Source of the DNA: Pseudomonadota bacterium | GTDB taxonomy: Bacteria > Bdellovibrionota > Bdellovibrionia > Bdellovibrionales > JACTMU01 | Reading direction: 5' to 3' | DNA: 64,000 bases | NCBI GenBank assembly: GCA_014584465.1 | Contig: JACTMU010000014.1 | Location: 1-64,000, forward strand | Shown here: piece by piece, positions 1 to 64,000 of the stretch | How positions within the stretch are numbered: the first letter of the stretch is position 1 | Layout of the letters: every line of letters starts with the position of its first letter | Notes under the pieces: model-generated | Databases searched by the model: none | What the model was told of the DNA's origin: nothing | Seen by the model: only the letters and a program-made list of their open reading frames with translations | Program-made: the position numbers and the translations under genes

Positions 1-12
1 TTTAGGCGGTAT

Positions 13-90
13 GGCCGCTTGGGAGCGGCCCCAATTTAAGCCGCTTTGAGCGGCTCACGTCTTTCAAACCCCCCGGCTTTGCCGGGGGAT
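13..90. terminator. Three consecutive stem-loops
   Basis: Three hairpins lie side by side: a 7-bp stem at 13-19/24-30, a 7-bp stem at 39-45/49-55, and an 8-bp GC-rich stem at 70-77/81-88 with a TTT loop. The third lies over the 3' end of the minus-strand gene that stops at 64, so it may be that gene's terminator, although the following T-run is weak. The other two may end transcription arriving from outside the window. The structure is seen directly; the terminator role is inferred. Confidence 0.5.
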
Positions 91-1755
91 CCAATTAGTG
101 TAACTAATCGTTTTTCCTGCAGCAACAACTGTGTGAGGATCAACCAAATCAAAAGCCATATATTGAAAGTTCTCGGAATAGGTCGGAAACTGAGTCCAGC
201 TCTTTCCTCCATCTTCCGAGCGAATCAGAAATTGAGATTCCCATTCACCCACAGCGGTAATGATCAACTGAGAATTTTCTGGATCAACAGCCGCTACAGG
301 AGTTGTCTGAGAGCCATTTCGAGGAACATCGATGAGTCTCCAGCTCAGACCTCCATCAAGTGTTTCAATGGGCCCGTGATCGATGAGAAAGAAGATCTTA
401 TGAAGAGGATTGTTGCGATCGAAGAATGCGGCGGTCTTGTTGATGGCTCGTCGACCACCCTTGTAACCGTTGCCGGAGTAGCTCCAATTCACACCACCGT
501 CTGAGGTCCTCATGATTGTGTTGTTGAGGTTGGCCAACGCCACATTTGGTTGGGATGGATGAGGCACTACAGGCGTCCCATGGTAGGTGTTGCCCCGTCC
601 TGTTCCAGTAGACTTTGTCGAGAGCAGGTCCAGATCTAGATCCTTGGGAGCCGACCACGTTTCACCCCCAGCCGTGCTGTAATATGGGTTGAATCCACCA
701 TAGAGATGGGCTCGAAGATAGAGTCTCTTTGGAGTGGAAGAGGTCGAAATCTCAATGATTTGGTAGATGACATTGTCAGGCAGTCCCAGGTTGGAAGTCT
801 GAACAAAATTAAGACCTCCATCTGTGGATCGATAGACTTTATCCTTTCCCATCGCAACGTAGATGGTAGGGCTGGTTGAATCATTTGATGAATCTACTGC
901 AATGGAACGCGGATAGTTTGAGTCTAGATTCAATCCATTTCCAATCTTCGTTAAGCTGGCAGGTGCATTCTGAAGATTTTCAATTTTGTAGAGTCCACTT
1001 CCGGTTGCTGCATAGAGAACCATCTTCTGATCGATCCATGCAGAATCAAGATCCACAATTCGAACATTTGCGAGACCGATCGATTCCCACGACTCTCCAC
1101 CATCAAGTGTGCGTAAGAGTCCCTCCTTATGGGAAGCAGCGAAGATTGTGGTGTGACGAGTGCCATCAAAGGAGGTCGGATCGAAGACATAGTGTTGGCC
1201 CTGGCAGTAATCAAAGCCATCTTCGAGTTTTGAAAAGTAGGTCTGCTTCACAAGACTCCAATTTTCACCGCCATCCACTGTTCGATAGATGCCATCCACG
1301 GGTGAAGACCCGGTTGGCAAGGATCCACTTGCAAAGACGACGTTCTCATTTTTGGGATCAACGGAAATCGCTACGCCACCATAGGATTGAAAACCCTTTC
1401 GTTTAGAAACCCATGAATTTCCACCGTCGGTCGATTTCCATACTTGAGAAGTGTCGACCAATAGATAGACGGTTTGTGGATTGGACGGCGCATAGGCCAT
1501 ACTTTGAATCATCTGAAATCCCTCGCCACCCTCAAGCCCCTGATCCATTTGCGAAGGTGACCGAAGGGGAAGCGCCTGCCAATGTTCGCCATCGTCGGGA
1601 CTTGCGCCGTTTCCGCCGTCATTGGAATTACCAGTCGAATGTCCGCTAGCGCCCAAAAAGCCATCGCCAGTGCAGCCGTTGACACCGAAAAGCACAAAAC
1701 AGGACAGCAGTATCATTTTGATTGAGCCTTGAGTAAAATTCACTTTGCCCCCCAT
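64..1755 (-). CDS. Asp-box (BNR/sortilin-like) beta-propeller lipoprotein
   Basis: Predicted surface or periplasmic lipoprotein of about 563 residues. A hydrophobic stretch ending in the lipobox FGVNGC is followed by a low-complexity Gly/Asn/Ser linker. At least seven Asp-box motifs of the form S/T-x-DGG-x-x-W follow (KSTDGGNSW, RTVDGGENW, RTLDGGESW, RTSDGGVNW, ETLDGGLSW, RSEDGGKSW), spaced as in seven-bladed VPS10/sortilin or BNR propellers. Such propellers usually bind or hydrolyse glycans or act as scaffolds; no catalytic residues can be assigned. The reading frame is open to 1908, but starting at 1755 puts a short positively charged n-region before the lipobox; 1716 is another possible start. 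The last nine codons (WIPRQSRGV) are encoded by the terminator-like hairpin at 70-88, so the C-terminal tail looks incidental. Confidence 0.75.
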   Translation of the reverse strand: MGGKVNFTQGSIKMILLSCFVLFGVNGCTGDGFLGASGHSTGNSNDGGNGASPDDGEHWQALPLRSPSQMDQGLEGGEGFQMIQSMAYAPSNPQTVYLLVDTSQVWKSTDGGNSWVSKRKGFQSYGGVAISVDPKNENVVFASGSLPTGSSPVDGIYRTVDGGENWSLVKQTYFSKLEDGFDYCQGQHYVFDPTSFDGTRHTTIFAASHKEGLLRTLDGGESWESIGLANVRIVDLDSAWIDQKMVLYAATGSGLYKIENLQNAPASLTKIGNGLNLDSNYPRSIAVDSSNDSTSPTIYVAMGKDKVYRSTDGGLNFVQTSNLGLPDNVIYQIIEISTSSTPKRLYLRAHLYGGFNPYYSTAGGETWSAPKDLDLDLLSTKSTGTGRGNTYHGTPVVPHPSQPNVALANLNNTIMRTSDGGVNWSYSGNGYKGGRRAINKTAAFFDRNNPLHKIFFLIDHGPIETLDGGLSWRLIDVPRNGSQTTPVAAVDPENSQLIITAVGEWESQFLIRSEDGGKSWTQFPTYSENFQYMAFDLVDPHTVVAAGKTISYTNWIPRQSRGV

Positions 1756-2004
1756 CTCTTGGAGCTGCACAACTTGGACCAAGCCAATGAAAATAGGGAT
1801 GATCCAGTAGGTTTGCACATGTCGATTTCTTGAACGATCACTTCCTCCTAGACTGACTTTCCAAAGTAAAATCAAATAGATAGAAAACATCGTCATCAAT
1901 ATGATCACAGATAGAGGTTGCCCGTATCACCTTGGGACGTCTTGACCACGGGTGGGTCGAAAAGTGTTGTAGGATCTCCTGCAAGTGTCTAATGTTACTG
2001 AACC

Positions 2005-2072
2005 GAGGCTCAACGAACGTATAAGGAAAACCTATAGAAATCGGCAAAAAAGGAATTACCAAACAGCCCCTA
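2005..2072 (-). repeat. Remnant of the dispersed MITE-like element (one arm)
   Basis: This is half of the element described at 35246-35407. It carries the end of the core (GAGGCTCAACGAA), the inner arm (GTATAAGGAAAACCTATAG) and a diverged terminal repeat ending in ACAGCCCC. The other arm is missing. It lies upstream of the truncated sigma factor gene. The rest of 1756-2217 shows no convincing gene. Confidence 0.7.
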
Positions 2073-2220
2073 TCTAAGCGACCGTTTACAATGGCATTGA
2101 GATTTACCAATTGTAGGTAACCAAACGGGAATGAAGTGAAAATGAACCGGTTCGTGGAGATAGGGCAACAGGAATTTTTAGAGATCTGCAACTTTTAAGC
2201 CGGTTGTTGCCAATAGAGTG

Positions 2221-2571
2221 ATGATGACTGAGACCGAACACGATTGGACAGAAACAGTGCAAAGGGTGGGACCTGATCTTTATAGGTTCTTTTTGGTATC
2301 TTTTCCTGCCCATTTGGCATCAGACCTTGTTCAGGAAACCCTGATCCGTTTAGTTCAAAAGCATCGTAACGGTGATTTTGACTCTTCCAAGGGTGCCATC
2401 AAAAGCTACGCCTTTGGGATAGCTAGATATGTTCGCCTGGAAGCACTAAAGAAAAAGGTTGACTTCGATCTGGTGGAAAATGATTCGCAGCTTGAAGTCT
2501 CCTCAGCAGATCATTCAAATCACACGGATCAAGTTGCCCATTTGCGCTGGGCGATTGGTCAACTCCAATAA
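2221..2571 (+). pseudogene. ECF sigma factor truncated after region 2
   Basis: The 116 residues match sigma-70 region 2: a DLVQETLIRLVQKHR core-binding helix followed by a GAIKSYAFGIARYVRLEALKK-like segment. The frame stops at residue 116, just where the linker to the DNA-binding region 4 should begin, and no region 4 is found in any frame before the next gene. A family member is normally 160-200 residues. A few codons after the stop still resemble coding sequence. The following ORF looks like the C-terminal part of an anti-sigma factor, so a deletion probably joined a sigma/anti-sigma pair. A functional region-2-only protein cannot be excluded. The start could be 2218 (GTG), 2221 or 2224 (ATG). 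Confidence 0.65.
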
Positions 2572-2597
2572 GAAATTCTAGCGCAAGTGATTTGCAG

Positions 2598-2825
2598 ATG
2601 AAGATGTGGGAATCAGCTATTCAAACACATATTAGAGACAGAAGTCGAATCCATATGTCTCGAACAAAATGGGCGTTCCAATTGGTGGCAGCTATGTTTT
2701 TTGGAATCGTGATTGGACTCATTGGTTTTAAGAAGCACGACACTTCAATCCAGGAATCTGACTTTGTTGCACAAATTTCAATGCAAGACGCAACCTTTGA
2801 AAGGTCTCATGACAACCTAGATTAG
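2598..2825 (+). pseudogene. Anti-sigma factor remnant (C-terminal membrane part)
   Basis: About 75 residues: a short charged segment, one membrane helix (WAFQLVAAMFFGIVIGLIGF) and an acidic tail. This resembles the juxtamembrane region, helix and tail of short anti-sigma factors encoded downstream of ECF sigma genes. No zinc-finger anti-sigma domain is present before it. With the truncated sigma factor 26 bases upstream, it is best read as the other side of an internal deletion. A free-standing small membrane protein is the alternative. The start is not resolved (ATG at 2598 or 2604). Confidence 0.45.
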
Positions 2826-2853
2826 AAGAACATTTAATCTGAAGGAGGACAAC

Positions 2854-3690
2854 ATGTTTCAAAAATCGACTCTAATCATAGTCATAGCGTTGGCATCTCT
2901 TGTGTCAGCCAAAGAATTTTCGACTCAGGATATCCGGGAGCGTCTACAGGTCCATGCGGATATCTATCATCTTGATCCATCAGGGAAGAAAATTCTCAAT
3001 GGCCCTGAAAGCACCAACTACTGGAGGTCTAATTCTGAAAAAGGCACGATTTCAGGGGGATGGTCTTCAAATTTTAAAGATGACTTAATTGCATTGCGCT
3101 ACAATTGGAAAGTAGAAGATGATGGAACTATTAAGGTTTCAATTGAAGAGTACAGTCGAACTGACAAAGAAGGAGAATCAAGGTTTGAGGGCCTGTTGGA
3201 CAAGAAAGAATTTGTCTTAGAGAATCTCGAACCCGTGGTCTGGAAGGTAAAGAACATCAAGAATCGGAATGTTGTGGTCCGTTTTATCCCATCCTTGAGA
3301 GAGATATCAGCGCCGATCTCTGTAGAGAGTCTCCCTGTGGCCGGGACTGAAATTTCTATTTCAGACAATAACGGTTACTTGTGGGCTGAAGGCGTGGAAT
3401 TGAACGGAAAATATGCAGGTGTAACCTCGCATAGAGGCACCATTGTGGTCAGCTACCTGCCTTTTGAGGGGGCTCGAGAAATGGGAGTTGCGGAAGGCAA
3501 CAAAATCATCCTCAATGTAGACAAGAAATTTCAAATCAAAATGAAGGGGTCAACTCCTTTTCTTCCATCGGGCATTATAGCAAAGGTCTATGCACTCTAT
3601 AGGCCTGAAAAGAAAAGCAAGGGGGTTAATTCTTTGCGCAGTTTTGATGCAAGTGAGGAGGAGCGAATCCAAAAGGCACTCAAAAAATAG
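2854..3690 (+). CDS. Exported protein of unknown function
   Basis: 278 residues with a clear signal peptide (hydrophobic residues 5-19, likely cleavage after LVSA). There is a strong Shine-Dalgarno sequence, GAAGGAGG, before the ATG. The mature part is predicted mainly beta-strand with many charged residues, and I recognise no family. It follows the sigma/anti-sigma remnants on the same strand, so it was perhaps the cell-surface target of that regulatory pair. The C-terminus is lysine-rich. Function unknown. Confidence 0.75.
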   Translation: MFQKSTLIIVIALASLVSAKEFSTQDIRERLQVHADIYHLDPSGKKILNGPESTNYWRSNSEKGTISGGWSSNFKDDLIALRYNWKVEDDGTIKVSIEEYSRTDKEGESRFEGLLDKKEFVLENLEPVVWKVKNIKNRNVVVRFIPSLREISAPISVESLPVAGTEISISDNNGYLWAEGVELNGKYAGVTSHRGTIVVSYLPFEGAREMGVAEGNKIILNVDKKFQIKMKGSTPFLPSGIIAKVYALYRPEKKSKGVNSLRSFDASEEERIQKALKK

Positions 3691-3709
3691 CGTGTGCTGG
3701 AGATGAGTA

Positions 3710-3742
3710 GGGCCAGCCACTAGTTAGCGCCTCAGGTGGGCC
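3710..3742. repeat. Degenerate core fragment of the MITE-like element, or hairpin
   Basis: The segment contains TAGTTAGCGCCTC followed by GGGCCCTTCGTCC, resembling the central part of the dispersed element without either arm. It also has GGGCC/GGCCC arms that could form a hairpin after the gene ending at 3690. Low copy quality; similarity judged by eye. Confidence 0.35.
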
Positions 3743-3761
3743 CTTCGTCCAAACAGGATCA

Positions 3762-4276
3762 TCATGGAAGGCATTTCTGCCAAAGAAGGAATGTAGCGGG
3801 TGAAAGTAAAAATCGCTCCTGGTCGAGGCAAAGAGCTTCGACGGGTTTCTCTCCATACACTTCGTACCCGCGATTTTTGTACCATCTTTTCACCAACTCT
3901 TTACCAGGATGTTGTCATCCAACCGGCACAAGGAACTCGAAGTTTATGACTGAATCTTCATTTCACGAGAGATTCTTTCAACTTCATCAAGTAAGCGAGA
4001 ACCGACGCCGTTCATACGAAACCGGGGATCGACTGCAAGCTGTTCGAACCAAGTAGTGATAAAAACCTGCGGACTTACATTACGTCTCTTAAGAATGTCG
4101 CCCATTCTTTCAAATGGATCTGCATCTTCATAGAACAAGATGTCCGCAATCAAAGATGTGACCTCTTCGCAAGTTAACTGATCCCGAGATTCTGCATACA
4201 GCACAAAGTGAGGTTCCTCTTGAATAACATCTCCAATCACACGGTATTGATAGAGTTGAATCGAATATCTGCACAC
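3762..4276 (-). pseudogene. GNAT-family N-acetyltransferase, frameshifted
   Basis: The open part (4276-3944, 110 residues) ends in FEQLAVDPRFRMNGVGSRLL, the motif A of GNAT enzymes with the acetyl-CoA pyrophosphate loop (R-x-x-G-x-G). The frame then stops. In another frame the expected rest of the fold continues: INFEFLVPVG, a stop codon, then GKELVKRWYKNRGYEVYGEK, the typical motif B helix and final strand. At least one frameshift and one in-frame stop therefore disrupt the gene. Sequencing error is possible for the frameshift but less likely for both lesions. The substrate is unknown. Confidence 0.6.
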
Positions 4277-4307
4277 ACTGTTTCTCTTTATGAATCGTGA
4301 GTCTACT

Positions 4308-4403
4308 TTAAAGTTTGGCTATTTCAGAATCATCTTGGGCTTGGGCAGCAATGACGGCCACCAATCCGATGAGGCCACCGCCGACTACTTTTCTCTTTTT
4401 CAT
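4308..4403 (-). CDS. 31-residue signal-like peptide
   Basis: A small ORF, ATG at 4403, with a good ribosome-binding site (AAGGAGATG) eight bases upstream. The product begins MKKRKVVGGG, continues with a hydrophobic LIGLVAVIAA stretch and ends AQAQDDSEIAKL. It could be a tiny exported or membrane peptide, or the surviving signal peptide of a deleted gene. It lies immediately upstream, on the same strand, of the broken GNAT gene. Support is the RBS and composition only. Confidence 0.45.
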   Translation of the reverse strand: MKKRKVVGGGLIGLVAVIAAQAQDDSEIAKL

Positions 4404-4563
4404 TTGCATCTCCTTATTTGAATTGCTGATTCATAAAAAGAAGATAGCCCAATTTAGATATTAATAAAAGCATACAAAATCTATAGATAACATAGGTGAA
4501 AACTATGAATTGTAGATGATCTAGGACGTCGATATCGAATTTCAGATCTAGGTTTAAGGGAAA

Positions 4564-5802
4564 CTATGGATTGTGAGCAGGCAGCCCAAACTCGTAGGTC
4601 ATGGATCTAAAATCGATGGTCCATTTATAGTTCTTAAAGAAGGCGTGACCAATGAGACCGGCAATTCCGATGCCTCCTAAATGACCGAATGTAATTTCCT
4701 TTTGATGTTTTACGGGGGGACCTTTTTGTGTGAGGGGACCAAGGTTCAGACTTCCTACAATATCTACAACTTTGTGTCGATCGAGTTCATCTTTGTTATA
4801 GCCCCAACTCTCCAGGTTCTGTGTTGAGGTAAGAAAAGCTGCTTGGCGACCATCTTCATGAAAGGTGACAAGGCCTGTGTCCACAAAAAAGAGTAAATTC
4901 GAAACAATGCCAATTGAACCCTTTGCAAACATAAAGTGGTCACCCCAAATATAAAAGGGAACTTTGATCGCAGGATGGTGGTGTTGTCGCCGATTGAGAT
5001 GTTGCAATCTCTGGCCAAATGGCGTCAATACCAACATACTGTTCGGATAGTCTATGGTTGTTAAAAAGCGCTGTAGCAGATTTGTTCCAAAAATCACTCG
5101 ATCTTTCATGTCGGTGTTGTCGATACAGTCCGACACCATGGTGGGAAGGTTGCGGGCCCTGAGATGACCCAAAAGGATTTCTGTCTGAGTGAACCAAACA
5201 TCTGCCTCTCTATTATTGCAATGCCCTTTGCCATAACTAAAAAGAGTCAATCCCATATCCTTTGCCAAGTGGGTCGACATTACAAGAAACGGTCCGCCCG
5301 TGTCCAAATGGGCAGTCAATTTTCTACCAGAGATCTCAATGTCAAAAGCCGGAAGAAAGTCATTAAGATCATCGCTCTTCTTGAAATTAATCCTGCTGGT
5401 TGAGCTCAGCTCGAATTTCGGCGAGTTCATTGACATTTGGCGCAAGCTCTCAAGGAGACCACTTTGATCTAAATTCTTTTCAAGGGCAAACTGGTAGGCC
5501 TTTTGAAATTGATTGAGGTGCAGTAAAGCATTCACGACGGGGACAATTGTTTCGTTATATCTGAAGTAAGATGGCGTGATATGGGCCTGATGTTTGATAG
5601 TGGCTTCAAATTTACCTTGAACAAAGGATGCAAGGGTGAGCAAATGCCGGGCCTCATTTGGTTTTGCTTTGAGCATAGAACGCGCAACGGTTTCGGTCGC
5701 TTTCATTTGGCCCCTAGACCAAAGGTCCCACGGATTTGGTAATGCGGCGGCAAAAAGTTGAGAGGTAAGGAAAGAATAGAACAGAAAAGTCGCAATCTTC
5801 AT
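4564..5802 (-). CDS. Exported two-lobed retropepsin-like aspartic protease
   Basis: 412 residues from the ATG at 5802, chosen because it is preceded by GGAG and directly starts a signal peptide (KIATFLFYSFLTSQLFA). An alpha-helical, TPR-like segment covers about 25-125. Two aspartic-protease lobes follow. Lobe 1 has HLDTGGPFLVMS (Asp near residue 167) and the hydrophobic-Gly motif RVIFGTNLLQRF. Lobe 2 has FFVDTGLVTFHEDG (Asp near 308) and AGLIGHAFFKNYKWTIDF. Bacterial retropepsin-like proteins usually carry one lobe and dimerise; here both catalytic DTG motifs are in one chain, as in pepsin. It is presumably periplasmic. The substrate is unknown, and protease activity is inferred from the two intact motifs. 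Confidence 0.75.
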   Translation of the reverse strand: MKIATFLFYSFLTSQLFAAALPNPWDLWSRGQMKATETVARSMLKAKPNEARHLLTLASFVQGKFEATIKHQAHITPSYFRYNETIVPVVNALLHLNQFQKAYQFALEKNLDQSGLLESLRQMSMNSPKFELSSTSRINFKKSDDLNDFLPAFDIEISGRKLTAHLDTGGPFLVMSTHLAKDMGLTLFSYGKGHCNNREADVWFTQTEILLGHLRARNLPTMVSDCIDNTDMKDRVIFGTNLLQRFLTTIDYPNSMLVLTPFGQRLQHLNRRQHHHPAIKVPFYIWGDHFMFAKGSIGIVSNLLFFVDTGLVTFHEDGRQAAFLTSTQNLESWGYNKDELDRHKVVDIVGSLNLGPLTQKGPPVKHQKEITFGHLGGIGIAGLIGHAFFKNYKWTIDFRSMTYEFGLPAHNP

Positions 5803-5889
5803 AAGAACTCCGTTTGAAACAATGACAGCCTTCAATAAATAGCATGGTGCACATAAAGCATTCAAACAAGATGTTTCTTATCTCCATTT

Positions 5890-6027
5890 CTAATTATAGA
5901 AATCTTCCCACTGTCCGAGAAGTTGTTCTTGAACATCCTGGCCCAACTTAGTGAGGCGGTAGTATTTGCGGGGAGGATCTTCCTTGGACTCAATCAAAAA
6001 CGCTCCTTTTGAAATAGGAGCGGACAT
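5890..6027 (-). pseudogene. PadR-type regulator remnant (C-terminal wing)
   Basis: A 45-codon frame contains ESKEDPPRKYYRLTKLGQ, the beta-wing signature of PadR-family winged-helix repressors, followed by a typical short terminal helix. The N-terminal recognition helices are missing. A good RBS (GGAGG) plus ATG at 6060-6058 in another frame begins MNKEVVAT, a plausible original start, so an internal deletion is likely. The rest of 6061-6307 shows no gene that I can support. Confidence 0.5.
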
Positions 6028-6307
6028 CTGTTTTCGTTGCAACCACCTCTTTATTCATGAAGGCCTCCTCGATTTCGTTGAACGGTGCAACACACAGTGC
6101 CCGGTAAAGAAAGGTGCTAGTTGTAACTTAATACGGCATAAAATAATCAAATAAAAACGAATTATTTCAATATCTTAGAGAACAACACAAAGCAGCACAT
6201 CGAATTGAGTCGACTCGGCGGAAGCTGGCTCAAAACTTCACGTTCCCTAAGAGTCCTCGGATTTAGAAAAGAGTGTTCTCGAGTTGGTCTCATGTTAGAT
6301 TCGACCA

Positions 6308-6709
6308 ATGTGGTACCGATCAATTGTGGGAATACTTCTTCTCATTCTGTCTTGTCAGAAAGTGACTTCATCCAAACCCAAGATGTCGATGGAGGAGTTC
6401 GAGAAACAGAGGAAAGTTCTTGTGGGGGTAGCCTATAAACTTTTGAGCGAAAAGATCGCAAGTGAAATGCATGAACGAGCCCTCTCCATTCAACGATCCC
6501 GAGTTGTTGACTGCGTGGCCGTTGGAAAAGAGTGTGAGTCTTACTTGCTGCTGATCAATCAGATCATTCAATTTGCCAGTGATGGAGTTGTGACCTCCGA
6601 AGAGGAGCAGACGCTGCGAAAGAGTGCAAAGGAGATGCATGAGAACTTGAACCAGTCCCTGATAACCTTGGAGTCTGAATGGAGAATCTACAAGGAGAAG
6701 GGTGGATAG
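6308..6709 (+). CDS. Small lipoprotein, unknown function
   Basis: 133 residues starting MWYRSIVGILLLILSC, a compact lipoprotein signal with the cysteine at residue 16. The mature chain is helical and charged, with two cysteines near the middle (DCVAVGKECE). The 3' end overlaps the next lipoprotein gene by 8 bases, so the two are translationally coupled. No family recognised. Probably anchored in the envelope. Confidence 0.65.
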   Translation: MWYRSIVGILLLILSCQKVTSSKPKMSMEEFEKQRKVLVGVAYKLLSEKIASEMHERALSIQRSRVVDCVAVGKECESYLLLINQIIQFASDGVVTSEEEQTLRKSAKEMHENLNQSLITLESEWRIYKEKGG

Positions 6710-7646
6710 AATTAGGGGGACTCTTTACCTTTTCTTTACGGTTCTTTCTGTGGGGTGTGCAAATATGCAAAAGTCATTGTTTCCGATTGAAGATCGACCC
6801 GAGGGTTTTCCTAGGCCGTCGGACGCTGTTTTGGTCTCAGTGCAGGGTTTGATTGAAGATGGAAAGTTTGGAGAAGCAATCTCTTCTTTAACTCACTATA
6901 AAGCGAAGACTCACCAAGAGACTCATTGGAAGGACTATCTTTTGGGAATTTCTCATTTTGGAGAAAAGAATCTTGAAAAGGGAATTGTTCCCCTTAAGAG
7001 ATGCTATGAAGCTATCAAGAGGGATCTTAATGCAACATCTGAAGATTTTAGAATTTCAGGGATGTGCTTAAAAAAGATCGGATGGTCTTATCGATCGAAG
7101 AAAGAGTATTTGATCGCCTATGCATATCATAATCTTCGTTACCATTACGTTGTGGCTCATGGATCCAGCCATGAAGTTCATGATGCGTTGATCAGTTTGG
7201 ATGTTGATGCCTATCTTCTTGAAGATCTTCAATTGTCAGTAAAGATTCTTAAAGAGAGTATCCTCTATGGGGAAGCCATAGAAGAACCTAAGAATCGATT
7301 CATGGCCTTGGGTACGACCTACAACAATCTGGCTGGGAGTCTCTATGGTTTAAAGAGGTTTAGTGAGTCTGAGTCGTCCATTAAGCTCGCTTTGGATTAT
7401 TGGGAAAAATATGAACAGATCGTTGGGACTTCTGAGTTTAAGGTTGTATGGGCGCACTATGGAATTGGTGACGTCTATGAACAGTGGACCAAATATCTCA
7501 AAGAGAACCATCAGAATTATTCCAGGAACAGAGAGTTGTCGTTGGCAGCCTATCGAACAAGTCTAAGACTGGGCGAAACCAGAAACCTGCCCTCTTCTGA
7601 CCAAGACCACATTAAAGAACGAATTAAAGTGGTTGAAGGGATGTAA
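6702..7646 (+). CDS. TPR-like lipoprotein
   Basis: 314 residues from a GTG start with AAGGAGAAG directly upstream. The signal ends in the lipobox LSVGC. The rest is all helical and repeat-like (for example YNNLAGSLYGLKRFSESES, typical of a tetratricopeptide unit), suggesting a periplasmic scaffold. It overlaps the preceding lipoprotein gene, and the DJ-1-like gene starts 3 bases after its stop, so they form one operon. Partner proteins are unknown. Confidence 0.7.
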   Translation: MDRIRGTLYLFFTVLSVGCANMQKSLFPIEDRPEGFPRPSDAVLVSVQGLIEDGKFGEAISSLTHYKAKTHQETHWKDYLLGISHFGEKNLEKGIVPLKRCYEAIKRDLNATSEDFRISGMCLKKIGWSYRSKKEYLIAYAYHNLRYHYVVAHGSSHEVHDALISLDVDAYLLEDLQLSVKILKESILYGEAIEEPKNRFMALGTTYNNLAGSLYGLKRFSESESSIKLALDYWEKYEQIVGTSEFKVVWAHYGIGDVYEQWTKYLKENHQNYSRNRELSLAAYRTSLRLGETRNLPSSDQDHIKERIKVVEGM

Positions 7647-7649
7647 GAT

Positions 7650-8234
7650 TTGGAACTTTCGGAAATTTTGGTGGTGCTCTATCCTGGATGTATATTTTAT
7701 GAAATCGCATTGGTGGTCGAAATATTAAGTGAAAAATATACGATCACCTATGCTACACCAGAGGGCGAGGATCACCGGACAAGCAACGGGAGCATCATAA
7801 CAGGAGTCAAATCTTATGAAAGTATTGATCCTTGGGGGTTAAGGGCTATTGTTATCCCAGGAGGGGATCCAGGTTCCATCAAGGACAATCTCAGGATTGA
7901 ACAAATCATTCAGGAAGCTCATGATCGTGGAGTCTTGATCGCTGCGATCTGCGCTGGTCCCTTTGTTCTGGCCAAAGCAGGTGTTCTAAAGGGAAAGAAG
8001 ATTGCACATGGTTACGATGAAGAGCGCTTGGAACTTCTTCAGGCCTACTTTGAAGGAGTGACTTTGACCGAGATGCCAGTTTCATGTGATGAAAACATCA
8101 TAACCGCAAGACCAGAGGCGCACATCGATTTTGCAGTCGAAATTTCATGCCGGCTTGGGTGTGTCGATAGCAGCAAGGCCAACAGAGTTAAGGATTACTA
8201 TAAGGGGCTTCTTGGGAAGAAAATTCACCCATAG
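7650..8234 (+). CDS. DJ-1/PfpI family protein
   Basis: 194 residues of the class I glutamine amidotransferase-like fold. The nucleophile elbow is AAICAGPFVLAKAG, with the reactive cysteine after AAI; an acidic residue of the first strand (VVEILSE) and the VIPGG loop are also as in DJ-1/ThiJ proteins. Family members act as deglycases or chaperones, or in thiamine or oxidative-stress pathways; the role here cannot be fixed. The start is a TTG with GAAGGGA upstream, immediately after the TPR lipoprotein. Confidence 0.85.
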   Translation: MELSEILVVLYPGCIFYEIALVVEILSEKYTITYATPEGEDHRTSNGSIITGVKSYESIDPWGLRAIVIPGGDPGSIKDNLRIEQIIQEAHDRGVLIAAICAGPFVLAKAGVLKGKKIAHGYDEERLELLQAYFEGVTLTEMPVSCDENIITARPEAHIDFAVEISCRLGCVDSSKANRVKDYYKGLLGKKIHP

Positions 8235-8296
8235 CACCAATCGAAAGCATCTTTATATGAAGGTTTCAGGGGGCACGAGATTGTAGAGGAGATTTT

Positions 8297-9229
8297 ATGA
8301 GTTTGAAGAGTGATGAGCAGAAAGCTCACTCTGCTGAATATTTTGGTGAATATCGAGATTATTGGTGGAACAGAGATTTCTTGGATCTAATGGCTCAAAG
8401 ATTGCGCTTGGGTCATGTCAGAAATGTCTTGGATGTGGGTTGTGGGATTGGCCATTGGGGTCAACTCTTAGCATCAGTTCTTGATAAGGACTCACTGATT
8501 ACAGGTGTAGATCTTGAGTCGGATTGGATCACAAAGGCAAGAGAACGAGCAAAGAGCATTGGGTTGGGCGAACGCTGTCGCTATGAATTGGGCGATGTTA
8601 CAAAATTGAAGTTTGAGGAAAATCAATTTGATTTGGTGACTTGTCAAACTGTTTTGATTCACATGAAGGAACCAATGGTAGCTCTTAGAGAGATGCTTCG
8701 AGTCCTAAGGCCCGAGGGGGTTCTGTTCATTGCAGAGCCGAACAACTTCGCGAGTCATACCGTTATGAGCAGTTTGACGGAAGGATGGTCTGTGGATGAA
8801 GTCATCGAGCGATTGAAATTCAATCTTACGGTTGAGCGAGGAAAGCAGGCCCTGGGCTTGGGATTCAATTCGGTCGGGGATTTGATACCTGGTTATTTAA
8901 ATGAATTGGGAGCAGTCGAGATTGATGTTTTCATATCGGATAAGGCGACACCATTTTTCCCACCTTATGCAAGTCAGGAGCAACAAGTAAATATAAGGCA
9001 GGCTCGGGAGTGGGCAAGTCGTGGATTTATTGGATGGTCTCGTCAAGAGCTGCGAGAGTATTTTCTTGCGGGCGGAGGCGAGGAAAAGGAGTTTGACCAC
9101 TATTTTGACATTTGTGTTCAAGATTCTAAGGAGATGATTTCAGCAATAGAGAAGCAGACCTATCATAGTGCAGGTGGTGCTCTAACCTATCTTATTGCAG
9201 CAAGAAAAAGAGGGTCAAAGGCAACGTGA
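8297..9229 (+). CDS. Class I SAM-dependent methyltransferase
   Basis: 310 residues. Motif I is VLDVGCGIGHWG, the acidic end of strand 2 is GVDLESDW, motif II is FDLVTCQTVLIHMKEP, and motif III is LRPEGVLFIAEP: a complete Methyltransf_11/25 domain in about residues 20-160. A C-terminal helical region of about 150 residues probably gives substrate specificity, which is unknown. RBS AGAGGAG precedes the ATG. It lies 62 bases after the DJ-1 gene on the same strand. Confidence 0.85.
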   Translation: MSLKSDEQKAHSAEYFGEYRDYWWNRDFLDLMAQRLRLGHVRNVLDVGCGIGHWGQLLASVLDKDSLITGVDLESDWITKARERAKSIGLGERCRYELGDVTKLKFEENQFDLVTCQTVLIHMKEPMVALREMLRVLRPEGVLFIAEPNNFASHTVMSSLTEGWSVDEVIERLKFNLTVERGKQALGLGFNSVGDLIPGYLNELGAVEIDVFISDKATPFFPPYASQEQQVNIRQAREWASRGFIGWSRQELREYFLAGGGEEKEFDHYFDICVQDSKEMISAIEKQTYHSAGGALTYLIAARKRGSKAT

Positions 9230-9243
9230 GACCACGAGGAGGA

Positions 9244-9516
9244 TCATTCCGCGTGTGGAGGAAGTTTGAGCCAAGTGAGCTCGATTTCAGGAACGATCTC
9301 CGCAGAAGTTAAAGCAGGGACATTGAAGCCAAAACCGGCCTCGAAGCTGATCGTAAAAAAGCCAAAATCAGGCGAAAGTGGGGAAGAGTCTTTGGCAAGT
9401 TCTACAAAAATGGGATCAAGCTCTCTTTCCAAAAGAGATCCGAAGTTGTCAACTGCAACGGTGGGATTAGAAAACAAGAACAGCGCAAAAAGTGCAAGAA
9501 TCGTAGTTCGAAACAT
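9244..9516 (-). CDS. Small exported protein, unknown function
   Basis: 90 residues from the ATG at 9516, chosen for its RBS (AGAGGAG) and the signal peptide that begins there (FRTTILALFALFLFSNPTVA). The mature part has a Gly/Phe-rich stretch (FGFFTISFEAGFGFNVP) resembling the Gly-rich segments of the two genes upstream. It is the last gene of a three-gene exported operon. No family recognised. Confidence 0.6.
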   Translation of the reverse strand: MFRTTILALFALFLFSNPTVAVDNFGSLLERELDPIFVELAKDSSPLSPDFGFFTISFEAGFGFNVPALTSAEIVPEIELTWLKLPPHAE

Positions 9517-9526
9517 AGTGACTCCT

Positions 9527-10852
9527 CTAAAGTGAATGCCCCTGTTCAGTGCCGATGATATTGACCTTAACACTCGCGGTAACGCCTAAATTCACGATGG
9601 ATGTAAAGCCCGAAATGGAAAGAGAGAAGAGAGATTCAATTTCACTTACATACCATTTTTTCAAAGTGACTTGACGAGATTTCTTAGCAAAAAACGAACT
9701 GATATCAAGAGCCTTTTCCATTCCCTTGCGGAATTTTTCAAAAGGGATCTTGTAAATCATTGTATTTTCACCGTCCCATCGATGTTCAATGTTGTTGCTT
9801 CGAGCATACTCAACATGATGGGATTTCGGGGCGCTTTCAATCAGATAGAAAGAGTCTAGAGACCTTGGAGGTTGAATGTGATCAAGCCTTGCGGGGCGCT
9901 TGGAAAACGATATTCCAGCGGAAACTCCACCTGAGGCAAAGACCATTCCAATAAGTCCACTTCCGGTCAAGCCAACAGAAAATCCTACAGATTTAAGGGT
10001 GAACTTCTGCGCAAGAAGTTGAACTTCATCTGTTCCATCCAAGAAAAATCCAAGGTCGTTTGTGAATTTCTGGAGCGCAAGTTGCTTTTGGTATCGATCC
10101 TCATTTTCATGAGGCAAATCGTTATTTCGATTGTCAATGCTCCATGTGAGCAAAGAGACAATGCCGCCGCCAACGGTCACATTGGTGTGAACATTTCCAG
10201 CTGCACTGAACCTTAGAAACAGATAGAAGTGGCGAGGTCTCCACTGTTGACTTCCAACAGCTCTAAACCCCTGGAAAAGTCTATGATGAGCCAGGACTTG
10301 CTCCTTATAGTTGGAGCGAAAGAGGGGAACATTCTCAATTTTTCCAGTTGCAACAAGAGCCTGCATAACAGGTTCGATCTGAGTTAAGACTTCATCCTCA
10401 TTGAAATTGGTTGAAAGCGTGATTTGACCCTCTCTACTTTCTGACAATTTCTTGTCATCGACCAAAGAGGGGGCAGACTTTTGCCGCCAATCGATTTCAG
10501 TGGAGAACGATCCCCCACCCAACAAGAGACCGATGAAACCCCGGGCGCTAACTGCAAACTTTGTCACGAGACGATCAAAGTGCCACTTGTTCGCATTGGG
10601 CGCAGACAATTCACTGTAGTTATCAAGAGAGGTGCCAATGGAACGAAAGAGGTTGCTGACAGGAGTTTTGGGTTGTCGTCCAAGGCGCAGGCCTTCTGTT
10701 TCTTGAGAGACGGATTGATCTTCGGGCAGTTGATACCAATCAACGGGAAGAGTCTCATCATCAAAATCTGCCAGGACATTGTATCGATCAAAGATTCCCA
10801 ATGCGAGAATCCCCATGAGAACTGAGAGGAGGAGCCACTTTTTTCGATTCAT
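9527..10852 (-). CDS. Exported protein with glycine-rich beta segments
   Basis: 441 residues. An N-terminal hydrophobic helix (WLLLSVLMGILALGIF) is followed by FDRYNVLADF; it could be a signal peptide or an anchor. Several Gly-rich strands (FIGLLLGGGSFSTE, TVGGGIVSLL, VGLTGSGLIGMVFASGG) suggest membrane-active or lipid-facing beta hairpins. The start is preceded by GGAG and overlaps the stop of the upstream lipoprotein gene by four bases. No known family; the three adjacent genes probably act together at the envelope. Confidence 0.65.
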   Translation of the reverse strand: MNRKKWLLLSVLMGILALGIFDRYNVLADFDDETLPVDWYQLPEDQSVSQETEGLRLGRQPKTPVSNLFRSIGTSLDNYSELSAPNANKWHFDRLVTKFAVSARGFIGLLLGGGSFSTEIDWRQKSAPSLVDDKKLSESREGQITLSTNFNEDEVLTQIEPVMQALVATGKIENVPLFRSNYKEQVLAHHRLFQGFRAVGSQQWRPRHFYLFLRFSAAGNVHTNVTVGGGIVSLLTWSIDNRNNDLPHENEDRYQKQLALQKFTNDLGFFLDGTDEVQLLAQKFTLKSVGFSVGLTGSGLIGMVFASGGVSAGISFSKRPARLDHIQPPRSLDSFYLIESAPKSHHVEYARSNNIEHRWDGENTMIYKIPFEKFRKGMEKALDISSFFAKKSRQVTLKKWYVSEIESLFSLSISGFTSIVNLGVTASVKVNIIGTEQGHSL

Positions 10853-11184
10853 TGTCTAACTCCAGGTGCAAAAATGACCGTAACACCAAGCTGCCCCTTT
10901 AAGGAGAGAGGGCCAACCGATGCACCGGCACGTAGTCCAAGACCAACACCAACTTCGCCAAGATGCCATGGTGAAGCCTTTCGACTCTTCTCTTCTAAAA
11001 TCGGAAGAACTGAAGTGTTAACTTCGTTCAAATAGGTGAGGAAATTTTCATTGAAGAGATTTTCCTGAAAAGTCCAACTCATCTCTTTTCCTGTACTGTC
11101 GAGGCCGACAGCAGGAATGGTGCCAAAAGGCGAGCAACCCACAGAGGAGACAAGAAGTGCCAGGGCCAACAACAGACGATGCAT
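10849..11184 (-). CDS. Small lipoprotein heading a three-gene exported operon
   Basis: 111 residues from the ATG at 11184, which has AGGAG seven bases upstream; a TTG two codons earlier is too close to the RBS. The lipobox is VSSVGC. The C-terminal part is Gly-rich (GEVGVGLGLRAGASVGPLSLKG), like the following gene, suggesting related beta structures. A four-base overlap couples it to the next gene. Function unknown. Confidence 0.65.
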   Translation of the reverse strand: MHRLLLALALLVSSVGCSPFGTIPAVGLDSTGKEMSWTFQENLFNENFLTYLNEVNTSVLPILEEKSRKASPWHLGEVGVGLGLRAGASVGPLSLKGQLGVTVIFAPGVRQ

Positions 11185-11354
11185 AAACAACTCCTACAAA
11201 TTGCCAAGCTTCAAGAGGAGGGGCAAGCGCAACAACACCAATTGTGTGTGACCCATTTTTTATATGAGAAAGAAAGTCTCTGCAAGCTATTAAATCAAGA
11301 TAATTCTGAACAGCAACGAGTCACTTGGGGAATCTTTGAGTTCAAATTGAAAAC

Positions 11355-11777
11355 TTAAGATTGAATGTATTGCTTTAACTGATCGCGTTCAAATTTAAGG
11401 AGATCGACGAGATTTTCCAAGACGTCACGTATGGAAATGATCCCAACAAGTTTTCCCTCTTTGAGAACGGGAAGATGACGGCACTTATAGTCTTTCATCG
11501 GTTGAAAACAAGATTCAATGGTTGCAGAGGCATCCACAGTTTTAACATCTGTCGTCATGACATCTTTGATGATGACAACTTTTGGGTCCTTTCCCTCCGC
11601 AACGACTTTCTTCATAAAATCTCTCTCAGTCACAATTCCAATGAGCCGACCATTTTCGGTGACCAAGGCAGAGCCAACCCGCCCGTCACACATCGCTTTG
11701 GCAGCATCAGACACCGTCATCTCTTTGGGTACGGTAATCGCCTTTTGATCTTTTACAAATTCACTGAGAAAAATCAT
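11355..11777 (-). CDS. CBS-domain pair protein
   Basis: 140 residues forming two CBS domains (about 10-62 and 75-128), with the typical GSALVTENGRLIGIVTERDF and CRHLPVLKEGKLVGIISIRD strands. Stand-alone Bateman modules bind adenosyl nucleotides and regulate partners. It lies 50 bases downstream of a response regulator gene and trxB, all on the minus strand, so it is probably co-transcribed and may link energy or redox state to that regulator. Confidence 0.85.
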   Translation of the reverse strand: MIFLSEFVKDQKAITVPKEMTVSDAAKAMCDGRVGSALVTENGRLIGIVTERDFMKKVVAEGKDPKVVIIKDVMTTDVKTVDASATIESCFQPMKDYKCRHLPVLKEGKLVGIISIRDVLENLVDLLKFERDQLKQYIQS

Positions 11778-11827
11778 GATCCCTGCAGCTCCCTGTTAGA
11801 AGATTGGCCCTCAACTCTTGCAACCAC

Positions 11828-12343
11828 TCACGACTTTTTTGGTGGTTCAGCAAGAGTCAGCAAAGTTTTTACGGTTTTCTTAATATTATCGATATCAAAC
11901 GGTTTTTTTATGTAATCATCCGCACCCACATCAAATCCTCGTTTGACATCAAGTTCGCTCGTCTTGCCCGAAACAAAGATGAGAGGGATTTTCTTTAGAT
12001 CTTTGTGCTCTTTCAGAAGTTTGGCAAGCTCAAATCCGTTGATCCAAGGTAACCCTATGTCCAATATGATCAGATCAATGGGCGTATCGTCCAAGACCAC
12101 AGAGAGCTGAGTTCCATCAGCTGCCGTTTTGACCAGATACTTCTCATCTTCAAAGATGCGTTTAAGGGCTACTCGCATGGTTTCATCATCTTCAATGATG
12201 AGAATGACTTTTGGGATGGTCTGCTTTTGAGTAAGATCGCGAAAGTCTGTGAGTGAAACCACATTTTCTTGGATGATCTTATCACGAGTGATTTTCTCAA
12301 TTTTTTTGATTAAATCTTGGGTGTTGAGTCGTGATCGTGACAT
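11828..12343 (-). CDS. Single-domain response regulator with N-terminal extension
   Basis: 171 residues from the ATG at 12343, one base after the trxB stop. Residues 1-43 form a charged helical extension. The receiver domain follows with the acidic pocket IIEDDE, phosphoacceptor Asp in LIILDIGLP, the Ser/Thr position in FVSGKT and the Lys in KKPF. There is no output domain, so it acts by protein contact, as CheY- or Spo0F-like proteins do. The cognate kinase is unknown; the hybrid kinase at 33690 is one candidate. Confidence 0.85.
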   Translation of the reverse strand: MSRSRLNTQDLIKKIEKITRDKIIQENVVSLTDFRDLTQKQTIPKVILIIEDDETMRVALKRIFEDEKYLVKTAADGTQLSVVLDDTPIDLIILDIGLPWINGFELAKLLKEHKDLKKIPLIFVSGKTSELDVKRGFDVGADDYIKKPFDIDNIKKTVKTLLTLAEPPKKS

Positions 12344-12344
12344 G

Positions 12345-13283
12345 TTATAACCCCTGACCTTCAAGCCATCGTTCAGCATCCATTGCGGCCATACATCCAG
12401 TTCCTGCTGCCGTTATGGCTTGTCGATAGATATGGTCCGCAACGTCGCCGGCAGCAAATACCCCTTCCACAGAGGTCATCGTTCGTCCCAATTGAGTTTT
12501 AATGTAACCATTTTCGTGCAACTCTATGTGCCCCTTAAAAATTGCTGTATTGGGTTGATGGCCAATGGCAACAAAAAGTCCACCAACCGAGAGTTCGCGG
12601 GTTTGATTGGACACGGCATCCTTAAGAACGAGAGATTCCACAAATTTGGTCCCCTTAACCTCTTCAACCACTGTGTTCCAATGTATTTTGATCTTAGGAT
12701 GTTCCACGACTTTATTGATCATATATTTTGAGGCTCTAAAAGAGTCTCTGCGGTGGAGCAAGTGAACTTGGGTGGCAAATCGAGTAAGAAAAAGAGCCTC
12801 TTCCATGGCGGTGTCACCACCCCCCACAATGGCCACTTCCATGCCCTTAAAGAAGGCCCCGTCACAGGTTGCACAGGAGGAGACTCCCTTGTTAAGAAAC
12901 TTCTTTTCAGAATCCAGCCCAAGATATTTCGCACTGGCTCCGGTGGAGATAATAATCGAATGGGACAAAAATTTTTGATCGCCCACCCAAAGAGAAAAGG
13001 GACGTGCAGAAAGATCCAAGCCGCTTACATTGGAGGCCTTAAAACGCGTTCCAAAGCGTTCAGCCTGCTTTCGTACCACCTCCACAAGTTCTGGGCCAGT
13101 GATACCATCTGGAAATCCTGGGTAGTTTTCCACCTCGGTCGTGGTCATAAGTTGACCGCCAACCTCTTCACCTTCAAACATAAGAGGGTTGAGGCCGGCT
13201 CGCGAGGTGTAGATGGCTGCTGTGAGCCCGGCTGGGCCCGAACCAATGATGGTCACTTTTTCAATGGGGGATTGTGAGGACAT
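12345..13283 (-). CDS. trxB: Thioredoxin reductase
   Basis: 312 residues, the usual length. It shows the FAD-binding IIGSGPAGLTAAIYTSRAG, the redox-active CATC pair (Cys137, Cys140), the NADPH-binding VGGGDTAMEEA and the C-terminal GVFAAGDVAD motif. It passes electrons from NADPH to thioredoxin in the cytoplasm. The ATG at 13283 with AAGGAGACGAG upstream is preferred to the longer open frame. It is the first gene of an operon with a response regulator and a CBS protein. Confidence 0.95.
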   Translation of the reverse strand: MSSQSPIEKVTIIGSGPAGLTAAIYTSRAGLNPLMFEGEEVGGQLMTTTEVENYPGFPDGITGPELVEVVRKQAERFGTRFKASNVSGLDLSARPFSLWVGDQKFLSHSIIISTGASAKYLGLDSEKKFLNKGVSSCATCDGAFFKGMEVAIVGGGDTAMEEALFLTRFATQVHLLHRRDSFRASKYMINKVVEHPKIKIHWNTVVEEVKGTKFVESLVLKDAVSNQTRELSVGGLFVAIGHQPNTAIFKGHIELHENGYIKTQLGRTMTSVEGVFAAGDVADHIYRQAITAAGTGCMAAMDAERWLEGQGL

Positions 13284-13361
13284 CTCGTCTCCTTCATGAG
13301 TTACCAAGACAGTGTAGCCAATGAGAGCTCGAGTCACCAGAAGAAAATAGGGTGCCACATT

Positions 13362-13393
13362 TAGTGCCCGGCACTATTTAGTGCCAAGCACTA
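13362..13393. repeat. Two tandem TAGTGCC-N-GGCACTA palindromes
   Basis: TAGTGCCCGGCACTA (13362-13376) is followed by the imperfect TAGTGCCAAGCACTA (13379-13393), each next to ATTTAG. The same palindrome occurs at 16243-16257. They sit upstream of trxB and directly beside a MITE-like element. They may be REP-like units or a weak terminator. Confidence 0.6.
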
Positions 13394-13397
13394 TTTA

Positions 13398-13517
13398 GGG
13401 GCTGTCCAGTAATTCGCTTTTTGATCGATTTTGATAAGTTTTTCTTATACCGAGGCGGGCCGACGAAGGGCTAGCCAGAGGCGCTAACTCGAGGAGGCTC
13501 AACGAAGGGACAGCCCC
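13398..13517 (-). mobile_element. MITE-like element, internally deleted copy
   Basis: It begins with GGGGCTGTCCAGTAATTC and ends with GGGACAGCCCC. One arm and the core are intact, but the second arm (GGTATAAG to GGAATTACC) is missing, giving 120 bp. Both ends are flanked by TATTTA (13392-13397 and 13518-13523), a possible target-site duplication; the flanking sequence is repetitive, so this is suggestive only. The right flank overlaps the stop codon of the SDR gene. Confidence 0.75.
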
Positions 13518-13520
13518 TAT

Positions 13521-14240
13521 TTACCGAGGGTTAAATATTTGGTGGCGCGGGCCGGTCTCATAATAGGCCCACTGGTGGAGAGATTTCGCTGCCTGTCCTA
13601 CAGGAATGATTGGGGTGCCATTGAGTCGCGGTGCAGCGTTTTTAGGGAGCATTTTGGTGTCGAGGTAGGTGGGGCTGAAGAGGCGGAGATCCAAATTGGG
13701 AGCCTCCTCTTGAATGGACTGAATGAGCCCCCTCAAAGCATGTTTTGCTGCTGCGTAGCTTGCAGCCAATGGATCAGGTTGGGCCTCAGCGACATGAGAG
13801 CCTGCGATGACAAACTGACGAGGGGGGCCCTCAGGTGGCAAGATTTCGCCCCTCATCCACAAATGAAGCAGCCGAGCAGGAAAGAGAAATGTGACCTCAA
13901 GAGCCCATTGATGGTCCTTCCACGATTTTTGTTCAAAGGGCCCAAAGGGTCCCCCTCCAGCAAAGTAGAAGATTCGGTTGGGGCGAAACTGACGAAGTCG
14001 TTCAAAGACGCCTTCTTGGTCCGGCGTTTGGGAGAAGTCTGCGGTCTTGAATGAAACTTTGAATTCGGAATTGGTGGCCAACTCTTCAGTTTCTGACAAT
14101 CTCTGGAGGAGGAGCTCATTTCTAGAGAAAAGAAGAGCCTCACCCTTTGGAGAGCTTTGAACGAGTTCGGCGAAAAATGCGGCACCCAAGCCTCGGCTTG
14201 CTCCAAGTAGGGCCACTCTCTCTGAAGCTTGCGTGATCAT
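13521..14240 (-). CDS. Short-chain dehydrogenase/reductase
   Basis: 239 residues from the ATG at 14240; a TTG at 14276, close behind the upstream gene, is another possible start. The nucleotide-binding motif is ALLGASRGLGAAF, the NxAG position reads FYFAGGG, and the catalytic Tyr-Lys pair is in SYAAAKHAL (YxxxK). Substrate unknown. The stop codon overlaps a TATTTA flank of the MITE-like element. It follows a small exported-protein gene with almost no gap. Confidence 0.8.
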   Translation of the reverse strand: MITQASERVALLGASRGLGAAFFAELVQSSPKGEALLFSRNELLLQRLSETEELATNSEFKVSFKTADFSQTPDQEGVFERLRQFRPNRIFYFAGGGPFGPFEQKSWKDHQWALEVTFLFPARLLHLWMRGEILPPEGPPRQFVIAGSHVAEAQPDPLAASYAAAKHALRGLIQSIQEEAPNLDLRLFSPTYLDTKMLPKNAAPRLNGTPIIPVGQAAKSLHQWAYYETGPRHQIFNPR

Positions 14241-14281
14241 ATCCAAATTGGATCCATGATGAATAATGTGTCGCAAAGGAT

Positions 14282-14872
14282 TTAAGAAGTTCCAATATTT
14301 ATCACAATGCGGCCATTAAGGTTCTTAGTAAACCAGGTGTTTACCAGCGCACCAAACAAAACGTCAATCGGAATGGGTCTGCCATGGGGTATAACAGTCG
14401 GGATTCGACCACCTGGGGATTTCATCCGGGATCGAACATCATAACTTAGAATTGTAAGAGGGAGACTGCTTCCCTTTCCATGAAAAGTGATCCGACCGTC
14501 ATAGGCTTTTTGAAACTTCTCTAAAACTTCAAAAACTAACCAGGGATATCCGGAGTTCTTGTCATTCAAATAATTGTCGCGAACCTTCGTTAACTCTGTC
14601 TGCAGGTCACAGTACAAAAGATAGTTTCGCAGCTCACCTGTTTCGTCTTTAAGTTTCAACGGTTGATCCTTCCAACTCTCAAGGTTGAGTTCAGGATCGA
14701 CCACAGTCTCATGCCAATCTACCTCAAATGAAATTGATATGATCTTGTCAAAGTCAATCGTGACTCGATCATAGTCTTCGGGATCTTCAAGGACGATTTC
14801 AGAGGAGAATGCGCTCCCAACATAAGAGTTGCAAAGCAGAGAAAGAAGAAAAAAAACCCACATTCGAGTCAT
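14282..14872 (-). CDS. Exported protein, unknown function
   Basis: 196 residues with a signal peptide (MTRMWVFFLLSLLCNSYVGSAFS). RBS AAAGGAAC precedes the ATG. The mature part mixes helices and strands and ends in RIVINIGTS. No family recognised. It is coupled to the SDR gene downstream. Confidence 0.65.
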   Translation of the reverse strand: MTRMWVFFLLSLLCNSYVGSAFSSEIVLEDPEDYDRVTIDFDKIISISFEVDWHETVVDPELNLESWKDQPLKLKDETGELRNYLLYCDLQTELTKVRDNYLNDKNSGYPWLVFEVLEKFQKAYDGRITFHGKGSSLPLTILSYDVRSRMKSPGGRIPTVIPHGRPIPIDVLFGALVNTWFTKNLNGRIVINIGTS

Positions 14873-15186
14873 AGAAAGGTTCCTTTTTAAGTTTAAACGA
14901 TTTGGTGGCGGCTTTCTGTTTTTTAGCCCATTTCAGGTTTCAGATCCCGGGTTCAAAGAGGTACCACGCGATAACTCACCGTATTATCATGGTTCGCTTG
15001 CGTTGTCCAGTCCTGGTTGGAGTGGTGGCAGCCCTCCCCAGATGACTTTACGGTTTGCACGGGGGTAGGCATAGGGTGGCTTCTACTTCTGTCCCCACGT
15101 TCTGGTCCGAATCTGTGATAAACTTCAGAGTGGGTTCGGAGCCCGTGTCTAAGGATCTCAAAATTGCCGACATTGATCACTAGATA
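14873..15186. other. Intergenic stretch without a supported gene
   Basis: About 310 bases. Short open frames exist on both strands, but none has an RBS, a recognisable motif or a good start. The sequence GGGTTCAAAGAGGTACC resembles a tRNA T-arm by chance; no acceptor stem or anticodon arm fits around it. It may be decayed coding sequence. The next 210 bases after the MITE-like copy (15340-15549) carry only the upstream region of the lipoprotein gene at 15550. Confidence 0.4.
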
Positions 15187-15339
15187 GGGGCTGTCCGGTA
15201 ATTCCATTTTTGCCGATTTCTATAAGTTTTCCTTATACCGTCGTTGAGCCTCCTCGAGTTAGCGCCTCTGGCTAGCCCTTCGTCGGCCCGCCTCGGTATA
15301 AGAAAAACTTATCAAAATCGATCAAAAAGCGAATTACCG
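15187..15339 (+). mobile_element. MITE-like element, near complete
   Basis: The left terminus GGGGCTGTCCGGTAATTC is perfect. It is followed by the inner arm (TATAAGTTTTCCTTATACC), the core (TCGTTGAGCC to GCCCGCCTCGG) and the second arm (GGTATAAGAAAAACTTAT to GCGAATTACCG). The final GACAGCCCC is lost, and sequence diverges at CCTGGCC. It carries no ORF of its own. Confidence 0.8.
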
Positions 15340-15549
15340 CCTGGCCTTGTTGAATCAGTTTTTCTGGATTCAAAACCAGAGAGATAAGAGCAAATAATGT
15401 CATCAATGATGAAAAAAATTTAATAGATGGCATTACCCTTGCATAGAATCGACATTGAGTTAAAATGGTTTCCTGTGCTTTGAGGTGGACTGGATGCAGG
15501 AACGCCGATCAGACGCAGCTGATGGGCGCTTTGAATTAGGATTGGAAGC

Positions 15550-16245
15550 ATGAAGAATCCAAAAGACGTAGTACTAGGCCTGATGTTTGGAGCGGTGATT
15601 TTTTCGTTCACGGGTTGTTACGAGGGCAGGGAAGCTCTTTCCATAAGCCAGGGCAAGAAGCCGTTTCGAACTGAAATTACCAAAATGGTGGCCTTGGAAA
15701 ACACGGTGACTCTTAAGACGACAGAGAATGAATCCAGCGAAGAGCTGGGTAAGATCATCAATGAGTGCAAGACGACTCGAAAACAGGGTGATGGGGTGAC
15801 TCAAAAACCTACTGCCGAAGAGGATTCAGTTGGTGGTGCAGTTGAACTTCAGTTGAGTCTCCATGGCTTGGATTGGAGCAAAGAGAATCAAATCAAACCA
15901 GAAGACACGACCATTCCAGTGATGTACAGTGACTGCGGTCAGTTGACCAATCGAAGTGCTGCCGGTGACAACGGAGTAATGCTCGAAGTTAAGACGGCTT
16001 GCCGGGATCGGGGTTGTGGCCAAGTGGCCATCCTCATTCACTCAGTTCGGGCGAAGGGAATTTTTTCCAAAGATGAGGATAAGGAGTTTTTTAAGACTCA
16101 ATTGGCACTTGTTTATCGACCAAATGAGAAACAATTTGATCTTCTTCACGGCCTGACGGCGTCTGGTCTCGAACAGACCGATCGTGATAAGTTTTTGACG
16201 ATGAGAAGTTTTCTAGAAATTCTTTCTCAACACGAAATTAGGTAG
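15550..16245 (+). CDS. Lipoprotein, unknown function
   Basis: 231 residues. The signal is MKNPKDVVLGLMFGAVIFSFTGC, with the lipobox FTGC. Six cysteines lie in the mature chain (including CRDRGCG), which may form disulfides in the periplasm. The stop codon TAG is the first three bases of a palindrome shared with the convergent trmB gene. No family recognised. Confidence 0.65.
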   Translation: MKNPKDVVLGLMFGAVIFSFTGCYEGREALSISQGKKPFRTEITKMVALENTVTLKTTENESSEELGKIINECKTTRKQGDGVTQKPTAEEDSVGGAVELQLSLHGLDWSKENQIKPEDTTIPVMYSDCGQLTNRSAAGDNGVMLEVKTACRDRGCGQVAILIHSVRAKGIFSKDEDKEFFKTQLALVYRPNEKQFDLLHGLTASGLEQTDRDKFLTMRSFLEILSQHEIR

Positions 16246-16275
16246 TGCCTGGCACTAGGTAGTGCAGATAGCACT
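16243..16275. terminator. Palindrome carrying the stop codons of two convergent genes
   Basis: TAGTGCCTGGCACTA (16243-16257) is a perfect 7-bp inverted repeat around one base. Its first TAG ends the lipoprotein gene on the plus strand, and its last CTA is the TAG stop of trmB on the minus strand. A second, looser copy (TAGTGC, five bases, GCACT) follows to 16275. It is suited to act as a bidirectional terminator, although no long T-run is present. Confidence 0.6.
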
Positions 16276-16965
16276 TTCGGATGTCTCCTCTTTTTTCAAT
16301 TTCAGGTAGTGGATAGGGAGTCCTTGGCGGATGAAGATTTTTTCAAAATGGGTTTTGAAAAGTCCCTCCCTCTCTCCGTGGAGATTCTCTGAGAGGTCCA
16401 TGAGTTTATGTGGTCCGTTTTGAATCTGATTATAAATCCACTGAAAATAGCTTCGATCATCGGTTTTGATTTCAACGATGGAATGATTGCGCTGAAGAGC
16501 AAATAGTGCCGCAAAGAAATCTGCAGAAAGATATCTCTTTCTCTGTTGCCGTCGTTTTTTCCACGGATCTGGAAAGTGAATGTAAACATCGTTGAGCTCT
16601 TCATGAGCAAAAAGATCTTCGATTCGTTCTGCACGATATCGAATGACCCTGCTGTTGAGTGCCCCACCACCTAAGGATCGACGTATCGTTTGAATCAATG
16701 GTTTGTACTTAATCTCAATCCCCAGAAGGATTCGTTCTGGATGGGACCAAGAACGATGAGCAAAATGAAAGCCGTTTCCCGTCCCAATTTCGAGATCTAT
16801 GGGGGTTTCATTTGCACGATCCAGATGCTCTCGCCATTTGCCACGATGATGAGGAGCTCGCTCTTCATCATAGGCCCAATTCCAATACTCCTGGCTTAGC
16901 ATTTGAACATATTGATTTGGTGCTGGGATGTTGCATGTTTTACTTATCGTGATTGAGTTGCTCAT
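16255..16965 (-). CDS. trmB: tRNA (guanine-N7-)-methyltransferase
   Basis: 236 residues. The SAM site is DLEIGTGNGFHF, followed by LGIEIKYKPL. The family signature DVYIHFPDPWKKRRQQRKR and the later EIKTDDRSYFQW are those of TrmB. It methylates G46 of tRNA variable loops in the cytoplasm. The start overlaps the stop of the CDF transporter gene by four bases, so translation is coupled. Confidence 0.93.
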   Translation of the reverse strand: MSNSITISKTCNIPAPNQYVQMLSQEYWNWAYDEERAPHHRGKWREHLDRANETPIDLEIGTGNGFHFAHRSWSHPERILLGIEIKYKPLIQTIRRSLGGGALNSRVIRYRAERIEDLFAHEELNDVYIHFPDPWKKRRQQRKRYLSADFFAALFALQRNHSIVEIKTDDRSYFQWIYNQIQNGPHKLMDLSENLHGEREGLFKTHFEKIFIRQGLPIHYLKLKKEETSESAICTT

Positions 16966-17996
16966 GGGACAGGCTCCTGGCCATCTTTTGGTTCAATAGG
17001 TTCTTCAGGGTCAAGCAGTTCAGACAGCTTATAGGGCTCTCTGAGAGTCAAGGGATCTCTTCGAATCGGGCAGGGCTCAACCTCACACTTCTTACAATAG
17101 GCTCTTCGGCAGGGGTCGACATGAAAGACAATTTCGCCACCAAACCTATAATCGTTAAGGACTTTATGTTCAAAATCGTTGGTCCTGTTATGCGCATCGG
17201 CGATATTCCAGAACTCGGGACAAACAACATGCGCGTCGATGTGATGAAAACGTCCCGATCTCACAATGCGCACGTGGTGAATCTGAATGATGTAGGGTCT
17301 CTTATGGCGGTTAAAAATATCTACGAGATGAGCAAGAAGGTCATGATCACGCTCCTCCATAAGGGCCCCCCCAGATTTTCGAACCAAGGAAAATCCGGTT
17401 CTCCCAAGAAAAAGACCAATACAGAGAGCGGTTACGCCGTCAAGCCACCACCAACCCGTGAGCAGAACAAGTCCCAGGCCACCCAAAACACCCACGCTGG
17501 TCCAAACATCAGAAAGAACATGATGGGCGCTGGCAAAGAGGACATCAGATTTGAATTTTCGAGCCATGTGTTTCAAATAGAGCCCAAGGAGCAAGTTAAC
17601 GCCACCAGTGATGAGCACAATCCACAAACCAAGATCGATCTTTTCCACAAGACTTTTGGCCCAGAGTTTTTGTATCGCCTCTACAATGATGATCATTGCA
17701 GCAAAGGTGATGAGTCCTCCTTCGAACGCAGCAGAGAAGTATTCTAACTTTCCATGACCATAGGGGTGGTCTTTGTCGGCAGGTTTGGCGGCGGCATAAA
17801 CCAAAAATAGAGCAAGAAGTGAAGCCACCACATTGACGATGCTCTCCATCGCATCTGAAAAGAGAGCCTGAGAGTGGGTTAAGTTGACACCCCAAAACTT
17901 AATCGACATGACCACGGTGCTTACGGTTACTGAAACAACCGCAGCTCGAAATCGCAGTCGATCTTCGGAGAGCTCCTGAACATTTTTCTTCATCAT
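16962..17996 (-). CDS. Cation diffusion facilitator (FieF-like) metal exporter
   Basis: 344 residues with six predicted membrane helices up to about residue 215. The TM2 site is HSQALFSDAMESIVN, the conserved loop is KDHPYGHGKLEYFSA, and the TM5 HxxxD site is in SAHHVLSDVWTSVG. A cytoplasmic domain (HHVRIVRSGRFHHIDAHV) follows. CDF proteins export Zn, Fe, Mn or Co by proton antiport. Unusually, the C-terminus carries a cluster of four cysteines (DPCRRAYCKKCEVEPCP) before a Pro/Glu-rich tail, perhaps an extra metal sensor. Start 17996 or 17993. Confidence 0.9.
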   Translation of the reverse strand: MMKKNVQELSEDRLRFRAAVVSVTVSTVVMSIKFWGVNLTHSQALFSDAMESIVNVVASLLALFLVYAAAKPADKDHPYGHGKLEYFSAAFEGGLITFAAMIIIVEAIQKLWAKSLVEKIDLGLWIVLITGGVNLLLGLYLKHMARKFKSDVLFASAHHVLSDVWTSVGVLGGLGLVLLTGWWWLDGVTALCIGLFLGRTGFSLVRKSGGALMEERDHDLLAHLVDIFNRHKRPYIIQIHHVRIVRSGRFHHIDAHVVCPEFWNIADAHNRTNDFEHKVLNDYRFGGEIVFHVDPCRRAYCKKCEVEPCPIRRDPLTLREPYKLSELLDPEEPIEPKDGQEPVP

Positions 17997-18118
17997 GACG
18001 GGACGAACCTACTCCAAAGGAGGCTTTGTGTCCAGAGCCGAAGTGCTTGAAAAAATGGACCTCACCGTATCGCCGGGGATACGCCTCGGCCTGTTTTCCC
18101 TGGGCTTTCTGATCTGGA

Positions 18119-19153
18119 TTAGACCGACTTAAGGTGCCCGCGTTTTTTCGTTCGACCTCTCAGATTTGGGCTGTTTCCAGAAATGTCATCGTAATAGACA
18201 CAATTTCGTCCGGCCTCTTTAGCGCGATAGAGGGCCCGGTCTGCGCGTCGAACAAGCTCTCGAGCATCGATATCGGGACTGTTCGGACCTACGATTGCAA
18301 AACCCAAGCTGGCTGTGAGTCGAATCGAATCTGTCCCATTGGAAAATATGTGATTGGCGATCTTCTCTCGAAGTCGTTCCACAAAGAGCTGAGATCCTTT
18401 TAAATCAGACTCTGGAAGGACAATTAAAAATTCATCACCGCCATAGCGAGCCGCAAAATCAATGCTTCGGACATCTTGACGAATGATCTGACCCAGCTCA
18501 GAAAGAACAAAGCTTCCAAAGAGATGGTCATGCTCATCATTGACGTTCTTGAAGTAGTCCATATCCATCATCACCACAGTCACACAACGGTGAAACCGTC
18601 GAGCTCGATCCAGCTCATTGTCAAGACGTCCATAAAGAGAGCGCATATTAAAAAGCCCCGTAAGATCGTCAATGTTCACCAATTCTCGCAGTCGATCATT
18701 GGCTCGTTTCAGATCATCATGAAGCTTTTTAATTCTGATCTGAGAGCGAGCCCGCGCCAGGAGCTCTCGTGGGTCAAACGGTTTAGAAATAAAGTCATCT
18801 GCACCGAGATCAAGGCCTTTGATCACGTCGTTGACGTTGCAGTGGGCGGACAAAAAGATCAGAGCTGTATAGCTTTCTCGATTTCTCAAAGTGGTGACTG
18901 TTTCGAGCGCATTGAGATCCGGCATGCTGATATCGAGAAAAACCAGATCTGGAGAGAAAGACTCAACCAACTTCAAAGCATCATTTCCACTTGAGGTTGT
19001 AATCACCTCATATCCATCCCATTCAAGAACCTTAGATACTAGAAGACGGTTGTCAGGGTCGTCGTCAATGACCAAAATACGCGAAACTCCCTTGCTTTGG
19101 GTTTCGGTAGGGCGCGAAGAAGAGGGTGGTTTTTGAGTTGGATCTACAATCAT
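18119..19153 (-). CDS. Response regulator with GGDEF diguanylate cyclase domain
   Basis: 344 residues. The receiver domain covers about 23-140 (IDDDP acidic pocket, Asp74 in FLDISMP, SKPFD lysine). The GGDEF domain (about 160-325) has the active-site RYGGDEF at 236-242 and the inhibitory-site RSID at 229-232, exactly five residues upstream. It should make c-di-GMP when phosphorylated and be product-inhibited. RBS GGAGG lies ten bases before the ATG. No kinase is adjacent. Confidence 0.93.
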   Translation of the reverse strand: MIVDPTQKPPSSSRPTETQSKGVSRILVIDDDPDNRLLVSKVLEWDGYEVITTSSGNDALKLVESFSPDLVFLDISMPDLNALETVTTLRNRESYTALIFLSAHCNVNDVIKGLDLGADDFISKPFDPRELLARARSQIRIKKLHDDLKRANDRLRELVNIDDLTGLFNMRSLYGRLDNELDRARRFHRCVTVVMMDMDYFKNVNDEHDHLFGSFVLSELGQIIRQDVRSIDFAARYGGDEFLIVLPESDLKGSQLFVERLREKIANHIFSNGTDSIRLTASLGFAIVGPNSPDIDARELVRRADRALYRAKEAGRNCVYYDDISGNSPNLRGRTKKRGHLKSV

Positions 19154-19364
19154 AGCAACAAAAGCCTCCGTTTATAACTATAGCGTGGGGAGAGAGAAAG
19201 GGAAAGCCTTATTTAGTGGGTGGGGGAGTGGCTATTTTTTGTTTGGCAAACTGGTTGCTTTGGGTGCGAAATTCCCTTTTCACGATAGGGAAGAGGTAAC
19301 AGATTGCAATTTCTAGCTTGGAGTGTTAATTTTTCTATGCACTGTTGAAATGTAAAGGGGTCAA

Positions 19365-21767
19365 ATGAGTTACGATTTTTCTTTGGTGGAAAAAAAATGG
19401 CAAAGACGTTGGGAACAGGAGCGCCCTTTTGAGGTTAAAAAAGATCCGTCTCGACCAAAGTATTATGCTCTTAACATGTTCCCATATCCTTCGGGAACGG
19501 GGCTGCACGTCGGTCACATCGCCTCTTACACACCCACAGATGTGTTGGCTCGATACAAGAGATCTCGAGGGTTCAATGTTCTAAATCCAATGGGGTTTGA
19601 TGCATTTGGGTTGCCTGCTGAGCAGCATGCAATTGCGACCGGTGTCCATCCGGCCCACACCACCCAAAAGGCCATCGATAACTTTAGGAGACAACTCAAG
19701 CTCTTCGGGTTTGGGTTTGATTGGAGTCGTGAAATTTCGACCTGTGATCCCAAATATTTTAAATGGACCCAGTACATATTTATTCAACTTTTTGAAAAGG
19801 GATTGGCTTATCAGAAGGAAGTTCCGGTGAATTGGTGCCCAGCTCTTAAGACAGTTTTGGCAAACGAAGAGGTGGTGGATGGAAAGAGTGAACGAGGGGG
19901 GCATCCTGTTGTTCGAGTTCCGATGAAGCAGTGGATGCTCAAGATCACTGACTATGCGGAGCGACTTTTAAATGATCTCGAAAAGTTGGATTGGCCTGAA
20001 CGGACAGTTGAGGGGCAAAGAAATTGGATTGGTCGCAGTGTCGGTGCTCAACTTGCGTTTTCAGTTGAGGATCATCGAGAGAAGATCGAAGTTTTTACGA
20101 CTCGGCCAGACACACTTTTTGGGGTGACCTTCATGGTGTTGGCGCCAGAGCATCCCTTGGTATCGATTGTGACAACCAAAGATTCTCAAAAAACGGTAAG
20201 GGAATATGTGGAGAGTTCTTTGAGAAGGAGTGAGGTTGATCGAAAGGCCGAGGGGGAGAAGACAGGAGTATTTACGGGAGCCTACGTTTTCCACCCAATA
20301 ACGAAGGGAAAGATTCCCATTTGGATTGCGGACTATGTTTTGATGGATTACGGGACGGGTGCCATTATGGCAGTTCCTGGACATGATGAAAGAGACTTTG
20401 CCTTTGCCACTCGATTTAAACTTCCTATCGTCAGGGTTTTAGACGGTGAAGAACCATTACCCTTTGTAGGCGACGGACCTCATGTCAATTCTCAATTTCT
20501 TGATGGCTTAAGTAAGGAGGCAGCCACGGACAAGATGGTGGAATATCTCGAAAGTCAAAATCTTGGGAAAAAGCAGGTGCAGTACAAGTTAAGGGATTGG
20601 CTCTTCAGTCGACAACGATATTGGGGAGAGCCCTTTCCGGTCGTTCACTTTCCAAAGAGGGGTCTTAAGACGGTGCCGTTGGATGAACTCCCCGTACTTT
20701 TGCCTGAGGTTGCCAATTATGAACCTTCCGAAGATGGAAAACCACCTCTGGCAAGAAACCACGAGTGGGTCACCTACAAAGATGGAGAGACAGGGGAGGT
20801 GGGTCAGAGGGAGACCGACACCATGCCGGGATCAGCCGGTTCTTCATGGTACTTCTTGAGGTTTACGGATCCAAACAATGACAACATATTTTGTGACTTT
20901 GAGGCTCAAAAATATTGGATGCCGGTGGATTGTTATGTAGGTGGTCCAGAGCACACCGTTGGACATCTCCTTTATGCGCGCTTTTGGCAAAAGGTGCTCT
21001 TTGATGCTGGATTGGTGTCCCATGATGAACCCTTTCGGAAACTCATACATCAAGGAATGGTTCTTGGAGCTGATGGCGAAAAGATGTCGAAATCAAGAGG
21101 CAATACGGTCGATTTGGATGAGATCTACGAGAAATATGGGGCAGATGTCATTCGACTTTACATCATCTTTTTGGGTCCGGTTGAAAGAGACAAACCTTGG
21201 TCAGAAACTGGAATCGAGGGGGTTCGTAGGTTCCTGGAGCGAATCTGGAGGGCCGCCTTCGATGAAAAGGGAGAGCTCCTCTGTGAAGATCGAGAGATTT
21301 CAGAAGCGCTCAATCGTGTTCTCCATAAGACCATCAAAAAGGTCACTGACGACATTGAGCTTATGAATCTCAATACGGCGATCAGCGCCATGATGATTTT
21401 GGTCAATGAGGTCTACAAGGAGAAGGCCTGTCCCAGGTCCCTTCTGAAGAGCCTTGCCCAGCTGTTGGTGCCCTTTGCCCCTCATTTTGCAGAGGAGCTC
21501 TGGGAGAGGCTAGAAGGGCAGGGTTTGGTCTGCCAACAGCCATGGCCGGTCTATGATGACCTCTTGGTGTCCGATGAGCTTGTCGAGATGGGCGTTCAGG
21601 TCAACGGCAAGATGCGGGGAACCATTCGGATCTCTCCGGAGGCAAGTGAAACCAACGCTCAGGAGGAAGCCCTTAAGCTCACCAGTGTTCAAAACGCGCT
21701 CAATGGAGTAAGTATCAAAAAAGTTATCTATCGACCCGGGCGTATTTTAAATCTTATTGCAAAATGA
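19365..21767 (+). CDS. leuS: Leucyl-tRNA synthetase
   Basis: 800 residues. It contains PYPSGTGLHVGH (HIGH motif, about residues 41-51), the zinc-less MNPMGFDAFGLPAEQHA region, the editing domain with TTRPDTLFGVTF and the KMSKSRGN loop near residue 572. AAAGGGGTC precedes the ATG. It charges tRNA-Leu and edits misacylated product. About 210 bases of upstream sequence should hold its promoter; no T-box is apparent. The stop overlaps a short 23-codon ORF by four bases. Confidence 0.96.
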   Translation: MSYDFSLVEKKWQRRWEQERPFEVKKDPSRPKYYALNMFPYPSGTGLHVGHIASYTPTDVLARYKRSRGFNVLNPMGFDAFGLPAEQHAIATGVHPAHTTQKAIDNFRRQLKLFGFGFDWSREISTCDPKYFKWTQYIFIQLFEKGLAYQKEVPVNWCPALKTVLANEEVVDGKSERGGHPVVRVPMKQWMLKITDYAERLLNDLEKLDWPERTVEGQRNWIGRSVGAQLAFSVEDHREKIEVFTTRPDTLFGVTFMVLAPEHPLVSIVTTKDSQKTVREYVESSLRRSEVDRKAEGEKTGVFTGAYVFHPITKGKIPIWIADYVLMDYGTGAIMAVPGHDERDFAFATRFKLPIVRVLDGEEPLPFVGDGPHVNSQFLDGLSKEAATDKMVEYLESQNLGKKQVQYKLRDWLFSRQRYWGEPFPVVHFPKRGLKTVPLDELPVLLPEVANYEPSEDGKPPLARNHEWVTYKDGETGEVGQRETDTMPGSAGSSWYFLRFTDPNNDNIFCDFEAQKYWMPVDCYVGGPEHTVGHLLYARFWQKVLFDAGLVSHDEPFRKLIHQGMVLGADGEKMSKSRGNTVDLDEIYEKYGADVIRLYIIFLGPVERDKPWSETGIEGVRRFLERIWRAAFDEKGELLCEDREISEALNRVLHKTIKKVTDDIELMNLNTAISAMMILVNEVYKEKACPRSLLKSLAQLLVPFAPHFAEELWERLEGQGLVCQQPWPVYDDLLVSDELVEMGVQVNGKMRGTIRISPEASETNAQEEALKLTSVQNALNGVSIKKVIYRPGRILNLIAK

Positions 21768-21909
21768 GAATATTGCTGTCAGGTTTGGCCCTGATTGCCC
21801 CGACCCGCAAGGATCGGTTTTGCGTGATTCATTAAGGAGCAAGTGATACGAGTGGCCGTATGTGCCTTGGTGTTGGAGGGTTTTCGACAGGAACCCTGGG
21901 AGGAGCTGA

Positions 21910-23814
21910 GTGGAAGAGTGGTCCGTGCAAAAAAGCAGCGAGCTTTATGGCATTGAGAAGTGGGGCAGTGGGTACTTTGCGATCAATAAAAAGGGTCACA
22001 TGAGTGTCTATCCCCGTAGAGGCAATGGCCCGGGGATTGATTTGCATCAGCTTACCAACGAGTTGATCGCACGTGGCGTACGATCTCCAATGTTGATAAG
22101 ATTTCCCGACATCATTCAGTCTCGAATTGAGCTCCTGTCCAATTGTTTCGCGAAGGCGATCAGTGACTGTGGATATCAAGGGCGTTATTTGGGAGTGTAT
22201 CCAATTAAAGTCAATCAGCAACGACATCTGGTTGAGGACATCATTCGGTTGGGAATGGATCACTCTTTAGGTTTAGAATGCGGGAGCAAACCTGAGCTTC
22301 TCATCGTACTTTCCTTGATGAGCAATTCGAATGCGCTCATCATTTGTAACGGATTTAAGGATCATGAATATATTGAAACGGCGATGTTGTCTCAGAAATT
22401 GGGCCGCAATACCATTGTCGTTGTGGAAAGGATGGAGGAGCTACCGATCATTCTTGAAGCTGCCAAGAAGTTTAATGCTCGGCCTAAAATTGGTTTTCGA
22501 TCTAAACTTGGAACCAAATCGAGCGGAAAATGGAAAGACTCGTCGGGTTCGGCCTCTAAATTTGGGCTCACGCCATCGGAAATCGTTAAATGCGTGAATA
22601 TTCTCAAATCCAATGAGCTTTTAGATTGTTTGGAACTTTTTCATTTTCACATAGGTTCTCAGATCCCTGATATTCAGGTGATCAAGTCAGCTCTTAAGGA
22701 GGGGGCAAGGTTTTTCTCTGAACTCAATCTCATGGGGGCAAAAATCAAATACATCGATGTTGGCGGGGGACTCGGGGTTGATTATGATGGATCAGGGACC
22801 ACCTACAGTTCGACCAACTATGATGAACAGGAATATGCAAACGATGTGGTGGCTATGGTTCAAGCAATTTGTGATGAAAAGGGGCTATCTCATCCGCACA
22901 TTGTGACAGAAGCTGGCCGATCTTTGGTGGCTCATCACTCCGTACTGATTTTCGATGTCGTTGGTAAGAACTCGATGGCTCAATTTGGGGAGTTTCCTCC
23001 TGTGTCGAAAAAGGACCATAAAATCTTGCACCAGATTAAGGACATTTTCGAAAATGTAAGCACAAGCAACGTCAATGAGTTCTATCATGATCTTTTAGAG
23101 GTAAGAAATGACTGCATTCAACTCTTTACTTATGGAGTCTTGAGCCTTGAAGAGAGAGCCAAGGTCGAGGAGCTCTTTTGGAGAACGGCTTATCGTATTA
23201 AGGATATCGTGAAGGATCTCTCAGAGAATGAGGAGATTTACTTAAGCCTTCAACAACTTCTATCTGAGACCTATTTCTGTAATTTTTCTGTTTTTCAATC
23301 AGCTCCAGACTTTTGGGCCATTGAACAGATTTTTCCTGTCATGCCCATCCATCGTTTGACGGAACAGCCAGATTGTCAGGGAAAGATCGCTGACATCACC
23401 TGTGACTCTGACGGTGTGATCGAGTCCTTTATTGATATGGCAAGCAGTGAGCCTCGAAAGACTCTTCCCCTGCACAATCTCAACGGAAAGGAGCCCTATT
23501 TCATAGGGATCTTTCTCTTAGGAGCATATCAAGAGATCTTAGGCGATCTTCACAACCTTTTTGGAGATACAGATGCCGTTCATGTCACACTTCTTCCAAA
23601 TGGATATCAGGTGGACCACTTGGTTGAGGGAGACTCTGTGGAAGAGGTTTTAAGCTATGTGGAGTATCGAAAGTCGGAAATCATAGACTCGATGAGAAGA
23701 TCCTGCGAAAAGAGTTTGATCGAAGGAAACATCAGTCAGCCAGAGGTAAAACTGTTGATGAAGAATTTTGAAGCGGGGCTTACGGGATATACCTATTTGG
23801 AAGACCTCGAGTAG
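21910..23814 (+). CDS. speA: Biosynthetic arginine decarboxylase
   Basis: 634 residues from a GTG start with GGGAGGAG just upstream; this start gives the conserved opening WSVQKSSELYGIEKWGSGYF. The PLP lysine is Lys100 in GVYPIKVNQQ. LFHFHIGSQIPD, DVGGGLGVDYDG and the late NDCIQLFTYG segment complete the SpeA family pattern. It converts arginine to agmatine, the first step of one putrescine/spermidine route. No other polyamine gene is in the window. Confidence 0.94.
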   Translation: MEEWSVQKSSELYGIEKWGSGYFAINKKGHMSVYPRRGNGPGIDLHQLTNELIARGVRSPMLIRFPDIIQSRIELLSNCFAKAISDCGYQGRYLGVYPIKVNQQRHLVEDIIRLGMDHSLGLECGSKPELLIVLSLMSNSNALIICNGFKDHEYIETAMLSQKLGRNTIVVVERMEELPIILEAAKKFNARPKIGFRSKLGTKSSGKWKDSSGSASKFGLTPSEIVKCVNILKSNELLDCLELFHFHIGSQIPDIQVIKSALKEGARFFSELNLMGAKIKYIDVGGGLGVDYDGSGTTYSSTNYDEQEYANDVVAMVQAICDEKGLSHPHIVTEAGRSLVAHHSVLIFDVVGKNSMAQFGEFPPVSKKDHKILHQIKDIFENVSTSNVNEFYHDLLEVRNDCIQLFTYGVLSLEERAKVEELFWRTAYRIKDIVKDLSENEEIYLSLQQLLSETYFCNFSVFQSAPDFWAIEQIFPVMPIHRLTEQPDCQGKIADITCDSDGVIESFIDMASSEPRKTLPLHNLNGKEPYFIGIFLLGAYQEILGDLHNLFGDTDAVHVTLLPNGYQVDHLVEGDSVEEVLSYVEYRKSEIIDSMRRSCEKSLIEGNISQPEVKLLMKNFEAGLTGYTYLEDLE

Positions 23815-23904
23815 ATCGAAACCTGATCGTGGTGGATGCGAAATTGAGCTGCGATGTGTTTGGCCATTGAGTGAAATTCATTCATCGAAAAGGAGTTTGG
23901 GTCG

Positions 23905-25131
23905 ATGTCATTAGTCATCATTGCACTTTCTGCACTTTTTTTTCTTGGACACATTCTTAAGTGGGTTTTCATTAAGACCAAGGTCCCCGATCTGCTGGTG
24001 TTGGTTGTTCTGGGTTACCTTTTTGGCCCCATTATGGGATGGATCACGGTTTCTGATTTCGGTAAAGTTGGAGGGGTTATTTCAACTCTGGCATTGATTG
24101 TCATCCTTTATGAAGGTGGACTTCATCTCAGCGCTCGCGATCTTTTAACTTCTATGCTTCCAGCTTCTGGGCTTGCGGTTGCAGGTTTTTTTCTGATGGC
24201 GACCTTTGCAACTGTTGCTGCGGTCACCATTGGTTTTCAGAGTTGGCCCCTCGCGGTGCTTCTTGGTTTGGCCCTTGGCAGCACGTCGTCAGCCATTGTG
24301 ATCCCTATGGTTAAGCATCTCTCGATCACCGAGAAGACCAAGACAGTGTTGTCTCTTGAATCGGCATTCACAGATGTGTTGGCCATTGTCCTTTTTCTCG
24401 TTGTGGCCGATGGGCTTGTTGGTGGCCACTTCAGTATGAAAGATATCTTTGTGGGGATTGGTCCGAAGACCATGCTATCGATTCTTTATGGATGCCTGTT
24501 TGGAATCTTCTGGGCATTTGTGAAAAAGAGATGGAGCTCCATGGTGGAGATTCATTTCGCCAATGAGGCCTCGGCTCTTCTGGTTTATGGGTTGATCGAA
24601 TGGACGGGTCATAATGGGGCCATGGCTGTTTTGGCGTTGGGTTTTACGTTGGCCAACTTGGACTTGGTGCCAGAGTGGATGAAGCCGTACCTATCCAATA
24701 AACCTGTCTCGAGTGAGGCGCTATCGCTCTTAAACGAACTGACTTTTTTGCTCAAAACGTTCTTCTTTATCTATCTTGGAGTTCTTGTTCAATTTAGCGA
24801 TTGGAAGAAGGTTCTTTTTGCGGCGTTTCTCTGTTTTGGTATCTTTTTGACTCGGTTTTTAGTTGTGCGTTTTTTGTTTCGAATCAAGGATCGACCGACA
24901 CTCGATGCGATGATCACTGTAGCGATGGGTCCTCGTGGATTGGCGTGCGCTGTGCTAGCGACCATCCCTGTTCAAAGAAATATTGAAGGTGGAATTTGGA
25001 TTCAAGAGACTCTCTTTGCGCTGATTCCGATGTCTATTTTTCTGACAGCATTTTTTGTGGTACTGAGTGAGACGAAGTGGATGCGTCCAAAACTGGAGCC
25101 CCTTTTTGGGAATAAGCGAGGAGTTGGTTGA
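23905..25131 (+). CDS. Cation:proton antiporter
   Basis: 408 residues, about eleven or twelve membrane helices, of the CPA1/CPA2 (NhaP/KefB-type) superfamily. [13 protein letters not shown] and [15 protein letters not shown] are family hallmarks, and [14 protein letters not shown] holds the ion-binding acidic residues. There is no C-terminal nucleotide-binding domain. RBS AAAAGGAG precedes the ATG. The stop overlaps the start of the copper ATPase gene, so the two are coupled. Confidence 0.88.
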
Positions 25132-27332
25132 TGGAAGGCAAAGAGTGTTGTCATCATAAGGGTGGGGCTCATGCTGGCGAGCACACGATCAATCCCGACA
25201 TCCGTCCTACCAAAGCCTACTACTGCCCCATGTGCCCCGGGGTTGAAAATGATGAGCCAGGGAGCTGTCCCAAATGCGGGATGGCTCTGGAGGCCAGTGG
25301 GATTTTGCCCCCATCGGATAAACCATCTGCGGAGTACCTTGAATTTCGGGGGCGATTTTGGATCTCCCTAGCTTTGACCCTCCCTCTCTTTGTTTTGTCT
25401 ATGGGAAAGATGGTATTTGCCGTGCCAGTGCACTGGGGGCTATCCCCGCACCTATTCCAGTGGATCCAGTTGATTCTAGCCTCACCCGTCGTCTTGTGGG
25501 GAGGATTTCCATTTTTCACCAGAGCGTGGACCTCCCTGAAGACCCGTAACTTGAATATGTTTACCTTGATTGCCATGGGAACCGGTGTTGCCTTTGGATT
25601 TAGTGTTGTTGCCACACTTTTTCCACACATTTTTCCACCCTCTTTTCGAGGACATGGTGGCGCCATTGAAGTCTATTTTGAATCTGCAGCCGTGATCACG
25701 ACACTCGTTCTTTTAGGTCAGGTGATGGAGACTCTAGCGCGAAATCGAACCCAAAAAGCATTGGCACTTCTTTTTGAACGTCGACCCAAAACTGCGAGGA
25801 AGCTGGGTGAAAATGGAGTTGAGCAGGAGATCAAGTGGGACGACATTGCAGTTGGTGATACTCTTTTGGTTCGACCTGGAGAGAAGATTCCTGTGGATGG
25901 CCATGTTACTTATGGTGAGAGCTATGTCGATGAATCCATGATGACAGGAGAACCGATTGCGGTTGCAAAGAGAAGTGGAGATCGTCTTTTGAGCGGCACG
26001 GTCAATCAGGCAGGGACGTTGAAGATGTTGGCCGAAAAGGTTGGGGGAGAGACTCTGTTGTCCCAGGTGATCAAACTTGTTGCAGAGGCACAAAAGAGTC
26101 GAGCTCCAATTCAAAAGGTGGTCGACCGGGTTTCAAATTACTTCATTCCTTTTGTGTTGTTGACTGCACTCATCTCATTTGTTGTATGGGCTTTTTTTGG
26201 ACCGGAACCTCGGTTGGCCTTTGCTTTGATCAATTCAATAGCTGTGCTCATCATCGCTTGTCCTTGTGCATTGGGGCTTGCCACACCGATGTCGATCGTT
26301 GTGGGCATTGGAAAGGGTGCCATGGTCGGTATCTTGATCAAAAGGGCTGAGACACTTGAAGTGATGGGGAAAGTTCAAGTTCTCTTTTTTGATAAGACCG
26401 GAACGCTCACTGAAGGAAAGCCGACGTTGACCACTTTGCACAGGGTGGAGGAAGCTCAGGACGAGAAACGGATTTTGCAATTGGCTGCAAGTGTGGAAAA
26501 GATGAGTGAGCATCCCGTGGCTCACGCCATTGTTGAAGAGACCAAAAAGAGGGGGGTCGAACTCTTGGAAGTGGACTCCTTTGCAAGTCATACGGGAGAG
26601 GGCGTTTCGGGAGTTGTGGACGGTCAACAGATCCATCTAGGGAACCTCAGCCACATGAAAAATCGTGGAATCGAAATTGGAAATATCGAAACTGAAGCTG
26701 AACATCTTCGAAGAGATGGTGCCACCGTCCTTTTTGTGGCATTTGAAAAGAGAGTTGTTGCCATTTTTGGTGTCTCTGATCCAATCCGTGATTCTGCAAG
26801 GGAAGCAGTGAAGAGACTTCAAAAGAGAGGGCTTCAGCTCATCATATTGAGTGGGGATAATGAAGGTACCGCAAGAGCGATCGCGCAACGAGTTGGAATC
26901 AAAGAAGTTGTGGCAGGTCTTATGCCTCATGAGAAAGCGCAAATTGTAAAGAGATGGCAAGAGAAGGGGTATGTTGTTGCAATGGCAGGCGATGGGATCA
27001 ATGATGCGCCAGCCCTTTCTCAAGCAGATGTGGGCATTGCGATGGGCACGGGAACAGACATTGCTTCAGAAAGCTCATCTATAACGCTGCTGCGTGGGGA
27101 TCTTGGTGGAGTTGTTGGGGCGATTGAATTGAGTCGGGCAACGATGGCCAACATTCGTCAAAATCTCTTCTTTGCGTTCTTCTACAATGGCCTCGCGGTC
27201 CCTGTTGCTGCTGGGTTGCTTTATCCCTTTTTTCAGATTTTACTTAACCCGATGATTGCAAGCCTTACGATGTCATTAAGTTCGATTTCTGTGATTATGA
27301 ACGCCCTTCGATTAAAGCGAATGAAATTGTGA
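25131..27332 (+). CDS. copA: Copper-translocating P-type ATPase
   Basis: 733 residues. The N-terminus has a His/Cys-rich leader (ECCHHKGG) and a heavy-metal-binding domain YYCPMCPG...CPKCGM rather than a classical CXXC HMA domain. The core shows TGEP, the metal-site CPC in [11 protein letters not shown], the phosphorylated DKTGT, SEHP and [10 protein letters not shown]. The last helices read YNG and [15 protein letters not shown], as in Cu(I) exporters. It exports Cu(I) across the inner membrane. The ATG follows AGGAG and overlaps the antiporter stop; the stop overlaps the purN start. Confidence 0.92.
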
Positions 27333-27925
27333 GAATTGCCTGTTTTGCCTCAGGTCGAGGTTCTAATTTTGAAGCTCTTTGGAGAGCTTGTTCTCAAGGA
27401 AGACTTCGTTCAGAAATCGTTTTGCTTGTGAGCAATCGACCCAATTGTGGGGCCGTGGAGTTTGCGCGAGCTCACGGTGTGGCCGTGGAGATCGCACATT
27501 CCAAAGAGTGTGGTTCAGAGGCGAAGTGTGAAGAGCAGATATTGACCGCTTTAAATCGAGCGCAACCTGACCTTATTATACTGATTGGTTACTTAAAGCG
27601 TCTTGGATCTCAGATTGTCTCTCAATATCGTGGGCGAATCATCAACACTCATCCGGGTCCACTTCCTGAATTTGGAGGGAAGGGGATGTATGGCCTTCAC
27701 GTTCATCGTGCGGTGCTTAAATCACAAAGAGCCACCACAGAGGTGACGATTCATTACGTTGACGAAATTTATGATCATGGCGATGTTGTAAGAAAGACCG
27801 AAGTACCTGTAATTTCAGGAGATTCTCCTGAGTCTCTTCAAGAGAGAGTTCAGGGGGTCGAACGTGAATTCCTGATTGAGACGGTACTCAAAATGGAAAG
27901 CGGTGGATTTTTGTCTAACCGTTAA
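27329..27925 (+). CDS. purN: Phosphoribosylglycinamide formyltransferase
   Basis: 198 residues. ASGRGSNF binds phosphate; the catalytic residues are Asn106 and His108 in [18 protein letters not shown], and Asp145 in [10 protein letters not shown]. It formylates GAR with 10-formyl-THF in purine synthesis. It starts at a GTG inside the stop of the copper ATPase gene (four-base overlap), an unusual neighbour for purN, so expression is coupled to the metal transporter. Confidence 0.93.
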
Positions 27926-28050
27926 TACCCCTTGTTGTTTTTTTGTTGCTCGAACTACCACTTTGATTTCACCATATGTATAGATGGTTTTGTGCTATGG
28001 ACAGCTCCCATGCGTGGGATGACAATGATCGATGATTGTGGAGGTCACAG

Positions 28051-29304
28051 ATGGCCAATAGATGCTTTCCGACTTTAAAGTTTTCCCTTTTCTTTTTTGT
28101 GACTCAAATTACTTTGAGTGTCTCTCACGGAGACATGCTTGTAAGTAAACAGGCGGTTACTCACTTTGATCCTCTTTGGAGTGGAAGTGAGCACAAGTAT
28201 TTGGGAGATGAAGCCGTTTTGCAGGTTTGTCGTGAGTTATCTTTGGATCCGTGTCCGATCGCGCGAATTCCTCGAAAAGACAAAAAGTACTATTTTGAGT
28301 ATGGTTTGCTCGTGGCTCTTGGTGACTTCTATATGTCAGCTGAAGAGATCTACAACGATCAAGGGAAAGACCTTACTGCGTATGAATTGGATCAGATTTT
28401 TTCATGTATAGATGAACAGGGGAAGATTCTACTAAAGCAAAAAGAATTTCCCCATTTGGATCTCCCCAATTGCAAATGGGTTTATGGTCTTTCGGGAAAC
28501 CAACTGAAACTTGTTCGAAACAACTACGACCACTTTGGTTGGAACAACATGAGGGCCTATGTTGAATATCACCAAAAGGCCATCGAGCTTGCATTTGAAG
28601 CCCATCTTGCACGTCGAAGGGGACCTCAAGATGCAAGCGAAGATCTTTTTGCGCAGGCTCTCATCTACAACGGATTTGCAGACCACTTCTTGACCGACGC
28701 ATTTTCGGCTGGACACATTCGAGTGCCACGCCGCCAACTGAAAGATTGGGCTGATCAGAACTATGGCATTGCAGGTAAAGGGAAGGGAGATCTTCTAGGG
28801 TTGATGTTTCACGATTCAGAGGGCTTTTCGTGGGACCGAAATGAGTTAGGACTTCGGGTGGGAAATTCAAGGGGAGATCAATGGACCACCCATACGGATA
28901 ACTCCCTTTTTTCAGGGAACACAGAAGAACAATTTGTGCAGTTGCCCATACGTGCCGTTGCAATTTCAATCAGGGAAGTTTTGAGCGCCTACTATTTTGG
29001 CAATAAGAAAGTGGGTGAATTTGAAGCTATCGAATATGTCCCGTTTTCTGTTGAGAGCTCGTTTGCGCAGAAGTATCTGACCGATTTTGGCCCCACAAAG
29101 GATGTAGCTCGATGGTTGAGGGGCGTGCTCGCCTTCCCTACCAATTTGATTCTCACCAATAGAAATGTGGTAAAGTTACTTGAGGAGTTACCTCAAGTGA
29201 TGGAGAGATTTCGTGCGGACATTCGTGCGGACATCGTTCATAAGTCGGAACTTGTTAATAGGCTTCCCAGAGTTTACGTGGAATCCTATCAAGAGATCGA
29301 TTAG
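28051..29304 (+). CDS. Secreted zinc-dependent phospholipase C / P1-nuclease-like protein
   Basis: 417 residues from the ATG at 28051, which has GGAGG upstream. A signal peptide (FSLFFFVTQITLSVSHG) is followed by a helical domain. The block ALIYNGFADHFLTDAFSAGHIR matches the H-x3-D-x6-H zinc-site motif of the phospholipase C/P1 nuclease superfamily, and HFDPLWSGSEH near the N-terminus and NNYDHFGWNNMRAYVEYH supply further candidate ligands. A secreted lipase or nuclease would suit a lytic lifestyle, but the substrate is not determined. Confidence 0.65.
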   Translation: MANRCFPTLKFSLFFFVTQITLSVSHGDMLVSKQAVTHFDPLWSGSEHKYLGDEAVLQVCRELSLDPCPIARIPRKDKKYYFEYGLLVALGDFYMSAEEIYNDQGKDLTAYELDQIFSCIDEQGKILLKQKEFPHLDLPNCKWVYGLSGNQLKLVRNNYDHFGWNNMRAYVEYHQKAIELAFEAHLARRRGPQDASEDLFAQALIYNGFADHFLTDAFSAGHIRVPRRQLKDWADQNYGIAGKGKGDLLGLMFHDSEGFSWDRNELGLRVGNSRGDQWTTHTDNSLFSGNTEEQFVQLPIRAVAISIREVLSAYYFGNKKVGEFEAIEYVPFSVESSFAQKYLTDFGPTKDVARWLRGVLAFPTNLILTNRNVVKLLEELPQVMERFRADIRADIVHKSELVNRLPRVYVESYQEID

Positions 29305-29365
29305 TAGTACCAGGATGAATCCTGCAATCGGAAGCTGGCACTTTTCTAGAAGAGTTGAGGCGGTC

Positions 29366-29470
29366 CTATAATAAAAGGATTTTATATTCCACAATGGGTT
29401 TTTGGGGAGGAGGTGGGCCAAAAATTTCCCAGTATTGTTCTAAGAATTCCAAATATTCATCTAAGGTCAT
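29366..29470 (-). CDS. 34-residue protein paired with the nucleotidyltransferase
   Basis: The ATG at 29470 lies four bases after the stop of the nucleotidyltransferase gene. The product begins MTLDEYLEFLEQYWEIFGPP and continues with a proline run (FGPPPP). From memory, similar mini-proteins occur next to AbiEii-like nucleotidyltransferase genes, so it is probably a real partner subunit and not chance. Its biochemical role is unknown. RBS: AAGGATT, overlapping the upstream stop. Confidence 0.6.
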   Translation of the reverse strand: MTLDEYLEFLEQYWEIFGPPPPQKPIVEYKILLL

Positions 29471-29474
29471 ATTG

Positions 29475-29987
29475 TTAATCCTTCAATATTAACTTTTCAA
29501 TTTCTGTCCACTCATTAAACAAATCAGCATATTCCTTTACTTTATTTAAATTAATTTTCGGAATATTCAAGAGTCCCTGAATATCCGCTAAGTCCTGTAA
29601 TTTTCTAGAAGGGTCATTTTTATAGGCTTGGATTTTTAAGCCAATTATTCCCTCAGGCGAAACGACGGGAATATTAAATAATTTATAATTTGAAGAGGTT
29701 CTTAACATTTCAAGTGACAAAGGTCTGTTTGCTAAAAGTATATCCAAATAACCCGGCCCACAAAATTGCAAAACTTCTGCTGATTCATAAGAAAGATTAA
29801 AACCTTGCGAAAGAAAAATTTTCTTAATCTCTTCTTTTTTTGAACCATCCACAAGAAAATCAATATCTTTGGTTGCCCGATGAATGCCATGAGCGCTCAG
29901 AGCAAAACCTCCAATTAGGGCAAAACTAATTTGAGCGCTCTCCAGTTGAGAGCGAGCTATTTCTAAGGTTTTCCTCAAATTTATCAT
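29475..29987 (-). CDS. AbiEii-like nucleotidyltransferase
   Basis: 170 residues. FALIGGFALSAHG followed by RATKDIDFLVD is the hG[GS]-DxD signature of the minimal nucleotidyltransferase fold. The third acidic residue may lie in GYLDILLAN. Such proteins act as toxins or as tRNA/protein nucleotidylating enzymes in two-gene modules. The gene is clearly AT-richer than its neighbours, uses many AAA/ATT codons and has a tiny partner gene downstream, which suggests acquisition by transfer. Confidence 0.8.
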   Translation of the reverse strand: MINLRKTLEIARSQLESAQISFALIGGFALSAHGIHRATKDIDFLVDGSKKEEIKKIFLSQGFNLSYESAEVLQFCGPGYLDILLANRPLSLEMLRTSSNYKLFNIPVVSPEGIIGLKIQAYKNDPSRKLQDLADIQGLLNIPKINLNKVKEYADLFNEWTEIEKLILKD

Positions 29988-30296
29988 TAAGTAAACCCCA
30001 CAACCTGCATGAAATTCATATCAAAGCCCTTCTTCCCTCTAGGCCTTTGATACAGGGTTCCTATGAGAGGGCTGATGGATTTGATGTACTTTGGTGTGAA
30101 TGAATGCACTAGCCTACTATTAACCTATTTCTCTTGGAATAGCCAATTAAAAAATAACAGACAAACCGCCAGTCGAGATGGATATTGTGGCATCGATAAT
30201 AGTTGCCTCTCGATCTTTAAAAGATTATTCAAATGGTCACAAAACAAGAATGATAGCAGTATTTTTTCGCCATTTTTTCACCATTGTTGATCCCTG
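29988..30296. other. Intergenic stretch with one hairpin
   Basis: About 309 bases, AT-rich. An inverted repeat, TATCAAAGCC...GGCCTTTGATA (30019-30053), could form a hairpin, with no clear T-run. A 75-codon open frame on the plus strand (30063) has no RBS and no recognisable motif, so I do not call it a gene. The promoter of the nucleotidyltransferase gene may lie here. Confidence 0.4.
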
Positions 30297-31445
30297 TTAT
30301 CGACAGGATTCATCTTTATTAGATTGAGTCTCTGCCAAGAATGATTGAATTTTTTTGTATGCGGATTTCGGTTTGAGTGCACTGTCGAAGAGTCCCCATT
30401 TGTTTCGCTTCTCGTTTCCATCACGAATATTGTAAATGAATGCCTTGCTGATCCAGTTGCGATTTTTTACACCCTTCAGGGAGGCGACGAGATGTTGCGC
30501 TTGCTCCTCTTCGCTGACGTAGTAGGTTCGCCAGCCTATTTCTGTTAACCAAACGGGGCGGTCAAGGAGTTTTTCCTTCCTCAGCAATGTTTTTACTTCC
30601 GAATCCAGCCGATTGAGGACCGGCTCGCTCCCCTCAGATTCACCATCATCTTCTTCGGGATAGATGTGAAAACTGAAGATGTCAAAGGAGGCGCGTGCAT
30701 TTTTAGAGATGGTCCGGACCCACTCCTCCCAGTGATGGTCTTTACCAAATGCGAGGTCTGGAGCCACCACCTGGGCCGAGGGATCCACCGACTTTACAGC
30801 ATTGTACCCAGGCTTAAGAATTCGTTTGACATAATCCTCTTTGGATCCTTTCCAAAAGAACTCCAAGTTGGGTTCATTCCACATGCCCCAATGTTGAATT
30901 GAGTCTTTGTATCGAGCAACGGCAGTAGAGACGAAATCCTCCCAAGCCTTTTTGCTCGGAGGAGAGGCTCTATTTCCGTCCTGTGAAGCCCAACTTGGAG
31001 AGTAAGCAAGGGTCGCAAACACTGTGAGGTTGAGACTTCGAGCTTGTGAAATGGTCTCATCCAAAGACTTCCATTTATAACCACCATTTTTCTTTGGCTG
31101 AATCTCACTCCAATTGAAATCAACACGAATCCAATGAAAATTTCCATCGGCAACTTTGTCTAGCAGCTTGCCTTTTGTTTTGTGCACATTGATCCCCGAA
31201 AACCCCGAACAGTCCTTCTGAGAGGTCGGAGATCCTTGGTTCAAATCAATTGCGGAATTTTCGTTTTGAGAACTATTCTGGGTGTTGTTCATTTCTGGAT
31301 CGTCGTTGAACCCTTCAAAATCGGAACTTCTTTCATCCATTGTTAATTTTGGATCAGCCTCCCAACTGTAGTCCGAGGAGTTGCAACCCGATAGAATGCA
31401 CAAACCGAAAGCAAAGAATAGCGATAACTGAAGCAACCCAGCCAT
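30297..31445 (-). CDS. Glycoside hydrolase-like lipoprotein (clan A fold)
   Basis: 382 residues from the ATG at 31445, which directly opens a lipoprotein signal ending ILSGC. A long Asn/Ser/Asp-rich linker precedes a TIM-barrel: WIRVDFNWSEIQP, the acid/base glutamate in WGMWNEPN, and the nucleophile in PVWLTEIGW. This layout fits GH39/GH5-like enzymes and exopolysaccharide hydrolases of the PslG type. It is likely on the cell surface or in the periplasm. Substrate unknown. Confidence 0.78.
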   Translation of the reverse strand: MAGLLQLSLFFAFGLCILSGCNSSDYSWEADPKLTMDERSSDFEGFNDDPEMNNTQNSSQNENSAIDLNQGSPTSQKDCSGFSGINVHKTKGKLLDKVADGNFHWIRVDFNWSEIQPKKNGGYKWKSLDETISQARSLNLTVFATLAYSPSWASQDGNRASPPSKKAWEDFVSTAVARYKDSIQHWGMWNEPNLEFFWKGSKEDYVKRILKPGYNAVKSVDPSAQVVAPDLAFGKDHHWEEWVRTISKNARASFDIFSFHIYPEEDDGESEGSEPVLNRLDSEVKTLLRKEKLLDRPVWLTEIGWRTYYVSEEEQAQHLVASLKGVKNRNWISKAFIYNIRDGNEKRNKWGLFDSALKPKSAYKKIQSFLAETQSNKDESCR

Positions 31446-31649
31446 GTGTAGCGTTCCACCTTGTTGAACAGATCGCATAAACATAAGTATATTTTTTTAA
31501 ATCAAAACTCCTTACTAAGATTCTAAATCAAGTGAGGGGCGACTTCCATTAAAAAGCGAGTGGTAGATCAAAACAGTATGTCGAAGACCAAATCGAGTGT
31601 CAAAAACTTAGTCACAACCCCTATCATCAGCGAGTGTTTGCTGTGATTT

Positions 31650-33400
31650 TCAGATCCGTGTTTTGACCAGGGTCGCAAGGGCCCATCGAAGAAGGCGGGC
31701 AAAGAGACGTTCTTTCAATGTGATAGGACGATCAAGCTTCATCATCGCCATGTGTTTTTCTATGGAAGCGGTCGAAGAAGGTTCTAGAGGCATGAATGCT
31801 TTTGCTATGGTGAAGATCATTGAGAGCCTGTTTGCAGTCTTGGCTTTAAGGCCCTTAAGGGCTCTGGCGATGTGAACCTCGTCTTCAGTCAAATCAGAAC
31901 CAAATGGAAAAGCTGGGAATAGATCAGGAAAATTCTTTCGGAATTCATTCCAATCGTATTGAATCTTCTCAGGGAAATTGTTCTGAAATTCATGAGGAAT
32001 CTCATACGAGACAGAAATCTTTCCGGCTTTTTTGGCTTTCAACAGAAGATCTGCTTGAAAGCGAGAATCTGTGATTTTTAAGATCTCCATAATGATCTCT
32101 TCATCGGTCTTCCCACGAACATCCGCAATGCCGTACTCAGTGATCACTATGTCACGAAGATGTCTCGGAATGGTCACGTGGGGATATTCCCACACAATGT
32201 TAGAGACGAGACGTCCATTGAGAACTCTGGTGCTGCGAAGGCACAGACAGGAATAACCATCAGGCAGAGCTTGAGCCATGGACACAAAATTGTATTGACC
32301 GCCCACGCCACTTAAGACTCGATTTCCATGAACTCCATCGGAGACAGCTGCTCCAGAGAGAGTCACCATGAGGCAGCTGTTGATGAATCGAGCCTCTTTT
32401 CGATGCAGACGATCAAGAGCTTCGTGGCCATAAAGTTGATTGATGCGCAGGACACTGGTCATATTGATGAGCTTCTTGGTCTCCTCGTCCATCTTGCGCA
32501 GTAAACTATAGAATGAGGGAGATCCGAGATAAAATGCGCCTTGAATGACAACTCCACCCGTCAATCGAGTTCCTAGCCAATTTGCCCAGTCCAATCCAAT
32601 TTCATCTGGGGCATCTTTTTGAAGAATTCCAAATCGTTTAAGATAAGCGATATCAACAAGAGTTAAGGGGTTACTGATGGCGCCTACGCTCTGAAGTGCT
32701 ATAATAGTCTTAGGACTCACCAACTCCGTGATCTTCTTCTGATTGAGGAGTCTTTGAATGGAGATATCTTCATAGGTGCGACGCTTTAGAATTCCATCTT
32801 TAAGAAGCGGGATGAGTCCTTCTACGAGCATCTCTGTAGCACTAAAGAGGCCTTCATGAAAGACGCCAAGATCATGGTCACGTCGGGGTTGGAGCTCAGA
32901 CTGTAGGTGCCTTCTTTTTCGCTGATCATTTGAACCACGACGTTCACTCCACGATCAAACATGTCTCTGGCGGCGTGCGTATAATTGCTGCTGATGTAAT
33001 GCTTCTGAGCATAGGGATTGTGTAGGAATTTCCCTGGAGCAAAAAAGAATTCTATGAACTTCACATTTGGAGGGAGTTTGCGTTGAACACGATCCAGTTC
33101 GATTTGCAGATCTGGATAGTTACCGAAAAGTCGATTTGAGAAAAGATCAATGAATCGTCGTTCCAAAAGACTCTTTCCCTTGGGACGTTCTAAGGTCAAT
33201 CCAGTAAGGAGTTCAAGATGGATCTCTGGATCTTTCAAGGCTCTAGCATAAAGGGCATTGAGCAACAGATTGGCTTTACCAATGCCAAGTGGAGATCCTA
33301 CGATGATCCTCTTACCCACATGGCGGATGAGGATATCCACGAGTGCGTCTGCGTTTTGAGTGCGAAGAGTTTTGGGCATGTGAGCCAATCGTAGCATCAA
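31650..33400 (-). pseudogene. Acetyl-CoA hydrolase/transferase family gene, frameshifted
   Basis: Two frames make up one gene. The N-terminal piece (33400-32822) holds IIVGSPLGIGKANLLLNALY and GVNVVVQMIS, typical of the CoA-transferase N-domain. The C-terminal piece (32831-31650) holds GVVIQGAFYLG, SGVGGQYNFVSMA and VITEYGIADVRGKT, the C-terminal domain hallmarks. They meet around 32822-32860, where the frame changes; the continuation reads FHEGLFSATEMLVEGL. Compared with full-length relatives that I recall, a stretch of central sequence also seems to be missing, so this looks like a deletion with a frameshift. If the missing part contained the catalytic glutamate region, the product is inactive. 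Confidence 0.65.
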
Positions 33401-33689
33401 TACTCAAGTTTAGGGAAATGAGTTTATCATCCTCGAAACTCGGCTGGCGGCCCAAAAATGCGACGCGTCGTTTTTTGTGCTAAGACAACTTAATCTTTTT
33501 CAGGGACACACTTTTCCATCACGAAGCCAAATGATGTTACGAGACTGAACACTCCTGGCTCAAAGTCTGTTTCACAAAAGCTCAATGCATCCGATAGATA
33601 AATTGAGTTTTGATTGTGGAATAAGACTTCATGGTAATGACTCGTGGTAATTCGAATATCTGGTTGAAGAGGGATTTGCAATTTTAATT
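33401..33689. other. Divergent intergenic region
   Basis: About 289 bases between the broken CoA-transferase gene and the hybrid kinase gene. A 63-codon minus-strand frame (33681-33490, TTG start, no RBS) fills most of it. Its protein has no recognisable motif; it could be a small gene or a remnant, and I leave it uncalled. The kinase promoter should be here. Confidence 0.35.
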
Positions 33690-35246
33690 ATGGAACAAGT
33701 TCAGTTTGGTTCGGACACACCATTTAAGATTCTCATTGTGGATGATGAAGATGCCGCGAGAAGACTCATTGCAGATATTCTTGAATCCAAAAACTATCTT
33801 ACATTAAGCGCAGAATCCACAGCCCAAGCGGTTCAAGTAATGAAAGCAGAACGTCCCGATCTCGTACTTTCTGATATAAGAATGCCGGGAGAGAGTGGCC
33901 TCAAGTTGATCACCTACGCGCAATCAATGTACCAAGATCTTCCGGTCATTCTCATAACGGGCCACGGAGATAAGAACCTTACCATTGAGGCTATTCGAGC
34001 GGGAGCCTTTGACTTCATTGAAAAGCCATTCGAAGATGAGGAGCTCTTTGCCGCGGTTCAAAGAGTGGTGGAGCATCGGCGATTGCTGCAGAAACTTAAA
34101 GAGGCTCAAGCTCAGAACATTCAAGCGGCAAAGCTGGCATCAATTGGAGAATTGGCAGCAGGTGTTGGCCATGAGATCAACAACCCGTTGACGGTGATTC
34201 TAGGTCAGCTTTATCGAATCGTCAGTTTTGCCAAACGCAATCAGATTTCAGATGAAAAATTTTTCAAGTCGATTCAGATTGCAGAAAAGGCTGCCAATCG
34301 AATTGCAAAGATTGTGAAGGGTCTTGCGGCTTATGCACGAAAAGATGAGGGAGATTTTTCTGTTGTGGACATCAAAGAGACCATTGAGGAGTCGGTTGAG
34401 CTTGTAAGAGGGATTTATGAGCATGATCGAATCGTGATTGAGTCAAGTTATGACGCAACAAACCATCAAATATTGGGCAACAGAGGAAAATTCCAACAGG
34501 TCATTATTAATCTTCTATCAAATGCGAGAGATGCCATTGCGTCTAAGGAACATGGTAAGATCGTCGTGACGACTGCGAACATAGGAAGTTTTCTTCTGGT
34601 CAAGATCACTGACAATGGTTGTGGCATTGGGCAGGAAAACTTACATCGAATCTTTGACTCTTTTTTTACGACTAAAGAAGTTGGGAAGGGGACTGGTCTT
34701 GGTCTCTCTATCTCTTTCAGAATTATTTCAGAAATTAAGGGAAAGATCGAGGTAGATTCCAAGACAGGAGAAGGTTCAACATTTAAGATTACACTACCAA
34801 CCGTATGCCAAGAAGTCGAAAAACGCTCTTTGAGTGACCGAGAGGAGTTCTCACCCCTTGAAGGCCGTGTGTTGATTGTGGAGGACGAACAGGATGTTCG
34901 AGAGCTATTGCGAGAGTATCTTGAATCGTTTGGATTTTGTGTCGTTGAGGCCGAAAATGGAAACAACGCCATGAGGCATATCGTTGGAGATGAATTCGAT
35001 ATTCTTGTCACAGACCTTAAAATGCCTCAAATGACAGGTTATGAGTTGGTTAAACGGGTGAATGATTTTAAACTTAAGGACCTAAAAATATTTGTAGTGA
35101 CTGCGAGCCTAAAAACTGCATGGTCAGAAGAGAATCAAGATGAACTTACCAACCTCATCGACGGTTATATTTTGAAACCCTTTTCAAAGAAAGACCTGTA
35201 CGACTTGTTATCCAAAGAAGGGCGGACAAAGAAAAAAATAGCATAG
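33690..35246 (+). CDS. Hybrid REC-histidine kinase-REC protein
   Basis: 518 soluble residues with no membrane helix. Receiver 1 (about 12-128): Asp62 in LVLSDIRMPG, Lys in IEKPF. A coiled-coil linker leads to the HisKA domain with His161 in GVGHEINNPL. The HATPase has NLLSNARDAI (N box), DNGCGIG (G1) and GKGTGLGLS (G2). Receiver 2 (about 383-505) has TDLKMPQ and ILKPFS. The input is probably phosphorylation of receiver 1 by another kinase. The stop codon lies inside a 7-bp repeat that flanks a MITE-like insertion. Confidence 0.92.
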   Translation: MEQVQFGSDTPFKILIVDDEDAARRLIADILESKNYLTLSAESTAQAVQVMKAERPDLVLSDIRMPGESGLKLITYAQSMYQDLPVILITGHGDKNLTIEAIRAGAFDFIEKPFEDEELFAAVQRVVEHRRLLQKLKEAQAQNIQAAKLASIGELAAGVGHEINNPLTVILGQLYRIVSFAKRNQISDEKFFKSIQIAEKAANRIAKIVKGLAAYARKDEGDFSVVDIKETIEESVELVRGIYEHDRIVIESSYDATNHQILGNRGKFQQVIINLLSNARDAIASKEHGKIVVTTANIGSFLLVKITDNGCGIGQENLHRIFDSFFTTKEVGKGTGLGLSISFRIISEIKGKIEVDSKTGEGSTFKITLPTVCQEVEKRSLSDREEFSPLEGRVLIVEDEQDVRELLREYLESFGFCVVEAENGNNAMRHIVGDEFDILVTDLKMPQMTGYELVKRVNDFKLKDLKIFVVTASLKTAWSEENQDELTNLIDGYILKPFSKKDLYDLLSKEGRTKKKIA

Positions 35247-35407
35247 AAGCTGTCTGGTAATTCGCTTTTTGATCGATTTTGATAAGTTTTTCTTATACCG
35301 AGGCGGGCCGACGAAGGGCTGGCCAGAGGCGCTAACTCGAGGAGGCTCAACGAAGGTATAAGAAAAACTTATAGAAATTGGTAAAAATGGAATTACCGGA
35401 CAGCCCC
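35246..35407 (-). mobile_element. MITE-like element, complete copy with 7-bp flanking repeat
   Basis: This 162-bp copy has both termini (left GAAGCTGTCTGGTAATTC, right GAATTACCGGACAGCCCC), two imperfect inverted arms of about 54 bp that include ATAAGTTTTTCTTATACC and its complement, and the conserved core. TAGCATA flanks it on both sides (35239-35245 and 35408-35414), the best evidence here for transposition. The left repeat contains the stop codon of the hybrid kinase. No transposase gene is inside it or nearby. Confidence 0.88.
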
Positions 35408-35423
35408 TAGCATAGGACCACAA

Positions 35424-36971
35424 TCAATTCGGCGAGGGGATAAATAGAGTCTGTCCAGCACGAAGATTTCTTGGATGTTCAAGTTCATTAGCCTCTTGAA
35501 TGAGGAGGATCGATATTCCAAAATCTCGAGCGATACCACTGAGTGTATCCCCTGAGCGGACTCGATAGGTCTGCCTCGTGCCGATTTCAAGATCCTTTGG
35601 CTTGGCGGTAGGGCGCGAATTGGGAGTCTTAAAAAACTCGGAAACAGTAGTCTCTTTACTTTCCGGAACGCTCACCGGGGTTCCCTGTGGAATTAAAATT
35701 CGACCTTTTACTACAAGAGAGGTGAGCGTTGGGTTGTAAAACTGAGCCTTTTCACTGTCTCCATCAAACCAGGAAAGAAGCATTTTGTAAGGTAGTGTGC
35801 GTGGTGCTTTGATGATCGAAGCAGAGATCTTAGGACCATAGGGAAGATTTTCTTGAAGATACTGGTTGGCTTCTCGTTCAACGGTAAGGGCCGCCAAAAA
35901 GGAAGCATAAAAATTCTGGGATGCAAATCCAAAACGGGCCTTTTCTCCCTCATTAACCAACTTTGCGATATCTGAAGTCCCCATTTTTTGTACCAATCGA
36001 CGTACTCCGTAAGCACCGTGGTTGTAACCAGTTACGGCCAGCGGCCAGGAGTTCAGCATCTCGAAGTAGTGTCGCAACAATCGCGCCGAAGCTTTTGTTG
36101 AAATAATTGGATCATTTCGTTCGTCAATGGCTCGACTGATGGTCATATAGCTGCGGCCAGTACGACGCATAAACTGCCAGATTCCACTTGCTCCTACTCG
36201 TGAACGGGCCCTCAAGTTGAAGGAACTCTCCACAAATGGAATTCGTGTCAACTCAATAGGAAGTTTCTCTGAGCGAAAAATAGCCTCCATCTCCCGTATG
36301 TACGACCCTGAGAAATAGATTCCTTCAATGAAGCGATCTCGTTGACCCAATTGAAATCGAAGTCGGCCCTTAACAGCCGCAGCAGAAAACTTATTCTTTT
36401 CTTCAATGTTTTGAAAGAGATTCCAATAGCGAAGATCATCGCCTTCAAGGCCCTCGGCGGAGGAGATCTTATTGAGCCTATTTAAGCGATCGGCGATACT
36501 CTGCTTAAGTGATTTTACACGCCTTTCTCGTTCCTTTACTTTCTGATACTTATTAAGGCTTTCATTTTTCATGATGTCGGTAAAATCCACCACTTCATAG
36601 ATCAAACTCGTGTGCTCGCTGTCGTGAAGTAACCCTTGATCAGTTGAAAACTTGGAATAGATGTCGATCCAGAATTTAACGCGCTCTTCGAGGCCGGCAG
36701 GGACTTTAAATGCATCGGAAGCCCAGCCAAGGGAAGCTTCCTGATTGGAGTAGTCCGGAGCAACCCAAACACGATCGATGGAGGAGGGCTGACGTGCAGG
36801 CATCTCTTGAAGCACAACTGGAGTCTCTTCATCCAGAAATTCGCTATAGAATTCGCTCTCACCCAAAGCATGGCTACTAAGAAGGAATGGTAAGATCAAT
36901 ATGATGGAGATCATGATCATAGCGCGATTGAGATAAGAGATGTTGTGAGGATATGGCATCAATTCAAGCAT
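35424..36971 (-). CDS. mltD: Membrane-bound lytic transglycosylase with LysM domain (MltD-like)
   Basis: Up to 515 residues. A signal sequence (MIMISIILILPFLLSSHALG) starts at the internal ATG 36920; the frame is open to 36971, which would add an arginine-containing n-region. The SLT domain has the catalytic glutamate in PFVESSFN, then GASGIWQFMRRTGR and TGYNHGAYGVRR. One LysM domain (TYRVRSGDTLSGIARDFG...AGQTLFIPS) at the C-terminus binds peptidoglycan. It cleaves glycan strands in the periplasm during growth or wall remodelling. The gene symbol is by similarity of architecture. Confidence 0.88.
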   Translation of the reverse strand: MLELMPYPHNISYLNRAMIMISIILILPFLLSSHALGESEFYSEFLDEETPVVLQEMPARQPSSIDRVWVAPDYSNQEASLGWASDAFKVPAGLEERVKFWIDIYSKFSTDQGLLHDSEHTSLIYEVVDFTDIMKNESLNKYQKVKERERRVKSLKQSIADRLNRLNKISSAEGLEGDDLRYWNLFQNIEEKNKFSAAAVKGRLRFQLGQRDRFIEGIYFSGSYIREMEAIFRSEKLPIELTRIPFVESSFNLRARSRVGASGIWQFMRRTGRSYMTISRAIDERNDPIISTKASARLLRHYFEMLNSWPLAVTGYNHGAYGVRRLVQKMGTSDIAKLVNEGEKARFGFASQNFYASFLAALTVEREANQYLQENLPYGPKISASIIKAPRTLPYKMLLSWFDGDSEKAQFYNPTLTSLVVKGRILIPQGTPVSVPESKETTVSEFFKTPNSRPTAKPKDLEIGTRQTYRVRSGDTLSGIARDFGISILLIQEANELEHPRNLRAGQTLFIPSPN

Positions 36972-37100
36972 ACCCTATTTCAACAGGTCTGCCTAGAGGG
37001 ATGTTGGACCATGAAAAAAGGTTAGACCACTGTCCTAAATTGTTACACCCTGGTACTGCGATAGTTCATTTCGAATATTTTGCGACACAACTTGCCAACA

Positions 37101-38507
37101 TCAGTCAACCAGAACTTGGGCCATTTGATCCAGAAGGTCTCGCGCTGCATAGGTCTTGGAACCGGGGCCATTGAAAAGAAAGACGAAAACAAGCGGGGCC
37201 CCCTTTGTTCCTTCTGCGTAACCGGCCAAGCCCGATACGCCATTGAGCATACCAGTTTTTGCTCGAATTTGTCGTATGGGTAGAGCTCTTGATTTAAGAG
37301 TACCGCCGACACCTGCAATGGGAAGGGAGCTAATGAATTCAGGTGCAAGAATGAATTTTTCGCGAAGATGAACTAATATGTGCCCTAGCATTTTCGGAGA
37401 GACTGCATTTTTTCGGGTAAGACCAGAAGGGTTCACAATCGCAAAATCCTTCTCAGAAAATCCAAAATTGCGAATAAAATTCGAAATTTGATCTACTCCC
37501 TTTTCAATGGTACCCGTTGAACTTCCGGTCTCTACAGCAAGATTTTTTGTAAGCATTTCGGCAATATAGTTGTTTGAGTGCTTGTTCATGTCGTCGATGA
37601 TGCTTTCAAGCCGTCGGCTGGGTGCCTCTGCAAGAATCACGGTCGATTCGGGGGCGGTTCCCTTTTTTATTTCACCCTCAACTTTGATGCCACGCTGATT
37701 GAAAAATTCTTTCAGATTTGAACCAGTCCAGAGTGCGGGATCTGAAATGGGACGATAGTAGACAGTCTCCTTTTGGTCTAAAGCCATTGTACCAGTAACT
37801 ACGATTTCATCACCGGTTTGAACGAATTTTCGATGTACAGTCAGGGATTTTCCGCTGTTCGGTTTTGAGGTTGTGGCGCGATTGACCAGCGTAACATAAT
37901 CATTCTTTGGGTCGAGATGAATGTGAAGTGGTTCGCCTATCTTGGAGCCTGGGCGAACATAGACACTGACGGAGTTCCAATTGAAAGACATGGCGCCAAT
38001 AGGGGCATCATAGGCGCGGTCGACTCGGGCAGGATCGCGACTGGGGTCAATACGTAATGCATCGAATCGACTCTCATCTACAATAATGTCACCCTTAATG
38101 ACACGAATATCTTGCCGAACAAACTCATTGACCAAAAACCACATTGTTTCTGAAACAAATGAAGGATCGCCTCCACCTTTAAGGTAGATCGATCCTTGAA
38201 GTACCCCATTTTCGTGGCGAGATTCCGATGCAAGACGTGTCACAAACTGAAAGCCTGGCTTAAGTTTCTCAAGAACAGCTCCAGCGGTCAGTATCTTTGT
38301 GAGGGAGGCTGGGACGAATTTTTTTTCACTGTTCAGCTCAAAGAGGACTCGAACTTTGCCCTCATTGGTCGAAGCGATCCAAATTCCCAGATTCTCTTTT
38401 GAAAAATGGTTCTTACTGATGATCGATTGCAGTCGAGTCGAAAGATCAACCTCTGCAAAAGCCAGAGAACTCCAAAATAGGATGAGGTAACCGAGTAAGC
38501 TCTTCAT
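37101..38507 (-). CDS. dacB: D-alanyl-D-alanine carboxypeptidase/endopeptidase (PBP4)
   Basis: 468 residues with a cleavable signal (SLLGYLILFWSSLAFA). The active serine is Ser68 in PASLTKI, the SxN motif is HSNNYIAEML, and the KTG motif is RAKTGMLNGVSGLAGY. The long insertion between SxxK and SxN is typical of class C PBP4. It trims or cuts cross-linked peptidoglycan in the periplasm. It is the third gene of a upp-hpt-dacB run with gaps of 26 and 36 bases. Confidence 0.93.
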   Translation of the reverse strand: MKSLLGYLILFWSSLAFAEVDLSTRLQSIISKNHFSKENLGIWIASTNEGKVRVLFELNSEKKFVPASLTKILTAGAVLEKLKPGFQFVTRLASESRHENGVLQGSIYLKGGGDPSFVSETMWFLVNEFVRQDIRVIKGDIIVDESRFDALRIDPSRDPARVDRAYDAPIGAMSFNWNSVSVYVRPGSKIGEPLHIHLDPKNDYVTLVNRATTSKPNSGKSLTVHRKFVQTGDEIVVTGTMALDQKETVYYRPISDPALWTGSNLKEFFNQRGIKVEGEIKKGTAPESTVILAEAPSRRLESIIDDMNKHSNNYIAEMLTKNLAVETGSSTGTIEKGVDQISNFIRNFGFSEKDFAIVNPSGLTRKNAVSPKMLGHILVHLREKFILAPEFISSLPIAGVGGTLKSRALPIRQIRAKTGMLNGVSGLAGYAEGTKGAPLVFVFLFNGPGSKTYAARDLLDQMAQVLVD

Positions 38508-38542
38508 GCCGAAAATCCATCAAATCCAAGTTAAAGTTTGCG

Positions 38543-39073
38543 CTAATTGATGCTATCAACTCGTGCAATGTATGGCAAATTTCTATAATGGCCCTGATAG
38601 TCTAAGCCGTAACCGACAACATACTCGTTACCAATCTCAAATCCAATATAGTCAAGAGCGCAGGGAGTTTTAATGGCCTCCGGTTTGTACAGCAGACTCA
38701 CTTTCGCCAATGATGCGGGGTTTCTGGCAAGTAAATTCTTTGTTAGGTAGTTCATGGTGAGGCCGGAATCGACAATATCCTCGACCAGAAGGATATGTTT
38801 GTTCTCAATGGGTCGAGTAAGATCCAGTGTAAACTTAACTTCGCCAGAGGAGTGCGCTGAGTTGAGATAGCTTGAGACGCCCAAGAATTCACAAACCAGA
38901 TCTGTTTCGATTTGCCGGATGAGGTCGGAATAAAAAATAAATGATCCCTTTAAGACACAGAGGGTAATGAGGTCCTTGTTCAAATACCTTTCAGTAATCT
39001 CTTTCCCAAGCTGGGCGACTTTATCGGCAATCTCTTCCTCGCTGATCAGCTGTGTAAGAACCATAGATTCCAT
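38543..39073 (-). CDS. hpt: Hypoxanthine phosphoribosyltransferase
   Basis: 176 residues from the ATG at 39073, supported by GGAGGGG upstream; the open frame extends further but without the family's sequence. The PRPP loop is ILLVEDIVDSGLT, and the N-terminal LKGSFIFYSDLIR and C-terminal YVVGYGLDYQGHYRNLPYI match Hpt. It salvages hypoxanthine or guanine to IMP/GMP. Purine and pyrimidine salvage genes sit together here, useful for a bacterium that feeds on host or environmental nucleotides. Confidence 0.94.
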   Translation of the reverse strand: MESMVLTQLISEEEIADKVAQLGKEITERYLNKDLITLCVLKGSFIFYSDLIRQIETDLVCEFLGVSSYLNSAHSSGEVKFTLDLTRPIENKHILLVEDIVDSGLTMNYLTKNLLARNPASLAKVSLLYKPEAIKTPCALDYIGFEIGNEYVVGYGLDYQGHYRNLPYIARVDSIN

Positions 39074-39098
39074 GAAACGCCCCTCCGTAAAATGGCCA

Positions 39099-39890
39099 CT
39101 AAACAAATGAGTTGTTGAGTACCTCACCCAGTCCGCCCGCCCCAGGCACAATGTATCCTTTTTCATTTAAACCTCTTTCGTGAGGCCATTGAGATCCGGG
39201 GATGGTTTGAAGAACCTCCTTTGGGGACAGACCACGATCCACACGAAACGCATAAACCTGCAACCCGGGAGTTCGATCTGATACTTTTCGAAGGTACTCC
39301 GGAGTTACGATAAGGTGAAGCGCAATCCACTTAAGCGGAGTTCCAAGATTTGCATTTTTATAGTGGTCAATGGCGGTCACAATTGTTGCGCCCGTTGCTC
39401 CCATGGGATCTGGAAAAAGGAGAATCGATTGATCTATCGTTCCGCCAATTTTGGAAGCACCCAATGTAGATCCGGTCACACGATCTAAAGGATCCACCTG
39501 ACGGGCCGCCATGATGTGATCTTGGCGAACACCTTCAGGATTTAGTATGTAATTCAATGTGCTGTAGCAGATATGGCTCGGTAATGTGCCTGCTCTGGCG
39601 AGATTGACCACCACCACTCTCTGATCTTTTCTACATACAATGTCGGTCAGAGGGGAGTTCGGGTGCAATTTACCCATTCGAGTCTCAACCTTTAGGGTGC
39701 AAAGAGGAAATTCACGATTGATGACGTGGGCCAGCAGACTTGAGTAACAGTAGGTCACCAGCTGACCCAGAGTAGGTTGAATGCAACGGGCTTGACTCAG
39801 CTCAGTCAACAGAGAGGCCGCAAAGGGATGATTTAAAACATGGATGTGGTCTCCATATCTATGGTCGATTTCCTGAATCGTCGTCGGCAT
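39099..39890 (-). CDS. upp: Uracil phosphoribosyltransferase family protein
   Basis: 263 residues, longer than the usual 208 of Upp. The PRPP-binding LFPDPMGATGATI and the uracil-binding GYIVPGAGGLGEVLNN are recognisable, as is the N-terminal VLNHPFAASLLTEL helix that matches the family's opening. Extra residues lie in the centre and between the motifs. It converts uracil and PRPP to UMP. A regulatory paralogue of the same fold is the alternative. First gene of the upp-hpt-dacB run. Confidence 0.85.
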   Translation of the reverse strand: MPTTIQEIDHRYGDHIHVLNHPFAASLLTELSQARCIQPTLGQLVTYCYSSLLAHVINREFPLCTLKVETRMGKLHPNSPLTDIVCRKDQRVVVVNLARAGTLPSHICYSTLNYILNPEGVRQDHIMAARQVDPLDRVTGSTLGASKIGGTIDQSILLFPDPMGATGATIVTAIDHYKNANLGTPLKWIALHLIVTPEYLRKVSDRTPGLQVYAFRVDRGLSPKEVLQTIPGSQWPHERGLNEKGYIVPGAGGLGEVLNNSFV

Positions 39891-39944
39891 CTTTTCCCTA
39901 TATCAATCAAATTGGACTTCGTCCAGATCGAAGTGGAATTCTAT

Positions 39945-39967
39945 ACTCGAAAGCAGGTTTCGCGCCA
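39945..39967 (+). repeat. 23-bp repeat shared with 61886-61908
   Basis: This segment, containing CGAAAGCAGGTTTCG (a 5-bp-stem hairpin) and GCGCCA, is identical to 61886-61908. Here it is followed by GCCCC and TACTTA and then the start of the next MITE-like copy. At 61886 it forms the right end of such a copy. It may be an alternative terminus or the remains of a second element. Confidence 0.65.
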
Positions 39968-39978
39968 GCCCCTACTTA

Positions 39979-40124
39979 GGGGCTGTCCAGTAATTTCATT
40001 TTTGCCGATTTCTATAAGTTTTCCGTATACCTTCGTTGAGCCTCCTCGAGTTAGCGCCTCTGGCTAGCCCTTCGTCGGCCCGCCTCGGTATAAGAAAAAC
40101 TTATCAAAATCGATCAAAAAGCGA
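39979..40124 (+). mobile_element. MITE-like element overlapping the end of a gene
   Basis: It begins GGGGCTGTCCAGTAATTTC and runs through arm, core and second arm to TCAAAAAGCGA, where similarity stops and the terminal GAATTACCGGACAGCCCC is absent. On the minus strand its last bases encode Ala-Phe and the TGA stop of the zinc-ribbon membrane protein gene. TACTTA precedes it, but no matching right flank exists. Confidence 0.8.
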
Positions 40125-41052
40125 CTTGAAAATCGGAAGAGCCCAAAATTCGTAGAAATGATGAACGAAAAGAGCTCTCTTCATCCTTGTAAAGAGGGCG
40201 GTGGGGAAGAAAACCTGCAAAGAAAAGAGCTGCGCCCTTAGGTATCTCAAACTCCTCCTGGAAAGTCTGTGTTGCAATCATAGGTTCGCCCGATTGATAC
40301 TCCTTCAACTCCATAACGATCTTTAATGACAAAAGAAGTGCATCGGCCTGGGAAAAAGCGGACTCTATATGAAATTGAAATCCGACATCCTTTTCTAAAA
40401 CAGAGTCGCGAGCTCCTTTAGAAAACTCCAAATATTCCTTTGAGCTGGTCCATTTTTCAACCGATTGCTGCAAAATTGTAAGAAATTGACGGGCCCTTCC
40501 ATCTTGAATAACTTCTTGAAATTGAGGTATAAGTCCGGCCGAAGAGGTTGTGTAGATCATCTTGGTTTCTATGCTCTCCAGAAGTTCATCAAGATAATTT
40601 TTTTTCATCTCTACAAAGATGACCTCAAATGAGGGCTTCAGAGGGGGAGCAGTGCCTGGGTCTGATGAGGGTCCACTGTCAGAGGTGTCGGCGGCCATCA
40701 TGTTCCTTTTTTCTATACTGGATTCAGGTCGCGAACGTTTGGAGGTCGTTACTGGTGTTGATGTGGAGCGCGCCGATTCCACCACCTCATCTCTAGACTC
40801 AACCGAATGAGTCTCTGTCAATTGGGCAAACTGGGATCTTTGGCGTCTGATCTTTCTCTGCTCAGTTTGAAAGATGTAATAGATGACCGCGAGAACACAT
40901 ACGATGATGATAAAGGCATGAAACGATGGACTTACGAAGAGGCGATGGAGAAGAGGTTTTCTCTTTGGCTGAAATGCCAGCATGTCAATGCCACACTTAG
41001 CACAAAACTGATCTTCAGGTTGTAGGAACCCACACTTAGGACAAGTAATCAC
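40114..41052 (-). CDS. Zinc-ribbon single-pass membrane protein
   Basis: About 312 residues if the GTG at 41052 is the start, which places a zinc ribbon at the very N-terminus (ITCPKCGFLQPEDQFCAKCGID, two CxxC pairs); the frame is open to 41118. One membrane helix (HAFIIIVCVLAVIYYIF) follows, then a Ser/Thr-rich linker and a C-terminal folded domain. The domain is unknown. The last residues and stop are supplied by a MITE-like element, so the original C-terminus may have been replaced. Confidence 0.65.
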   Translation of the reverse strand: MITCPKCGFLQPEDQFCAKCGIDMLAFQPKRKPLLHRLFVSPSFHAFIIIVCVLAVIYYIFQTEQRKIRRQRSQFAQLTETHSVESRDEVVESARSTSTPVTTSKRSRPESSIEKRNMMAADTSDSGPSSDPGTAPPLKPSFEVIFVEMKKNYLDELLESIETKMIYTTSSAGLIPQFQEVIQDGRARQFLTILQQSVEKWTSSKEYLEFSKGARDSVLEKDVGFQFHIESAFSQADALLLSLKIVMELKEYQSGEPMIATQTFQEEFEIPKGAALFFAGFLPHRPLYKDEESSFRSSFLRILGSSDFQVAF

Positions 41053-41153
41053 GCACCAGATCCAAGTTACACGATCGACAATCTTCTCTACCTTCGTACC
41101 TTTGTTGCAGGGTAACACATTGAAGATCTATACCCAAAGTGGAATAACGGGAC

Positions 41154-41216
41154 TTGACGCATAACACATAGAGACTTAATGTGGAATGAAGTGGGAAATA
41201 GTGGGAATTTGTGGAG
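41154..41216 (+). promoter_or_regulatory. Promoter and four-box MraZ operator
   Basis: TTGACG (41154-41159) can serve as a -35 element, with a TTAAT -10-like sequence at 41176-41180; spacing is a little short. Four GTGGR boxes start at 41181, 41191, 41201 and 41211, exactly 10 bp apart, immediately upstream of mraZ. MraZ proteins are known to bind direct repeats of this kind (TGGGA with 5-bp spacers) and to repress their own operon, so autoregulation of the cluster is expected. Confidence 0.78.
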
Positions 41217-41234
41217 TAAGGATGAATTTCTAGG

Positions 41235-41687
41235 ATGGAAGTTTTTCGTGGGCGCTACGAAACTAAGATTGATTCAAAGGGGAGGCTTTCTCTTCCGAGT
41301 GCATTCCGCCAGACCTTCAATAGATGTGTCATTACAAATGGTCAATATTTGGGGCATCGGTGTCTGGATCTCTATGATTATCATCACTGGCAGGTGCTTG
41401 AGGAGAAAGTTGCTCGCTTATCACCACTGAAGCTTGAGGTTCAGTCGTTTCAGAGATTTTACTTGGCTGGCGGGCAACTCGTAGATGTCGATGGACAAGG
41501 GAGGGTTCTACTTCCTCAAAGTCTGCGGCGGTACGCAGACATTGATTCTCAGCTAGTGATTGTGGGTATGGGTGAAAAGATGGAGCTCTGGTCTCTCCCA
41601 ACATGGCAAGGACTTTATCATCGCTTGGCAGAGAATTTTGAGTCGACACTTGCCTGCATATCACAGCTCCAGGAGAGTCTGGTATGA
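41235..41687 (+). CDS. mraZ: Transcriptional regulator MraZ
   Basis: 150 residues with two AbrB-like SpoVT half-repeats, each carrying the DxxxR signature: KIDSKGRLSLPSAFR near the N-terminus and VDVDGQGRVLLPQSLR near residue 85. MraZ forms ring-shaped oligomers that bind the repeats just upstream and control the division and cell wall cluster. The stop overlaps the rsmH start by four bases. Confidence 0.94.
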   Translation: MEVFRGRYETKIDSKGRLSLPSAFRQTFNRCVITNGQYLGHRCLDLYDYHHWQVLEEKVARLSPLKLEVQSFQRFYLAGGQLVDVDGQGRVLLPQSLRRYADIDSQLVIVGMGEKMELWSLPTWQGLYHRLAENFESTLACISQLQESLV

Positions 41688-42607
41688 GTCACCATCAACC
41701 TGTCATGAAAGACGAAATCCTGCAGTTTCTTCGAGAAACGAGGAGACCATTGCGTCGAATTCTAGATGGCACATTTGGACGGGGCGGGCACACCAGGGCC
41801 ATTCTCGAAGAATTTTCTGATGCTCGTGTCGTCGCTTTTGATCATGATATGGCGGCCGTGGAATTTGGACGATCCCAATTTTCTCAAGAAATCGAAGATG
41901 GACGATTGGTGATACTTCATCGAAGTTTTGGAACATACCATCGAGGACTTTCGGAGATCGAAGGTGGTGGTCTCTACGATGCAATCATATTGGACTTGGG
42001 TGTCAGTTCTCCTCAATTGGATGAAGCCCTCCGTGGTTTCAGCTTCTATCTTGATGGTCCCTTGGATATGAGAATGGATCAAAGAAATTCAACTACGGCT
42101 GCGATCATTATTAATGAATGGAGTGTGGAACAACTTCGAACTCTCTTTTTTGAGTTGGGCGAGGTCTTTAGGCCTCAAAGAGTCATTTCAGCTATAGTGC
42201 ATGATCGAAAAACAATGCCATTTTCAACCACACGACAGTTGGCTTCATTGATTGAAAGAGTTGAGGGTTGGGGGCGAAGAGGTCATCATCCAGCCACCAA
42301 GTATTTTTTGGCTCTCAGACTTGCAGTCAATCAAGAGCTGGCGGTGTTGAAGGAGTCCGTTACCAATCTTATTGAAGGTCTTAATGACTTGGGGCGAATC
42401 GTGGTGCTCACGTTTCATTCGCTCGAAGATCGCATTGTCAAGTTTGAGTTTCGTTCTCACCTGGAGATGGGGTCTCCGGTTAATAAAAAGGTGATTCGAC
42501 CGAGTTCGAATGAAGTTAATTCTAATCCTAGATCTCGAAGTGCGAAACTGAGAGTTTTTGAAAGACATAACGAAGGAGAGTCCTATGGCAAAAAAACACC
42601 TTACTAA
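41684..42607 (+). CDS. rsmH: 16S rRNA (cytosine-N4-)-methyltransferase
   Basis: 307 residues. It opens HHQPVMKDEIL, the SAM site is ILDGTFGRGGHT, and IILDLGVSSPQLD, GPLDMRMD and VVLTFHSLEDRIVK are RsmH signatures. It methylates C1402 of 16S rRNA. It overlaps mraZ upstream and ftsL downstream, as in the classical dcw order. Confidence 0.95.
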   Translation: MSHHQPVMKDEILQFLRETRRPLRRILDGTFGRGGHTRAILEEFSDARVVAFDHDMAAVEFGRSQFSQEIEDGRLVILHRSFGTYHRGLSEIEGGGLYDAIILDLGVSSPQLDEALRGFSFYLDGPLDMRMDQRNSTTAAIIINEWSVEQLRTLFFELGEVFRPQRVISAIVHDRKTMPFSTTRQLASLIERVEGWGRRGHHPATKYFLALRLAVNQELAVLKESVTNLIEGLNDLGRIVVLTFHSLEDRIVKFEFRSHLEMGSPVNKKVIRPSSNEVNSNPRSRSAKLRVFERHNEGESYGKKTPY

Positions 42608-42911
42608 ATTTAGGCCATACCTGGCTTTAACCATATTGTTCTTATCTTTATTCACTATTGTATTGGTTAAGATGGAAGTGCGACGACTCGGTTACACAGT
42701 ACTAAAATTGTCTCGAGAACTTGAGAAGGTTCAAGATGATCTTCGCAGTCAGAAGATGAAACTTGCAAAGCTCACTCGCCCTTCACTGATTCAGTCGGTT
42801 GCTAAGTCTCGTTTAACTCTCAAGGAGGGGAGGTCAGACCAGTACATTCATGTTGCGCTGCTGTCCTCCATCGAGAACATTAAGGGTATGCAGGAAAGAC
42901 GTCGTCAGTGA
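42585..42911 (+). CDS. ftsL: Cell division protein FtsL-like
   Basis: 108 residues from the ATG at 42585 with GAAGGAGAG upstream. A short basic cytoplasmic tail, one membrane helix (LALTILFLSLFTIVLVKM) and a periplasmic coiled coil (LSRELEKVQDDLRSQKMKL) give the FtsL layout. Sequence identity in this family is low; position between rsmH and ftsI decides the call. FtsL joins FtsB and FtsQ to activate septal wall synthesis. Confidence 0.85.
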   Translation: MAKKHLTKFRPYLALTILFLSLFTIVLVKMEVRRLGYTVLKLSRELEKVQDDLRSQKMKLAKLTRPSLIQSVAKSRLTLKEGRSDQYIHVALLSSIENIKGMQERRRQ

Positions 42912-44854
42912 AGTCCCGTCTCATATTGATTTTTATAGGAACGACTCTGTTGTGGTCAATGTTGCTAGTGCGAGCTGCCTATCTCCAAGTTCTTCCGAAT
43001 GAAAAACTGGGCCATTTACGGAAAAGATTGTTTGAAAAAAAAATAGTCATTGAATCTCGCCGCGGGAACATCTTTGATCGTGGGGGCAAGGAGCTTGCCA
43101 CTTCGATCGAGGCCTATTCACTCTTTGCAGATCCCTCACTGATTGGTGATGCAAAAGAGGTGTCGACCTATCTCTCAAAGAAACTGAAGATGACCCGCAA
43201 GGAGATCCATCTGAAAATCGGTCAAAAACAGAAGAGATTTGTTTGGATCAGGCGTAGATTGGATCGGGAAACAAAGCTAGAGATAGAGCGAGCTCAGATC
43301 GAGGGCCTTGGTTTTATCAAAGAATCACGTAGAATCTATCCCAATGAGAGTTTGATGTCTCAACTTATTGGGTTCGTAGGATCTGACGGTCATGGTCTCG
43401 AAGGACTGGAGTTGCAGCTTGAGAACACTCTTTCGGGGGAGACTCAGACAATCTATTTGGATCGAGATGCTCGTGGTCGACCACTCTTGGAAGATGGAAG
43501 TTTCTTGGAACAACGTAAGGATGGTTCAGATATTTGGCTCACCCTGGATGCAGAGGTTCAATATAAGCTTGAAGAGGAACTCATTCGGGCGGTTTCTGAA
43601 AATGAAGCAGATTCTGCAACGGGAATCATATTGAACCCCAAGAATTTCGAAATCATTGCCATGGCAAATGTCCCGACCTACGATCTGAACCATCCCTATA
43701 GGGTCCCTCCACAAATTCGACGCAATCGTGCCATCACTGATTTCTTCGAGCCAGGAAGCACCTTAAAGACGTTTGCAGTTGCATCGGGTCTTGAGAATCG
43801 CATCATAGAGCCCAATTCAAAATATGATTGTGAGGGTGGAAAGATGCGGATTGGTAAGAAAGTCATCCGAGAGGCAGATTCCCACCATGCCTTTAAATTT
43901 CTCACCGTCAGCGAAATTCTGGCATTGTCTTCGAACGTAGGTTCTTCGAAAATAGCGTTTGATGTTGGAGATAAACGCTACTCTAAGACACTTTCCGCAT
44001 TTGGCTTCGGGAAGAAGACGGGTGTTGATTTGCCTGGGGAGACATCTGGATTGCTGCAAGATTTGCCGTGGCGAAGACATCTGTTGAGCAATATCTCCTT
44101 TGGACATGGTATTGGGGTCACGGCTCTTCAGATGGCGGTCGCCTATGGGGCCATCGCAAATGGCGGACTCCTCTTAAAGCCAAAGATACTCAGACAAAGA
44201 GATGGGAAGAGCGCTCCAAAGGAGACACCTCAGAGAATATTATCAAGAGAGGTTTCCGAAAAACTGAAGATGATGTTGACTTTGGCAACCAGCCCGACAG
44301 GAACCGGGGCAAGTGCACGAATCAAGGGATTTCCCGTGGCGGGAAAGACCGGAACTGCACAAAAGGTCAAGCCACAAGGGTTTGGGTACATGGAGGGAGC
44401 CTATCTTTCAAGTTTTGCAGGATTCTTTCCAGTGAGTGACCCACGTTTTCTCATCTATGTGGTCATTGATAATCCCAAAAAACATTACTACGGATCTGTG
44501 GTGGCGGCGCCCGTTTTTTCCAGAGTGGCCGAATATATTGCCCAAAAGGAGAGACTTATCCCTACGATGCTCTCCAAGACTCAATTCCAAAAGGGACTTA
44601 TTGGGAGAACAGGTTCTCACGGCACGGGAACCGCAATTCCTAAGAGAAATGAACTCTTAGAGGGTTATGGTTTTCAAGTTGGAGACAAGATGCCTGATCT
44701 CATAGGTCTTTCTCTTCGAGAGGCTGTGAAAAGGCTCTCAGGCACATCGATGGCAATCAACGTAACAGGCGCAGGGATTGTTAAGGAGACCGATCCGGTG
44801 GCTGGGTCGACCCTCCAGGAGGGATATAGGCTCAGTCTCGTTTTGAGTCGTTGA
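42908..44854 (+). CDS. ftsI: Peptidoglycan transpeptidase FtsI/SpoVD type with PASTA domain
   Basis: 648 residues starting at a GTG inside the ftsL stop. One membrane helix (LILIFIGTTLLWSMLLV), the dimerisation domain with ESRRGNIFDRGG, and the transpeptidase with Ser284-x-x-Lys in EPGSTLKTF, SSN at 341-343 and AGKTGTAQK. The C-terminus is a PASTA domain (MPDLIGLSLREAVKRLSG...LSLVLSR), common in Gram-positive SpoVD but less so in proteobacterial FtsI. It cross-links septal peptidoglycan. It is the last dcw gene here. Confidence 0.93.
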   Translation: MKSRLILIFIGTTLLWSMLLVRAAYLQVLPNEKLGHLRKRLFEKKIVIESRRGNIFDRGGKELATSIEAYSLFADPSLIGDAKEVSTYLSKKLKMTRKEIHLKIGQKQKRFVWIRRRLDRETKLEIERAQIEGLGFIKESRRIYPNESLMSQLIGFVGSDGHGLEGLELQLENTLSGETQTIYLDRDARGRPLLEDGSFLEQRKDGSDIWLTLDAEVQYKLEEELIRAVSENEADSATGIILNPKNFEIIAMANVPTYDLNHPYRVPPQIRRNRAITDFFEPGSTLKTFAVASGLENRIIEPNSKYDCEGGKMRIGKKVIREADSHHAFKFLTVSEILALSSNVGSSKIAFDVGDKRYSKTLSAFGFGKKTGVDLPGETSGLLQDLPWRRHLLSNISFGHGIGVTALQMAVAYGAIANGGLLLKPKILRQRDGKSAPKETPQRILSREVSEKLKMMLTLATSPTGTGASARIKGFPVAGKTGTAQKVKPQGFGYMEGAYLSSFAGFFPVSDPRFLIYVVIDNPKKHYYGSVVAAPVFSRVAEYIAQKERLIPTMLSKTQFQKGLIGRTGSHGTGTAIPKRNELLEGYGFQVGDKMPDLIGLSLREAVKRLSGTSMAINVTGAGIVKETDPVAGSTLQEGYRLSLVLSR

Positions 44855-45043
44855 ACTTTTGGCCATTCATCAAAAGATCAACATTCTTAGAGCATGAGTG
44901 TAATGTCTTGAAAAGACAAAGAAACAGAGAGCGGTCTCGCCACTAGAACATCCTTACGAATAGATCGTGGACATAGGTCACTGCTAGAGAGTCGCTCTGA
45001 TTTGACTGGGGCTGGCCCATATTGTGCATGATCACCATTACAT

Positions 45044-45520
45044 ATGAGAAACGCTTTAAATCCTTCCTTGATGGTCGTGCTGGTGTCGATGCTGATTCTT
45101 TTGACTCAGTATCAAAACTGCGCGCCACCGTCTCAATATGATGAATCTCTTAATGAGGGGGCTCCTCCCATTTCGACCATCGATGATGTCAATCTCTCAA
45201 CCAACGTGCAGATCCTTGAAAAGGATCTCGTGATCAGTGAATCCGCAGAGAGTTTTTCTCTCAACGGTCTTTGTTTTAAAGAGCAATCAGGAGCCATTTT
45301 GAAATGGACTCTCAGCGACCCAGAGGGAGCCGTCATCGATGAGGGCCATGTTCGTTGTGACCTTGGTGGTTTTCACCTGGAAGTCCTGGCTGGCGACGAT
45401 CTTCACTGCGATAAATCCTACACTGTTTCCGTACAGTTAGGTGTTGGAGAGCAGGGGAGCGCCACCATCAGTCGCGACTGTTACGGAGACTTTGGTGACG
45501 ACGCTTCATCTTCTTTGTAG
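45044..45520 (+). CDS. Exported protein with YQNC lipobox-like motif
   Basis: 158 residues. A hydrophobic segment (LMVVLVSMLILLTQ) ends in YQNCAPPSQ. The Cys after QN is where a lipid anchor would go, but the motif lacks the usual Leu/Ala at -3/-1; I recall similar (F/Y)QNC sequences in many exported proteins of bdellovibrios. The mature domain has four further cysteines. The 3' end overlaps the convergent lipoprotein gene by 40 bases. Function unknown. Confidence 0.6.
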   Translation: MRNALNPSLMVVLVSMLILLTQYQNCAPPSQYDESLNEGAPPISTIDDVNLSTNVQILEKDLVISESAESFSLNGLCFKEQSGAILKWTLSDPEGAVIDEGHVRCDLGGFHLEVLAGDDLHCDKSYTVSVQLGVGEQGSATISRDCYGDFGDDASSSL

Positions 45521-46578
45521 TCTTTTTTGTCTTCGTAGATTTGAAAAAGGTCATAAGCCCCCTTTTCATCAAACTTTGCAGCGCCTTTCCGTACAGTGCC
45601 ATCGGGAGCTGTGTAGGTGAATTTGCCGAGAAATCGATTCGAGCCCTCCACGAACTTCGTTCGGTTAAGTTCAAACGTGTAAGTTCCACCGGTCTCTTCC
45701 ACAATATAATAAGCAGGGACACCACCGTTGCGTCTGCATTTGAATGGTGATGCTCCAACATCGATGGCAGAACAATCCTTTTTGCTCACGCATTTAGTTT
45801 TGTTGTATTCTGCCTCTTTCAGTTCGAACCGGAGGGTGTCATCTTGAGAATCATAGTTGCAGAGGGCAACTGATCCCTGGTGTTTAAATGCCTTCAAGCA
45901 CTCTGGCTGATCATTTTGTCCGGTGTTAGCGGTTTCGACTTTCGAGGTATCGCCTGAATCTTCCGAAATGTTTGAATATGCGAAATCGGCATTCTTTCCA
46001 ATTCCCCATAAAAAGATTTGACAGCGTGGAGTCTCTGGCACATTGGCAGGAAAAATTTCAACGTACGAAACATTCTTTGCACCTTTGGTTTCAGAGAAAT
46101 TCGAGTCGGCGATTTCGATCCAATTGTCCTCTCCCACAACAGATTTAACTCGCGTCTTGAATTCAAAAAGCTCGGGAAGAACTGTGCTGTTGTCTGGAAA
46201 AGATTTACGATCTTCTTCCAACTTCGAACAATGGGAGGCGTTCTCTTCCTGTTTTTCTTTGTCTTGGCACAAAGTCGACAACTCATTTTTTATCGCAATG
46301 AGGTCATTCCCCTTTTTTAACATCGAATCAACATAGAGATCATACTCATAGCCAATTTTCATTACTTCGCTCTTAACGGCGACCTCTTCTTTAAAAGAGA
46401 GTCCTTCGGGCCATTGAAAGATTGAGATGGATCCCTGAAGATAGATCTTTCCACTTTCCTTGTCCTCGGGAAATTGAGAAGGCCTATCAGGGGCAAACTC
46501 CTTTTTCGGAGCTTCTCGTTGATCAACTCCACACGAGAGAAAAGTCAGGGAGACTGCCAAAACGAAAATCATTTTCAT
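45481..46578 (-). CDS. Lipoprotein, unknown function
   Basis: 365 residues. The signal is MIFVLAVSLTFLSC, Cys at residue 16. The mature protein is acidic and Lys/Glu-rich with several cysteines. RBS AAAGGAG precedes the ATG. Last gene of a three-gene minus-strand operon that begins at 48799 (TPR protein, beta-barrel protein, lipoprotein; gaps of 16 and 12 bases). No family recognised. Confidence 0.7.
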   Translation of the reverse strand: MKMIFVLAVSLTFLSCGVDQREAPKKEFAPDRPSQFPEDKESGKIYLQGSISIFQWPEGLSFKEEVAVKSEVMKIGYEYDLYVDSMLKKGNDLIAIKNELSTLCQDKEKQEENASHCSKLEEDRKSFPDNSTVLPELFEFKTRVKSVVGEDNWIEIADSNFSETKGAKNVSYVEIFPANVPETPRCQIFLWGIGKNADFAYSNISEDSGDTSKVETANTGQNDQPECLKAFKHQGSVALCNYDSQDDTLRFELKEAEYNKTKCVSKKDCSAIDVGASPFKCRRNGGVPAYYIVEETGGTYTFELNRTKFVEGSNRFLGKFTYTAPDGTVRKGAAKFDEKGAYDLFQIYEDKKDYKEDEASSPKSP

Positions 46579-46590
46579 TCGAAAACTCCT

Positions 46591-47847
46591 TTAAAAGTAC
46601 ATCGACAGTTCAAACGAACCCAAGTTGTCAGCAGGAACATTTTTTCCCTTCAAAATCATTGTATAGCTAATTTTCGTATCGAAGGGGACCGCGAACTTCT
46701 GTTGGCGAAAGAGAGGAATAGTGCTGTAACCCAGCCCCAATTGTGCTGCATGCATCTCTTGATCGGTGTTCTTGGAAAGCCAATCGTATCTTTTCTCCTC
46801 ATAAAGAGTTCCGCTGAATTTATCAGATCCCTTGTACTGATAGTTGTAACCAGTTAGAGCGGTAAGGCCCTCATAAAGAGTCCATCGCGCAACCAGTGAA
46901 GTGACCACTTTGTCACCCAAATCATGAGTAGTGAATGGATCCACATCTGGAGTCGTTACCGAGTCTTCACTTTGTGGGATGCGCATCGCACGTTGGCCAG
47001 GAAGTTGGGTTGTGACTCCAAGTTGTCCGCTCAGTCCAAACCAACTTGTCACCTCAAAATCCGCCAAACCAGAGATTCCAACGTCGACTTGACCATCTCC
47101 AGGAGCAACATCAATGAGTTCAGTTACATCTTCAGTTCTTCCCGAGGGCATCGTGAGTTCAGGTTGGACTGCCACAACCAAAGTTTCGCTCTTATGGAGC
47201 TGAAGTTTGTTGGCAATCACAATGTCGCCCATTTCGGTGGAACGACGATCCTCAAGTGGTTTGTATCCATAGGATTGAATCGAGCGAGAGAGTGCGTGGG
47301 CGAAACCACCACTCATCTCTTTGGCCTTTTTTCCCTGGCCCTGGCGATAGAGCTGTGCGCTGACGTTCTGCCCTTGATTTGATGGGACAAAGCCTGTGTC
47401 CACGTTGATTGCGGAGTAGATAACGGGAATGGCGACGCCCAATGTCCATCGATCCGTCATCCCATAGGCAAAGATAGGGACGGTCACAGCTGCTCGAATG
47501 TTGAGAGCCCCAGTGGTGCTACCGAGAGAATCGTCTAAATCCATGGACTGTTGAAAGAATGCTGTTGCCTCAGCCTTGTCCGAGGGATTGTCCAGGGCAT
47601 CAATCACGTTTCTCGGTGTGATTGGGACCTCAAAAGATTTTTCTAAGGGAAGCTTTTCTCCGTTTTCGTCATACTGGCTAAAGATCTGAGTCGAAAATCC
47701 CTGTATCTGAACATTGCGAACACCGGAGGGAAGATTTCCAGCTGTGGGAAAACGAAAGGGTCCAGTGAGATCGCTCGCATTTGCAAAAGATCCAAGTAAT
47801 GCAAGGTTCAAACTCAATCCTATGAGATGAAAGAAAAGCTTCTTCAT
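46591..47847 (-). CDS. Predicted outer-membrane beta-barrel protein
   Basis: 418 residues from the ATG at 47847, with GGGGAG upstream and a signal peptide (FFHLIGLSLNLALLGSFANA). Alternating hydrophobic strands and a final ELSMYF, with a terminal phenylalanine, are the outer-membrane assembly signature. Repeated patterns such as RWTLGVAIPVIYSA and LGVTTQLPGQ suggest a transporter-like barrel. Middle gene of the operon; likely works with the flanking TPR protein and lipoprotein. Confidence 0.75.
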   Translation of the reverse strand: MKKLFFHLIGLSLNLALLGSFANASDLTGPFRFPTAGNLPSGVRNVQIQGFSTQIFSQYDENGEKLPLEKSFEVPITPRNVIDALDNPSDKAEATAFFQQSMDLDDSLGSTTGALNIRAAVTVPIFAYGMTDRWTLGVAIPVIYSAINVDTGFVPSNQGQNVSAQLYRQGQGKKAKEMSGGFAHALSRSIQSYGYKPLEDRRSTEMGDIVIANKLQLHKSETLVVAVQPELTMPSGRTEDVTELIDVAPGDGQVDVGISGLADFEVTSWFGLSGQLGVTTQLPGQRAMRIPQSEDSVTTPDVDPFTTHDLGDKVVTSLVARWTLYEGLTALTGYNYQYKGSDKFSGTLYEEKRYDWLSKNTDQEMHAAQLGLGYSTIPLFRQQKFAVPFDTKISYTMILKGKNVPADNLGSFELSMYF

Positions 47848-47863
47848 AAAACTCCCCAATAAA

Positions 47864-48799
47864 TTATTCAAATAAATGCTCAACTTCTTTTTGAGCGCGC
47901 TTGTTTTCTAATTTAAGAGATGAATCTAGCGCAGAAACATCGGCTTGCGTCAGGGCTATCGCGATGTCTTCGGCTTCTGTACTCTTTCCTAGCGCCAAAA
48001 GAAGATCTGTTAAATAGAATGTAGTCACCCCGGAAAGCGCTGTTCTCTGCGAAGTCACCATTCCTAAATCATAAGATTTGCGAAGATAGGCCTCGGCCTT
48101 TTCCATCGATCCGCCAAAAAGTGCTGGGATTTTATGATAGCCACGTCCCAAAACCCTGTAGGCACCATAGGCTGAGAAGGACTCTTGGCCAAGGGCTAGA
48201 ATAAGAAACATTTTGCTTTTAAGAGTTTTCCATTTTGGAAGAAATTCCATTTTTCCTGTGGCCAGCGCTTTTCCAGCAAGGTTGATTCCCTCGAAATAGG
48301 CGGCCTGCGCGAGGATTCCCTTTTCAAGAGCGGGAAGGCTTTGAAGGTTTCCAGGGATTTCCAGGTCATCCTCCACCATGAGATCTTCGACCCCATAGTG
48401 TTTAAGAACGTCACGAGCCACATTCATTCCGTGGTCATGTCCTGCGATCACAGCATCTCGAATGGCCTTGTCTGCGCCTTTGGCTCCGGAGATATCTTCA
48501 GCATCTTCACCTTGTGAGCGCCACTTCAATCGAAGGATATAGGATTTCGCATCGTTGATGAAGTAGAGAGCTTCAGATTGCTTCACTAGGAGGCGATGTT
48601 TTTCTGTGGTGACAGTGGATGATTGGGCAAGTTCAGCGTAAATCTGAGCGGCGGATTCAGCGTTGCCAATTCCTGCTTCAGAATAGTCTCGAGATTCATA
48701 TTTTTCTTGCGCAGATTTTTCATCGGCATTGGCCAAAACAGACGCAAAAGCAATGAAGCCACCCATGATCGAATGAAACAGGATACTCTTAAGATTCAT
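47864..48799 (-). CDS. TPR-rich periplasmic protein resembling TRAP T-components
   Basis: 311 residues from the ATG at 48799 (GGGGGG upstream). A signal peptide (FHSIMGGFIAFASVLANA) is followed by helical repeats. The stretch AYRVLGRGYHKIPALFGGSM followed by EKAEAYLRKS resembles the TRAP-associated TatT family, whose members form periplasmic oligomers with TRAP or outer-membrane partners. No TRAP permease is in the window; its likely partner here is the beta-barrel protein directly downstream. Confidence 0.65.
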   Translation of the reverse strand: MNLKSILFHSIMGGFIAFASVLANADEKSAQEKYESRDYSEAGIGNAESAAQIYAELAQSSTVTTEKHRLLVKQSEALYFINDAKSYILRLKWRSQGEDAEDISGAKGADKAIRDAVIAGHDHGMNVARDVLKHYGVEDLMVEDDLEIPGNLQSLPALEKGILAQAAYFEGINLAGKALATGKMEFLPKWKTLKSKMFLILALGQESFSAYGAYRVLGRGYHKIPALFGGSMEKAEAYLRKSYDLGMVTSQRTALSGVTTFYLTDLLLALGKSTEAEDIAIALTQADVSALDSSLKLENKRAQKEVEHLFE

Positions 48800-48910
48800 A
48801 CTACCCCCCAAAAATTCTAGTTAAATAGTCTCTGAACACCCATAATGGTTGGAAAACCTAGAACGCGTCTAACAAGGAGTGACATAAAACGTCAACCTCA
48901 ATCTCCTCAA

Positions 48911-50257
48911 CTATGAAAAATTTTCAAATTCGACAGTATTCCCTTGTGGGGCTCCCAGTAATTCTCCATCTTGCATGACCAATTTGCCACCGACCACAGT
49001 GGCTTGAGGCCAACCGTGAACGCGCAGTTGATCAAATGGTGTCCATTTGCACTTACTGCGAATCCATGAGTTTGAGATGGTCATTTCACGTTTGAGATCC
49101 ACAACGGTAAGATCGGCATCAAATCCCTCGCGAATGTAGCCCTTGTTGTGGATCCCATAAATGTCGCACGGATTTTGACAGATAAGGAGAGTAAGCTCTT
49201 CAATGGAAAGGCGTTGCAGGTGAACATGGTTGAGCATGATTGGGAGGAGAGTTTGCACGCCAGGCATGCCCGACGGTGAGTTTGGATAGGGGCGCTGTTT
49301 TTCTTCAAGTGTGTGTGGGGCGTGATCAGAGCCAATCACAGAGACGATCTTTCGTTGAACCCCTGACCAAAGTTTTTCAAGATGGGATCGATCGCGAATG
49401 GGAGGATTCATTTGCCCTAAAGTCCCAAGTCTTTCATAGATCTCAGGGGAAGTAAGGGTGAGGTGTTGAGGTGTGCATTCCGCAGTGGCCACATCTCGAT
49501 AGGTGGAGAGCAATTCGATTTCCTCTCCCGTAGAGACGTGCAAGACATGAACATCCTTCTTGAGCTCACGGGCAAATCTGAGGAGCCTTTGAGTTGCCCT
49601 TAACGCAACCTCAACGTTTCGCCAATCAGTATGACTTTTGACGTCAGAAGTGCGGAGGGGTTCCCTCTCCAGAAGCAGTGATTGATCTTCACAGTGGACT
49701 GCGGTACGACGACTCAACCCATCAAGAGTTCTTCTTAGAGAAGCATCGTCATCAACCAAAAGAGATCCTGTTGAACTCCCCATGAAGATCTTAACCCCGC
49801 AGCAACCTGGAAGTCGCTCAAGAGTTGACAGCTGTGTCACATTCTCACGGCAGGCGCCCACAAAAAACGCGTAATTGCACCACATTCTCCCATGCGCTCG
49901 CCGAAGTTTGTCGTTAAGATCCGCCTCTGTCGTAGTAGGTGGCTTCGTATTGGGCATTTCAAAGACCGAAGTGATGCCACCTACCACAGCCGCCGCTGAA
50001 CCTGTCGTCAGATCCTCTTTTGCCTCCAGGCCGGGTTCTCGAAAGTGAACTTGTGTGTCGACAGCTCCAGGAAGTACATGAAGATGTTGACCATCCAAAG
50101 TGCACTTGGATTGGGACGAAGGGATGGATCCGATCTTTGCGATTCGCCGTCCCTGAATACCGACGTCGGTTAAGACCTTGGTTGGAGTCTCCCCATCTTT
50201 CGAAGAGATGAGGCAATGGGCGCCTTTGATAACTAAATCGTAAGATTCTTTTTTCAT
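48911..50257 (-). CDS. pyrC: Dihydroorotase
   Basis: 448 residues of the cyclic amidohydrolase family. Metal ligands are in GAVDTQVHFREPG, the bridging lysine in CCGVKIFMGSSTG, then AVHCEDQ, VLHVSTGEE and the catalytic GSDHAPHTLEEK. These fit the class I type dihydroorotases; allantoinase and hydantoinase relatives are less likely. It forms dihydroorotate from carbamoyl aspartate in pyrimidine synthesis. It stands alone, with no other pyr gene adjacent. Confidence 0.88.
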   Translation of the reverse strand: MKKESYDLVIKGAHCLISSKDGETPTKVLTDVGIQGRRIAKIGSIPSSQSKCTLDGQHLHVLPGAVDTQVHFREPGLEAKEDLTTGSAAAVVGGITSVFEMPNTKPPTTTEADLNDKLRRAHGRMWCNYAFFVGACRENVTQLSTLERLPGCCGVKIFMGSSTGSLLVDDDASLRRTLDGLSRRTAVHCEDQSLLLEREPLRTSDVKSHTDWRNVEVALRATQRLLRFARELKKDVHVLHVSTGEEIELLSTYRDVATAECTPQHLTLTSPEIYERLGTLGQMNPPIRDRSHLEKLWSGVQRKIVSVIGSDHAPHTLEEKQRPYPNSPSGMPGVQTLLPIMLNHVHLQRLSIEELTLLICQNPCDIYGIHNKGYIREGFDADLTVVDLKREMTISNSWIRSKCKWTPFDQLRVHGWPQATVVGGKLVMQDGELLGAPQGNTVEFENFS

Positions 50258-50379
50258 AATTTCTGCTTATCAAAAGTCTAGGGGAGTCACCATGAAATTC
50301 TTTTGGACAAAGCACCAGACATTTCATCTTTCAAGGTGATCTATTTGACGCCATAGGATGGAGAGGGGAAAATAGGACT

Positions 50380-52194
50380 ATGGACACCGCCCTATCCTTC
50401 TGGTTTCAACACCTTCCTGTCATCATCGAAGCCCTCGTTGTTCTTATTTTGATTGGTGTCATTTATGTCAACGTGGTTTTGTTAAAGAATCGAACCCAGG
50501 GTGGCGGCAGCGGGGACCTTGACGACATCGAGCGATCCCTAAAGAAAATTCTTGCAGCTACTGAGACCAAGGGGGGATTTAGTTTTGATCAGGGTTCCAC
50601 CAAGAGAGGAGCCGTCGGCAATGAGGGGACTTTGGGCGCCACTGGCGGTGAAGGTTCTGCAAGCAATGAGGTGGTCCGTCAATTGGAGACTGAGATTTCA
50701 AGCAAGGAAAACAAAATTAAGTCTCTAGAGGAGGAGGTTAAAAAATTTCAAGAAGCCTCCCAAAAGAAGGTTGAGGGGCCCTCAAGAGAGGAGCTCGATA
50801 AAAAGGTCAAGGATCTTGAGGCCAAGTTGGCAGACTATGAGATCATTGAAGATGATATCGCCGACCTTACCTTGTACAAGGATGAAAACCAGAGACTCAA
50901 AGCCGAAATCGAAGCCCTTAAGAAAGCAGGACCCTCTTTGCAGCCCGCATCCACGGCTTCGACCCCACCGCCACCTTCTAAGCCAGATGCTGTAACCACA
51001 GGGCCTCAGAATGCCTCTGAAGGAGATGTTGACGATGATCTGATGGCCGAGTTTGCTGCGGCGGTGGCAGATCAGAAAGCAGGCACACTCGATTCCAACA
51101 AGAACGTGAAAGTCGCTGATATGAGTGCGGGAGATGTTGACGATGATCTGATGGCCGAGTTTGCTGCAGCGGTGGCAGATCAGAAAGCAGGCACGCTCGA
51201 TTCAGAAAAGAAAGAGGAAGCAGTTGCATCTGAATCTGGCAGTGATGAGGTGGACGAAGACCTGATGGCTGAGTTTGCTGCGGCGGTCGCAGAGCAAAAG
51301 GCCGGGACATTGAAAGATGAGACAGAATCAACACCGATTGAAACAGCGATTGAGGAAGTGGTCGTTCAGGAGGTTGAACCCTCAATTTCATCTGACGCGG
51401 TAGAGGAACCAGTTGAAGTGGCTGCGGAAGCCTTGGAAGAGGTGATTGAGGAGGTGGAGGTTCCAAAACCACAGGTCGTACAAACAAAGAGTCCACCACC
51501 ACCTACCCCGGCGCTACAAGCAGATGCCCGGTCCAAATATCGTAGTGGAGATGACATCTTCGAAGAGTTTCTTGTAGAGGAGACCTCTTTTGATGTTGAA
51601 TCTGAAATGTTAGAATCCGACTCCATTGTGCCGACAGCAAATCTAGAGACAGACTTTAGCGATGAGAACTCAGAATCTTTGAAAGAAGTATCTGTAGACA
51701 TGGTCCAATCTCCTGAATCAGGCACACCTGCCCCTGTACAGGAAGCAGAAGCTCAAGATGTCAAAGAGGAAGTTGACAAAGATGGTTCTGTGGTCATTAG
51801 CATAGACGGAAGTACGAGCGAAATATCACAAGGACTCTTAGATCAACTCAAGAGCTCTATGTATGAAGATCCTGCAGTTACCGACAATGATTCGATCACC
51901 GATGAGCTTATGGAAGAATTTCGATCTATAATCGTTGGGAAAAAACGCAAGAAACTTCCTGAAAGAAAGATAAAGATCAACATTGTAGAAAGCAAACCGG
52001 TTGCTAAGGTTTCTGGAGATCCCATGGATTATCAGTTGGACACTGAAAAGATGATCAGTGAGGTTGCCAATCTTGAAGTTATGGATGACAACATAGGGGG
52101 GTCGGCATTGAACGAAGAACTTAATACAGATAAGATGCTGAGCGAAGTTGATGCTCTTAATGCTCTTTCGACTGGTGGCACCGATGAATCATAG
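50380..52194 (+). CDS. Membrane-anchored coiled-coil protein with tandem acidic repeats
   Basis: 604 residues. One N-terminal helix (IIEALVVLILIGVIYVNVVLL) anchors it with the long chain in the cytoplasm or periplasm. A coiled coil (about 95-185) is followed by Pro-rich linkers and three near-identical repeats of 36-38 residues with the core DDLMAEFAAAVA and QKAGTL. Degenerate versions follow (GDDIFEEFLVE, TDELMEEFRSII, DTEKMISEV, NTDKMLSEV). Very acidic and largely disordered. It resembles a scaffold with repeated short docking motifs. No family recognised. The HEAT-like gene overlaps its stop. Confidence 0.72.
   Translation: MDTALSFWFQHLPVIIEALVVLILIGVIYVNVVLLKNRTQGGGSGDLDDIERSLKKILAATETKGGFSFDQGSTKRGAVGNEGTLGATGGEGSASNEVVRQLETEISSKENKIKSLEEEVKKFQEASQKKVEGPSREELDKKVKDLEAKLADYEIIEDDIADLTLYKDENQRLKAEIEALKKAGPSLQPASTASTPPPPSKPDAVTTGPQNASEGDVDDDLMAEFAAAVADQKAGTLDSNKNVKVADMSAGDVDDDLMAEFAAAVADQKAGTLDSEKKEEAVASESGSDEVDEDLMAEFAAAVAEQKAGTLKDETESTPIETAIEEVVVQEVEPSISSDAVEEPVEVAAEALEEVIEEVEVPKPQVVQTKSPPPPTPALQADARSKYRSGDDIFEEFLVEETSFDVESEMLESDSIVPTANLETDFSDENSESLKEVSVDMVQSPESGTPAPVQEAEAQDVKEEVDKDGSVVISIDGSTSEISQGLLDQLKSSMYEDPAVTDNDSITDELMEEFRSIIVGKKRKKLPERKIKINIVESKPVAKVSGDPMDYQLDTEKMISEVANLEVMDDNIGGSALNEELNTDKMLSEVDALNALSTGGTDES
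51022..51318 (+). repeat. Three in-frame tandem coding repeats
   Basis: Repeat units begin at about 51022, 51130 and 51244, spaced 108 and 114 bases. Units one and two are almost identical at the DNA level over about 75 bases; unit three has diverged. The recent duplication gives room for copy-number change. They lie inside the coiled-coil membrane protein gene and create antisense shadow ORFs. Confidence 0.85.
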
Positions 52195-52816
52195 TGCTTA
52201 CATCCTCGATCTGTCTCAAAGAATACTGTTCTCTGGCAAAGCACGGTCATGGATCAAATTGTCTATGCTTGTTTTATCCATGCTCATTGTTGCCAAACCC
52301 AGCTTTGCCTCGTCTCTCAATGAGATTGCTTTTGAACCCAAAGTTCAACTTACTCTAGATGCGCTCAATCTTCCCTTCCTGAATCGTTTGGAAGTGCTGC
52401 GCACTCAAGGAGAAGTTGGGTGGTCAAATTTAAAGGAGATCATCTTCTCATCGCAAGCACCCTACACGGCAAAATGGAATGCGATCACGATCTTGCCCTA
52501 TCTGCGCAAAGACGAAAGTAGAGAGATCTTATTAATTTGCTTGAAGCGAAAAGAATGGTACTACCGTAGTTCTGCGCTATTGGCTTTAAGTCGTACCAGT
52601 AGAACGGACGCTCTTCAATGGGCCGAACAGCTTCTTCGTGATTCGGCTCTTGTGGTACGATCACAGGCAGTGTCGGTCATCGGTGAAATTGGAGATCATT
52701 CCAACCTTCCACTTCTTCGCAAGGAGTTGAGCCATCCAAGAAATTTTCGTAAAGGACAGAGCCTCTGGATTCGACATCAGATTGAAGAGGTCATCGCCTC
52801 TTTAGAACAGCAATAA
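52184..52816 (+). CDS. Exported HEAT-repeat-like protein
   Basis: 210 residues from the ATG at 52184, inside the end of the preceding gene. An N-terminal membrane or signal helix (LSMLVLSMLIVAKPSFAS) is followed by HEAT-type helical pairs: WNAITILPYLRKDESREILL, YYRSSALLALSRTSR, VVRSQAVSVIGEIGD. HEAT proteins bind partners; the coupled coiled-coil membrane protein is the obvious candidate. The 233 bases after it hold no supported gene. Confidence 0.7.
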   Translation: MNHSAYILDLSQRILFSGKARSWIKLSMLVLSMLIVAKPSFASSLNEIAFEPKVQLTLDALNLPFLNRLEVLRTQGEVGWSNLKEIIFSSQAPYTAKWNAITILPYLRKDESREILLICLKRKEWYYRSSALLALSRTSRTDALQWAEQLLRDSALVVRSQAVSVIGEIGDHSNLPLLRKELSHPRNFRKGQSLWIRHQIEEVIASLEQQ

Positions 52817-53049
52817 CCTCGCTGTAAAAAAACTAAGAAACTTCAAGAAATTTCATTTTTGGCCCAAATTTGGGTCGCTACAAGGTAAATCTTTCATCAT
52901 GAGGGAGTGAAATGGAGCACCTACGTAAAGTGGGTGATCGTCTCAGTTGGCACGAATTCTGAAAGGCATCTGTTTCGTAGAGCAACCGTACCAGAGGCGG
53001 TAGGTTGGTTGCCCGGGGGAATCAACATTCACTTTGACGGGGGGGTATC

Positions 53050-53964
53050 ATGAAACCAAATCAAAAACAGACACGATCTTTAATTGCAATGCTCACATTG
53101 ATCTCATTTGTCGTTAGCTGCCAAAAAGGCAAACCACTTCAAATCGTAAGCAGTAACGACTCGACTCAGAAGATTGAGGACAAACCAAAGGTACCAGAAG
53201 AAGGGGGAGATTCTAAGTCAGGTGGTCAGACCGACACCGGTGGAACTGAAGATGCCCAGACCCAAGAGGTCACCCGAACAGTTGAAGGTGAAAAGGTACG
53301 CTATGCCTTTTCGACACCGATTTCTCAAGGAGAGATCTCAAAGGAGCCACCCAATGACGAGAAAATCAATGGGATGGTTGAAAAGGTTCACGGCATGGTC
53401 TCTGAAAGACTCAAATTGATGGTGCAGATGGAAGCTGGTGCAACCTATAAGAACGGCTCGGAATTTCTATGTCTCTTTGGAAGTTCTACAGAAATTGAGA
53501 TGAACGAAGCATTAGATGTTGTTCGAGGGGACAATTCTGCTGAGCTTCAAATTAAAACACTTGAAGAGAGCTTAAATCAAAATCTTGAATCGATTAAAAA
53601 GCAAAGCGAGGAGCTTAAGGATGCTACATCCCTGACGGTTCGATCAGAAACTCTTTTTATGAAAAAAACAACTCTCAAAGGTGTTTGCAACAGAAAGGGA
53701 GAAATTCTGCAGGCCGCCTTTGACATTCAAGCTGAAATCAACAGTCATGTTTTTGCGGTAGAGGCTCACAACAAGGACGATCTTAATTTTCATAAGGATG
53801 CCATGATGCTTATGGGAGGACTTGCCAAAGAGGTGGTAATAACGCTTCGCTCAGACATCTCCTTGCCAGAAGGAATCTCGTCTGCAGAAGATGTTGAAGA
53901 GATGATCTTTCAAACCATCCAGAGCAATACGGATCTACTTAATTATGATCCGCTCGTATTGTAG
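53050..53964 (+). CDS. Lipoprotein with low-complexity linker
   Basis: 304 residues. The signal ends SFVVSC (Cys at about residue 24), followed by a Gly/Asp/Thr-rich linker (about 40-75) and a helical domain with a long amphipathic coiled coil (about 170-200). No family recognised. The gene ends just before a perfect inverted repeat shared with the convergent gene. Confidence 0.68.
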   Translation: MKPNQKQTRSLIAMLTLISFVVSCQKGKPLQIVSSNDSTQKIEDKPKVPEEGGDSKSGGQTDTGGTEDAQTQEVTRTVEGEKVRYAFSTPISQGEISKEPPNDEKINGMVEKVHGMVSERLKLMVQMEAGATYKNGSEFLCLFGSSTEIEMNEALDVVRGDNSAELQIKTLEESLNQNLESIKKQSEELKDATSLTVRSETLFMKKTTLKGVCNRKGEILQAAFDIQAEINSHVFAVEAHNKDDLNFHKDAMMLMGGLAKEVVITLRSDISLPEGISSAEDVEEMIFQTIQSNTDLLNYDPLVL

Positions 53965-53969
53965 TTGAC

Positions 53970-54024
53970 AGGTGCCAGGCGTATTTTTCGGATGCGCAGC
54001 ATCCGAAAAATACGCCTGGCACCT
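53970..54024. terminator. Perfect 26-bp inverted repeat between convergent genes
   Basis: Arms 53970-53995 and 53999-54024 are exact reverse complements around GCA, starting AGGTGCCAGGC and ending GCCTGGCACCT. Each arm contains a T/A run (GTATTTTTCGG). On the minus strand the repeat begins at the stop codon of the gene at 54023; on the plus strand it starts five bases after a stop. It should form a very stable hairpin and serve as a terminator in both directions. Confidence 0.75.
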
Positions 54025-54973
54025 AAAAGGCAAGCAGGAGGAAGGCGGCAAGGCTCCCAAGAAACGCGCCAGATGTGATGAGGGCTCGCTTTTCATCGGG
54101 GGCTTTCTGGTTAGGATCCAAATTCATCGAAACCCAATGGCTATGAGCTCTTTTTGCCAGGTCATCCTTTATGGCGAGTTCATCCTGAACGCGTCGAAAT
54201 TCATTAGGAAATCGTACTAAATCCAACTCTTGAATCTGATGTTCTGGTTGAATCTTGTCGAGTCGCACAACCACGGACTCTTCAAAGACTTCGGTCACAA
54301 TGCCTTCAGCTGCGACTCGAACCTCACTTCCACCTTGAAATAGGGGATCAAAATTGGACCTCTTAAGCTCAATCCACTCACATTTGTCATTCACCTGAAT
54401 CTTAGAGTTGACCCCCACATAGATGTGACCATAATCATTGTCTTTGTCTCGATAAAGTGGTGTCGTCTTAAGTGGTGCGAGAATGTGAAAACCTTGGTAA
54501 GGGAAGGAGGCAATGAAATCACGAATCAGATTCATTGAGGAGGCCACAATTTGAGGACCAATGGGCAGGCCTTGGTGCAAATCGACTGACTGGGTCCACA
54601 GCGTGAGCCCCTCAGTTCCCTCATAGACGGTCATGGTCAAAGTTCGTTTGTCAAGATAGGTGACGATGAGTGCCTGCGCATCCAATAGACGACCGAGAAT
54701 GATGCAATCTGCGGGGACAAGTGCTCCACGTGGTTGAAAAACATCCTTTTTGATCATGAAGTTTCGACTTGCAATGAAGAAACGGCGACTTTTGGTTAAC
54801 TCTTCGCGGATCTTCCACCAAGCATCTTCGCTCTCCTTCTCCGGACTGTCCGGAACAAGTAGAGGGAAAACAACCAGACGTCGAATGAAACTGTGTTTTG
54901 CTTGTTCCGTGTTGGCCCTAGTCAGACCATGGGGTAAAAGAAGGAGCAACAGCATCGTGACGAAAGATTTCAT
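54023..54973 (-). CDS. Exported protein with C-terminal membrane helix
   Basis: 316 residues from the ATG at 54973, which starts a signal peptide (FVTMLLLLLLPHGLTRA). The first domain (RRLVVFPLLVPDS..., SRRFFIASRNFM, ADCIILGRLLDAQALIV) is like periplasmic alpha/beta nucleotide-independent folds of the TolB-N/CsgG type, which handle outer-membrane export or assembly; this is tentative. The C-terminus ends in a hydrophobic helix (GSLAAFLLLAF). Last gene of the long ABC-transporter operon. Confidence 0.6.
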   Translation of the reverse strand: MKSFVTMLLLLLLPHGLTRANTEQAKHSFIRRLVVFPLLVPDSPEKESEDAWWKIREELTKSRRFFIASRNFMIKKDVFQPRGALVPADCIILGRLLDAQALIVTYLDKRTLTMTVYEGTEGLTLWTQSVDLHQGLPIGPQIVASSMNLIRDFIASFPYQGFHILAPLKTTPLYRDKDNDYGHIYVGVNSKIQVNDKCEWIELKRSNFDPLFQGGSEVRVAAEGIVTEVFEESVVVRLDKIQPEHQIQELDLVRFPNEFRRVQDELAIKDDLAKRAHSHWVSMNLDPNQKAPDEKRALITSGAFLGSLAAFLLLAF

Positions 54974-55009
54974 CTCGACAGAATATCGCAGTTCAAATGA
55001 TTTCTGCAA

Positions 55010-55885
55010 TCAAAAACAGGAGTGTTTGGGGAACGTGATCCAGGCGGCTCCACGTGGGAAGTGCTTTGGTTTAGGTTCAGACAGGCCCTTCCAATGAAGG
55101 AGGGCCGTAAGGGCCAACATGAAGGCCTCAAAAAGCTTTATATCGTAGACAACTTGGGCCTGATCTTGGTCGTAGATAAAGATAAGGTTCTCATACATAA
55201 GGTGTTTAAGAATATGGGAACGTGCTTCCTGCCCAAGAACGGAGTGACGATAGTCCTTCAGGAACTTTCGAGGAACTTTCAAGGCCTTCCCGATCCGATG
55301 GACCGAAAGTGGTGGGAAGGCTTCAACCCATTTGGTTTTGGGAAGGCGTCGTTTTAAAAAGAAGATTCTAGCCAAAAGTGGAGCTGCGTTGGCACCCATG
55401 GCGTGAGAGATCTGATGGGCCTCCTCAAGTTGATCCGTGAGATAGATTTCAATGCATCGTTCAGTGTAGGGGGTAAAGAGCCGATTTGGCTTTTTCCTTC
55501 TCGCACGCTCTTGAAATATCTTTCGCATCCATTTGATTTCACTTTCCTGGCAACGTTCGTACCCCGGGCATTTCAGTTTACACCTCAAACACTTTGGAAG
55601 CGACAGTGGTGCATTCACTGCAATGAGAGTGCTTTTTTTCTCCTCTTTCGTAAGAATTGAAACGAGCTGTTGGTCCGCCGATAGGGAATCCCTTGTCTTT
55701 AGTCGAGTGTAGAGTCGTGAAAAGAAGATCTTATTTTGCGATGGAAAGTATTCTAAAACAGCCAGGGCCGTACGATCGGATTTGCCCCCACCTAGTGCGA
55801 GCCCGACAAAACGAAGAGAATCTAGTTTCTTGCGAGCGGCTTTACGGGTTTGGCTTTTAGAACTAGGAACCCCGCCTTTTCGCAT
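55010..55885 (-). CDS. DUF429-like (RNase H-fold) protein lacking catalytic aspartates
   Basis: 291 residues. After a basic N-terminus, the first strand reads FVGLALGGGKSDRTALAVL; in DUF429 proteins the position of Ala30 is normally Asp. The second motif IAVNAPLSLPK has Asn91 where IDAPLSLP is usual. CLRCKLKCPGYERC (Cys99-Cys112) could bind zinc. The fold is predicted from these motifs; nuclease activity looks lost, so a binding or regulatory role is likelier. The start overlaps the GHMP kinase gene by 64 bases, so a later start is possible. Confidence 0.65.
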   Translation of the reverse strand: MRKGGVPSSKSQTRKAARKKLDSLRFVGLALGGGKSDRTALAVLEYFPSQNKIFFSRLYTRLKTRDSLSADQQLVSILTKEEKKSTLIAVNAPLSLPKCLRCKLKCPGYERCQESEIKWMRKIFQERARRKKPNRLFTPYTERCIEIYLTDQLEEAHQISHAMGANAAPLLARIFFLKRRLPKTKWVEAFPPLSVHRIGKALKVPRKFLKDYRHSVLGQEARSHILKHLMYENLIFIYDQDQAQVVYDIKLFEAFMLALTALLHWKGLSEPKPKHFPRGAAWITFPKHSCF

Positions 55886-56820
55886 TGGATCTTCACCTCT
55901 TCTTTCCTGTCAGGGGGGGACCAAACAAGAATGCATCCTCCACCGCCTGCTCCACAAATCTTAACCGACTGAGCACCCGCGTTCAAAGCGATTTCAGACA
56001 GTTTTTCAATTTCGGGACTTAGAATGGCTTTGGAGAGTTGAATGCGTGCGTCGTATTCTCGCGAAAAGAGATCACCAAGTTGGCTCCATTCATTGTGTTG
56101 AATGGAGTGGGCCAATTCGAAGGAGATCGTGCGTATTTCTTCTAATGCGCCTTGGACCTTGAGATCGCCTTGAACCATGCTCTGAAGAACCTGCCAGTTG
56201 TTCAAACCAGAGTGGTGGGAGTGTCCGCTATAGACGAGCAGGGCACATTTTTCAAAAAGAGTCGTTGGGAACTCCAAGGTTTCACAATAAACTTGAGACA
56301 TCTCATAGGTGATCATGTTGAGACCACCTAAAAGGGCAGGGTAGTAGTCCTGTGTGCCTGTGGGGGTATTTAATGCCTGGGCCTCAAGATTTGAAGCTAG
56401 AGTTATAATTTCAGATTCTGATTTTCTGAGGTTTTCGAATTTTAGAAAAGCTTGTATTAAACCAACTGTGAGGCTTGAGCTCCCACCAATACCTCCACCA
56501 ATCGGACTCTCTGAGGAGGTGGTTAAAGTCAGGCCCGATTTTGGTCTCCAGTAGTTGAGATGCACTCTCAGCCATTTGAGTCCAGGATCAGCGTCGTGCA
56601 AAACCTCTTCAAGTGAGTCATAACTTTTGTGCAGCTTCAAGTCGCTGCTGACATATTCAATCTTTGAATCAAGCCTTCTCTGCAACTTGACGGTGGTGTA
56701 GATGTTGATGGCGATGTTGACGGTGACCGACTTTCCTAAAAAAGCATAGAGGGGCCAAAGATCAAGCGTGCCCCCAGCAAGATCAATTCGCGTTGGTGAG
56801 CGAACTTCAACTTCATCCAT
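55822..56820 (-). CDS. GHMP kinase (sugar kinase type)
   Basis: 332 residues. The N-terminal substrate motif is SPTRIDLAGGTLDLWPLY, the ATP-binding motif is ESPIGGGIGGSSSLTVGL (the GLGSSS loop), and the C-terminal motif is VKICGAGGGGCILVW. Closest by pattern to heptose-phosphate or galactose/fucose-type GHMP kinases; TPTGTQDYYPALLGG is typical of that branch. It probably phosphorylates a sugar for envelope glycan. It lies between DUF4340 and DUF429 genes in one operon. Confidence 0.85.
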   Translation of the reverse strand: MDEVEVRSPTRIDLAGGTLDLWPLYAFLGKSVTVNIAINIYTTVKLQRRLDSKIEYVSSDLKLHKSYDSLEEVLHDADPGLKWLRVHLNYWRPKSGLTLTTSSESPIGGGIGGSSSLTVGLIQAFLKFENLRKSESEIITLASNLEAQALNTPTGTQDYYPALLGGLNMITYEMSQVYCETLEFPTTLFEKCALLVYSGHSHHSGLNNWQVLQSMVQGDLKVQGALEEIRTISFELAHSIQHNEWSQLGDLFSREYDARIQLSKAILSPEIEKLSEIALNAGAQSVKICGAGGGGCILVWSPPDRKEEVKIQCEKAGFLVLKAKPVKPLARN

Positions 56821-56826
56821 GAGAGG

Positions 56827-58332
56827 TCAATGTCCGTGGTCGTCGTCGTGATGGTCATCGCCTTCGTGAGAAGAGTCATCATCAACTTCAACACCACCAT
56901 CTTCGGTAACGTCATCGGGTTGTTTTTTTGATCCCTTTTGCTTCACAAGCTCCAACCTGGAAAGAGAATCAAGAGAGGAGAGAGTAACTCCAATTTTATC
57001 TTTGAACAGATTGGACTCAACTTCATAGAGCTCTTTGTTGGATTTAGAGTCTTTAAACGAATTTCCCCAGTGGATATCAAGAAGTGGAGTTTCTCCTCCG
57101 TCACCACCTCGAAATACGAGGCGATACTCTTTTGAAGAATCGCTCTTTCGTGGCGCCTTAGGTTTTACGGGAAGGTCAAACTTAGAAACCTCCAGGTTCT
57201 TTACTTTATTGAAGAGATCATTGACTGCGTTCACATTGACCTCTTTGTCATCGACCCCAACGCTCCAAAGATCTTTATCCTTCTTAAGGGTGATCGTGCC
57301 TGCAGATCCCTTAAGTTCAATCGTTTCAACGATTTTCTGGTCATAGTCGGAGTGAAAGCGAAAAGGTTCCTTCTTATCTCTAAAGTCATCAGCAGAAACC
57401 GCAAAACCTTGAGCCGTAGCCTCTGCCAACTGCATAATGGGTTTTCGATTGGAGACGAAAAAATAGACCTTTGAATCTGTTGTTGGACCAAAAAGGAGTG
57501 TCCATTCAGAAGATGCCGCATTCCCCTCCTTGGGTGAGGAAATGATCTTAATGGTGGAGACCTTCTTAGGATCATGAAGAAGAAATTTCTTAAGATCCGA
57601 GAGGTTTTCTTTGTCTTCTGAGACAAACTCAGAGGCGTGAAGAGTTTCAATTTTATCTAAAAATCGGGTGATAGAATTTGAGTCAAGCTTGAAATCAGAT
57701 CCTTTCATCTTCCATAGATCGTTCTCTTTAAAGAGAGTAAGTTGACCCTTCGGGCTCACAATTTCTACTTTTTCCACAGAGGATTTGGAGCCCTCAAAAA
57801 CTCTTTTTTCGCGAAAATCCTTTGCGCTCTTTTCAAGCTGTGAAGACCATATTGATGAGGCCGAATAGATCTTAGATTCAGTGGACCTTTTTACATAGTG
57901 CTTTCCATCAAAGGCCTTAACTGAGCCAATGGCCAAGGACTGGGTTTGTCCGTCCTCCTGCTTGAGGTCAATGGTACCAAGTGGGGTATGAAGCCCGTAG
58001 ATCTTCTCGTCAATTCCACCCTCCTCTTCAATGGACTCTTCACTTGTCTGATCAAAGAGAGTGTTGAGATATTGATCTACGCTGCTCTTGTCAGCCAGAT
58101 CATCCACAGGCGCACTGAGTCTCCAGAGGTCCTTCGCCTTCTTTATGACGACTCGTTGATCCCCTGTATTGATTGAGAACTCCACCACCTTTGATTTATC
58201 AAGGGAGAAGAGTTTGGACTGCTCCTTCTTGAGCTCCTTTTCTGACTCGGTTGCATCATAATCCCAAAAGGCCCAAAAGAGTGCTCCGAAAACAAGGGCT
58301 GTAAAGACAAGGGTTGAACGAAAACGCTTCAC
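56827..58332 (-). CDS. DUF4340 protein of Gld-type ABC operon
   Basis: 501 residues from the GTG at 58332, which overlaps the gldG-like stop (GTGA) and has AAGGAGAG upstream; the open frame to 58359 would lack an RBS. One membrane helix (STLVFTALVFGALFWAFWDY) and a long periplasmic part made of repeated beta modules (LWRLSAPVDDLADKSSVDQY, LWKMKGSDFKLDSNSITRF, LWSVGVDDKEVNVNAVNDL), each about 130 residues. The C-terminus is His/Asp-rich (HEGDDHHDDDHGH), possibly metal-binding. DUF4340 proteins habitually follow GldG-like genes. Confidence 0.88.
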   Translation of the reverse strand: MKRFRSTLVFTALVFGALFWAFWDYDATESEKELKKEQSKLFSLDKSKVVEFSINTGDQRVVIKKAKDLWRLSAPVDDLADKSSVDQYLNTLFDQTSEESIEEEGGIDEKIYGLHTPLGTIDLKQEDGQTQSLAIGSVKAFDGKHYVKRSTESKIYSASSIWSSQLEKSAKDFREKRVFEGSKSSVEKVEIVSPKGQLTLFKENDLWKMKGSDFKLDSNSITRFLDKIETLHASEFVSEDKENLSDLKKFLLHDPKKVSTIKIISSPKEGNAASSEWTLLFGPTTDSKVYFFVSNRKPIMQLAEATAQGFAVSADDFRDKKEPFRFHSDYDQKIVETIELKGSAGTITLKKDKDLWSVGVDDKEVNVNAVNDLFNKVKNLEVSKFDLPVKPKAPRKSDSSKEYRLVFRGGDGGETPLLDIHWGNSFKDSKSNKELYEVESNLFKDKIGVTLSSLDSLSRLELVKQKGSKKQPDDVTEDGGVEVDDDSSHEGDDHHDDDHGH

Positions 58333-59882
58333 GCCGCTCTCCTTCTCCACCATATCCATCCACCCAGGGAAAACATAACAATGGGCAAAGGAATGATAAA
58401 CGAGAACAAGAGAATCATAAACTGAGTTTGAGTCATATTAACGATCGATCCCGTGGGCTCTTTGGGACGAATGGTAACAAGTTCACTCTCCTTCAAAAGA
58501 GAGGCAACAACATTGAGTGCGAGGTCGCGATTCATCCCATATCTCATCCCCACATTGGTCATGAAGTCACTGTCGCCCACAAAAACAGCTGAGAAGTTCT
58601 TTGGTTCAGTGGGGGGCGCATCGCCAGAACCCGAGCTCTTTGCCTTACCCGTTGAGATCATCATGATGGTGTGAGGGCCAGGGTCTCCGCCCTGTTGGTC
58701 GGGAGTGAGATCTTTTGCTGCATAGGTCTTTTCGTGAGTCCATGCCAGTTTTTCAACCTTAAAAGGAGTGCCTTCAAGTTTTTTCAGTGAGGAGGCTCGA
58801 TCAAAGATGGTCAGTCCATTAGGTCCCCTTGGAATCTTTTTCGTAATCTCCTCAGTGGCGGAGTAGTTAAAGACGGGAACCATGCCGATGCTTTGTCCAA
58901 GGAGGATTCCGCTGTCGTCATAGATGAAGTTGTGAGCCATTTCGATACCGAAAAGTTTCGAGAGCTCACCCATGTTGTGATTCATCTCTGGGTCTGCGGC
59001 CACAAAAAGATGGCCACCCTTTTCCACATAACCTTGAAGGGCTTTGATCTCAGGATCAGCCAAATAGCTCTGCGGACCTATGATTGTCACTAAATCTGCA
59101 TTTTCTGGGATCGGTCCGTCTTGAAGAAGGTTCCATGTCTTTACTTCGTAACTGGCATCACCAAGAGCCTTTCTGAAGAAGCCTAACTGCTCAGCCTTTT
59201 CAGAGCCATCATCTCGCTCTCCATGTCCCGCAATGAAGAAGATGCTCTTTTGTCCAGAACGAGTGGCTTTGACCATTGCATTGGTAATGCCCTCCTCGTC
59301 GATTTTATCGAGATCAACACGAATCTTCTTCTCTTTATATTCAATAAAAGGAGCAAGACCCTCTTTTTCAACCTTGTACTCATTGGCAAGATCGGGTCGT
59401 TTTCGCGCGTCGATGTATCTGACTTTCACAAAGGAGCTTTCGTCTTGATATCGGCGCACAAAGTCACCTATCAGGCCCTTCTGATCCTTTCCCTCTTTAC
59501 CGCTGTAAAAGATGGTGACCATCATCTCAGAATCAAGCTTCTTAAGGATATCTCTGGATTGCTCTGAGAGCGAATTCAACTGATTCTCGGTCAAATCAAA
59601 ACTTTTGTCCTTACGAATGGCGGCATAATTGAATACCCCAAGAAGAACAATGGTGAGTAGAATCAAAACTCCCATGTTCATCCCATGTTTGGTGGTTCGC
59701 ATGGTCAACAGATCTTTAAAATAAGCGAAGTCCTTGACGATGGCGCCCACAAAGAAGGCAAGAAAGAGACCGAGTGGGATCAATAAAAAATCTTGCCAAT
59801 CTCCAAAAATGGCACGTAAAGCGCCACCGATGAAGAGGGAAAGACCCGACAAAAAGAGTAAAATGCTACCTGGTCGACTCAT
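58329..59882 (-). CDS. gldG: GldG-like ABC auxiliary protein
   Basis: 517 residues. Three membrane helices in the first 90 residues (ILLFLSGLSLFIGGAL, FLLIPLGLFLAFFVGAI, VLILLTIVLLGVFNYAAI), then a periplasmic ABC_transp_aux domain starting FDLTENQLNSLSEQS and including IFFIAGHGERD, ADLVTIIGPQ and VEKGGHLFVAADPEM, and a C-terminal helix (FMILLFSFIIPLPIVMF). In Bacteroidetes GldG acts with GldA and GldF in gliding; here the family is named by similarity, and the function may differ. Confidence 0.85.
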   Translation of the reverse strand: MSRPGSILLFLSGLSLFIGGALRAIFGDWQDFLLIPLGLFLAFFVGAIVKDFAYFKDLLTMRTTKHGMNMGVLILLTIVLLGVFNYAAIRKDKSFDLTENQLNSLSEQSRDILKKLDSEMMVTIFYSGKEGKDQKGLIGDFVRRYQDESSFVKVRYIDARKRPDLANEYKVEKEGLAPFIEYKEKKIRVDLDKIDEEGITNAMVKATRSGQKSIFFIAGHGERDDGSEKAEQLGFFRKALGDASYEVKTWNLLQDGPIPENADLVTIIGPQSYLADPEIKALQGYVEKGGHLFVAADPEMNHNMGELSKLFGIEMAHNFIYDDSGILLGQSIGMVPVFNYSATEEITKKIPRGPNGLTIFDRASSLKKLEGTPFKVEKLAWTHEKTYAAKDLTPDQQGGDPGPHTIMMISTGKAKSSGSGDAPPTEPKNFSAVFVGDSDFMTNVGMRYGMNRDLALNVVASLLKESELVTIRPKEPTGSIVNMTQTQFMILLFSFIIPLPIVMFSLGGWIWWRRRAA

Positions 59883-59887
59883 TGAGG

Positions 59888-60658
59888 TTACCTCCAGCGT
59901 GAAGACTCAATTACACGTTGAGTTAAGAATCCATAGAGAGCTACGAGACTCACAAAAAAGACAATCGATGAAACCCGAACAGTCCCCTTCACAAAACCCA
60001 CAAGGTGGGTTCCAATCGAAAGGTGTTCAAAGAGCGCTGTAGAGAAGGTGCCCTCGACAATGTCGGTTCCGGTTCCTAAAAACCAGAGGCCAACATTTAA
60101 AATGAGAGCAGCAACGACGGCCAGGACCACCGATTCCGTGAGAGAGGAGCAAAAGATCCCGATGGCCACGTATCCGGCTGCCAAGAAGAGTAGGCCCAGG
60201 TAGGAGGAGATCAACGGTCCCCAGTCAAAATCGGTGAAGAAGGCCATTGAGACCGGATAGAGAAATGAAAGGGCCACCAATGCAAAGGCGGCACCAATTC
60301 CCGCAAAGAGTTTTCCAGCCACAATCTGTGTTGCGGTTACGGGACTTGTCAAAAGAAGATCGTAGGTGCGAAGTTTCTTTTCTTCAGCAATCAGACGCAT
60401 GGTCAATGCGGGCACTGCAAGCAGAAGAATCAGATTCACTAGAGATATGTGCTGGACAAAGAAGCCACCATGGATGTCCATACCGCCCCGACCCTGCCCC
60501 ATCATTGCCGCCATCTGCATGCTACCAATGAACCGTCTCAAGCCAGTCCAAAACGAAAATCCCCATACAGTTGTGCAGCATCCGCCCACCACAAAGAAAA
60601 TGGGATTAAATAAGATTCCCTTGAGATCCTTCCACCCTATTGTCAAAAAACCTCTCAT
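59888..60658 (-). CDS. gldF: GldF-like ABC permease
   Basis: 256 residues with six membrane helices of the ABC-2 type. It opens GWKDLKGILFNPIFFVVGG and holds ALTMRLIAEEKKLRTYDLLL followed by SPVTATQIVAGKL, the conserved loop of this permease class. It sits between ATPase and GldG-like genes with gaps of 12 and 5 bases. The Met/Gly-rich insertion (MQMAAMMGQGRGGMDIHGG) after helix one is unusual. Confidence 0.85.
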   Translation of the reverse strand: MRGFLTIGWKDLKGILFNPIFFVVGGCCTTVWGFSFWTGLRRFIGSMQMAAMMGQGRGGMDIHGGFFVQHISLVNLILLLAVPALTMRLIAEEKKLRTYDLLLTSPVTATQIVAGKLFAGIGAAFALVALSFLYPVSMAFFTDFDWGPLISSYLGLLFLAAGYVAIGIFCSSLTESVVLAVVAALILNVGLWFLGTGTDIVEGTFSTALFEHLSIGTHLVGFVKGTVRVSSIVFFVSLVALYGFLTQRVIESSRWR

Positions 60659-60670
60659 GGAGCTACCTCC

Positions 60671-61612
60671 TCAATGTTTTGCAATGTGTGACTCTGAACC
60701 AGTCAGTTTTAAGAATATATCTTCAAGATTGAAGGTTGATGAACGCATCTCCAACAGTCCAACCCCCTTTTTGACCACATGGTCTGAAAGTCGTTCCAAG
60801 AGATCCTCTGTTTCGTCGGTGTCCACATGAAGGACGCCATTGCCATCCACAGACTCGACCTTTCGAACACCATCGAGGGAAGCGATGGAGTCCACAAGCT
60901 CCTTGGAGTTTCTGCGAATCTTCAGGAAAATTCTTTGGCCTCGCGACATCTTTCGACTGAGTCCCTCAAGGGAGTCTTCAGCCACAATTCTTCCTCGGTT
61001 GATGATAATGATGCGTTCACAACTGGCTTGAACTTCGGGGAGAATATGAGTGGACAATATGATCGTATGGCTCTTTCTCAGCTCTTGAATCAAGTGTCGG
61101 ATTTCAGCCACCTGTTTGGGATCAAGACCCACGGTCGGTTCATCAAGAATCAAGATTTCTGGGTCGGAGACGAGGGCCTGGGCTATTCCAACGCGTTGTC
61201 GAAATCCTTTCGAGAGATTCTTAATAAGGCGTTTGTGAACCTCTTGAAGATTTGTCTTTTGTAGTGAGGAATCCACCATGGAGGCGATCTTCTCTGAAGG
61301 GACCCCTTTGAGTTTTGCAACAAAGGTTAGATATTCATTGACGTACATGTCGGTGTAGACGGGCGGAACTTCAGGGAGATAGCCAATGCGCTGCTTGACC
61401 TCAACAGGATTCTCAAAAACATCAAACCCTGCAACCTTAACAGATCCATCGGACGGAGCCATGTAGCCTGTGATGATCTTCATTGTGGTGGTCTTGCCGG
61501 CGCCATTAGGGCCTAAAAAACCCACAACCTCTCCCTTTGCCACAGTGAAATTAAGTCCATCAATTGCCAGGTGAGGGCCATATCTCTTTGTTAAATTCGT
61601 GACTTCAATCAT
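60671..61612 (-). CDS. gldA: GldA-like ABC transporter ATPase
   Basis: 313 residues from the ATG at 61612 (GGGAG upstream). Walker A is GPNGAGKTTTMK, the Q loop is GYLPEVPP, the signature is LSKGFRQRVGIAQAL, Walker B is ILILDEPTVGLDP and the switch His is in LSTHILPE. A C-terminal extension (about 215-313) with LLERLSDHVVKKG is typical of ABC-2 ATPases. It drives the permease encoded downstream; first gene of a seven-gene operon. Confidence 0.92.
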   Translation of the reverse strand: MIEVTNLTKRYGPHLAIDGLNFTVAKGEVVGFLGPNGAGKTTTMKIITGYMAPSDGSVKVAGFDVFENPVEVKQRIGYLPEVPPVYTDMYVNEYLTFVAKLKGVPSEKIASMVDSSLQKTNLQEVHKRLIKNLSKGFRQRVGIAQALVSDPEILILDEPTVGLDPKQVAEIRHLIQELRKSHTIILSTHILPEVQASCERIIIINRGRIVAEDSLEGLSRKMSRGQRIFLKIRRNSKELVDSIASLDGVRKVESVDGNGVLHVDTDETEDLLERLSDHVVKKGVGLLEMRSSTFNLEDIFLKLTGSESHIAKH

Positions 61613-61798
61613 TGGGCACTCCCATCGTCTGTGATCTGAAACAATTAAAACAATTAAGTGGCTGACCACTTTGCAACAGCCACCATATAATTTCTATACC
61701 TTTGAGCAGGACTGTCAATAGACTATAACCATAGACTTAACGCATCTTGATGTGTGAATTGAGCTGGTCCGGAAGGCAGTTACCGCTAAAGTGATCTA
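61613..61798. promoter_or_regulatory. Upstream region of the ABC operon
   Basis: About 190 bases of relatively AT-rich sequence with a repeated AAACAATTAAAACAATTAAG motif near 61638 on the plus strand. The promoter of the seven-gene minus-strand operon must be here. I could not fix -35/-10 boxes with confidence. Confidence 0.4.
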
Positions 61799-61908
61799 TA
61801 TACCTTCGTTGAGCCTCCTCGAGTTAGCGCCTCTGGCTAGCCCTTCGTCGGCCCGCCTCGGTATAAGAAAAACTTATGGAAATTCACTCGAAAGCAGGTT
61901 TCGCGCCA
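61799..61908 (+). mobile_element. MITE-like element with alternative right end
   Basis: The left arm is missing: sequence joins the core at TATACCTTCGTTGAGCC. The core and inner second arm (GGTATAAGAAAAACTTAT) are intact. After GGAAATTC the usual terminus is replaced by the 23-bp sequence also found at 39945-39967, which contains a small hairpin. The following 180 bases (61909-62088) hold only a short hairpin (CACACC/GGTGTG, 62019-62039) and no supported gene. Confidence 0.75.
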
Positions 61909-62088
61909 AGCACCATGTAATTTTAACAAACAGGAATCTGTAGGTACCCCTCAAAAGTGCAGTCAATCGCCTAAAAGTATTGGGGTTATAACGTTTGTAG
62001 GAGAAACAGCCAGTTGACCACACCTCAAACACTGGTGTGTATCGAAATAAGACTATGGTGGTGGGAAACACTAATGGAGATAAAGGTT

Positions 62089-63357
62089 CTATGACCCAAC
62101 TTTGAAAGTGGATTCGTTTCGAAATGTCACACGCCCCAATCGATCTCCCTTAATGGGAGTGACGAAACGGCATTCGGTGGCAATGACTTCAAATTGTCCC
62201 ATCGATCTCAGAGTCTCTCGATTATGAAAGGACTCCTTGATGATCCATTGAGCAACTTTCTTTAGATCTTCTGGACCTGGGGTATCACCTCTCTTTTTGT
62301 GAAGAATGGCGTGAGCCGAAGGATAGTCTTTCAGGTGAATCCACAGATCCCACGGTTGAGATTTTCGAAGGAGTTGAAGGTTGTCTTTTGCGTTCTTTCC
62401 CATAAAAACAACATATGATCCAACCATAAGCTTACGGGTCTTAATTCCCAGTTTTTCATACCAACTTTTGGATCTTCCAGCAATGTTCCCAACGGTCTCA
62501 TCATCCTTGGAAGGCACCTCTTCTTGTGATTGTAAATCTGCCAATTCGCTTTCAAGTTGACGGATGCGTTCAATTGTTCGAAGTCGCTTCTGTTCAATCT
62601 CCTTTGCCTTTTTGAAGACGAACTCAATATTCCAAGCTAGAGTTTGAGAAGAGTCCACAAAATCGGACAATTCATGAGGAATGCTCTTAAGGCCGTGACA
62701 CTTGAGCCATTCTCCAGCTTCACGCCACTTGGAACTGTCCTTAAGTGAGAGCTCCTCTTTCACCCGTTGGAGAACTTTACATTTCTTTTCAATGGTCATC
62801 TGTCGATGAGATATTCCAGACACGACTCCTTTTGTTCGCGCCTTTAGAGAGGTCCATTCGGATCGAATCTCTTCGATCGATCGTTCCGTCGAAGGTCGAT
62901 TCTTAGGTTGAAAGTAGTCATCTCGCAGATCTCCGAGATCCTTAACCTTGAACCAACTGATCTGTTTTCCAGAACTTTTGGCGATAAGATTTTGACCGCC
63001 TGGGAGCAGTCGGATCTCAATTTTGCATTCATCGCCGTTGTTTTGAAGTAAGTCTATTTCTACCACTCTGCCTAAATTTTCGAGCCGTTGAATTGAGTTC
63101 ACGATCTTCCCCACAGCATGGCTTCTTAAAAAAAGTCCCGTAGGCTTCACAATGGACTTCTTCGTGGGAGCCTCAGGTAAAGGGAAAAGGAGGGGAAGCT
63201 TTGGGTTCATCTCTACCCAGATCCAGAAAGCCCCCCTCTTCCAGATCTTAAGACCTACTCCGCCTCCTGAGGTTCTAACCTCCTGAACCGTACCGCCCAA
63301 TAGTCCTTGGAGGTGGTTCACAATTTTGTCTAATTCTGATATGGTCAAGGGCTTCAT
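62089..63357 (-). CDS. NFACT-family (RqcH/Tae2-like) protein, short form
   Basis: 422 residues from the ATG at 63357; a TTG at 63366 is another option. The C-terminal NFACT-R domain is clear: GSYVVFMGKNAKDNLQLLRK and DLWIHLKDYPSAHAILHKKR. A central coiled coil (about 195-290) and a diverged NFACT-N precede it. RqcH binds tRNA-Ala and split 50S subunits to add alanine tails. The usual DR pair of the NFACT-N seems to read GR (ENLGRVVEI), and the chain is about 150 residues shorter than B. subtilis RqcH, so tailing activity is uncertain. Confidence 0.78.
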   Translation of the reverse strand: MKPLTISELDKIVNHLQGLLGGTVQEVRTSGGGVGLKIWKRGAFWIWVEMNPKLPLLFPLPEAPTKKSIVKPTGLFLRSHAVGKIVNSIQRLENLGRVVEIDLLQNNGDECKIEIRLLPGGQNLIAKSSGKQISWFKVKDLGDLRDDYFQPKNRPSTERSIEEIRSEWTSLKARTKGVVSGISHRQMTIEKKCKVLQRVKEELSLKDSSKWREAGEWLKCHGLKSIPHELSDFVDSSQTLAWNIEFVFKKAKEIEQKRLRTIERIRQLESELADLQSQEEVPSKDDETVGNIAGRSKSWYEKLGIKTRKLMVGSYVVFMGKNAKDNLQLLRKSQPWDLWIHLKDYPSAHAILHKKRGDTPGPEDLKKVAQWIIKESFHNRETLRSMGQFEVIATECRFVTPIKGDRLGRVTFRNESTFKVGS

Positions 63358-63413
63358 AAGGTCCAATTTTATCCTGACTTCTAAATTCTTACAATAACCC
63401 CCCGATAGGATAG

Positions 63414-63569
63414 AGTCAGCTTTGTTATGTAATCTGCGATTTTCGTGATTGGCCTACAGAGGAACTCAAAGGATGGGAAGTTCCGGCCAAAGGTGAGAGA
63501 CCCAAGTTCGATTGGTATTTCCCGGTGATGTCTTTGAAAATGACGGGCCGGCTGAAACGAGGAATCTAA
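63414..63569 (+). other. Possible small coding stretch without a normal start
   Basis: A 51-codon frame after a stop at 63411-63413 contains CDFRDWPTEELKGWEVP and FDWYFPVMSLKMTGRLKRGI, which looks like real protein sequence (balanced composition, two Trp-rich motifs). It ends three bases before the ATG of the next gene with an AGGAAT RBS inside it. No ATG, GTG or TTG start exists early in the frame, so it may be the tail of a broken gene. Confidence 0.35.
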
Positions 63570-63884
63570 ATGGACAAAATACGTGAAGCCATTGATGATG
63601 ATTCAGAGAAAGATCGGCTTTTTGCTATCTTTGAACACCATTTTCTTAACTGCACGGTCGCAGAGGAGTCACCCGATTCGTTCATCGATAGGGTTGTCAG
63701 AGATTTTATCGTGCATCTCTCCTCTTTTGGGCACATTCCTGAGAGGGTTTTAAACCATCTCAAAGAGGATCTCCGAGAGGAGGTCGGGCAGATGTATCGA
63801 AAGAAAACCTATGGTCAGATCAATCTTACGGATCTCAAGCACTGTGCTCAACGACGGCTGCAGAGACCTCGGAGATATTCATAA
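63570..63884 (+). CDS. Small helical protein, unknown function
   Basis: 104 residues, mostly charged amphipathic helices (IDDDSEKDRLFAIFEHHF, RVVRDFIVHLSSFGHIPERV). No signal, no membrane helix and no known motif. It directly follows the uncertain frame at 63414, with GAGGAAT as RBS. The last bases overlap the end of the convergent gene. Confidence 0.5.
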   Translation: MDKIREAIDDDSEKDRLFAIFEHHFLNCTVAEESPDSFIDRVVRDFIVHLSSFGHIPERVLNHLKEDLREEVGQMYRKKTYGQINLTDLKHCAQRRLQRPRRYS

Positions 63885-64000
63885 ATCTCTTTGGTAGATC
63901 GCCATCAACTGCCGTTTGAGCTTACTGATCAAAAGCGCACACTCTTCTAAAGATTGGTCCAGGTGAGTAACTTCAGAGAGTTCCTTCGTAGTGTCATTCT
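63879..64000 (-). CDS. 3' end of a gene continuing beyond the window
   Basis: Forty codons in frame ending LISKLKRQLMAIYQRDL and TGA at 63881-63879. The sequence is helical and coiled-coil-like. It is open to the right edge of the window, so start and function cannot be given. Its stop overlaps the end of the convergent gene by six bases. Confidence 0.45.
   Translation of the reverse strand, partial: NDTTKELSEVTHLDQSLEECALLISKLKRQLMAIYQRDL

Follow-up and report, generated by a model that had tools for sequence, protein, structure and literature searches.

Does a single exported bacterial chain contain both halves of an aspartic protease active site, as pepsin does, and would such a chain be a working enzyme? 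The question is raised by one gene in the window, the whole stretch of 64,000 nucleotides that was analysed. An earlier note had placed this gene correctly at 4564–5802, leaving its strand, which is minus, unstated. A GGAG sequence, read at 5808–5811, lies five bases 5′ of the ATG. The protein begins with a signal peptide recognised by eye, in agreement with the export proposed by the note, and continues with a TPR-like domain and two lobes of ~115–125 residues each (Table 1). This layout matches that of 9IY9 and of the type annotated as 'aspartyl protease family protein'. Both lobes contain the elements that define clan AA, a D[TS]G motif and a downstream hydrophobic-hydrophobic-Gly psi-loop motif, and the pairs to which the note had drawn attention are present: HLDTGG (Asp167) with VIFG at residues 236–239, and FVDTGL (Asp308) with LIG at residues 383–385.

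Table 1. Features of the two-lobed protein and its gene, with positions in the window.
Feature	Positions	Strand	Basis or remarks
Complete gene, 412 aa	4564–5802	−	ATG at 5802, stop codon 4564–4566
Sec signal peptide, residues 1–20, MKIATFLFYSFLTSQLFAAA, probable cleavage after AAA	5743–5802	−	By eye
TPR-like all-helical domain, residues 22–126	5425–5739	−	Model helices, profile match to TPR structures in PDB, 3kd7 fold match
First clan-AA lobe, residues 150–262; Pfam Asp_protease_2 at 155–241	5017–5355	−	Pfam, models
Asp167-Thr-Gly (HLDTGG), predicted first catalytic motif	5296–5304	−	Asp/Gly invariant, 8/8
VIFG, hydrophobic-hydrophobic-Gly (psi-loop) motif of lobe 1, residues 236–239	5086–5097	−	Alignment, sequence
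Second clan-AA lobe, residues 280–406	4585–4965	−	Profile match to lobe 1; low-confidence models
Asp308-Thr-Gly (FVDTGL), predicted second catalytic motif, then Leu311	4873–4881	−	Alignment, sequence
LIG, hydrophobic-hydrophobic-Gly motif of lobe 2, residues 383–385	4648–4656	−	Alignment, sequence

Relatives with the same architecture occur in other phyla as well. A single-sequence search found a close relative (53% identity) in one other genome, giving two of 290 phylum genomes with the window's own included; the gene of this relative is truncated by a contig end. In the genome collection, a Phycisphaerae protein and a protein from a gammaproteobacterial MAG have the same full layout. Two records of K. 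oxytoca plasmids encode an identical protein, WP_049593955.1, and a contig labelled as a C. difficile plasmid encodes WP_003421229.1, both annotated as 'aspartyl protease family protein'. A gammaproteobacterial search yielded two more relatives (3/321 genomes, including the query's own), and a search of the planctomycete phylum returned only the query's own genome (1/343). The order of a TPR-like domain followed by two lobes is common to the relatives from Phycisphaerae, Gammaproteobacteria, the K. oxytoca plasmids, and C. difficile. By eye, a signal peptide or a lipobox can be recognised in most relatives whose start is complete, the lipobox replacing a plain signal peptide in L008, L013, and the C. 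difficile relative; no signal peptide is visible in L014 from the chosen start. The C. difficile 'plasmid', NZ_CP033217.1, is possibly part of a chromosome instead, being linear and carrying genes for a sugar-binding regulator and a 2-oxoacid-type dehydrogenase.

An origin in phages or mobile elements was rejected, given that the phage records held no match and no relative was confirmed in viral contigs; defence-system and PHROGs profiles gave no useful match. Function could not be read from the neighbours either: they encode a BNR-repeat protein, a GNAT fragment, a TPR protein, a DJ-1/PfpI protein, a methyltransferase, and a CBS protein, which suggest no shared pathway, and the neighbours of other subfamily members differ from those in the window. 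Two further minus-strand features of the window were recorded. A short frame at 5890–6042, ending in YYRLTKLGQDVQEQLLGQWEDFY, has no intact start upstream and is possibly a decayed gene; its end looks like the C-terminus of a PadR-type regulator. At 9530–10852, between two small same-strand ORFs, lies the gene for a 441-aa protein that matches Pfam Pepco (27.7 bits, cut-off 27.0).

We next consider whether both DTG motifs are real. Two D[TS]G motifs occurred in 264 of 20,000 shuffles of the window protein; requiring a pair of hydrophobic residues ahead of each motif reduced the count to 9 of 20,000. Conservation weighs more heavily as evidence. In an alignment of the window protein with seven relatives from four phyla, down to 21% identity, Asp167, Gly169, Asp308, and Gly310 are invariant in all eight sequences, and D[TS]G is kept in both lobes of seven. 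Profiles of lobe 1 and lobe 2 built from these eight sequences match each other in hhalign (probability 96.4, E 1.4e-9, 112 columns), and neither matches the profile of the N-terminal domain. Within the window protein alone, the lobes are not significantly similar: 397 of 2000 shuffles attain their Smith-Waterman score. At the position following the second D[TS]G, all eight aligned subfamily members have Leu or Met, which none of 15 other two-lobed chains of the phylum (eight and seven from two sets) has after its second DxG. The conserved Leu/Met at this position marks the subfamily that combines a TPR-like domain with two lobes. The same alignment places extra residues between the DTG and the next strand in lobe 2 of the window protein.

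Family profiles recognised the protein in part. Pfam Asp_protease_2 (PF13650) matches lobe 1 with 31.9 bits against a cut-off of 24.3. Residues 268–412 searched alone matched none of the Pfam families, and there is no second Asp_protease_2 match in lobe 2. No profile of the pepsin family (MEROPS A1) was found in the window protein, PF13650 and PF13975 being the only matches at E up to 10. The layout of family A1, two lobes in one chain with one Asp each, is present; with two lobes in one chain, the protein departs from the single-lobe layout of MEROPS A2 and of RimB, RloA, and APRc. Its likeness to pepsin is therefore one of fold only and not of sequence membership in family A1. Pfam TPR has no match in the window protein, and its matches in two relatives (L007 and L008) lie below the cut-off. 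The profile of the N-terminal domain matches TPR structures in the PDB.

Structure prediction was consistent with the proposed layout. Both AlphaFold models were built from only 4 sequences. The full model has a mean pLDDT of 59 and a pTM of 0.58; averaged over blocks of 10 residues, most of the N-terminal domain and of lobe 1 lies at 60–91, with one block at 48, and much of lobe 2 is at about 23–50 (block means of 23–47 for residues 301–380). The protease-only model (mean pLDDT 61) has the same weak stretch in lobe 2. By far the best Foldseek match of the full model is 9IY9 (E 1.6e-10), on which it superimposes with a VIA Z of 20.4 and an rmsd of 4.5 over 323 residues, covering model residues 19–406 at 12% identity. 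Against human pepsin (1pso), both lobes of the full model align (Z 10.4, 196 residues, rmsd 3.7), and the protease-only model gives Z 10.7 over 193 residues (rmsd 4.7), spanning residues 1–271 of 274. With the trimmed model, Foldseek ranked single lobes of Rickettsia APRc and Ddi1 at the top, and 9IY9 came at rank 15 with 178 columns. The helical part matches 3kd7 with a VIA Z of 12.4, a value at which the arrangement of helical repeats can by itself produce a match; this result, together with the helices of the model and the TPR profile matches, bears out the preceding helical domain that had been proposed.

In the superposition on pepsin that the earlier note had suggested as a check, 1pso aligned over both lobes, and the refuting outcome named there, two Asp residues that do not meet in one active site, was not seen. 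Confidence in the lobe 2 part of the models is low, however, and the Asp167–Asp308 geometry, in which both residues would come together in one cleft, is for that reason an inference. The fusion of two retropepsin-type lobes, also claimed beforehand, is upheld by the match between the lobe profiles, the invariance of both Asp residues, and the pepsin fold matches. Overall, the reading of the window protein as a bilobed protease is well supported.

The main rival explanation grants the bilobed fold and denies the peptidase: the protein would be an envelope binding or scaffolding protein that uses its cleft for peptide binding. Several features would fit such a role, namely the bulky Leu/Met directly after the DTG of lobe 2, the extra residues before the next strand in the window protein, the DNG that replaces DTG in lobe 1 of the C. 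difficile relative, and the existence of inactive family A1 members, as noted in the available part of Rawlings and Bateman (PMC2761423). However, invariance of both Asp and both Gly residues across the alignment, with D[TS]G in both lobes of seven of its eight members, would be unusual if catalysis had been lost, and we consider a non-enzymatic role improbable. Far less likely still is a dimer in which lobe 1 pairs with lobe 1 of another chain in the manner of retropepsins, leaving lobe 2 as a degenerate structural copy. Lobe 1 does give the best matches to Pfam and to structures of single lobes (Rickettsia APRc 5c9f and Ddi1), but Asp308 and Gly310 are kept in lobe 2 of every aligned sequence, and both the models and the 9IY9 match span the two lobes of one chain. 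Finally, that the second DTG arose by chance in a C-terminal part of some other fold, as the missing Pfam match and low pLDDT of lobe 2 might suggest, is scarcely credible given the lobe-to-lobe profile match, the order of motif and psi-loop kept over eight sequences, and the scarcity of paired hydrophobic-preceded motifs among the shuffles.

The window protein is most likely an exported monomeric aspartic endopeptidase in which two retropepsin-type lobes, fused in tandem, follow a TPR-like domain. The data show the gene, its motifs and their conservation, that the lobes are homologous, the order of the domains, and the relatives; we infer its catalysis, its location, the role of the TPR-like domain, and its pH preference. 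The Sec pathway would export the protein, and signal peptidase would remove approximately residues 1–20. The lobes may then fold against each other, with a single water molecule shared between Asp167 and Asp308 for the cleavage of a peptide held in the cleft between the lobes, and the TPR-like domain could recruit or orient a protein substrate or partner in the cell envelope. Leu311 occupies the place of the Ser/Thr found after the second DTG in pepsin. The available part of Rawlings and Bateman gives this residue as Thr218 in pepsin and links Ala at this position in renin and HIV retropepsin to activity at neutral pH (PMC2761423). Since Leu311 would not form the hydrogen bond of pepsin Thr218, activity near neutral pH is predicted. 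The literature searched contained no catalytic test of the TPR and two-lobe subfamily.

The earlier note had also held that bacterial retropepsin-like proteins are generally single-lobed, a generalisation not supported in this phylum, where roughly half of the Asp_protease_2 ORFs surveyed have two lobes. A search with Pfam Asp_protease_2 found matches in 49 of 290 phylum genomes. Among 30 loci taken from this search, to which the count is confined (further matches without a locus lie outside it), 14 ORFs are clearly two-lobed, 12 are single-lobed, and four are unclear; seven of these two-lobed ORFs were among the sequences from which the search profile was built, and the other seven were not. 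Two separate Pfam matches above the cut-off were seen in each of four ORFs (genomes G269, G024, G226, and G065). The premise that two-lobed bacterial chains are rare was rejected on the strength of the 14 ORFs and the four double matches. A profile of the protease domain found matches in 10 of the 290 genomes, including the window's own. Besides the window protein and that of a same-order genome (G004), all eight matches (L018–L025) show a second lobe by motif and by profile, with DLG as the motif in two, and with weak or partial profile evidence for the second lobe of L021 and the first lobes of L024 and L025. Like the window protein, these eight have two lobes in one chain and mostly a signal peptide or lipobox by eye; unlike it, they have no TPR-like domain before lobe 1 and never Leu/Met after the second DxG.

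Several two-lobed architectures were noted in the phylum (L018–L025, L026–L050): plain forms that carry DTGIGVN in their first lobe and in some cases DLG in the second, a form with a PDZ-like end (L022, by eye), and chains of ~270–330 aa. A single-lobed DTG protein of 165 aa, from the genome of the window itself (L004:1315–1809), falls just below the Pfam gag-asp_proteas cut-off. When 52 lobes were placed in a tree, all eight lobe-2 rows of the window subfamily formed one supported clade (98/87), and its lobe-1 rows sat in a weak, open fork with four PDZ-type lobe-2 rows, a topology compatible with a single fusion as well as with several.

The literature, as far as the portions available to us show, frames bacterial clan-AA enzymes as single-lobed dimers or as a few intracellular pepsins. 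By our counts, retropepsin-like chains with two lobes are common, in the window's phylum at any rate. This finding is relevant to the long-standing question of an origin of pepsin by fusion of two retropepsin-like lobes, for which it supplies candidates to test; the practical value of the window gene alone is modest. A broader proposal, which we rate as rather unlikely, is that exported tandem-retropepsin proteases constitute a broad, overlooked bacterial group. A duplication-and-fusion step has been proposed for pepsin, and the members of this group would be its living counterparts, with lobes still alike in sequence and possibly more than one origin, and the window subfamily would be distinguished by a TPR-like recruiter, DTG-Leu, a neutral-pH chemistry of its own, and envelope substrates.

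Among known systems, the nearest is 9IY9, the crystal structure of a 'putative endopeptidase' or 'exported protein' from Bacteroides fragilis (PDB, released 2025-08-06). It has ~420 residues, with a helical N-terminal part and then two clan-AA lobes, and gives a profile match of E 2.9e-10. The A5 profile aligns to lobe 1 of the 9IY9 sequence, and HFDTG is seen in a second, weak stretch. Asn follows the second DTG in 9IY9, in contrast to Leu in the window protein. No paper on 9IY9 or on bacterial aspartic proteases with a TPR-like domain and two lobes was found in a search that covered few subscription journals. The K. oxytoca and C. difficile proteins share with the window protein a signal peptide or lipobox, the TPR-like domain, two lobes, and D[TS]G-Leu in lobe 2; they differ in being 25–26% identical to it, in a longer lobe 2 with a Gly-rich stretch, and, for C. 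difficile, in the DNG of lobe 1.

Bacterial pepsins of family A1 (shewasins) likewise have two lobes with one Asp each; according to the part of Rawlings and Bateman 2009 available, they have no signal peptide and are described as intracellular (PMC2761423), whereas in the window protein a signal peptide and a TPR-like domain accompany lobes of ~115–125 residues, and Pfam A1 does not match. The accessible text of Llorens et al. 2009 describes prokaryotic single-domain ORFs of ~120 residues and a few pepsins (PMC2642776). In the excerpts available, RloA (PMC12239564) and RimB (PMC11957791) are single-lobed homodimers, and a DTG and a single psi-loop motif are given for Amuc_1434 (PMC6982040). 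RimB, RloA, and Rickettsia APRc have a DTG lobe of the same fold, and APRc structures match lobe 1; in contrast to the RimB and RloA dimers, the window protein has both lobes in one chain. Exported tandem-retropepsin chains with a TPR-like domain are not described in those portions of the bacterial clan-AA literature that were compared. The kind is nevertheless already in databases, as 9IY9 and the annotated relatives, and to it the window protein adds an uncharacterised, putative exported tandem-retropepsin protease.
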